Virus record (IMG/VR): IMGVR_UViG_3300031951_000862
Span: 1 to 29,977 of that record
DNA: 29,977 bases
Origin: a virus
Strand: one strand, 5' to 3'
A model generated the notes under the pieces. That model searched no databases. It was not told where the DNA came from and was given only the letters and a program-made list of their open reading frames with translations. Below are positions 1 through 29,977 of the stretch, piece by piece (position 1 is the first letter of the stretch; each line of letters begins with the position of its first letter). The position numbers and the translations under genes are program-made.

Positions 1-201
1 TATGACGACATTCCAAATGCTCATGCTCCTGCATACAGCGAGGAGATGCTGAGCTATTTAGATAATTACAAAGCGGAGGCGGGCGGCACAGATCCGCTCG
101 GTCGCAAAGATCATCTGCTGACCTCGTATCCTCATGATCTTTTACCGCCAGAATTGTTTAAACTAGAACGAGTGAAGGAGTACCTTCTTCCGGACTCCTG
201 A
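1..201 (+). CDS. C-terminal end of an upstream phage gene (possibly terminase large subunit), cut by the window edge
   Basis: Frame 1 is open from the first base to a TGA at 199-201, giving the last 66 residues of a protein that starts outside the window. The visible tail is acidic and rich in Leu and Pro (ending LERVKEYLLPDS) and has no recognisable motif. It sits 18 nt before the portal gene. In tailed phages the gene before the portal is usually the large terminase, so that is the best guess, but nothing in these residues proves it. Confidence 0.5.
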   Translation, partial: YDDIPNAHAPAYSEEMLSYLDNYKAEAGGTDPLGRKDHLLTSYPHDLLPPELFKLERVKEYLLPDS

Positions 202-219
202 TAACGTCGTTTTTGTAAA

Positions 220-2460
220 ATGCCTGCAGATCTTTTAAGCGTCCGGGGACGATTCAGTGAGATTCTGGAGGCAGCTCGGACTCAGGACCGCTCAAAGCAG
301 TCCGCCACGATGGTGGTACTGAGTCATGTGCAGCAGATGACCCTTCTTATGATCAAGAAGGGTCTGTTTTTTTACTGTGAACAGGATACGTATAAAGCTC
401 GTAGTAAGTTTCTAGATGATCTGATAAAACTTAATAAACTTGATATCCGCTTTCCGGCTATCGTTCGGAATTTTTTGATTGACGGTTCGGGTCTTTTCTA
501 TTTCAGGCCCGATCCCAAGCTGAAGTACCAGATTTACTTTTTTAACAAAAACCAGTATCGGGTTTACCACGATCTTAATGGAGAGATCGAAGAGGTTGTA
601 ATCCTCTATTCCTACAAAGTTAAGAACGGTAACTTAGGGCTGCCCTCGAATACTTACGGGCAGAACAAAAGGTATGTCCGTATCTCGATTACGGCCGAGA
701 CGATCACAGAGTACGAAGCCGACACGGAGCTGAGTTTTGACTTAGAGCCGGGCTCTGTCATTACTCCCCGAAACAGTCGGCCAAATACGCTGGGGTTTAT
801 CCCCGCCGTGGAGGTTCTGAATAAGCCAAACGCCAGCGGTACTGAAGGCGAAGGTGAATTCGAGCCGTTCATGCAGCAGATCGTTCTGCATGATCAGATG
901 ATGCAGAATATCGCCAAGAACATTGAGTTCTTTGGTAATCCGACTCTGATCAGTTCGCGTCCGCGTAGTGATCTGGTGGAGGCAAGTGATACCGATCGTA
1001 ACTTCCGTCCGACGATCAGCAGCCAAAGCGGATTTGGCGGTTTAGATTCTCCTTCCACGAGGGTTTCAGATCCGTTCGGGTCGCAGTCTGGTATCGGGGG
1101 TCTTCGAGTTCCTCGAATTATTGCCAACGTAGAGCCGTCGGATCGGGTTGGTTACATGACCCCTGACCCCGTAAACGGGGACATGAATCGATATGCGTTG
1201 TTACTACGAGAAGAAATTCGAACCGCACTCGGCGGCGTTGACGAAATATCGATTAGCGCCGGTGCCACTGCGACGGAAATTAAGGGCCTTATGGGTCGTG
1301 CTCAAGCGACTGCTCTTCGTAAAAATAAGAGTTTTTTGAGCTACGGCTTCTGCCGACTGCTGGAGATGATTGTTTATCACCAGGAGCAGGTTTTCCGCGA
1401 GAGTTTTATTTCTGTCATGGGTTTGACTCCTCCCAAGGAGCCAAAAGAAGAAACCCCGGAAGCAGCAGAACGTTATCAAAAGAAGCTGGCCAAGTACGAG
1501 CAGGATGTAGATCTTGCTATTCAAACGGCCCTCTCTGAAAACAAAGTACCTGGCGGAGTTTTTGGTCTTCCGCCAGACGGAGATAGAGAAGTAACGTATC
1601 GATTCCAAGGCGATGTTTATGAAGACACCGCTTACGACATCAACCAAAAATCGATCGTTGTTCGAAATCTTCAGGAGCTAGGTGTTGACAGCGTGGAAGC
1701 GCTGCGTTACTTGTTCCCAGATAAAAGTGATTTAGAACGAGCGGAAATGTTGAAGGGTTTCCCCTTCAGAATGATTCAACAAACGCAAGCCGCACTACAA
1801 AATTTCCTGCTAACATTAAATCAGCTGATGCAGTCGCCGCACCCTCTTGCGCCGACCCAGCCCTTAGCGGCAGATCCGAGGTTAAATATAACGCCTCTCC
1901 TCTACCGCACATTCGATCACCTCGCGCAAGAACTAACCTACTCGGGCAGCTATGAGCCAAGCGATCCCAGCTTCGACCCCGAGCCCGGTCTCCCCGGCAG
2001 TAGCGGCGCCCCAGGCGGCCTTCTCCCCGGATATGGGCTCAACCGTCTACCCTCAGTGGGTGGCGCAAACCCCTACCCCGGCGGTAGCTTCGGCAACTAC
2101 AGCCCAAGCGCCGTCGCCGGCACAACTGGCTACGGTCCCTTCTATCAACAGCCAGTCCAGCCAGTTTCCGTCAGCCTCCTCCCCGAGCAACCCATGGGAG
2201 GCAGCGCTGGGCAGCCTGGACCGGATCGTTTCCCGGCTCTCCCCGTCCCTCAGCCAGACAGCATCGTTAGCGCAGCCCCAGGTGGCGGCGCCGGATATTC
2301 AACAGAGCAATCTGGCTTTACAGGCCCAACAGCCCTGGGCTTACCAACCCCCTACGGTTCAGCCGACCTTATCCAACAACGTCTATACGACCCCAATTTC
2401 CTCGCCGACTTCTACGGCGCAGGAGCCGCAGTTAAGCCAAGCAAGCGCCGCCGTAGTTAA
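220..2460 (+). CDS. Portal protein with a long Pro/Gly-rich C-terminal extension
   Basis: Probable portal, the dodecameric ring at the capsid vertex through which DNA is packaged and ejected. At 746 residues it is long for a portal. Residues about 1-560 look folded: an alpha/beta N-terminal part, then a helical segment from about residue 330 (LLREEIRTALGG followed by ATATEIKGLMGRAQATALRKN), which resembles the stem/clip helices of phage portals. From about residue 575 the protein changes to low-complexity Pro/Gly/Ser/Tyr sequence ending in a basic KPSKRRRS. That tail is encoded by DNA that also encodes the next gene in the +1 frame. The ATG at 220 has no clear Shine-Dalgarno. Assignment rests on size, helical pattern and position before scaffold and capsid genes; no sequence search was possible. 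Confidence 0.72.
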   Translation: MPADLLSVRGRFSEILEAARTQDRSKQSATMVVLSHVQQMTLLMIKKGLFFYCEQDTYKARSKFLDDLIKLNKLDIRFPAIVRNFLIDGSGLFYFRPDPKLKYQIYFFNKNQYRVYHDLNGEIEEVVILYSYKVKNGNLGLPSNTYGQNKRYVRISITAETITEYEADTELSFDLEPGSVITPRNSRPNTLGFIPAVEVLNKPNASGTEGEGEFEPFMQQIVLHDQMMQNIAKNIEFFGNPTLISSRPRSDLVEASDTDRNFRPTISSQSGFGGLDSPSTRVSDPFGSQSGIGGLRVPRIIANVEPSDRVGYMTPDPVNGDMNRYALLLREEIRTALGGVDEISISAGATATEIKGLMGRAQATALRKNKSFLSYGFCRLLEMIVYHQEQVFRESFISVMGLTPPKEPKEETPEAAERYQKKLAKYEQDVDLAIQTALSENKVPGGVFGLPPDGDREVTYRFQGDVYEDTAYDINQKSIVVRNLQELGVDSVEALRYLFPDKSDLERAEMLKGFPFRMIQQTQAALQNFLLTLNQLMQSPHPLAPTQPLAADPRLNITPLLYRTFDHLAQELTYSGSYEPSDPSFDPEPGLPGSSGAPGGLLPGYGLNRLPSVGGANPYPGGSFGNYSPSAVAGTTGYGPFYQQPVQPVSVSLLPEQPMGGSAGQPGPDRFPALPVPQPDSIVSAAPGGGAGYSTEQSGFTGPTALGLPTPYGSADLIQQRLYDPNFLADFYGAGAAVKPSKRRRS

Positions 2461-2905
2461 TCACTTCGGCCTCGAAGCGCCTGCGATCTTGAATCAGTAC
2501 TCCACCACCCTGGAGGATGCGCTGATTCAACAGCATCAGACTCTGGAGCAAATTGCCACCCGTGGCATGGCTATGGAGCAGATTCTGACTGATCCTGATC
2601 ATCTGGCCGACTACACCAACCGGTTCTTCACCGAGGTGTATCCCACCGATCTTCGCACTGACGAACAGATCGCTGCCGATAACGCTCGCACTGCTCTCCA
2701 ACAGCAGTCCTATACACCCAACTACGATCAGGTGCCTGCTGTGCCTGCCGCTGCTACCGGCGGTCAGCGTACTCAAGACCCCAACGCGCAGTGGGAACAG
2801 TTTGGCCAGGTTATGAACCAAGCTCCTGATCAAGCTTGGCGTTACCTGAACAACATGTCTCCTGAGTCTCTGCGAGCCAAGCTGTTGTTCTTGGATCAAG
2901 CCTGA
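1952..2905 (+). CDS. Scaffold-like head assembly protein, N-terminal half encoded inside the portal gene
   Basis: A 317-residue acidic protein. Residues 1-165 are Pro/Ala/Ser/Gln-rich and probably disordered. Residues about 170-317 look helical and conserved-like (FGLEAPAILNQYSTTLEDAL, MEQILTDPDHLADYTNRFF, WRYLNNMSPESLRAKLLFL). Position between portal and major capsid protein, low aromatic content and helical/disordered make-up fit a scaffolding or capsid-assembly protein; this is inference. Its first 509 nt lie in the +1 frame of the portal gene. In this frame a stop occurs at 1934-1936 and ATG 1952 is the first start after it. The next in-frame ATGs are codon 28 (2033) and then not until about 2570, so a start beyond the portal stop would lose most of the protein. 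A terminator follows at 2962-2988. Confidence 0.6.
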   Translation: MSQAIPASTPSPVSPAVAAPQAAFSPDMGSTVYPQWVAQTPTPAVASATTAQAPSPAQLATVPSINSQSSQFPSASSPSNPWEAALGSLDRIVSRLSPSLSQTASLAQPQVAAPDIQQSNLALQAQQPWAYQPPTVQPTLSNNVYTTPISSPTSTAQEPQLSQASAAVVNHFGLEAPAILNQYSTTLEDALIQQHQTLEQIATRGMAMEQILTDPDHLADYTNRFFTEVYPTDLRTDEQIAADNARTALQQQSYTPNYDQVPAVPAAATGGQRTQDPNAQWEQFGQVMNQAPDQAWRYLNNMSPESLRAKLLFLDQA

Positions 2906-2919
2906 GGTAGAGTTAGTTC

Positions 2920-2938
2920 AACGGTGTGCAACACCGTT
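2920..2938 (+). other. Perfect 8-bp hairpin after the scaffold-like gene
   Basis: AACGGTGT and ACACCGTT form a perfect 8-bp stem around a GCA loop, 15 nt after the TGA of the preceding gene. No T-run follows, so it is not a simple terminator. It may protect the 3' end of the transcript that stops at the terminator downstream. Confidence 0.5.
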
Positions 2939-2961
2939 CGCATGGTGGACGAGTCTTTTTA

Positions 2962-2988
2962 CCCCCGTCTGGACAACGGGGGTTTTTT
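2962..2988 (+). terminator. Rho-independent terminator after the portal/scaffold genes
   Basis: CCCCCGT (2962-2968) pairs with ACGGGGG (2976-2982) around a 7-nt loop and is followed directly by six T. This is a textbook intrinsic terminator and separates the portal/scaffold transcript from the small genes that follow. Confidence 0.88.
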
Positions 2989-2992
2989 ATTG

Positions 2993-3046
2993 AGTACATT
3001 GTTAAAAACTATTTATTAAGTAGACTGTTAAAAACCGTTTATTACG
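2993..3046 (+). repeat. Two tandem 28-nt direct repeats (period 26) ending at a start codon
   Basis: Units at 2993-3020 and 3019-3046 share AGTA, then TGTTAAAAAC, two variable bases, TTTATTA and a final G. The period is 26 bp. The second unit carries TAGACT (3021-3026) 26 nt before ATG 3047; the first has TACATT at the matching place. They may be duplicated promoter or operator elements. Confidence 0.7.
3021..3026 (+). promoter_or_regulatory. -10-like hexamer TAGACT, 26 nt before ATG 3047
   Basis: TAGACT lies within the second direct repeat just after the terminator at 2962-2988, so a new transcript must start about here. The spacing matches the other hexamers of this window. No Shine-Dalgarno precedes the ATG. 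Confidence 0.5.
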
Positions 3047-3229
3047 ATGCCTTTTAAATCTGAGGCTCAAAGGCGTAAATTTTATGCTATGCAGGAGCGC
3101 GGTGAAATTTCTAAATCTAAGGTAGAGGAGTACGAAAAGAAGACCAAAGGTGATCTTCCTGAACGTGTGAAAAATCACGAGGAAGCAAAGAAAAAAGCTG
3201 TAAAATACAAAAAGAACAAAGGTAAGTAA
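3047..3229 (+). CDS. Small very basic phage protein of unknown function
   Basis: A 60-residue Lys-rich protein beginning MPFKSEAQRRKFYAMQERGE and ending in KKKAVKYKKNKGK. The N-terminal pattern (PFKS-AQRRKFYA) is familiar from small proteins encoded near head genes of many phages, but I know no established function. The charge suggests nucleic-acid contact. It is the first gene after the terminator at 2962-2988 and is followed 3 nt later by a GTG-started gene, so the two are probably co-translated. Confidence 0.75.
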   Translation: MPFKSEAQRRKFYAMQERGEISKSKVEEYEKKTKGDLPERVKNHEEAKKKAVKYKKNKGK

Positions 3230-3232
3230 TCC

Positions 3233-3415
3233 GTGCCTAACTCCATTGGTCGCCGCCGTGGCGGAGAGAATACCGAAGTCGAGCAGCTTAAAAAAGAACT
3301 CGAAGAGCTTAAAGCTAATTACGCTCGGGATATAACTTTGATCGGCAGCGATATTCGTGCTCTTGACAGTCGAATCCCTACCGAAGTTCCGACTGATAAC
3401 ACCCCTGCCGCTTAG
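3233..3415 (+). CDS. Small coiled-coil protein, GTG start
   Basis: A 60-residue protein. Residues about 15-35 (EVEQLKKELEELKANYA) have heptad-like Leu spacing typical of a short coiled coil, framed by a basic N-terminus (GRRRGG) and a Pro/Thr-rich C-terminus. The GTG at 3233 lies 3 nt after the preceding TAA. Its TAG stop (3413-3415) forms the first half of TAGAAT, a candidate promoter for the next gene. Function unknown. Confidence 0.65.
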   Translation: MPNSIGRRRGGENTEVEQLKKELEELKANYARDITLIGSDIRALDSRIPTEVPTDNTPAA

Positions 3416-3418
3416 AAT
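3413..3418 (+). promoter_or_regulatory. -10-like hexamer TAGAAT made from a stop codon, 29 nt before ATG 3442
   Basis: The TAG stop of the upstream gene provides the first three bases of TAGAAT. Its distance to the next start agrees with the window-wide pattern. Confidence 0.4.
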
Positions 3419-3441
3419 TAAGGCAGCTCTGGCTGCTTTAA
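3418..3441 (+). promoter_or_regulatory. 10-bp hairpin abutting the start codon of the next gene
   Basis: TTAAGGCAGC (3418-3427) pairs with GCTGCTTTAA (3432-3441), one pair being G-T, around the loop TCTG. The stem ends at the base before ATG 3442, leaving no free ribosome-binding site. It could act as a weak terminator for the upstream pair of genes or as a translational control hairpin. Confidence 0.5.
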
Positions 3442-4155
3442 ATGTATATATCGTATAGAAATTACAACTATGATTCCGGGCCTCATCAGGTACAAACCGG
3501 ACCCTCTCATCAAGGTTATGTCGTAGTCAGTTCTGGTATTCAAGATACCGGAGCAGACGTAGGCAGGATTGTCGCTGGCTCACCTAGCTACAGCGGTACG
3601 TATTCGACCGCGTGGCGACAAGTCCCTGCGGCGGTTTCTGGATATTGGACTGACTACGAGAATGTCGATTACGCACCTAGCGGTGTTTTAAGCTCGTACC
3701 AGGGTTACCGGCCCGTCACTGTTAATACGATTGCCGGCCGTAAAGTTCAAACTTTTACCGGACCGGATTATGGCGTCCGGGACGCAGGAAAATTTACGTA
3801 CTTCGGAGGCTCAGCACCCGACTCTCAAGTATATGATCCGTACAATACGCCAACTGGTAACACAGGGCAGCAAGGCATAACCGGGGGCGGCGTCACCCAC
3901 GGGCGATATGAAGGAGGCATCCTTACCAATTCGTTAGGTCCGCTGGGAACTTCTAATCGATCTGAGTGGGTTTATAACCCGCCGGTGTACTGCAAGACGT
4001 ATACGCAGACAATTCGTACGGAAGAGCCTGGGCTTATGTCCGTTCCTTTTAGATTCATGTATCGCGGCGGTGCGGCCAAATATGTTTCTAATTACGGCTC
4101 CATTTACTACCAACTGTCAGAGAGCGTACGCAATATGTATCGAAAGTTGGGTTAA
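3442..4155 (+). CDS. Tyr/Gly/Ser-rich protein in the head module, function unknown
   Basis: A 237-residue protein with many Tyr and Gly (YRNYNYDSG near the start, YGSIYYQLSESVRNMYRKLG at the end). No transmembrane segment, signal peptide or known motif is visible. It lies between the scaffold-like gene and the major capsid gene, so a minor head or connector role is possible. The ATG directly follows a 10-bp hairpin and lacks a Shine-Dalgarno. An 80-nt gap containing only weak AT-rich motifs separates it from the capsid gene. Confidence 0.7.
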   Translation: MYISYRNYNYDSGPHQVQTGPSHQGYVVVSSGIQDTGADVGRIVAGSPSYSGTYSTAWRQVPAAVSGYWTDYENVDYAPSGVLSSYQGYRPVTVNTIAGRKVQTFTGPDYGVRDAGKFTYFGGSAPDSQVYDPYNTPTGNTGQQGITGGGVTHGRYEGGILTNSLGPLGTSNRSEWVYNPPVYCKTYTQTIRTEEPGLMSVPFRFMYRGGAAKYVSNYGSIYYQLSESVRNMYRKLG

Positions 4156-4235
4156 CGCTAAAAACGAGACAACTTTATGTGCTCTTAGCTTCTTTATCTA
4201 TTAAACTTACTTTGTAGTTTCTGGAGATATCGACA

Positions 4236-5351
4236 GTGTTTGTCGATAATGATTTCCCGAAGCTTCTCGGCGCCGAACTCTACCGTCCGCATCCTGCGTA
4301 CGTTGTCGAGATGGCTGCAGAGCCTGTGGTCGTTCATGACTTCAGCAAGCAGCCTGGCCAGACTGTGCAGTTAGACCGCTACAGGTTCTGGGGCAATCCG
4401 GGAAGCAAAGAGTCACGTGAGCGTACTGCAGAGCAGACCATCGGTACTGCTAACAGCCGCAATATCGTGAAGGACAAAGTGCTGGTGACTCTTAAGGAGT
4501 ACACCGGTCCTGCTGACCCGTCCGATCCCACCCAGCCGAGCACTTTTAAGATTGCTCGGGAAACCCTGATCACTGCACAGCGCCTGCTGCTGGATACCGG
4601 TAACCTCACCGCTTTCCACCAGTCCATCGGTTCGCTGACTCTGCTCGACGACTATCGTCGTTGGCGTGACCGGGTGTTCATTAACGAACTCCTGAAAGCA
4701 GTTTCTAAGGGTCAAGCTTCCGACACCCAAGGTGGTTACTACTACCCTGGCGATCTTGCCGTCGGTTCGCTGACCTACTCCAACGCCGAACAAGCCAAGT
4801 TCGACGTTAAGGACGACCTGCTGCGCGTGGTGAAGAGCCTGCGTAAGCGTAACGTTCCTACCTATCAGGATGGTTTCTATCGCTGTGTTTGCGATCCTAC
4901 CTTCCTGATGCACCTGCGTCAGAACAGCGACTTCCGTGAAGTGGCTCGTTATCCTGGCAACGGTCAGATCAACCCCCTCATGTCCGGTATGCAGCCCAAC
5001 GCTGCTATCTACATGGGTCAGGGCTTTGGTCAAGCCAGCTTCGTGGCTGGTGAGCCCATCATGCCCACCGGTTTCGTGTTCGAAGGCGTTCGCTTCTTCG
5101 AATCGACCAACATGCCCTCTCAGAGTCAGACTGCTACCATCGGCGGTACCGGCGCTTCTTATGAGAGTGCAATCGGTATGTTCTTCGGACCCCAAAGCGT
5201 GGGCGTCGGTATCGGCGGCAACAACGCTCAGGTGCTCCTGAATAACAACGACGACTTCAGCCGTTTCATCATGATGATTTGGAGCCTGTATGCAGGTTTC
5301 GAACTCCTGAACGCTGATTTCGCCACCGTGGCTTACTCCTTTAACGCTTGA
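4236..5351 (+). CDS. Major capsid protein
   Basis: Probable shell-forming capsid subunit, 371 residues. The plan fits HK97-fold capsid proteins of the N4 gp56-like group: an N-terminal arm with FWGNPGSKESRERTAEQ, a helix with LLDDYRRWRDRVFINELLKA, then a YRCVCDPTFLMHLRQNSDF segment and GVRFFESTNMP, where related proteins carry 'HPD...DLR' and 'GVRFVETT'-like stretches. The start is GTG at 4236, supported by GGAG at 4223-4226; no nearer ATG fits the N-terminus. Codons are more C/G-ended than in neighbouring hypothetical genes, as expected for high expression, and this leaves a long antisense open frame that is an artefact. The next gene follows after 14 nt with a strong Shine-Dalgarno. Confidence 0.82.
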   Translation: MFVDNDFPKLLGAELYRPHPAYVVEMAAEPVVVHDFSKQPGQTVQLDRYRFWGNPGSKESRERTAEQTIGTANSRNIVKDKVLVTLKEYTGPADPSDPTQPSTFKIARETLITAQRLLLDTGNLTAFHQSIGSLTLLDDYRRWRDRVFINELLKAVSKGQASDTQGGYYYPGDLAVGSLTYSNAEQAKFDVKDDLLRVVKSLRKRNVPTYQDGFYRCVCDPTFLMHLRQNSDFREVARYPGNGQINPLMSGMQPNAAIYMGQGFGQASFVAGEPIMPTGFVFEGVRFFESTNMPSQSQTATIGGTGASYESAIGMFFGPQSVGVGIGGNNAQVLLNNNDDFSRFIMMIWSLYAGFELLNADFATVAYSFNA

Positions 5352-5365
5352 GGAGGTAACTAACG

Positions 5366-6244
5366 ATGGCAATCAACTCTAACCAGCTTCAAGTTGCCAA
5401 GATCTATCCTGGTAACTACACCAACGTTCTTCGTTACTGGCACGAAGAGAAGTCCGTTGTTTTCAACAACGAGAACGGAACCTCCGAAACTCTGACCAAC
5501 CAGCCTATTGGTGGTCCTGTCGGTGTGGTGTTTCGTCCCGGCTGGATTGCTCAACAAGCAATCGGTTACGTTGACCTGTCCTATCAGGCCAATGGTTCCG
5601 TTAACCAGCTTGAGTACTACACGCAACCTTATGGCTCTGGCGTGAACGGCTCTAACCAAGCCTTCAGCAGCGCCAATGTGGTTATTCCTTCTCCGGATTA
5701 CCACAAGGATGTTCGTGCTGATATCGCTGACGGTATCAAAGTGCCTGCCGGTGCTTATGTGTACCGCGCCTCGCTCCGCGTTGACGGTGGCGACGTGATC
5801 AGCAGCGGCGTGGGTGGCGGTTCTGCTACTCCTCAGCTCAGCCTGGTTCCCGCAGTAAGCCAAGGTCTGCGGAGCGACGGCACCGTGGTGTCCGGCCAAT
5901 TCGGCGCCTCCGTGATCGGTTCCAACAGCCGGATTGAGAACGGCAGCAACGCTTCGGTGAACATCATCGACTCCAGCAAGCTGTCTGCTCTGAGTGCCGA
6001 GACTACTTGGAAGCTGTTCGCCACCCGCAACCTGGGCGGTGTTGTCGCTTCGGGTCTTGCTCTGGCTTCCGGCACCTTCGATCCTCGCGCCCAAGCTGGC
6101 AAACTGGCCGGCAACAACAAGGCTCTTGCAATTTGCGAAGTCTGCTGGATCGTGCCCGACAGCGCTCCTAAGCGTGATGACCTCACCCTTCAGCCTGGCG
6201 GCGTGGTTGAATCCACCATCTACACCTCGACCGTTCCTTCCTGA
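5366..6244 (+). CDS. Capsid-associated structural protein (decoration or minor head protein)
   Basis: A 292-residue protein made mainly of short beta-type and Gly/Ser/Asn-rich segments, with no membrane segment. It begins 14 nt after the major capsid stop and has the best ribosome-binding site in the window (GAGGAGG around 5350-5356), which implies abundant expression together with the capsid protein. Position, size and codon bias fit a head decoration or minor capsid protein; I do not recognise a specific family. An intrinsic terminator at 6268-6291 closes the transcript. Confidence 0.68.
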   Translation: MAINSNQLQVAKIYPGNYTNVLRYWHEEKSVVFNNENGTSETLTNQPIGGPVGVVFRPGWIAQQAIGYVDLSYQANGSVNQLEYYTQPYGSGVNGSNQAFSSANVVIPSPDYHKDVRADIADGIKVPAGAYVYRASLRVDGGDVISSGVGGGSATPQLSLVPAVSQGLRSDGTVVSGQFGASVIGSNSRIENGSNASVNIIDSSKLSALSAETTWKLFATRNLGGVVASGLALASGTFDPRAQAGKLAGNNKALAICEVCWIVPDSAPKRDDLTLQPGGVVESTIYTSTVPS

Positions 6245-6267
6245 TATACTCAGGTCGGCAAAGGGGA

Positions 6268-6291
6268 CCCCTCCTCCGGGAGGGGTTTTTT
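6268..6291 (+). terminator. Rho-independent terminator after the capsid genes
   Basis: CCCCTCC (6268-6274) pairs with GGAGGGG (6279-6285) around a TCCG tetraloop and is followed by six T (6286-6291). It lies between the converging capsid-companion gene and the minus-strand gene at 6298-6777. Confidence 0.9.
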
Positions 6292-6297
6292 ATTGCC

Positions 6298-6777
6298 TTA
6301 ACGCATCTGCATCATGCTTGAGGTAGGTAGGGGTACTTCGATTCCACGCAGGCGATTGCGGGCTTCCTGCATCAGCCGTTCTTTTTCCGCGTCGATTTGA
6401 CCTTCAACAATTTGTTCTACCAGCTGCTCGGTATACATGCTGGGGTTGATCGTGCGAGCTCGCGCATTTAAATTTCGAATTATTTCGTTTTTGCTGAGCC
6501 CTTCTTGCCCAAGCGCTTTCAGGATTCCTGGGTCCGTAGCTAACTGAGTCAGCTGAGGAATTGTTTCCGCTCCACCTAGTACAAGCGACGTGGCAACTTC
6601 TGCTGCTGTGTTTAGTCCAGCTGTTCTTTCTTTTTTTGGGGATTTTTTTGTAGACATTAGGAGTTCAAGGGGCAACCCAATGCCTACATCCGGAGCAACT
6701 GCGTATACAGCTCTTAAAGCTTTGCCTACGCCAGGTACTTGATTTGCAAATCTAAGTAAGTTAAAAGGGTTGGGCAT
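6298..6777 (-). CDS. Hypothetical protein, minus strand
   Basis: A 159-residue helical protein (ALRAVYAVAPDVGIGLPLELLMS near the start, DAEKERLMQEARNRLRGIEVPLP near the end) with a Lys-rich patch at about residues 43-51. The segment at residues 15-42 is fairly hydrophobic but is not a clear transmembrane helix. The ATG at 6777 is preceded on its strand by GAGGAAAGG, an acceptable Shine-Dalgarno, and by TAGAAT 25 nt upstream. It faces the head genes across the terminator at 6268-6291. Function unknown. Confidence 0.65.
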   Translation of the reverse strand: MPNPFNLLRFANQVPGVGKALRAVYAVAPDVGIGLPLELLMSTKKSPKKERTAGLNTAAEVATSLVLGGAETIPQLTQLATDPGILKALGQEGLSKNEIIRNLNARARTINPSMYTEQLVEQIVEGQIDAEKERLMQEARNRLRGIEVPLPTSSMMQMR

Positions 6778-6796
6778 GGTTCGTTACCTTTCCTCT

Positions 6797-6802
6797 ATTC
6801 TA
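6797..6802 (-). promoter_or_regulatory. -10-like hexamer TAGAAT (minus strand), 25 nt before the start at 6777
   Basis: Read on the minus strand this is TAGAAT. Together with TATACT at 6812-6817 on the plus strand it forms a compact divergent promoter pair in a 59-nt gap. Confidence 0.5.
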
Positions 6803-6811
6803 ACTTTGTCC

Positions 6812-6817
6812 TATACT
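6812..6817 (+). promoter_or_regulatory. -10-like hexamer TATACT, 25 nt before ATG 6837
   Basis: TATACT differs from the sigma-70 -10 consensus by one base. No good -35 lies 16-18 nt upstream. The gene it serves has no Shine-Dalgarno. Confidence 0.55.
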
Positions 6818-6836
6818 CTGCGAAAGTCGTATCTTT

Positions 6837-7277
6837 ATGATGACTGCCACTGTTCCTCAAGACGTCACCTATACACCTAGTGGTGTTAAAGTAGATATCC
6901 TCAGTACTCATGATGACGGTGAGTACTTTATGGTAAAGTCTAAAACCACGGGTAAAGTCTTTTTTGCGCATAAAAATCAAATCGAACAAAAGGAAGGAGA
7001 TACAGATTCAGAACAGGGCGCAAAACCCGTTAAGTCGCGACGGGGTCGTCAGATTGTTAAGCCCCAAGTGCCTGCGCCAAGTCGTTTCAACTTGAATGCA
7101 ATGACACCTGAGCTCTTGACTCAAGTGTTACCCGGCGTGGGCCTTAAGACCGCTAACGAGATCATTGAGCTCCGGATGTCGCTGCCTGGTGAACGTTTTA
7201 CAAAATTGGAGCAGCTTCGACAGATCAAACATGTAAATTGGGATGAGATTCTGAACGACTCTATTTACGTTGAATAA
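6837..7277 (+). CDS. Helix-hairpin-helix (ComEA-like) DNA-binding protein
   Basis: A 146-residue protein. The C-terminal third (residues about 85-142) has FNLNAMTPELLTQVLPGVGLKTANEIIELR followed by FTKLEQLRQIKHVNWDEI. This matches the ComEA/PsbU-type HhH pattern: an 'N.N.A....L..LPGIG...A..I...R' core and a 'F..ldeL..v' second half. Such domains bind DNA backbone non-specifically, or mediate protein contacts in photosystem PsbU. The N-terminal part (residues 1-50) looks like a small beta domain, joined by a charged linker with KSRRGRQ. Start ATG 6837 is followed immediately by ATG 6840, so either may be used. It converges with the HNH-AP2 gene, overlapping by 17 nt. Confidence 0.72.
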   Translation: MMTATVPQDVTYTPSGVKVDILSTHDDGEYFMVKSKTTGKVFFAHKNQIEQKEGDTDSEQGAKPVKSRRGRQIVKPQVPAPSRFNLNAMTPELLTQVLPGVGLKTANEIIELRMSLPGERFTKLEQLRQIKHVNWDEILNDSIYVE

Positions 7278-7752
7278 CGTTTAAATAAGCGTATTCTCCG
7301 AAATATTTAACGGCCGCTTTGTTATACGCCAAAGCGGCATCTTCTTCTTTGTCGTATCCTCCTAAACTTATACATTTATAGTTTATTTTTATGTGCGCGT
7401 AGTAACGTCCGTCTCTTTTATCTCTAGTCACTCCTTTAAATTTTTTATCTTTTCTCGGTCTTTGATTTGCTGTTTGCTGCGAACGTGTTGCTTTTCTGAG
7501 TGTACCTGTGTTCTCATATTCATGATCTGCGTGATCAATTTCACTTTCTCCAGGATCTTCTCCTGTTTTTAATGCGTAATAAACTCTATGATTTAAATAT
7601 GCTGTATTTTTTAAAGAAAATTCGTAATAGGTTAAGTTCTTTCTTTCTGTTTTATTTCCGACAGGATCTCCGATTTTTACTCTGTTTGAAGGTCTTTTTC
7701 GCCACCGCAATTTACCTGGAAGTAATTCGTCTATCTCAACCCACTCCTCCAT
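7261..7752 (-). CDS. HNH homing-endonuclease-like protein with AP2 DNA-binding domain
   Basis: A 163-residue protein combining an HNH_3-type nuclease core with an AP2/ERF-like domain, an arrangement typical of free-standing homing endonucleases in phages. Counting from ATG 7752, the nuclease core has H55 in LNHRVYYAL, then IDH (D73-H74), LRKATRSQQTANQR and N96. The AP2 domain (about 105-158) has FKGVTRDKRDGRYYAHI and AALAYNKAAVKYFGEYAYLN. The frame stays open to an ATG at 7836, but that would overlap the next plus-strand gene; the WVEI start is the usual N-terminus of this family. It is AT-rich compared with its neighbours and lies in opposite orientation between two plus-strand genes, both signs of insertion. 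Confidence 0.82.
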   Translation of the reverse strand: MEEWVEIDELLPGKLRWRKRPSNRVKIGDPVGNKTERKNLTYYEFSLKNTAYLNHRVYYALKTGEDPGESEIDHADHEYENTGTLRKATRSQQTANQRPRKDKKFKGVTRDKRDGRYYAHIKINYKCISLGGYDKEEDAALAYNKAAVKYFGEYAYLNVIQRK

Positions 7753-7815
7753 TAGTTTGATATCGATAACTTTGTGTTTCACGTAGACTGAGACAGTAGA
7801 CCGGCAGTTTAGCAA

Positions 7816-8436
7816 GTGGCGCAGTTTACCCAACAAGAGCTAGAACAGCTGCAGAGTTATCTTTCGCAGCAGGGCGTCGTCTTTCAGCCGGACACAACAG
7901 ACGCGACTAAAAGAGAAGTAGTATACGCTGCAGTAAACCAGCTAACTAGAAATCCTGCCGCTGTATTTGGTTACAGGTTAGATGATTTTAACTTCAGTAG
8001 AGTATGCTATCACTTGGGTTACGCGATAGCTACTGTACCTGCTGGTGATTACGCCAGGTTATTAGAGGCTTGTAATAGTATATCTAGTGAATTTTACTAC
8101 GATAAAATTATCCAGCAGATTGAGCGCTGTGAGGAAGCTGAGCGTTTAACAGAACTTGCAGCTGGTCGCGCCACGAACCGCCAAGAAACAATCCTTGGTG
8201 ATGTTAACCGTTCAATCAACATTCAAGATAAAACTGAAGTAGCCAAAGTTTGGCGACAGAACTACCTGTACGAGACGGGTCGTTTGGCAGAAATGCTTTA
8301 CGTCGCCAACTACAAAGACCCTGTGGCATCTCGTTACAGATTTGAACGTAGTGGCGCAGAATTTATCCAGGCTATTCCTGGCCCACCTGATGTATCTCGT
8401 GCTGATCGTCTGTATTTCTACGCAGATTGGCGCTAA
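7816..8436 (+). CDS. Probable head-tail connector or virion protein, GTG start
   Basis: A 206-residue, mostly helical protein (QQELEQLQSYLSQQG at the start, DYARLLEACNSISSEFYYDKIIQQIERCEEAERL in the middle, KVWRQNYLYETGRLAEMLYVANY later). No transmembrane segment. The GTG at 7816 follows TAGACT (7784-7789) by 32 nt. Its position after the capsid genes and its helical composition fit a connector or adaptor, but I recognise no family and the role is inference from position only. Confidence 0.62.
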   Translation: MAQFTQQELEQLQSYLSQQGVVFQPDTTDATKREVVYAAVNQLTRNPAAVFGYRLDDFNFSRVCYHLGYAIATVPAGDYARLLEACNSISSEFYYDKIIQQIERCEEAERLTELAAGRATNRQETILGDVNRSINIQDKTEVAKVWRQNYLYETGRLAEMLYVANYKDPVASRYRFERSGAEFIQAIPGPPDVSRADRLYFYADWR

Positions 8437-8442
8437 TATAAA
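8437..8442 (+). promoter_or_regulatory. -10-like hexamer TATAAA, 25 nt before ATG 8462
   Basis: TATAAA begins directly after the TAA stop of the preceding gene. The spacing to the next start matches the window-wide pattern. It also resembles a T4-type late promoter core, but only partly. Confidence 0.45.
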
Positions 8443-8461
8443 CTCAGGCTAGGTCTTTAGG

Positions 8462-10291
8462 ATGTCGTACAGCGCATACGAAAAAACCATCCGAGCGCTT
8501 GTTGAAGGCGGGCTCCGGATGATCAATAACATGATTCCGGATGCGCCGAGCCCTCGGCAAATTCGGCAAACGATACAACCTAGCTCTTCCGCTACTCCTT
8601 CCGTTACTCCTTCCGCACCTACTGGTCCTGCTGTTCAACCGCGTCTACACGTTCCCCCTGATCAATCCAACGGGAGATTTCAGCGGCAACTTCCCGGCCC
8701 CCGCGAAGTTCCTGCAGAACAAATTCCTCGTCGCGCTGGATATCCCCAAGCCGATGTTCCTCGCGAAACTCTTCCGGCTCGTACTCCTGGTGTTGCTCCT
8801 GGGCAACGTTCTTTACCTGTAGGTCAAGATATCCCCGCGAGCACTACTGTCCGTCCCTATCCGATTTTAAGTTCCCCGCAAGCTCCTGAACCTGCCTTTG
8901 CTTACGGTAAAGAACTGATGCGTCGAGACCCTGAAGGGTATAACCGTATTCGTTCCATCGTCGAGACCACGGCTGCGGAGCGTGGCGTCAACGCTGACGA
9001 CGTCATGGAAGCACTGTTGAGCACCGAGGGATTTGACTCTCCTCTGATCCGGCAGCTGGAAACAACTCCCACTCAATACATGAATCGGGGCGGTGATCTT
9101 ACGCGTTCGGTTGGAGGCGGTATGGCTCCTCCTGCAGGCGGCGCCGGTTTATCTACTGGAGGTCAGGGCGGCGCTCTCGCACGCACGACAAGTTCTGCAG
9201 TTGAACCGGGTATTCAACCCGTAAATGTTTATGAAATTCTCGGACGTGGAGTAGCCCTGCCCGAGGGATCCCCTATTGCGACCCGAGCTAATGCTATGGG
9301 CGGAATCAATACCGTTGATCTAGGTCAGATTTTCTCGTCTCCTGCTGCCGCTGGGGCCGCCGCAGCTGGCGGGACTTCTGCTTCCTTGCGGATGCCTGTT
9401 GCACCTTTCGTCGGTGGCGGGATTTTAGGCGGTCTTGGTCTTGCTGCTTATATGTCCAATCGTCAAGAACAACCCGAACAGCCTATTGCTCACGAACCCC
9501 TCGGAATTGCACTCCGGAGATCCGGCGTGGACATGTCTGGACTGCAACCTCGGTACCCTTCGCCCGGTGAGACGCAGCTGGGTGCGCCCACGGCGACTCC
9601 TGAAGCGGGTGCCAATACTCCCTCTGTTACTGGTGCTCCTTTAACAGCTGCCCCTCAACCTATTGCTGGTAGCACAAACGCAATTCCGGGTACCGTCAAC
9701 CCCAGTTCACTTAGCGCTCCTGCTGCGCCTTTTGCTCCTGGTCCGTCGGCTCCGATTGGCGGGCAAGCCCCGGCAGCTCCCGTCGGTAGCTCCATGGGGG
9801 CCGGGTCGGTACCGCAACTTATGGATTCGCGAGAATCCGAGTATCGTCAAGCAATCCAAAACGCAGCCCAGGGCCTCCGTCAAGATGCTTCTCAGTACCA
9901 GAACATTGGTGATTTTTACCGTGTTCAAGCGGCTTACGCTGGTGCTCCTGGCCGGTCGGAACAAATTATCGGCGCACTTAAGGGAATGGGCGCACCTGCT
10001 TCCGTCGGCATTGAAACCGAGGCAGCTTTAGAAACTTGGGCAAAAGCTAACCCCGAGCTTGCCTACCGTCTGCAACTTCAAATGCAGCGTCGCGGTCCCA
10101 GTCAACAGATGCCCGTGGCACAAGGCGCTGTTCTGGGTACTTCCATGGGCACTAACACCCCCAATAACGCAGCCGGGCAAGCGCGTGCTGCAGCGATGAA
10201 TGCTGCTTTTAGTACTCAAGGAGCGGCGGATTTAAACGCCACGCTTGCTCCGCAGGCGTACCAGACCCTTGAAAACATACCCTTGTTCTGA
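8462..10291 (+). CDS. Large Ala/Pro/Gly-rich virion-type protein
   Basis: A 609-residue protein. Residues about 35-130 and 340-450 are Pro-rich low-complexity linkers. Residues about 140-195 (PEGYNRIRSIVETTAAERGVNADDVMEALLSTEG) and 460-560 (ESEYRQAIQNAAQGLRQDASQY, ETEAALETWAKANPELAYRLQLQMQRRG) look helical. A Gly-rich hydrophobic stretch at about 313-334 (FVGGGILGGLGLAAYM) could insert into a membrane. Several phage internal or ejected virion proteins combine such features, so an internal/ejection protein is possible. It is too short and too broken by linkers to look like a tape-measure protein. The next gene follows after 10 nt. Confidence 0.68.
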   Translation: MSYSAYEKTIRALVEGGLRMINNMIPDAPSPRQIRQTIQPSSSATPSVTPSAPTGPAVQPRLHVPPDQSNGRFQRQLPGPREVPAEQIPRRAGYPQADVPRETLPARTPGVAPGQRSLPVGQDIPASTTVRPYPILSSPQAPEPAFAYGKELMRRDPEGYNRIRSIVETTAAERGVNADDVMEALLSTEGFDSPLIRQLETTPTQYMNRGGDLTRSVGGGMAPPAGGAGLSTGGQGGALARTTSSAVEPGIQPVNVYEILGRGVALPEGSPIATRANAMGGINTVDLGQIFSSPAAAGAAAAGGTSASLRMPVAPFVGGGILGGLGLAAYMSNRQEQPEQPIAHEPLGIALRRSGVDMSGLQPRYPSPGETQLGAPTATPEAGANTPSVTGAPLTAAPQPIAGSTNAIPGTVNPSSLSAPAAPFAPGPSAPIGGQAPAAPVGSSMGAGSVPQLMDSRESEYRQAIQNAAQGLRQDASQYQNIGDFYRVQAAYAGAPGRSEQIIGALKGMGAPASVGIETEAALETWAKANPELAYRLQLQMQRRGPSQQMPVAQGAVLGTSMGTNTPNNAAGQARAAAMNAAFSTQGAADLNATLAPQAYQTLENIPLF

Positions 10292-10301
10292 GGATTGACC
10301 C

Positions 10302-10742
10302 ATGGCGGACTACTTTTCTAATTCTGTACCCCTACGCGGGTATGACTTAGGTACCTCGATTGCCGGCGGATTTGAGTCGCCGGCGTATAGCGTTAATGAC
10401 TTCTCTTCCGTAGCCGAGGGGTTGGCGCCTTCCACCAGTCCCAGCCCCGCTAAACCTGGCGGATTAGATAGCCCCTTTAATAACGCGTGGATCGGCGGCA
10501 GTATTTTGCTTGAAGGACTCGGAAACATGATCCGAGGGATCCGAGGCATGGAGCCAGCTCCTCAAGGCATGGCTACCCGCATGATCTCTGACTACATCGC
10601 TAAGCAGCAAGACGAAGATCGGTTTAATAAGATTCTTGAGCGTATTGGCGGGTCTAAAGAAGATTCGTCTGCATTATTGGCGTCGGCATTAGTCAAGCCC
10701 GCGCCCCTTAAAACCGACAACCCTTTACGGGGTTTAGGCTGA
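10302..10742 (+). CDS. Small virion-module protein, function unknown
   Basis: A 146-residue protein. Residues 1-60 are Gly/Ser/Pro-rich; residues about 65-95 (WIGGSILLEGLGNMIRGIRGM) form an amphipathic or mildly hydrophobic helix; residues about 100-140 are charged and helical (IAKQQDEDRFNKILERIGGSKEDSSALLASALV). Start ATG 10302 has GAGG upstream (10290-10293) overlapping the preceding stop, so it is probably translated with the 609-residue gene. No family recognised. Confidence 0.65.
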   Translation: MADYFSNSVPLRGYDLGTSIAGGFESPAYSVNDFSSVAEGLAPSTSPSPAKPGGLDSPFNNAWIGGSILLEGLGNMIRGIRGMEPAPQGMATRMISDYIAKQQDEDRFNKILERIGGSKEDSSALLASALVKPAPLKTDNPLRGLG

Positions 10743-10763
10743 TAACCCCATCTAGCGCACACA

Positions 10764-11333
10764 ATGGCCTCTACTAGCACCAACAAGCAACCTTGTCTTG
10801 TAGATCGTCCTTTTTTACGGGGCGCGCGTATTACCAACGCTACTACTACTTGTGACCCCACTAACCCCGCCCTGGGGGATTTGATCCAGTTAGTGCGCGT
10901 AGGCGATCTTCCGTCTGAAGACGGTGCTCTCGTTGAGGACATCACCATTGTCAGCAACGAAGATTACCCTGACAACAGTGGTATTCGTACGGCTGATATT
11001 GGTCTGTACGTCTACATGCCTAACCAGTCGGCTCCTTCCACGTCAGCTGCTCTGATGGTCGGACGCTTTGAAGTCGGACTGAGCGGTTCTACTTTTGGTT
11101 ACCCTCTCGGCGTCCAATTGCCCGCTGTAATGGCACCGGTTCCTCGCACCGGTGATACTAACCTGATCGCTCCTGTTCAAATCGGCAAGAACGAAGGTCT
11201 GTACCTCGAAAAGGGCTACATCCTGTGTGCCGGTTACATCGGCGTGGGTCCTGCCGGCGCTTCTGGCGTCCGCGCTTCTGGCGGCCTCAGTCCTTCGGGC
11301 ATCACTATCTTGGCTCAAGGCGGATTCTATTGA
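10764..11333 (+). CDS. Beta-rich structural protein, function unknown
   Basis: A 189-residue protein with the composition of a beta-sheet virion protein: many Gly, Thr, Val and Pro, few Lys, no membrane segment. Recognisable stretches are GLYVYMPNQSAPSTSAALMVGRFEVG and GYILCAGYIGVGPAGASGVRASGG. Codons are C-rich as in the capsid genes, suggesting abundant product, for example a head-decoration, head-completion or tail protein. A TAGGCT at 10735-10740 lies 29 nt upstream, a poor match to the local -10-like hexamer. The next gene starts 6 nt after its stop. Confidence 0.68.
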   Translation: MASTSTNKQPCLVDRPFLRGARITNATTTCDPTNPALGDLIQLVRVGDLPSEDGALVEDITIVSNEDYPDNSGIRTADIGLYVYMPNQSAPSTSAALMVGRFEVGLSGSTFGYPLGVQLPAVMAPVPRTGDTNLIAPVQIGKNEGLYLEKGYILCAGYIGVGPAGASGVRASGGLSPSGITILAQGGFY

Positions 11334-11339
11334 TCTTAT

Positions 11340-12872
11340 ATGTCACGTCGGAAAGGATCGGATAACTTCGGGTTTCGTCAGTTCAACGCGAACTCAGGTA
11401 TCCGATCTGTTCCCGATATTTCCGGCGCTGAAAAACCGTCCGAATTAAGTCGACCGCAACCTTTTCATCGGCGTTTTAGACCCGCTGTAGGCACAAAAGA
11501 TTTTAGCGTTTTAAGTGACTATAACTATGCTTCGCTTTGGAGTCGATGGCGCCGTGGATATGAGTTGTCAATGTATTCACAACAAGCTTACGATGGACTA
11601 TCTTATAGTTTTAAATATTATGTTTCAGGAGCTCCGGGACTTGGGATTTATTTGCCCGGCATAGCATTTATGTATCCGACTACCCGATCGGATATGAAGA
11701 TGTGGATGGTCGGTGTTCGTCCGCGAGATTCCTTTAACTTCCGAGATTTTGGATATTCGGTTCAGTCTGTAAGTAATTACGACGACGATACATACGCCGT
11801 GGTTTTGAGCGCTCGGTTCGGTGCTCCTATTTCATTTTTTACCGGCGAAGTTTTATCAAATAGATTTGATTCGTCAGGAACCGAAAAGAAATTTGGGTTC
11901 AACAACTACACAGTTACCGCCGTGGGCTTTAACGGAACTCCGTTGAACCCTTCGTATGCTCCTATCTTCAACACTTTGTTCTTATCAAAAGCACAAGATA
12001 AAAGTTGGAGCGTAGTTGACGCTAATACTCTCGCTGTTCCTGCCTCGGGTCCTCCTGGAGTAGGCGAGTTTTTGACAACAGAAATGCGGGCTCAATGTAC
12101 TTGCCCTGACTTTTTAGGTAGAGAAGGTTTTGATTTATATAGTCAGTCTCTCAAACGTCGGTACCCTTATACTGGTGTTTTTAACATGGTGCCTGGCGAA
12201 TACGACGCAGGCCCTGATCAAACTCCGCGTGTTTCTAATAGCATTGATAACCCAGGTTACGCTCGGGATTTTGGTTTTATTTATCTAAACGAGATTTATA
12301 ATATACCTAATTATACGCAACAAGTTTACTCAGATCCTAATTTATTTTATTATCAGCCTCGTTGGTGTAAACACATATACGCTGCTATGTGGGATTTAGA
12401 AAAAAGGTTCAATCAAGACGCCATGGTGTCACCTTGGCTGCCCCAGCCGAACGATGAACCTATGAACGAGTGGTATAGAGAAAAGTTCGAGATTGATCTG
12501 AAAAAACAAGTCTCTTTTTATAAGCGAGAGCGAGATCTCGTCTGGTGGCAAAGATACTCACCTGCTCAAAGTGATATGCCGGCGCACATGATGTACCCAG
12601 ACATGTACAACATGATGTCCAAGACATTAAATGCAGGTACCTTGGATAGTTTCGCGACGTTGCAAGCAAGAAACTTCGAGATGTCGACCGTGGCGGAGTT
12701 TGACCCATTTGCTCCTGTTGACTACGGTAACTTAAATTCTTACGATGGCGGTACGTACGCTAACGGCGATCCCGTAGTTACCCCGACTAATACCTTGAAT
12801 GGCGGAACTTACGCTAATGGCGACTTGGTTCCTGCACCCGCAACACCTATTAACGGAGGAGTTTACGACTAA
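11340..12872 (+). CDS. Virion-module protein with SWIM-like zinc-binding Cys/His pattern and C-terminal repeats
   Basis: A 510-residue protein rich in Tyr, Phe and Asn. It has C253-T-C255-P-D-F and, 87 residues later, C343-K-H345-I-Y-A. These two half-sites match the SWIM zinc finger (CxC...CxH, with CPDF and CKHI being the usual wording), but the normal spacer is far shorter, so the loop would carry a large insertion. Around it are aromatic, beta-rich segments (GFIYLNEIYNIPNYTQQVY). The last 40 residues contain three repeats of about 13-18 residues: DGGTYANGDPV, NGGTYANGDLV, NGGVYD. It sits among structural genes and its TAA overlaps the ATG of the next gene (TAATG). Role unknown; a metal-stabilised tail or fibre-base protein is one guess. 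Confidence 0.7.
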   Translation: MSRRKGSDNFGFRQFNANSGIRSVPDISGAEKPSELSRPQPFHRRFRPAVGTKDFSVLSDYNYASLWSRWRRGYELSMYSQQAYDGLSYSFKYYVSGAPGLGIYLPGIAFMYPTTRSDMKMWMVGVRPRDSFNFRDFGYSVQSVSNYDDDTYAVVLSARFGAPISFFTGEVLSNRFDSSGTEKKFGFNNYTVTAVGFNGTPLNPSYAPIFNTLFLSKAQDKSWSVVDANTLAVPASGPPGVGEFLTTEMRAQCTCPDFLGREGFDLYSQSLKRRYPYTGVFNMVPGEYDAGPDQTPRVSNSIDNPGYARDFGFIYLNEIYNIPNYTQQVYSDPNLFYYQPRWCKHIYAAMWDLEKRFNQDAMVSPWLPQPNDEPMNEWYREKFEIDLKKQVSFYKRERDLVWWQRYSPAQSDMPAHMMYPDMYNMMSKTLNAGTLDSFATLQARNFEMSTVAEFDPFAPVDYGNLNSYDGGTYANGDPVVTPTNTLNGGTYANGDLVPAPATPINGGVYD

Positions 12873-13432
12873 TGACATCTACACCTGTTAATCTTCTCAG
12901 CCTTCGGTCGAATATCAATTCCGATCGTCCCAAGCCAGCTACTTTACAACTCGGTCAGGTAGCTGTTAATTACGGCGCCGGAGAACCTGCTATTTATGTA
13001 GAGGACAGCGCTGGCGCAATTCGTAAGGTCGGTTCTAATCATTACGGTTCCACGGCGCCTAACTCGACGCCTGCCGGAGAAATTGGAAACTCTGTCGGTG
13101 AGACTTGGGTCGACAGTAGCGCAGTCACCTACTATTTAAAAGTCTGGACCGGATCGACGTGGCAAACTATCGGCGCCGCTTTCGCTGATATTGCTACGAC
13201 AGCCAATACCGCAAACACGGCTACTTTTGCCTCTTCTGCTGGTTCTGCTGTTATTGCGTCCGGAAGTCTTAGTTCGCAAACTTCGGTTATGTCATCTGGA
13301 ACGATTGTTTCGTCTGGTGTTTCTGTAACGACAGCACTACCGGTCAGTTCACCTGAAGGTACTGTTATGTATCAAGCTGCAGCAACTTCTGGTTTATATA
13401 TCCACGTCGGCGGTCAATGGGTTCAGGTTTAA
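12872..13432 (+). CDS. Tail-fibre-like protein with 'WY/VWTG-W' repeats
   Basis: A 186-residue Ser/Thr/Ala-rich protein. The opening (LLSLRSNINSDRPKPATLQLGQVAVNYGAGEPAIYVEDSAGAIRKVG) matches a phage structural opening of the 'rp..a.Lq.GElavN...p.ly...d.G.i..v' type. It is followed by GETWVDSSAVTYYLKVWTGSTWQTIG and, at the C-terminus, EGTVMYQAAATSGLYIHVGGQWVQV, two copies of a beta repeat also found in the 263-residue fibre protein at 20570. The middle is low-complexity Ala/Thr/Ser. It starts in a TAATG overlap with the upstream gene, so it is translationally coupled. Its TAA shares TTAA with the stop of the converging Dps gene. Confidence 0.75.
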   Translation: MTSTPVNLLSLRSNINSDRPKPATLQLGQVAVNYGAGEPAIYVEDSAGAIRKVGSNHYGSTAPNSTPAGEIGNSVGETWVDSSAVTYYLKVWTGSTWQTIGAAFADIATTANTANTATFASSAGSAVIASGSLSSQTSVMSSGTIVSSGVSVTTALPVSSPEGTVMYQAAATSGLYIHVGGQWVQV

Positions 13433-13968
13433 CCCCGCAGTGTGCTTTTGAGGAACCACGCTGCTTTAAAAGATTCGTCGACTAGCTGAGCTGCATAGTT
13501 TTCCACATCTGGAGCTTTGATCATACGAGCCAGTTCGCCAAGATCTTTGGCTTGCATACCAAAGTCTTCCAAGTTTTTAAGGTAGGTAATTAACATATCG
13601 CGAGTTTCATAAGATTTGCAGTTCTTAAAACCTTTATAGGAATTAAGCAACCCTTTCTGACACATGGGCATCAAGGTGTCCATGGTGCGGACAAACTCGG
13701 CTAGTTTGTCGAACTGTCCAACGTGCAGTTCGTACTGGCCTTTTAAAAATTCATGAATAGGTAGGAACAGAGGTCCTTCGACGTTTAGATGAACTAAGTG
13801 AGATTGCGCGTACAGTTGATGCGCGTAAGACGACAGAGCCACCAGATTCAAGAGAAGGTCCTGAAGCTGGGGCTCTGGTTCCACCGAGATAACTCGCTCT
13901 TCTATTTGCGTGGGCATCAAAGCTGACGCAGGAGTCGAAGCGAAAGTCTCGGTGTACGTCATGTTCAA
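13429..13968 (-). CDS. dps: Dps-family ferritin-like protein (phage-encoded)
   Basis: Dps proteins form 12-subunit shells that oxidise and store iron using peroxide and often protect DNA. This 179-residue protein has the family size and the complete ferroxidase signature: H60 in HLNVEG, H72 in IHEF, then D87 and E91 in FDKLAEFV. The spacings (12, 15 and 4 residues) are identical to those of E. coli H51, H63, D78 and E82. The position of E. coli D67 is Lys here. The flanking helices are also present (LLLNLVALSSYAHQLYAQSH before, ETRDMLITYLKNLEDFGMQAKDLGELARM after), so it is full length. The N-terminal tail of about 35 residues is acidic rather than Lys-rich, so direct DNA binding is uncertain. 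It overlaps the upstream HTH gene by ATGA (13965-13968), implying coupling. The start could also be M3. Confidence 0.88.
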   Translation of the reverse strand: MNMTYTETFASTPASALMPTQIEERVISVEPEPQLQDLLLNLVALSSYAHQLYAQSHLVHLNVEGPLFLPIHEFLKGQYELHVGQFDKLAEFVRTMDTLMPMCQKGLLNSYKGFKNCKSYETRDMLITYLKNLEDFGMQAKDLGELARMIKAPDVENYAAQLVDESFKAAWFLKSTLRG

Positions 13969-14234
13969 AAAGCCGCTGCTACTGCGGTTTCCGTTGCGTC
14001 GTCTTCCACTTTAGCCGACGAATCAGCACCGTTCAGATAGCTCTGGAGAGCATCTTTGTTGATGCGATAAAGAGACTTAGCGCCGGAAGGCTGCAGGTTT
14101 ACATAAATGTCCTTGGGCCAGCCGCCGGGGTTATTGGATTCGGTCAGTGCGATGCGCTTGCGCACGAAGCCGCTGGAACAGTTGAGGAACTCTGCAGTCT
14201 CAGCAATCGTCAGGAGAGTCTTACCTTCAAACAT
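13965..14234 (-). CDS. Excisionase/MerR-type HTH protein upstream of dps
   Basis: An 89-residue protein. Residues 5-60 read LLTIAETAEFLNCSSGFVRKRIAL, then a wing with SGAKSLYRINKDALQSYLNG. This is the HTH_17/excisionase pattern (helix-turn-helix, 'R..'-type recognition helix, then 'yri...dl..yl'). Such small proteins act as transcription factors or as recombination directionality factors. The last 20 residues are acidic and Ala-rich. Its stop overlaps the dps start by four bases, so the two form an operon. It may regulate this island; no integrase is visible in the window. Confidence 0.78.
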   Translation of the reverse strand: MFEGKTLLTIAETAEFLNCSSGFVRKRIALTESNNPGGWPKDIYVNLQPSGAKSLYRINKDALQSYLNGADSSAKVEDDATETAVAAAF

Positions 14235-14319
14235 CTGCCGTGTGAATGAGGATGGCTCAGTAATGATAACGAGGTTCTTGCGCTTTGTAAAGGTCGGGAG
14301 CCGGCCTTAACCCTGATTT

Positions 14320-14325
14320 TATAAT
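14320..14325 (+). promoter_or_regulatory. Consensus -10 TATAAT before the NblA-like gene
   Basis: A perfect TATAAT in the 129-nt divergent gap. It is 29 nt before TTG 14349 and 44 nt before ATG 14364. No good -35 is visible at the usual distance. It is the likely promoter of the NblA-like gene. Confidence 0.6.
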
Positions 14326-14363
14326 GATTACAGAAAGCACTTAATCTCTTGAGACGTACGCTA

Positions 14364-14660
14364 ATGATTCGGTGTAGGATAGGCAGAGAGTGGGTTCCGC
14401 CCGTGGCTACCGCAAACTTCGATGGAGGAATGCAAAATCTTCATTGCGGACTGACGCTGGAAGATGAATTTGTGCTAACCAGGATCCGAGCCAAAGCTAA
14501 ATCTTTAAATAATCGAAGTGATCGAGATCAGTTTTTTTGGGTCATGATTTTAAAGTTAGTATGTAAGGAAAGAGCGTATAAAACAGTTATGAATCAAATA
14601 GGAGTCACTGTAGAAACTAATGTACAGATGTTCGATGATTCTGAAGATTCGGTAGAATGA
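14364..14660 (+). CDS. nblA: NblA-like phycobilisome degradation adaptor
   Basis: NblA is a small helical protein that binds phycobiliproteins and the Clp protease, triggering antenna breakdown; phage copies are known in some freshwater and marine cyanophages. Counting from ATG 14364 (98 residues), residues 30-80 match the NblA plan: LTLEDEFVL (30-38), corresponding to 'LSLEQEFNL', then AKSLN (45-49) for 'v..mS', QFFWVMIL (56-63) for 'dFLvELY', and KERAYKTVMNQ (68-78) for 'mREatYqeLLKH'. E69 and Y72 fall at the conserved positions. It has a 29-residue N-terminal extension and a short acidic tail, unusual for a family of about 60 residues. Other possible starts are TTG 14349, which suits the promoter spacing, and ATG 14430. 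Confidence 0.68.
   Translation: MIRCRIGREWVPPVATANFDGGMQNLHCGLTLEDEFVLTRIRAKAKSLNNRSDRDQFFWVMILKLVCKERAYKTVMNQIGVTVETNVQMFDDSEDSVE
14653..14658 (+). promoter_or_regulatory. -10-like hexamer TAGAAT, 26 nt before ATG 14679
   Basis: TAGAAT overlaps the end of the NblA-like gene, whose TGA is 14658-14660. It precedes the hydrolase gene at the common spacing. Confidence 0.45.
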
Positions 14661-14678
14661 TGAATAAATAGCAGACAG

Positions 14679-15902
14679 ATGGCGTTAGATAACCCGCTGA
14701 CCCGACAGTGGCTTGATCTGATCGCGTACGCCGAAGGTACGGATAGTGCTCGTCGCGGTGGCGGATATGATGTCATGTTTGGCGGAGGTCGCTTTCAAGA
14801 TTTTTCTAGACATCCCGATGTTGTTGTAAGCACTAAGGGTTTTCCGAAAGGTAGTGCTGCGGCGGGGCGTTATCAATTTATGCCCAATACTTATGCTGGA
14901 GCACAAAAAGCCCTAGGGCTACAGGGATTTGGTCCGCAAGAGCAAGATCTTGCAGCGATTTATTTGATGAAGCAACGTGGGGTCGACCCTACGAAAGATC
15001 CGATTACTCCGCAAACGATCGCTAAGCTTGCTCCTGAATGGGCTAGTTTGCCCACGCTGCAGGGTAAAAGTTTTTACGGTCAGCCCGTTAAATCTTTGGG
15101 TGAGTTGCAGGGTTTTTTGCAGAAACCTAGTGGCGGCGTTCCTTATCAGGTAAATCAAGCAGCCGGAGTTACTCCGGTAACTCTGCCTAGATATGATTTT
15201 CAAGGCGCTTTAAAAAATATTGTTACTCAATATGCTTTATCCGGAGCGGCACAACCAACAGGAGGAGATACTCAAAAAGCGCAAGTTTATCTACAAGCGG
15301 CGGAGGCTATAAAAGCAGACCCCGATAAATATGGAGAAGAAGGTAGAGCACTTGCCGAGCAGTATCAGTACAAAGCAAATGAAGTTATGTTTTTAGGAGG
15401 TGCTCCAGGAGGCAATGATCCTTCTAAGTTAATCATGGATATTTTAGGCGCCAAGATGAGTCAAAAAGCTTACGATGAGAGTCAAGCGGCTCAAGAAAGT
15501 TTAATTAATTCTCAGCTGGCTTCGGCTGGTCCTTCGGCTACTTCCGCAGTGGACCCAAATGCTCAGTTCATTAGCACGGTTGAACTAGGTAAAGCATTGC
15601 AGCGCAAGTACGGTCCTGGTGGATTGCGCATCGGCGAAAACCCAGCGTTTGGCCGCGTGGGCAAGCACAGCCCTGGTTCTCTTCATTATCAAGGTCGTGC
15701 TTTAGATATTACCGATTGGGGCGAGGGAGATTGGAAGAATAGAACCGTTCAGCTCGGCGAACAACTGAGGCAAGCTCTGCCTGGTGCTCAGATTTTCCAC
15801 CCTGGATACGATCCTGTCGGCGGTCATCATGAACATATTCATTTAGGTTTACCGGAAGGCAAAATTCCAGTAACTCCGGAACTCTTAAAGCTGATCGGTT
15901 AA
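14679..15902 (+). CDS. Bifunctional peptidoglycan hydrolase: lambda-R-like transglycosylase plus LAS-type peptidase
   Basis: A 407-residue protein with two murein-degrading domains. Residues about 5-150 resemble lambda endolysin R (GH104 lytic transglycosylase): LDLIAYAEGTD with catalytic E19 at the same position as in lambda R, then YDVMFGGGRFQDFSRHP, AAGRYQFMP and GFGPQEQDLAAIYLMKQRG. Residues about 295-405 carry a LAS-type (M15/DD-peptidase-like) metallopeptidase: H336 and D343 in LHYQGRALDI (HxxxxxxD) and H386-I-H388 in HHEHIHLGL as zinc ligands. A Gln/Ala-rich linker of about 140 residues joins them. No signal peptide or transmembrane segment is visible. No holin is seen beside it, and virion genes surround it, so it may be a virion-borne lysin rather than the endolysin. 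Confidence 0.85.
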   Translation: MALDNPLTRQWLDLIAYAEGTDSARRGGGYDVMFGGGRFQDFSRHPDVVVSTKGFPKGSAAAGRYQFMPNTYAGAQKALGLQGFGPQEQDLAAIYLMKQRGVDPTKDPITPQTIAKLAPEWASLPTLQGKSFYGQPVKSLGELQGFLQKPSGGVPYQVNQAAGVTPVTLPRYDFQGALKNIVTQYALSGAAQPTGGDTQKAQVYLQAAEAIKADPDKYGEEGRALAEQYQYKANEVMFLGGAPGGNDPSKLIMDILGAKMSQKAYDESQAAQESLINSQLASAGPSATSAVDPNAQFISTVELGKALQRKYGPGGLRIGENPAFGRVGKHSPGSLHYQGRALDITDWGEGDWKNRTVQLGEQLRQALPGAQIFHPGYDPVGGHHEHIHLGLPEGKIPVTPELLKLIG

Positions 15903-15907
15903 TTCGG

Positions 15908-15913
15908 TATACT
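15908..15913 (+). promoter_or_regulatory. -10-like hexamer TATACT, 27 nt before ATG 15935
   Basis: TATACT lies in the 32-nt gap after the hydrolase gene, followed by an AAAGGG stretch that could serve as a weak Shine-Dalgarno. Confidence 0.5.
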
Positions 15914-15934
15914 TGAGAAAGGGTTTTTAAGATT

Positions 15935-16432
15935 ATGGGCGCTAATCCGCAGCAGCAAGCTTTAGAAGCGGCTCAGTCATCGGTTGAGCAAGCTGTAAAC
16001 GAAGGTAAAAGACTCGCAAAAGATCTTCAACAACGTGGGGGAAAATATAGAAGCATGGCAGGAGATACTCAAGCTGACATGCTTGGGTTCTTAGGTGAGA
16101 AACAAGACCCGTCGTCTTATTACAGCCGTATCCAAAATCAATTCGGTCCGTTTATGACCGGAGAACAAGAGCGGTTCCAGACTCAACTAAATCAAGGAGA
16201 TTATCCTGTTCTTGGTAGCCCCTCTCATCAGCGTTTTGAAGATACTCTGGTCAAGAGCGCCAACATGTACGACCAGTACATCAAGCGTGGGTTAGACGAA
16301 GTTCAGCCTCGATTTGCTGCTATTGCTAACGACCCCGCATTCAATCTGCAGCTCGATAAGAGATCTATGGATTTAGCGCAAGGAAACATCAACCAAGATC
16401 AAGTCAAGCGTTTGACCACTTGGAATGTCTGA
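15935..16432 (+). CDS. Helical virion-module protein, function unknown
   Basis: A 165-residue Gln-rich helical protein (ALEAAQSSVEQAVNEGKRLAKDLQQRGGKYRSMAGD, FGPFMTGEQERFQTQLNQGD, ANMYDQYIKRGLDEVQPRFAAIAND). It may form a coiled coil at the N-terminus. No membrane segment and no family recognised. Its stop overlaps the start of the next gene by 8 nt, so the two are coupled. Its place beside the hydrolase suggests a virion or lysis-associated role, but this is only context. Confidence 0.65.
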   Translation: MGANPQQQALEAAQSSVEQAVNEGKRLAKDLQQRGGKYRSMAGDTQADMLGFLGEKQDPSSYYSRIQNQFGPFMTGEQERFQTQLNQGDYPVLGSPSHQRFEDTLVKSANMYDQYIKRGLDEVQPRFAAIANDPAFNLQLDKRSMDLAQGNINQDQVKRLTTWNV

Positions 16433-16718
16433 TCAAATCCCTATTGGGAAGCACGAGCGGAAGGTAGCTTTCCACGCGGAAGCTCCTTTCGCTAAACATG
16501 ACTACCGCTATCGGCAGCGTGGCGACATTCGTATGGCCGGGACTGTTTGGAGCGAAAGTCCGCAGGAACGGGGTCAACGTCTGTCGCGCGAATACTTACG
16601 CAAGAAAATGCGCGGTGTGCCTGTTGGATTAGGTTTCGGAGAGAACGATAAATTCGGACCTGATAATTCTTACGACACCCGTCAACTGATCAAATATACA
16701 CACGCCCGAGAATACTGA
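16425..16718 (+). CDS. Small basic protein, function unknown
   Basis: A 97-residue protein rich in Arg, His and Lys (KHERKVAFHAEAPFAKHDYRYRQRGD, ERGQRLSREYLRKKMRG). It begins inside the end of the preceding gene and converges with the Dam-like gene, overlapping it by 29 nt. No domain recognised. Confidence 0.62.
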   Translation: MSDQIPIGKHERKVAFHAEAPFAKHDYRYRQRGDIRMAGTVWSESPQERGQRLSREYLRKKMRGVPVGLGFGENDKFGPDNSYDTRQLIKYTHAREY

Positions 16719-17268
16719 ATAACGCGCTGAACTCTAAGATCTTTCTGTCCGCTTTATAAGGCGAAGGAAAATAATACACAAACCCATAAATTTTGTTGGT
16801 GTTTACTTTAGTAAACTCTTTATCGTCGTTTCTGAGTTTAGGGTGTTCTTTCAAAATACACATGGGCAAATCCAATCCTATTTTCTGAGCGGCCAGCAAA
16901 GCGACATCTGTAGACGTCAAAAACAAGATACCTTCTTCAAATTCTCCTAAGGTGTATTTTCTGAACATTTCCTCCATCCAAACTCTCTGGGCGGACTTAA
17001 CAAACCGCTTCTTTTTTGTCCATAGATTTCTGTCAGGCGGTTGTTCTGCCCCAGTCAAAATATCCCGTGGAGGATATAAATACACAGATTTTGCTTTCCA
17101 GATTTGTCGCAATCCCTGATGCTCTGGACAAAAATAACGATTTGCGTGTATTAATTTGTTTGCGTTATGACTACTTGCTGGATCTAAATCAATCTCACCG
17201 TCAAAGAACGCAGTGACGGTCGCTATTAGCTCTACAGGAGAAACAAAATCAACAGCATTAATCGGCAC
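16690..17268 (-). CDS. Dam-family-like protein with an altered catalytic motif
   Basis: A 192-residue protein resembling phage N6-adenine methyltransferases of the Dam (PF05869) type. The N-terminus reads FVSPVELIATVTAFFDGEIDLDPASS (residues 8-33), then ANKLIHANRYF and QGLRQIW, all in the usual order ('tP..li..v...fg.IDLDPAss..an....a..yyt...dGL.q.W'). The catalytic NPPY/DPPY is replaced by YPPR (65-68, in SVYLYPPRDIL). The C-terminal half (FEEGILFLTSTDVALLAAQ) keeps the strand that normally follows. Methylation is therefore doubtful; the protein may bind DNA or cofactor only, or use a variant motif. It overlaps the upstream gene by 11 nt on the minus strand. Confidence 0.65.
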   Translation of the reverse strand: MPINAVDFVSPVELIATVTAFFDGEIDLDPASSHNANKLIHANRYFCPEHQGLRQIWKAKSVYLYPPRDILTGAEQPPDRNLWTKKKRFVKSAQRVWMEEMFRKYTLGEFEEGILFLTSTDVALLAAQKIGLDLPMCILKEHPKLRNDDKEFTKVNTNKIYGFVYYFPSPYKADRKILEFSALFSILGRVYI

Positions 17269-17668
17269 TTGTTACTTGCTCTTCAAGCACTTCATCAATT
17301 TTATTTTTATCTAACACATGTATGCTCATTCCGTTTATGTCGAGCATAACTACAATAGGATCATCTTTTTCTTTCTCAATTACTTTGATTAACTTTTTGA
17401 AGAATTTAGCCAGGTCGTTGTTAAGCATTTCTTCCGCCAAAGCCATATCGGTCTGGATATCTTTGACGGTCAGAAATTGAGACGCCTCGGCATTACTAGT
17501 GTTAAAAAAAAGAGCGCCCTCTCCTTTATAAGTTTTGAACTCGTCGTGGAGGGTAATGATATCCCCAATAATCATTCGGGCGACGTTAGCCGCCATCCGC
17601 TTCTTTGTTTCAGACCCTGAAAAAAGATTGTACTTGAGACGCTGTGCGACTTGACTAAGATCAGGCAT
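17258..17668 (-). CDS. Hypothetical protein in the minus-strand operon
   Basis: A 136-residue helical, charged protein (AQRLKYNLFSGSETKKRMAANVARMIIGDIITLHDEFKTY, DMALAEEMLNNDLAKFFKKLIKVIEKEKDD) with a short C-terminal beta part (IVVMLDINGMSIHVLDKNKIDEV). No family recognised. It overlaps its neighbours on both sides (11 nt downstream, 8 nt upstream), so it belongs to one transcription and translation unit with the Dam-like gene. Confidence 0.65.
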   Translation of the reverse strand: MPDLSQVAQRLKYNLFSGSETKKRMAANVARMIIGDIITLHDEFKTYKGEGALFFNTSNAEASQFLTVKDIQTDMALAEEMLNNDLAKFFKKLIKVIEKEKDDPIVVMLDINGMSIHVLDKNKIDEVLEEQVTSAD

Positions 17669-17993
17669 CGGTATACCCCGTGAAGTTGTTCCAAGCGTCC
17701 GCTAGCACTCTAGCGCTATCGTAAAGATAGTTACTTGGGTTGCTTTCGTCTGGATCTAGCTTACAGTAATGCCGTCCTTCGACCAGTCCGGATTTCCCAC
17801 CAGAGACAATACCTTGATGGATGAGCTTGTCAATTTTAATTGAAGCTACTCCAAGTCTTTCGGCGAGAGCTCGTTTAGCTATGAAGGCCGTGGTTACGGA
17901 TCCAGATTTTGCGTTGGCCAGGATTTGAAGTGAAGTGTCAATGCTGCGAAGAATTTTGTTTAAATCTGAAACAACGATGTGACTCTGGGACAT
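17661..17993 (-). CDS. HTH-like protein, first gene of the three-gene minus-strand operon
   Basis: A 110-residue protein. Residues about 38-65 (FIAKRALAERLGVASIKIDKLIHQGIVSGGKSG) look like a helix-turn-helix with a following wing, and GRHYCKLDP may be a second beta element. A role in DNA binding is inferred from this pattern. The ATG at 17993 lacks a Shine-Dalgarno and is preceded by the palindrome-rich stretch 18009-18091. Its stop region overlaps the next gene by 8 nt. Confidence 0.6.
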   Translation of the reverse strand: MSQSHIVVSDLNKILRSIDTSLQILANAKSGSVTTAFIAKRALAERLGVASIKIDKLIHQGIVSGGKSGLVEGRHYCKLDPDESNPSNYLYDSARVLADAWNNFTGYTDA

Positions 17994-18008
17994 AGGTAGA
18001 AGGGGGCT

Positions 18009-18091
18009 GGGTCCGCACCGAGCGCTCGGCAGGGACCTTCACTTACCAGCGCTCGGAAAGGGTGAAAACGAGCGCTACCCCCGACGGTAGC
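18009..18091. repeat. Palindrome and three AGCGCT repeats upstream of the 17993 operon
   Basis: A perfect 12-bp palindrome CCGAGCGCTCGG (18018-18029) is flanked by GGTCC (18010-14) and GGACC (18033-37), giving a strong stem. AGCGCT recurs at 18048-18053 (followed by CGG) and 18071-18076. A further hairpin, GCTACC (18074-79) with GGTAGC (18086-91), follows; read on the minus strand it precedes TTTT and may end the 18130 gene's transcript. Candidate operator or RNA element; the rest of 17994-18129 shows no gene. Confidence 0.6.
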
Positions 18092-18129
18092 AGAAACGAA
18101 CCCTTCTTGTCGTTACTGCAGACTTTATT

Positions 18130-18546
18130 TTACAGAAGCTTTTCTAGCTGCGCTACAAAGTCTTTAGGTTCTTCAATCAAAAGCTTGATAACAGAATCTA
18201 GCTTAGAGATAGTTACAGCTTCTTTTCGTTCATTAATTAGTAACCAATATGTGTAAGCATTTAGAAGATACATATGCGTTTGTTTTGCACGCAATGCCTG
18301 TGTCTTCCATTTGTCGTGATCAAAAGCGCTGCCGTGGCGGGAGCTACCTGTTTTAAGTTCTAGATCTCGGATCTCAATTTGAAGGTCAATATCCTTGATT
18401 GTGTACTCTAAAGAACTGATTTTGGCCTTGCACTCCGGTTCAGAGCGTGGTTCTTCGTTATCCGTATAAATCCAACTCGGCAGATTTTCTACGATGTACT
18501 CAGAACGCCACAGAAAAGGCTTCTGCTGGGTATCAGAAAAACTCAT
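18130..18546 (-). CDS. Hypothetical helical protein, minus strand
   Basis: A 138-residue protein. The middle is strongly helical and charged (ECKAKISSLEYTIKDIDLQIEIRDLELKTG), probably a coiled coil, followed by KTQALRAKQTHMYLLNAYTYWLLINERKEAVT. No family recognised. It overlaps the upstream winged-HTH gene by four bases (18543-18546), so it is coupled to it. Confidence 0.65.
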   Translation of the reverse strand: MSFSDTQQKPFLWRSEYIVENLPSWIYTDNEEPRSEPECKAKISSLEYTIKDIDLQIEIRDLELKTGSSRHGSAFDHDKWKTQALRAKQTHMYLLNAYTYWLLINERKEAVTISKLDSVIKLLIEEPKDFVAQLEKLL

Positions 18547-18875
18547 TCTAAGAGTGAGGTATCAATAAGATTGGTGAAATTGCCGTTTGTACAGTAATAA
18601 ACGTGATGCTCAAACTTTATTTGACAAATCAAATTTAAATTCATCAATCGTTTGAGCTGACTAAGGGCTGCCACTTTGGACATACCTAGAGCCTCGGCTA
18701 TTTCTGTAGCGGATAACGGCTGCTCGGATTTTAACACCTCAACTAGATCGCGATAGCTTCGGATTGCAGAGGTTTGTTTCTTAATGCGGAGATAGTCCTC
18801 ACTGAAATATTTTGGCCGTGAGTCATCTCGATAAGTTCCTGGATTGCTCTGTTGGTCATTTTGCGCTTGGCCCAT
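18543..18875 (-). CDS. Winged helix-turn-helix regulator
   Basis: A 110-residue protein. Residues about 40-100 form a winged-HTH pattern: SYRDLVEVLKSEQPLSATEIAEALGMSKVAALSQLKRLMNLNLICQIKFEHHVYYCTN, i.e. helix 1, helix-turn-recognition helix, and a beta wing, like ArsR/MarR-type DNA-binding domains. The first 39 residues are polar and probably disordered; they are encoded within the 3' end of the upstream HNH-like gene (133-nt overlap). I see no better start nearer the domain, so ATG 18875 is kept, but the overlap makes it less certain. Confidence 0.68.
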   Translation of the reverse strand: MGQAQNDQQSNPGTYRDDSRPKYFSEDYLRIKKQTSAIRSYRDLVEVLKSEQPLSATEIAEALGMSKVAALSQLKRLMNLNLICQIKFEHHVYYCTNGNFTNLIDTSLLE

Positions 18876-19426
18876 CGCAGAACGTCAAGGTGCATGTCGG
18901 AGCTTACCTTTTTAGCAGGACTCGTCGCAAGGTGCATGTGGTGTGGGTTCAAACAATTCGCGTCCCCACATTTCATCAGTACTTTGTCCTTGGTTTCCAG
19001 ATCCACCCCGAAAAATCTGGCATAGATAAAGCGGCGTGGACGCATCAAGGTGCCGTCAGTCGAGTCGACGAGCCGTTTAGGCAGAACTGAGGCGTACAGG
19101 TGTTCCGCCGGGTCGATGACGTATTTATGTTGGAGCATCCAGGCTTGGAACCGGTCCGAAGCCGAGCTCGTCGAAGCGTTCTTAAGTTCGGCGGTGCAGA
19201 CCGGGCAAGCGAACGAGCTGGCTAGTCGGCAGCGATGGTCGAAGTCCTTTGCCAGAAGGGCTACCGGAGGCGTCCGGCGGCACTGGCAGGTCGCAACAAC
19301 CACGCCGCCGTGGTGCTCGATGCGCAGGTAGTCGAGTTGTTCGGTGTGATCCGGCGGATCGTCAGGGAGCGGCTGGGGTTCGGCATCCAGCAGGCCGAAC
19401 ATAAGTAGTAGTACTGAGTTACACAT
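18743..19426 (-). CDS. Zinc-binding HNH-like protein with C-terminal HTH
   Basis: A 227-residue protein, first gene of the minus-strand block. It has a Cys-rich N-terminal part (C47, C49, C66, C74, C77), possibly a zinc ribbon. It then has KVLMKCGDANCLNPHHMHLA (residues 148-167), matching the HNH pattern 'vlHkC.n..CvNPdHL' of phage nucleases. The usual catalytic His before K-C is Met151 here, so nuclease activity is doubtful. Residues about 180-220 (LRWAKRKMTNRAIQELIE, ISVRTISALRNK) resemble an HTH. This could be a DNA-binding relic or a repurposed regulator. ATG 19426 is used; ATG 19402 (M9) is an alternative. Confidence 0.68.
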   Translation of the reverse strand: MCNSVLLLMFGLLDAEPQPLPDDPPDHTEQLDYLRIEHHGGVVVATCQCRRTPPVALLAKDFDHRCRLASSFACPVCTAELKNASTSSASDRFQAWMLQHKYVIDPAEHLYASVLPKRLVDSTDGTLMRPRRFIYARFFGVDLETKDKVLMKCGDANCLNPHHMHLATSPAKKVSSDMHLDVLRWAKRKMTNRAIQELIEMTHGQNISVRTISALRNKPLQSEAIAI

Positions 19427-19450
19427 GAGTCACAGTGCCTCAACATGCTC

Positions 19451-19456
19451 AGTGTA
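19451..19456 (-). promoter_or_regulatory. -10-like hexamer TACACT (minus strand), 30 nt before the start at 19426
   Basis: Read on the minus strand this is TACACT, at a spacing close to that of the other hexamers. No clear -35. Confidence 0.35.
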
Positions 19457-19858
19457 GCGCATAGCACTTACTGGATGCCCGACAGCGGATTTTCTTCCCT
19501 ATCCGTACCGCCCTGAACCCCATACGAGACGGATGAGACGGGCGCATAGGCGGCTTTTTAGCGCACAGAGTGCTTTGGAGTGATGGGTCCGTTTAGAGAG
19601 GTAAGTAAAAAGGATTTTCTATTAAAGACCGACTTAACGGGTTTTGCTAGCTACTGCCGGCTTTAACTAAGCGTATTTTAGGTGCGCATTAAAACGCACT
19701 TTAAGGAGCGTCTTAATTGTTATAAAGTACCACTTACTTATTTAAATACGTAACTAACTCAGTGTGCGTGCAATTTACGTTAAGCGAACAGAGCTCCGAA
19801 GGGTTTGTTTCGAGCTTTGTTTTGCAGAAGCGCCGTGGAAATACGTCAATTTATCGGT

Positions 19859-19889
19859 TTGACACACGGGGTTTTATGTGTCTTATACT
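19859..19889 (+). promoter_or_regulatory. Sigma-70-type promoter TTGACA / TATACT
   Basis: A perfect -35 TTGACA (19859-19864) and a -10 TATACT (19884-19889) are separated by 19 nt; with TTATAC as the -10 the spacer is 18. The -10 lies 27 nt before ATG 19911. It is one of the two full sigma-70 promoters in the window and is probably read by host polymerase. Confidence 0.72.
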
Positions 19890-19910
19890 TGGTGTAACTT
19901 AATTCCGATT

Positions 19911-20084
19911 ATGGACTGTACGCTCTCTGCCTGGAATAAGATCTCTGAATCACCTGATACAGAATTTTGGCAACTGTGTCGTCAGAGGAGTTCGGAACTC
20001 GGCATACCAGCCTGGATGCTCGCTGAGGAGGGTTTCCGTCATGAGCAGCGGGCGTTACGGAAAGCTCAATCCGGGCCTACGTAG
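19911..20084 (+). CDS. Small protein behind a strong promoter, function unknown
   Basis: A 57-residue protein beginning MDCTLSAWNKISESPDTEFW and ending EEGFRHEQRALRKAQSGPT, helical and polar. The frame is open from 19878, but the promoter's -10 (19884-19889) shows that ATG 19911 is the start. Expression directly from a good sigma-70 promoter suggests an early gene. Its TAG stop (20082-20084) lies within a palindrome that may be the operator of the next gene. Confidence 0.62.
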   Translation: MDCTLSAWNKISESPDTEFWQLCRQRSSELGIPAWMLAEEGFRHEQRALRKAQSGPT

Positions 20085-20091
20085 GGATTGA
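20066..20091. promoter_or_regulatory. Nested palindrome overlapping a promoter: operator candidate
   Basis: TCAATC (20066-20071) pairs with GATTGA (20086-20091), enclosing a perfect 10-bp palindrome CCTACGTAGG (20076-20085). The right arm overlaps TTGACA (20088-20093), the -35 of the promoter before the double-HTH gene. This arrangement is typical of an autorepressor site. Confidence 0.5.
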
Positions 20092-20116
20092 CAGTTTGCT
20101 CCGAGGGGTCTAGCCT
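20088..20116 (+). promoter_or_regulatory. Promoter TTGACA / TAGCCT before the double-HTH gene
   Basis: A perfect -35 TTGACA (20088-20093), a 17-nt spacer and TAGCCT (20111-20116) 27 nt before ATG 20138. The -10 is weak, which would suit an activator-dependent or repressed promoter. Confidence 0.55.
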
Positions 20117-20137
20117 CTGATGGGCTCTTAATCCCTC

Positions 20138-20539
20138 ATGCAAATCCAATCAAAAGAAGACGTACAAACGTACTGGGGTCAGTACGCGAGCAAGGAAGCT
20201 CGGAAAGACCGTTTTGAACGAATTTACAGTCTTTACGTACAGGAGGGTTTTTCCCTTCAGCAGATTGCTGACGAATTTAAAATCTCAAAACAACGGGTTC
20301 ACCAAATCCTTATGAAGGAAGCAAAAGAACCAGAGATGTTAGCTGTTAAAAAAAGAGCTGATATGGTCGAGCGTAACACCTGGCGTACAAAAGAGATAAT
20401 CTATCAACTTGAACAAGGTCTTAGCTGCCCTAAGATAGCAAAATTGTTAGACATATCTGTTAATGTTGTAAAAAGAGTAAGCGCTATACACAATAAATCG
20501 AAAAGAGCCTCAGACTGTAACGGACTTTCTGTGAGTTAG
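20138..20539 (+). CDS. Double helix-turn-helix regulator (sigma-region-4-like)
   Basis: A 133-residue probable transcription regulator. HTH 1 at residues about 35-60 reads YVQEGFSLQQIADEFKISKQRVHQILMK, close to sigma region 4 ('G.sl.eIa..lgiS..RV.Qil'). HTH 2 at about 88-118 reads YQLEQGLSCPKIAKLLDISVNVVKRV, a second, similar unit. The linker is basic. It is preceded by a TTGACA promoter overlapped by a palindrome, and its TAG stop forms part of TAGAAT, the next promoter-like hexamer. It may control its own promoter or the fibre genes downstream. Confidence 0.78.
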   Translation: MQIQSKEDVQTYWGQYASKEARKDRFERIYSLYVQEGFSLQQIADEFKISKQRVHQILMKEAKEPEMLAVKKRADMVERNTWRTKEIIYQLEQGLSCPKIAKLLDISVNVVKRVSAIHNKSKRASDCNGLSVS

Positions 20540-20542
20540 AAT
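20537..20542 (+). promoter_or_regulatory. -10-like hexamer TAGAAT made from a stop codon, 33 nt before ATG 20570
   Basis: The TAG stop of the double-HTH gene forms the first half of TAGAAT. The spacing is slightly longer than usual; a GGAGG (20551-20555) lies between it and the start. Confidence 0.4.
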
Positions 20543-20569
20543 TAGTCGCAGGAGGCGGGTTAATTTTTG

Positions 20570-21358
20570 ATGCCGGAGATTAATCAGCCTCCTTGTCCTA
20601 CACACGGTGTACTTCCGCGTGCCCTTCACGAACATAGTTTTCGCGGCATCGTTGAAGTCATTGAAGAAATCCTAGGGACGATCAGCGGCGTGGGCACAGT
20701 CAGTTACTCGCATTGTCCCCAAGGGTATCCTTGGAATTTCGAGGGCGTTGTCCGCGCTCTAGAAGATTTAAACGTAAGTATTAGCGGAATAGCCCCCGGT
20801 GTTATCGGCGGTTCGGGCATTTACATCACCGAAAGCGGGGGTGTTTCTGTTGTAAACGCCAACTACGGCGTCATAACCTCCGGAGGACTGGGCGCAGGGA
20901 CTAATGTAGCCTTTACCTACGCCCCTGGTAAAACAATAATCAACACATCCGCTGTTCTTAGCGGAGCGGCAGTTGCTGTCAACGTCCAAGAAACTGCGCC
21001 AATTGGTGTTGACGGTGTACTTTGGTACAACACAAGACAAGGTCGTCTTTTTGTTTATGCCTCGGGCGATTGGTATCAAACCAATTCAGATTCCTTTGCT
21101 CTGAAGGGAGCCTATCCACCTTCTGGTATAGGCAACACGCAACAACGCCAAGACGGAACTCTTTGGTACAACACGCAGCTCGGATCGCTCTTTATATACG
21201 ACACTACGACAAGCGGGTGGTATGAGACAGCGCCTGGGGACAAAGGAGCCTCGTATTCGACCGGAGCACCGATCCCCGAGAAGGAAGGAGAACTCTGGTA
21301 CTCACCCAATGAATCTGTGCTCAAAGTTTGGAATGGTACTCAATGGGTTTCGGTGTAA
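20570..21358 (+). CDS. Tail-fibre-like protein with three C-terminal 'LWYNT' repeats
   Basis: A 262-residue protein from ATG 20570; TTG 20567 just upstream is also possible, and GGAGG at 20551-20555 serves either. The N-terminal part holds PCPTHGVLPRALHEHSFRGIVEVIEEILG and a Gly/Val-rich middle. The C-terminal 110 residues carry three copies of one beta unit: GVLWYNTRQGRLFVYASGDWYQT, GTLWYNTQLGSLFIYDTTTSGWYET and GELWYSPNESVLKVWNGTQWVSV. The same unit occurs in the 186-residue protein at 12872. Such units occur in phage fibre and baseplate-associated proteins. It opens the distal fibre cassette. Confidence 0.75.
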   Translation: MPEINQPPCPTHGVLPRALHEHSFRGIVEVIEEILGTISGVGTVSYSHCPQGYPWNFEGVVRALEDLNVSISGIAPGVIGGSGIYITESGGVSVVNANYGVITSGGLGAGTNVAFTYAPGKTIINTSAVLSGAAVAVNVQETAPIGVDGVLWYNTRQGRLFVYASGDWYQTNSDSFALKGAYPPSGIGNTQQRQDGTLWYNTQLGSLFIYDTTTSGWYETAPGDKGASYSTGAPIPEKEGELWYSPNESVLKVWNGTQWVSV

Positions 21359-21361
21359 ACT
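21356..21361 (+). promoter_or_regulatory. -10-like hexamer TAAACT made from a stop codon, 29 nt before ATG 21385
   Basis: The TAA stop of the fibre gene is the first half of TAAACT. Weak match but conserved spacing. Confidence 0.35.
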
Positions 21362-21384
21362 GAGCAAGTCTCACATCATTCGAC

Positions 21385-21504
21385 ATGGCCAAACCCAAAG
21401 GGCAGACCCTCATTGAGTCAAAACCTAAGAAAACCCGTCAAGGCCAAGGGCTCCACTCGAAGCCCAGTCACGGGCGCAAAAAAACGAGGGGCCAAGGCAA
21501 GTAG
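21385..21504 (+). CDS. Very small basic protein (39 residues)
   Basis: A short open frame with an ATG at 21385 and a TAG at 21502-21504. It encodes a Lys/Arg/Gly/Gln-rich peptide starting MAKPKGQTLIESKPKKTRQG and ending HGRKKTRGQGK. The regular basic composition looks like a ribosomal-protein-like or nucleic-acid-binding peptide; I recall similar small basic ORFs in cyanophages, but no function is established. It fills the only gap between two fibre genes exactly, and its TAG starts TAGACT, the hexamer of the next gene. Confidence 0.68.
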   Translation: MAKPKGQTLIESKPKKTRQGQGLHSKPSHGRKKTRGQGK

Positions 21505-21507
21505 ACT
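21502..21507 (+). promoter_or_regulatory. -10-like hexamer TAGACT made from a stop codon, 27 nt before GTG 21529
   Basis: The TAG stop of the 39-residue gene opens TAGACT. The spacing supports the GTG at 21529 as the start of the next gene. Confidence 0.45.
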
Positions 21508-21528
21508 TAGTTAAAGTAATTTTGAAAA

Positions 21529-22002
21529 GTGGCATTAACCGTTTTTAGGGCTGGAGAGAATATCAACGCCGGCGATATTGTCGCCGTGACTTCTAACAGC
21601 GTGGCCCGCAAAGCTGTTGTTGGAGACGCTACACGGTTTAAAGCTGTCGGCGTCGCTATTACCTCCGGTCCTGCTGGTTCCCCTTTTCAAGTTATTGTCG
21701 ATGGCGAGGTCCATACTTTTTCGGGCCTCGTTCCCGGCGATTTTTTGTACCTAAGCAACACTCCTGGCAGCTACTACACCAGTTACTACCCGATTGTTTC
21801 GGGCCTTAGTGACACCCTTTACGGCTCCGCAAATGTCGCCCCTTTTGCCCGAGCTATTTCGACTTCCGGCGCGGTTCTCCAACCCTCAACTTCCCTGTTA
21901 GCTGATGTAGGGGCGGCTTACATCGTCACGGAAGACACTCCCATTGAAGGTATTTACACAATTCTTACTGAAGACGGCAGTATAATTGAGCAAGAGGGCT
22001 GA
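21529..22002 (+). CDS. Beta-rich structural protein, GTG start
   Basis: A 157-residue protein beginning LTVFRAGENINAGDIVAVTSNSVARKAVVGDATRFKAVGVA, followed by PFQVIVDGEVHTFSGLVPGDFLYLS. The 'G..i.aGD.V......v.ka......a.G.a...' layout resembles small phage surface or decoration proteins, but it sits in a fibre cassette here. The C-terminus has YIVTEDTPIEGIYTILTEDGSIIE. It has no Shine-Dalgarno; GTG is chosen because it fits both the N-terminus and the -10-like spacing. The next gene starts 5 nt after its stop. Confidence 0.7.
   Translation: MALTVFRAGENINAGDIVAVTSNSVARKAVVGDATRFKAVGVAITSGPAGSPFQVIVDGEVHTFSGLVPGDFLYLSNTPGSYYTSYYPIVSGLSDTLYGSANVAPFARAISTSGAVLQPSTSLLADVGAAYIVTEDTPIEGIYTILTEDGSIIEQEG
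21981..21986 (+). promoter_or_regulatory. Consensus -10 TATAAT inside a gene, 27 nt before GTG 22008
   Basis: A perfect TATAAT lies within the last codons of the preceding gene (S-I-I-E). Although the two genes are only 5 nt apart, the hexamer keeps the 27-nt distance seen elsewhere. Confidence 0.5.
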
Positions 22003-22007
22003 GCAAC

Positions 22008-22910
22008 GTGGCATCTGAAAAGATCTCTCAATTTAATAGTCTTATTACCGTTGCCAGCGGTGACTACTTTCCCGTAGTCGACATTTCGGAGACCGTAGAC
22101 GCAAACAAAAATAAACGTGTACAAATTGGTGTTCTTGACGATCGTTTTGTAAACGCTGACGGTGACACTGTAACCGGCACTTTGACCGCAAGTGGAATCG
22201 TTGTTCCTAGCGGCGGTTCGCTGACGATTCTTGATGGCGCTTCGGTTACCGGTTTACCGGACACTACTCAGCTCATCAATCGATCTATCCCCGAAATTAA
22301 TCTGGAGTTGATTAAGGGCGATACTTGGGACGGTTTTTATATGTACTTGCAGGAGGCTGATGGCTCTCCTGCTGATCTTTCTAATTCAACTGTTAACTCC
22401 TACGCTCGTACTTCTACGTACGGCGTCATTACCGATCTTAATACTACTATTGTTACTCCCGGTTCTGGTTATATTCGTGTTTGGGCTTCTTCCGCTCAAA
22501 CCGCTCAGCTTCCTATTACATCGGGCCAACAGATCTATTGGGATGTTCAGCGCACACATGATGCGTTAGCAGCATCTGTCTCCGGATTTACTAACAGCGC
22601 GTCCGGCACTCTGGCTGTGGTTGCGTCTACGTATCCTGGTATTTCTCAGTACGATTCTGTAATCATCAGTGGTGCCGCAGTATCTGGGTTGCCTGCTAAT
22701 GTTTACAATGTTTTGTATCCTACTAATGCAAGCGGTCAAAATCGTTTAAACCTGATTACTTCTTCTGTTCCTTATCAGTTTTCTATTCCTGAACTCTCAA
22801 CTTCTGGTACAAATGTTGCCGCTACGGGCGTTTATGCAACTGGCATTGCGCTTTATTCGCGTAGAATAGACACATTGGTTCGGGGAATTGTTTTTGTTAA
22901 CCTCCCCTAA
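22008..22910 (+). CDS. Fibre-like structural protein, GTG start
   Basis: A 300-residue beta-rich protein. Residues 3-45 (EKISQFNSLITVASGDYFPVVDISETVDANKNKRVQI) form a fibre N-terminal module also found in the last gene of the window (KISALSDIGTSVASNDTFVLVDVSDPTTPNKKIQQ). In phage fibres such N-terminal units are thought to anchor the protein to the virion. Residues 40-90 have a collagen-like or shaft-type Gly/Val/Thr pattern; residues 97-170 (IPEINLELIKGDTWDGFYMYLQEADG) suggest an immunoglobulin-like domain. No membrane segment. It is followed after 16 nt by a large paralogous fibre gene. Confidence 0.72.
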   Translation: MASEKISQFNSLITVASGDYFPVVDISETVDANKNKRVQIGVLDDRFVNADGDTVTGTLTASGIVVPSGGSLTILDGASVTGLPDTTQLINRSIPEINLELIKGDTWDGFYMYLQEADGSPADLSNSTVNSYARTSTYGVITDLNTTIVTPGSGYIRVWASSAQTAQLPITSGQQIYWDVQRTHDALAASVSGFTNSASGTLAVVASTYPGISQYDSVIISGAAVSGLPANVYNVLYPTNASGQNRLNLITSSVPYQFSIPELSTSGTNVAATGVYATGIALYSRRIDTLVRGIVFVNLP

Positions 22911-22926
22911 CTTCGGGTACTGACAG

Positions 22927-24687
22927 ATGGCTGACGTCAACGCGACTGTTATTACTATTGGTCGGTCAGCGCCGATCCCTAAAGGCCAACAGACCATGGA
23001 GGAGAGCCTCCCGGTCGTTGTCGCTAGTGATCAGTCTGCTGTTCCCGTTAGTGTTCAGAACCAGCAGATCTCTGAAGTTAGCCTGAGTCTGCTCGGTATC
23101 CCTCGTGTCGAGACTGCTCTCGGCATTTTCTCTGACGTCACCACCTACGACATCAACCCCAGCGAGTGGGCGAGCGAAGGCGGTGGCGTTACTCAGCACC
23201 TTGCCAGCGAGAGTGCTGCCAAGATTGCTGTTCCTGCAGCCAGTGGCAGCGCTAGTCAAATCCTGAGCAGCCGCCGGTTCTTCCGCTACCAGCCGGGCCG
23301 CGTCAGCTCCGCTACGTTCGGTGTCCGGTTCTCCGAGTCGACGGACGCTACCGACGTTAAGAAAGCCGGTGCTTTCGACGAGAAGGACGGTTACTACTGG
23401 GAAGTTCAAGGTGGTGGTCAGGACTTCAGCGGCGACTACCGCACCAGCAAGAGCTTCAACTTTTTCTGCGTTCGCCGAAGCAGCGCGTTCGAAACCAACA
23501 TCCCTGGCGTTCGCACTCCGGACGCTAGCGATGGCGACGTTGGTAATGCTGGCAGCGATCTCGTTATCGTCCGTGGCGGCCTTACTTATGTTCATGCTGC
23601 CCTTTACGATCGCAGCCTGCGTGATGCAACGAGCGGCGTCAACATTGGTAGTAACGCTTCGTCTACAGGTTCGACGACTGTTACGTCGAATTTCTTAACA
23701 GTCGCTAGCGGTAATCAGTACACCTACGAGTACCGTGTTCCTCGGCGTTACTTCTCGGGGGACCGGCTTGATGCTCAGACTGCCACCCAGTTCTACTCTG
23801 ACCGGACGCCTGGTCGGTCTAGCTTTACACTGCACGCTAGTGGTACTACTAATACTCCTCTAGTTTCCTATATCGACGGTACTACCGTTACCGACGCTAA
23901 CGGCAACGTTCAGACCGACACCTCTGCCTGGGACTTTGACGTCACTAAGGTGACGATGCTTAAGGTCGACTACTCCTGGTACGGTGCTGTCGGCGCTCGC
24001 TTCTTCGCCTACGTTCCCAGCTCCGCCACTACCGGCGACGCCTCGTGGGTGCGCGTCCACGACATTCGCACTTCAAACCAGCTCGTTAGCCCGAGCCTCT
24101 CGAATCCGACTCTGCCTATTACCTACGTTGCGCAGAAATTTAACAGCGGCAACGAATCTGCTGTATATAAATACGGGGCTAGCTATTATATCGACGGCGG
24201 CGACACAGGCACCGTTGTTGCTCGCTCCCAAAGCAACGCCAACGACCGAAGTGTAACGACCGCTGGTGAGGCTCTGTTGGCTCTGCGGGTGAAGAACGAG
24301 GTAAATGGTGTGCGTAATAGAATGCAGACGTATCCCACTCGATTAGGTGTCGGTTCTAGCGCTAGGGGCACTGTGAAGCTTATCAAGAATCCCCTGGCAG
24401 TCTCCGCTCTCCCGACCTTCACCAGCGCTGGTTCGTTGAGCCCCATCGAATACGCCGACATTCCCTCGGGTACGACCCCGACCGTCAGCGGCGGCGTCAC
24501 TGTGGCAACTTTCTATGTTGGTGCAGGCGGTACAGATATCGATCTGTCGCCGTACTTCGCGTATAACAAAGACTACCTGTCCTACCCTTTAACTGCTACC
24601 TCCGGCGACGCTCTCTATGTTGTCGCCCAGAGTGCTGCCGGTACGATGAGTATCAGTAGTGCCCTGACCTGGGAAGAACAAGTTTGA
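22927..24687 (+). CDS. Large fibre/adhesin-like virion protein, paralogue of the next gene
   Basis: A 586-residue protein. Landmarks shared with the next gene: EVSLSLLGIPRVETALGIFSDV (about 50-70), RRFFRYQPGRVSSATFGVRFSES (about 115-140), DGYYWEVQ, WDFDVTKVTMLKVDYSWYGAVGARFFAYVP (about 334-365), YIDGGDTGTV (about 420) and a final LTWEEQ. The 'W..DLTK......Y.WyG.G..rf' block is widespread in fibre-like proteins of marine phages. It has an extra segment of about 130 residues between the first and second blocks that the paralogue lacks. Strong C-ending codon bias suggests high expression. Likely host-range or receptor-binding function, by inference. Confidence 0.78.
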   Translation: MADVNATVITIGRSAPIPKGQQTMEESLPVVVASDQSAVPVSVQNQQISEVSLSLLGIPRVETALGIFSDVTTYDINPSEWASEGGGVTQHLASESAAKIAVPAASGSASQILSSRRFFRYQPGRVSSATFGVRFSESTDATDVKKAGAFDEKDGYYWEVQGGGQDFSGDYRTSKSFNFFCVRRSSAFETNIPGVRTPDASDGDVGNAGSDLVIVRGGLTYVHAALYDRSLRDATSGVNIGSNASSTGSTTVTSNFLTVASGNQYTYEYRVPRRYFSGDRLDAQTATQFYSDRTPGRSSFTLHASGTTNTPLVSYIDGTTVTDANGNVQTDTSAWDFDVTKVTMLKVDYSWYGAVGARFFAYVPSSATTGDASWVRVHDIRTSNQLVSPSLSNPTLPITYVAQKFNSGNESAVYKYGASYYIDGGDTGTVVARSQSNANDRSVTTAGEALLALRVKNEVNGVRNRMQTYPTRLGVGSSARGTVKLIKNPLAVSALPTFTSAGSLSPIEYADIPSGTTPTVSGGVTVATFYVGAGGTDIDLSPYFAYNKDYLSYPLTATSGDALYVVAQSAAGTMSISSALTWEEQV

Positions 24688-24697
24688 CGGGTGACTC

Positions 24698-27046
24698 ATG
24701 ACGACTTTAAGCGGGTTTTATCAGCTCCCCGATGACGCTGCGCCTGCTGGTCGCACTCAAGTCGAAGCTGATCTTCTCAACTACCTAGACGGTCAGCTTC
24801 TTTACGCCTCGGGCACTGATGTACCCGTAACAGCGCCCGTTAACGAGGTCGTTGTGTCTTCGGGCACCGCGTACCCCGTGGTGATTACAAACACCGTTGA
24901 TTCGCAGATTCCGATTCTGTATGGCAACGATGTTCAATCTGAGATTTCGTTCACACTGCTCGGTGTCCCTAAGGAAGAGCGTCAATTAGGTCTGTTTTCG
25001 GTTGTCAATAGCTACGGCGCCGATCCTCAAAATTGGCGTGTCAATGTCGGAGGTGCAGCTAGTTACACTTATTACTACGACCCGACTGATTACACATTTG
25101 CTGGCGAATACGGTTATTACTCGCGTGAAGTCAAATCTGAAAGTGCGCTGCAGGCGTATGTGTTCCCGCCTCCGCGTAGCTTCGAATATCCGTTCAATGA
25201 CGGCACTGGTCGTTTTCCTGGTGATCAGACCAATGGTGTGATGACCCAGTTCTGGGAGACCAAGCGGTCTTTCCGGTACCAGCCTGGTCGCATCACTGGC
25301 GTCACCATGGGCGTCAACATGACGACCAACAGCCAGCACACGGGTGAAGTGATCACCTGGGGTGTCCGCAACTCGGTTGGCGATGGGTACTACTTCCAAC
25401 TTGAGCGCGGTACAGATCTGTATGTTGTTCGCCAGACGCCGGATCTAGGCACACTCAAGGTGCCCCGCGACAGCTGGAACGGCGACCCGATCACAGTCAA
25501 CAGCCCAGCCGCGTGGAGTTTTGACCTCACCAAGGTCACCATGTTCGCCATCCAGTTCGGTTGGTACGGTGCAATCGGCGCTGAGTTTCTGGCGTATGTA
25601 CCTAACGGGCTGCGGGATGCCCGCTGGGTGCGGCTGCACAGCATTACCGCGTCGAACGAATACAGCGTGCCGAGTCTTCGGTCGCCGTTCATGAAGGTGT
25701 TCGTCCAGGCCCGCTCGACCGCCGGTACGACTCAACCCGCTTTCATCAATCTGTACGGCAGCAGCGTCTATATCGACGGTGGGGATGACGGTACCCTACG
25801 CACCGGTAGCGCTTCGCTCGACACACCCAAGTTGATCGACGCGACTGATCGGGCGATCATGGGTCTGCAGCTCAAACCCTCCATTAACGGAGTTGCAAAC
25901 CAGCAAAACATCTACCCGATCAGTCTTGGTCTCCGATCCGACGTGGATGCCAAGGTCACCATGGCGTTCCAGACGATCGACGACAACATCAATTACACGC
26001 CTGGTTTCGGTACCAACCTCAGTCGCGGCACGAGCTCCAGTATTCCTGTTACGCGACTCGATGACGTCACTCTGAGCGGCAATTTCCCGAATATCTCGGG
26101 TGAGCTCGTTGGCAACCTTAACTACCTGGACGGTCGTCGAGTCAAGGTCGAAGGGGCGGGTATCTACCGCACACACATCACCAACTACGACTCGGGTCTA
26201 TCTCAGATCAGCGTTGATCGTGTACTTCCGGCCGGTGTGACTTCGATTCGTCTGTCGCGATTCAACGCGTGGGCGATGAGTAGTGGCACGATTCCTAGTG
26301 GAGTCACCGTCGGATCGTTGTTCTACCGCACTGGCGGCGGGTATTGGCGCCTGGGTCTGGTTCCTCAGGCTAACACTGCTAACTGGGATCCTGAGACTCA
26401 GCAGGTGTGCTGGTTTGCCTCTAAGTATCCCGGCCTGAACTACAACGCTTTGGGCTCGGTTACTGGAGAGACTCCGTTCCCTGTGGAGCCTTATTTAATT
26501 CAGAGTTTTGTTGTCGCAACTGGCTCGACCAACACGACGATTACGGCAGGCGGGCAGTCCATCTCCGTTTCGGGTGTCAGCCCTTATCCGCTGCGTGTTG
26601 TCGCTGAGCTTCAGGACAACGCATCGGTGCAGGATGTTCTGTACTCCACAACTCAGGAAGCCAACATCACGATTCCTGGCAGTGGTCTGATTGAGTCCCT
26701 GCCAACTTGGACTGCTAGCGGCGTCACCCAGACGTCCACCTCTGCTGGTGGCATCACCTACGTGCCTAGTGTGTTCGAAAATGCACCGAATGACCCTAAT
26801 TCGGCCGCTTTGATCGACACTCAGGGTTATCGGGTACTGGCAAGTCCGAACCGCGTGGCGACTTACTTCGTACAAAGCGGTGAAGCTGTTCAGTACGACT
26901 TAAGCCCTATGTTTGGCCCGGATCGTATGTTCATCGGCGGTCGTCCCGGCACTGTTGAGAACACTGGCGCCTTGTTTGTTACTGCTTCGGCCCGCAATGC
27001 CTCCGGGTATATCACTGCTACACTTGATTGGGAGGAGCAACAGTAA
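24698..27046 (+). CDS. Large fibre/adhesin-like virion protein (782 residues)
   Basis: Shares with the preceding gene EISFTLLGVPKEERQLGLFSVV, KRSFRYQPGRITGVTMGV (about 190), DGYYFQLERG, WSFDLTKVTMFAIQFGWYGAIGAEFLAYVP (about 273-302), YIDGGDDGT (about 358) and the terminal LDWEEQ. The N-terminal 85 residues and a block at about 430-650 are unique to it; that block includes DDVTLSGNFPNISGELVGNLNYLDGRRVKVEG. The gene pair therefore arose by tandem duplication with separate insertions. The stop overlaps the next start (TAATG). Role as a receptor-binding fibre is inferred. Confidence 0.78.
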   Translation: MTTLSGFYQLPDDAAPAGRTQVEADLLNYLDGQLLYASGTDVPVTAPVNEVVVSSGTAYPVVITNTVDSQIPILYGNDVQSEISFTLLGVPKEERQLGLFSVVNSYGADPQNWRVNVGGAASYTYYYDPTDYTFAGEYGYYSREVKSESALQAYVFPPPRSFEYPFNDGTGRFPGDQTNGVMTQFWETKRSFRYQPGRITGVTMGVNMTTNSQHTGEVITWGVRNSVGDGYYFQLERGTDLYVVRQTPDLGTLKVPRDSWNGDPITVNSPAAWSFDLTKVTMFAIQFGWYGAIGAEFLAYVPNGLRDARWVRLHSITASNEYSVPSLRSPFMKVFVQARSTAGTTQPAFINLYGSSVYIDGGDDGTLRTGSASLDTPKLIDATDRAIMGLQLKPSINGVANQQNIYPISLGLRSDVDAKVTMAFQTIDDNINYTPGFGTNLSRGTSSSIPVTRLDDVTLSGNFPNISGELVGNLNYLDGRRVKVEGAGIYRTHITNYDSGLSQISVDRVLPAGVTSIRLSRFNAWAMSSGTIPSGVTVGSLFYRTGGGYWRLGLVPQANTANWDPETQQVCWFASKYPGLNYNALGSVTGETPFPVEPYLIQSFVVATGSTNTTITAGGQSISVSGVSPYPLRVVAELQDNASVQDVLYSTTQEANITIPGSGLIESLPTWTASGVTQTSTSAGGITYVPSVFENAPNDPNSAALIDTQGYRVLASPNRVATYFVQSGEAVQYDLSPMFGPDRMFIGGRPGTVENTGALFVTASARNASGYITATLDWEEQQ

Positions 27047-27600
27047 TGGCCGACGGTTTAATTGCTGCTCTAAACCTCAGCGATGTCGCGAGCGTAGATA
27101 AAACTTGGGATAATTTAGGTGCGAACGTAACTTTTACAGTTAGCGGCACTTCGTACGCGATTAACGTCACTGGCGAAGACATTACGCAGCTGAGCGGCGC
27201 TCATTTCGCCAATAACGAAGATTTCTTCCAGCTCCGTAATTTAAGTTCGCCAGTTCAGCCTCGCCTAAACAGCGTTTCTTTCCTGGTTTCGAGTGGAAAT
27301 TCGCTCGACACGACCCGTTTAGACAAACATAACCCGGTATCCAGCGGGTTTTACCAGCTCAGCCAGGGTTCGCTGAGTGGCGTGGCGGTTCAGACGAACG
27401 GGGTCAACATTGGCAGCATCGGGGGCTCGCCTTTTTCTGCATCGGGCGCCGTTAGTCCTATTTATGTCAGCCAACTGAAGCTCACGTCCGATTTTCGCGC
27501 CGCCGATACATTCGGTTCGGGCGTAATGGCGTCTGGAATGCGGGGTATTCCCGTTGAATACGGCGATCTTATACTGTACATACGGACAGAAAACGCATGA
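27046..27600 (+). CDS. Fibre-cassette structural protein, function unknown
   Basis: A 184-residue beta-rich protein starting MADGLIAALNLSDVASVDKTWDNLG. ATG 27046 is chosen over an in-frame start at 27028 because GGAGGAG (27031-27037) lies 8 nt before it and the TAATG overlap couples it to the preceding gene. Residues 30-60 (VTFTVSGTSYAINVTGEDITQL) look like a small beta sandwich. Its TGA overlaps the next ATG (ATGA), again coupling. No family recognised; position suggests a fibre accessory or trimerisation part. Confidence 0.72.
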   Translation: MADGLIAALNLSDVASVDKTWDNLGANVTFTVSGTSYAINVTGEDITQLSGAHFANNEDFFQLRNLSSPVQPRLNSVSFLVSSGNSLDTTRLDKHNPVSSGFYQLSQGSLSGVAVQTNGVNIGSIGGSPFSASGAVSPIYVSQLKLTSDFRAADTFGSGVMASGMRGIPVEYGDLILYIRTENA

Positions 27601-28907
27601 CTCAGAAATACGGTCTTGGTGTTGATAACAATCTGTCTGACGTTGAAGATAACGTTCAGGCTCTGAGGCAACTGGGCTTTGAGCCCTCAGATCTGTTCAT
27701 CTTGCAGAACACTGGCGCATCCGGTGTTACTGCGACTGATTACGCCAACATTTCGGGACTAACGTTTAACCTCGAAGCTCAGGTTGTCGGTGCTCTAAAC
27801 CGAGCTTCTGGGGTCGTTAACTCCCAAAGTCTGTATATCGCCAATTCCGGCGACGTCAGCGTGGGCTCGATTTACGCCAACATTGTTAATTCTGATCGCG
27901 GATACGCAGATTTAAATAACGCAATTTATGCTACATCGAGCGGTTCGTACTTCTCGACCACAAATCCCTCGGGTAACTACGGCCAAGGCGGTCAGTACAA
28001 GCTCGGTCCGGTGCGGGCCACGACTCTGACTGCTGCTGGCGCTGAGTTCCGTAACACCACTGTGACGGATTGGAGCTCTCGGTACGCCAGGTACAAACAA
28101 TATCTTGTACTTAAGACTGAAAACGGCGCAACAAACCAGTATGTGCCGACTTACCTTGCACCTCCAACGGTAATGCAAGGTAATGCACTTTGGTTCGACA
28201 GCGAGTTCAGCACCTTTACAGTTGACGGCTCGAACAAAGTCTCCGCATGGCAGGATGTTCTGGGGCGAGGCACATTAGCGCAGACAACTTCTGCGTCTCA
28301 GCCAACGTATACGACGAACCTGCTGAACGGTAAGCCCGGCGTGGTATTTGCCGGCAGCCAGAGTCTGACGATGCCTGAGTTGCATCCTCTGGTACCTCAG
28401 GCCGCTACTGTCGTCACGATTTTCCGTACTGCAGATACGTCTTATAACATCCTGGGTACGACGAATAGCACGTCGAATCGTTGGCGGGATACTGGCGGAA
28501 ACGGCAACTTGGGTCTATTTACGCGGGCGATTGAAGCTGACTTCCCGTTAAACATGCCCGCTGTAGGTAACTACTACAGCAGCATTCGAATTAGCCAAAC
28601 TTACGGGCTTGAATTCAGGCTTAATAGTTACGCTATCGATTACAAGCCAGGTTCTGGTTTTATATATGATGCTACTGGTGAGTTTATTGTTGGTCGTAGT
28701 GTTTCTACGGCTGGCACGTTTACTGGCGATATCTACGCTATTTGTATCTTCAACCGTATATTATCTGACCAAGAATTAGCTACTATAGAAGAGTACTTCG
28801 CCTGGCGTTACGACTTCGTTTACGATCCATCCCGGACTCAGACATTAGAGCTTGAGGCTGGCGGTGATATTGACGACGAATTCGACAATGCCTTCGTGTT
28901 TGGCTAG
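27597..28907 (+). CDS. Fibre protein with concanavalin-A-like (LamG) lectin domain
   Basis: A 436-residue protein. Residues 1-190 form a fibre-like N-terminal part (LSDVEDNVQALRQLGFEPSDL, then LYIANSGDVSVGSIYANIVNSDRGY). Residues about 195-415 match the LamG/concanavalin fold: ALWFDSEFSTFTVDGSNKVSAWQDVLGRGTLAQ, GKPGVVFAGSQSLTMPE, TVVTIFRTADTSYNILG and the closing FTGDIYAICIFNRILSDQELATIEEYFAWRY. Such domains bind carbohydrate, so recognition of host surface sugars is plausible. The C-terminus is acidic (GGDIDDEFDNAFVFG). It starts in an ATGA overlap with the upstream gene. Confidence 0.82.
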   Translation: MTQKYGLGVDNNLSDVEDNVQALRQLGFEPSDLFILQNTGASGVTATDYANISGLTFNLEAQVVGALNRASGVVNSQSLYIANSGDVSVGSIYANIVNSDRGYADLNNAIYATSSGSYFSTTNPSGNYGQGGQYKLGPVRATTLTAAGAEFRNTTVTDWSSRYARYKQYLVLKTENGATNQYVPTYLAPPTVMQGNALWFDSEFSTFTVDGSNKVSAWQDVLGRGTLAQTTSASQPTYTTNLLNGKPGVVFAGSQSLTMPELHPLVPQAATVVTIFRTADTSYNILGTTNSTSNRWRDTGGNGNLGLFTRAIEADFPLNMPAVGNYYSSIRISQTYGLEFRLNSYAIDYKPGSGFIYDATGEFIVGRSVSTAGTFTGDIYAICIFNRILSDQELATIEEYFAWRYDFVYDPSRTQTLELEAGGDIDDEFDNAFVFG

Positions 28908-28909
28908 TC

Positions 28910-29977
28910 ATGACCAAGATCAGTGCTCTGAGTGATATCGGGACCAGCGTGGCCTCGAACGATACTTTTGTACTGGTTGATGTAAGCGATCCGACTACGC
29001 CGAATAAGAAAATTCAGCAACAGAATCTGTTCTTGATTCCGGACGGGTCGGTTGGAACCCCCGGACTTCGGTTCCTTAACGATACTAATGTCGGTTTATA
29101 CCGACCTACGACTGATACGCTCGCTTTCGTTACCGCTGGTCAGAATCGTTTACATATTACTTCCGCAGGACTAGTTGGCATAGGGACTAGTTTGCCATTG
29201 GAAAAACTGACCATTGAAGGCTTAGGCGAACAAACGTTACGTCTTTGTAACTTAACCGCAGGATCAAACGCCTCTCCTCAAAGTACATTTATAAAGTTTT
29301 TTGGTTATTCGTCAGATGGAACCCCCGGAGGCGCTGAACCACGAGCAAGCATTGAAGCTCAAGATCGTCGGAGTAATGTAATCGGCGGTTTCTTAAACAT
29401 TTCCACTGCTAATACAAGCAGCGTACTCACTAACGCCCTTCATATTGACAGCGCACAGCGAGTAGGGATTGGCACTACGAGCCCTGGCTATGCGCTTGAC
29501 GTTGCAAGTTCAGTTGCTCAAGTTGGCAACTCAACCGACGCATTCATCCAGTACAAATCAACAGCAGGCAACTGGCACGTAGGGGCAAATAGCTCCAATG
29601 CTTATGTGTTTTATAGCGGCACATATGCAAGTGGTACCGAACGCGCCCGCATCGACTCCAGCGGCAGGCTCTTAGTTGGTACGTCCTCTGCATCTGGAGT
29701 GAATAGCAATACCGCTCTCGTTTTAGCTGGAAATTTTGCCTCATTTACTGGCTCGGTTAGCGCCAATCACAATACAGCTACCACTCTGTTTGCCTTAGAA
29801 AATCTGAATGCTACATATATAGTTACTGCGGTAATTACAGGTACTGCAAATGCGGGCGCTTATCACGCTGTTTATATCATTGGATCAGTTGCGGCAAACA
29901 GCCATAGCATTCAAGCATTAAAAGCCGGATCACTTCTTACTCTTTCCCTTAGTGGCGCTAACGTCCAAGCAACCCAA
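28910..29977 (+). CDS. Tail-fibre protein, N-terminal 356 residues, cut by the right edge
   Basis: Open to the last base; no stop in the window. Residues 2-35 repeat the N-terminal module of the 300-residue gene at 22008. Then come GLRFLNDTNVGLYRPTTDTLAFVTAG and several copies of the phage-fibre phrase 'VGIGTs.P..kL.v': LVGIGTSLPLEKLTIEG, RVGIGTTSPGYALDVAS and the shorter RLLVGTSSAS. These units occur in long beta-structured fibres. ATG 28910 lies 2 nt after the preceding TAG and probably belongs to the same transcript. A C-terminal chaperone or receptor-binding tip may follow outside the window. Confidence 0.8.
   Translation, partial: MTKISALSDIGTSVASNDTFVLVDVSDPTTPNKKIQQQNLFLIPDGSVGTPGLRFLNDTNVGLYRPTTDTLAFVTAGQNRLHITSAGLVGIGTSLPLEKLTIEGLGEQTLRLCNLTAGSNASPQSTFIKFFGYSSDGTPGGAEPRASIEAQDRRSNVIGGFLNISTANTSSVLTNALHIDSAQRVGIGTTSPGYALDVASSVAQVGNSTDAFIQYKSTAGNWHVGANSSNAYVFYSGTYASGTERARIDSSGRLLVGTSSASGVNSNTALVLAGNFASFTGSVSANHNTATTLFALENLNATYIVTAVITGTANAGAYHAVYIIGSVAANSHSIQALKAGSLLTLSLSGANVQATQ

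Follow-up and report, generated by a model that had tools for sequence, protein, structure and literature searches.

An NblA-like gene kept beside cell-wall hydrolase genes in cyanophages related to S-EIV1

Background

Does the small gene lying just ahead of a cell-wall hydrolase gene in a virus record encode a protein of the NblA type, and what would such a protein do in that place? To our knowledge, the phage NblA genes described so far have been host-like single copies in a scatter of cyanophages. The gene considered here lies in a stretch of 29,977 nucleotides (positions 1 to 29,977 of the IMG/VR virus record IMGVR_UViG_3300031951_000862), which we call the window. NblA is the protein by which the cyanobacterial cell itself sets off the breakdown of its light-harvesting antenna. 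It is described as an adaptor of ClpC through which phycobiliproteins reach the Clp protease (PMC7966870, PMC4103541); it acts as dimers in four-helix bundles (PMC7966870) and has a mean length of ~63 aa (PMC4103541). Cyanophage NblAs expressed in Synechocystis 6803 or S. elongatus are reported to cause phycobilin loss and bleaching (PMC9602691).

Results

The gene and its start codon

The initial annotation described an open reading frame at 14349-14660, and this frame (plus strand, TTG start, 103 aa) is indeed present, with the peptides LTLEDEF, AKSLN, QFFWVMIL and KERAY in its translation. It belongs to a real gene, since relatives are encoded on 56 viral contigs. When the window is compared with the related locus L004, the substitutions in codons 15-85 are distributed 6/0/23 over codon positions 1/2/3, i.e. 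23 of 29 are at third positions. The N-terminal extension that the annotation also reported appears to be an over-call of the start. The usual start in the family aligns with the GTG at 14403 of the window, as judged by a comparison of starts among the relatives, and the 54 nt 5' of this GTG are conserved among close relatives yet without coding-type change: the substitutions against L004 are 3/2/0 there, none of the five being at a third position. Moreover, the in-frame ATG at 14364 of the window reads ATT in the locus L007. We therefore consider GTG 14403 the most likely start, giving a product of 85 aa (14403..14660 on the plus strand, stop included), with ATG 14433 as a possible alternative. 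A longer form starting before 14403 was rejected on the non-coding substitution pattern, and the in-frame open stretch at 14349..14402 (plus strand) is probably untranslated. Besides the relatives, the start comparison and the third-position bias, the gene call draws on a score of 11.5 bits with an NblA profile.

An upstream motif, GAGCTAGACTTT, occurs in 13 loci. A promoter and terminator scan of 14000-15000 gave one site each, at chance level, and no Rfam match and no tRNA were found in the whole window.

Distant homology to NblA at the family level

Members of the family occur in 70 distinct viral loci of the S-EIV1-like cyanophage lineage, always in the same position. Two later scans for relatives listed 80 loci each, largely the 56 contigs found first. 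These scans used conserved peptides as bait, including the LTLEDEF half of the protein, so the invariant residues of the family are partly inflated. Only distinct proteins were aligned, 36 members in one alignment and 46 (from 53 distinct proteins) in the other. Among bacterial genomes no relative was confirmed in any of 70 candidate stretches, and a tblastn search of the window protein against 50,697 phage records gave no match. Little can be read from the tblastn result: with Anabaena NblA as query, this search did not recover the genes for NblA in Ma-LMM01 and PaV-LD, both of which are in the collection.

Taken alone, the window protein matches nothing in Pfam, PHROGs or NCBIfam, and an NblA profile search gives no significant match for it, the outcome that the initial annotation had named as refuting its reading; only the comparison at the family level recovers NblA. 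The NblA family PF04485 is the top Pfam family, being hit by 24 of 36 members (best E 0.0012, all below the cut-off) against 3 of 36 for each of the next-best families. The best member scores 18.4 bits where the gathering cut-off is 25 bits, and the window protein has no hit. A profile-profile alignment of the 46 members with a cyanobacterial NblA profile, built from 80 NblA sequences from cyanobacterial genomes, scores 27.8 over 50 columns with a one-residue gap, while the best of 300 column shuffles reaches 19.5. We also scored the members with an independent NblA profile, which includes the NblAs of Ma-LMM01 and PaV-LD but no member of the family. All 46 members exceed 5 bits (median 12.0, window protein 11.5), whereas among 2,300 shuffled decoys the highest score is 9.3 and seven decoys pass 5 bits. 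In a PDB profile search NblA (1ojh) ranks third behind two unrelated chains, in the right register but not significantly (E 0.91).

Common ancestry with NblA is thus detectable over the whole core, with scores above the shuffled controls along ~50 columns. From these sequence comparisons we conclude that the gene family is a distant homologue of NblA and not a standard member by Pfam cut-off or length, and we use the name NblA-like because both of these fail. The match to NblA that had been noted in the core stands at this distance, without extending to membership of PF04485 by the Pfam cut-off.

Predicted helices, conserved residues and tail

The AlphaFold2 model of the 85-aa protein has helices at residues 19-34 and 38-65, with pLDDT of ~91-93 over residues 21-50, i.e. 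a helical hairpin whose first helix is the shorter, as in NblA, which is what the initial annotation had expected of a structure prediction. A true NblA folded from its single sequence has helices at 5-19 and 23-51, so that the arrangement in the window protein is that of NblA shifted by 14, helix 1 being one residue longer. Foldseek and VIA-align searches with the window model listed no NblA chain; we draw no conclusion from this, because the true NblA model also failed to retrieve NblA.

The NblA-like core covers residues 17-64 (14451..14594, plus strand), as delimited by hhalign (columns 14-63) and the AlphaFold2 model. In the profile-profile alignment LTLEDEF takes the place of L-S-L-E-Q-Q-F in NblA, the N-terminal motif linked to ClpC binding. 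The half with this motif is the best-kept half of the family, a figure inflated by its use as search bait. The second helix aligns with NblA at E56, Y59 and K60, and the second half also has invariants of its own (W46, R57, A58 and V62). We take L51 and K53 of Anabaena NblA to be the C-terminal residues linked to phycobilisome binding, K53 being needed for it; in our family the L51 position is an invariant V and the K53 position varies.

Residues 65-85 form a conserved C-terminal tail, acidic at its end (14595..14657, plus strand), owing to which the protein is longer than the ~60-aa NblA. Across the family the tail extends 15-23 residues (median 19) beyond the core, and in each of the 46 aligned members its net charge is acidic, so the acidic tail seen in the initial annotation is real but not unusual.

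A fixed neighbourhood with an exchangeable hydrolase

The synteny counts cover the 70 loci that differ from one another within a 150-nt part of the gene, using for each neighbour only the loci long enough to show it. On the minus strand ahead of the NblA-like gene are a Dps/ferritin-like gene (13429..13968; PF00210, E 1.4e-11) in 65/65 testable loci and a divergently oriented gene for a small helix-turn-helix protein (13965..14234; PF12728, E 6.5e-5, below the cut-off) in 66/66. After the NblA-like gene and the hydrolase slot come gene 16425 on the plus strand (59/59) and gene 16690 on the minus strand (58/58), in a fixed order.

The cell-wall hydrolase gene (14679..15902, plus strand) begins 18 nt 3' of the NblA-like gene. 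Its product is lambda-lysozyme-like at the N-terminus (PDB 1am7, E 2e-19; PHROG endolysin, E 4e-32), and the C-terminus has a weak hedgehog-like match and may be peptidase-like. Homologues stand at this position in 50 of 63 loci. In six loci examined in more detail the slot holds an SLT-type lysozyme-like protein (L053, L105), an SLT plus M23-like protein (L030, L028), an M23 protein (L035) or, in L048, a protein with no Pfam match. The hydrolase beside the NblA-like gene is thus of several unrelated kinds across phages, as if the slot had been refilled and the neighbour kept. Hence, the NblA-like gene is associated with wall hydrolases even where their type changes; these enzymes could be endolysins or virion-borne.

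A conserved ORF of ~85 aa with the core FKGYNxPKRDVQxGKEFAVAAKEG lies between the helix-turn-helix and NblA-like genes in eight loci (L012, L015, L017, L028, L048, L055, L065 and L088) and is absent from the window and its closest relatives. In L012 and L088 a long open frame on the minus strand 5' of the NblA-like gene looks, by eye, like a GIY-YIG homing endonuclease. Elsewhere in the window, an AP2-domain protein with a weak HNH match (7261-7836, minus strand) overlaps its neighbours and is probably a homing endonuclease.

The counterpart in S-EIV1

Of the phage records, S-EIV1 alone is matched by the portal (47%) and the major capsid protein (69%) of the window phage. Eleven of the 37 window genes match S-EIV1, ten of them in the same order and Dps elsewhere. 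These shared genes place the window phage among the relatives of Synechococcus phage S-EIV1. The phycobilisome-bearing host proposed initially gains indirect support by analogy, as this nearest cultured phage infects Synechococcus. The Dps/ferritin-like gene is common to the whole lineage, and in S-EIV1 it is located beside a sulfate adenylyltransferase gene.

With the profile of the NblA-like family no clear copy was detected in S-EIV1, but the Pfam NblA model picked out AHV82245.1 (33903-34223 of our locus L119, corresponding to 73902-74222 of S-EIV1), which is annotated as hypothetical and scores 16.3 bits with PF04485, below the cut-off. Like the window protein, it has an NblA-like core, a very acidic tail and an adjoining lysozyme gene, and it lies ~2 kb ahead of homologues of window genes 16690 and 17258, i.e. 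at the matching place. The difference is that the S-EIV1 lysozyme gene (L119 33217-33882) is just upstream and of family PF00959, whereas the window hydrolase is downstream and of another family. Neither psbA nor cpeT was found in any of 17 records of these phages, an absence that agrees with phages taking light harvesting apart instead of sustaining it.

A second NblA gene in the relatives

Searches of the relatives' contigs with PF04485 revealed a further, more typical NblA gene, above the Pfam cut-off in 3 of 20 records. A profile made from 12 of these second genes matches in 20 of 30 records (29 contigs and S-EIV1), including 12 of the 13 contigs of at least 70 kb; in S-EIV1 it found none. 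In all 20 the second gene shares the strand of the divergent gene and follows 21-34 kb further downstream, four contigs being read as circular. These four (G020, G009, G022 and G018, 79-87 kb) fit the distance seen in the others only in this way, which suggests that they are complete or circularly permuted genomes. The second gene was not found in nine of the 29 contigs, all of which end within 30.1 kb downstream of the divergent gene (five at no more than 17 kb, four at ~22.0, 25.3, 26.2 and 30.1 kb), and because they end so near, real absence is indistinguishable from truncation. In the window the expected place falls beyond the end.

In the locus L111 the second gene has among its neighbours, on the opposite strand, one gene with a weak SSB match and one with a weak DNA-methyltransferase match, so it seems to stand apart from the virion genes. 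The second NblA of G002, G006, G022 and others is in the same phage genomes and on the same strand as the divergent gene, but it has a different C-terminus and is closer to cyanobacterial NblA (profile-profile probability 97.2%, against 71.2% for the divergent family). Compared directly, the divergent family and the second phage NblA match weakly (probability 3.8-5.5%).

Discussion

The explanation we lean towards, by a small measure, is that the window gene encodes a phage ClpC adaptor of the NblA type that would be used late and aimed at the phycobilisomes. The homology, the predicted hairpin, the position and the second NblA gene were all computed here; from them we infer the late expression, the docking on ClpC, the antenna as target and the pairing with the second NblA. 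Late use is proposed because of the homology together with the position in the structural region. The gene would be transcribed together with the late genes, and the helix-1 motif LTLEDEF would dock on the host ClpC, as is thought for the matching motif of NblA. The second helix may contact phycobiliproteins, and ClpC-ClpP would then degrade the antenna late in infection, which could free amino acids for virion proteins and limit light damage ahead of lysis. The control of phycobilisome breakdown named in the initial annotation would be exerted in this manner. The protein might also pair with the second phage NblA, as reported for NblA1 and NblA2 in Synechocystis; PMC7966870 lists a paper on this heterodimer among its references. 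Against the adaptor reading are the lack of a Pfam hit for the protein alone, the scores of all family members below the NblA cut-off, its 85-aa length, the variable K53 position, the weak match to the second NblA and the PDB E-value of 0.91.

More tentatively, we speculate that S-EIV1-like phages run a programme with two adaptors, a typical NblA away from the virion genes and the divergent one in the late wall-hydrolase slot, the latter being either the obligate heterodimer partner of the former or an adaptor through which ClpC would receive a new substrate. If true, this would tie host proteolysis to lysis.

A less likely alternative is that the protein has kept the ClpC-binding half and delivers some other host or phage protein to ClpC-ClpP late, leaving the antenna to the second NblA. 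The well-kept LTLEDEF half (with the bait effect given above), the separate invariants of the second half with its conserved tail, and the more typical NblA already in the same genomes would agree with this, but nothing points to any particular other target and in the second helix the three residues given above still line up with NblA. It is rather improbable that the protein is unrelated to NblA, being a small helical virion or lysis-module protein of convergent similarity: the constant company of the wall hydrolase and virion genes, the sub-threshold Pfam scores and the non-significant PDB search would allow it, but the profile scores exceed the shuffled controls, the helix lengths match those of true NblA, and S-EIV1 has an NblA-like gene at the matching place. 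Least probable is an antagonist that forms pairs with the NblA of the host or the phage and inhibits it, so that the antenna would stay functional up to lysis; dimers with a divergent hairpin paralogue could be dead ends, given the known NblA dimers and the NblA1/NblA2 heterodimer (PMC7966870), but no positive evidence favours it and phages with psbA in 0/17 records are not apparently set to maintain photosynthesis.

Compared with the known systems, the favoured adaptor reading finds its closest model in cellular NblA (PF04485; 1ojh from Anabaena PCC 7120). Both proteins are two-helix hairpins (predicted in our case) of the same spacing, with L-S/T-L-E-x-x-F opening helix 1 and E, Y and K in helix 2; the window protein differs in falling below the Pfam cut-off, in its 85 aa with the conserved acidic tail and in the K53 position. 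Ma-LMM01 and PaV-LD likewise carry an NblA-type gene in a cyanophage, but their proteins score 51.8 and 46.8 bits with PF04485, unlike the window protein, and their genes adjoin nrdA and thymidine kinase genes, not a wall hydrolase. The nblA of Ma-LMM01 is reported to be expressed early (PMC4103541). NblA in uncultured marine cyanophages is attributed to Nadel 2019, as cited in PMC9602691. An ocean survey gives the S-EIV1 group as 3.3% of the cyanophage content, and its table, which has nblA for the PaV-LD, Ma-LMM01 and MIS-PhV1 groups, credits the S-EIV1 group with hli and ptoX alone (PMC5332604). In searches of open-licence papers we came across no phage described as having two NblA-type genes. 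In the present lineage an NblA-type gene belongs to the structural region as a constant part and is paired with a second NblA gene. As S-EIV1 is in culture and carries AHV82245.1, when and why such a phage dismantles the antenna of its host can be tested in culture.
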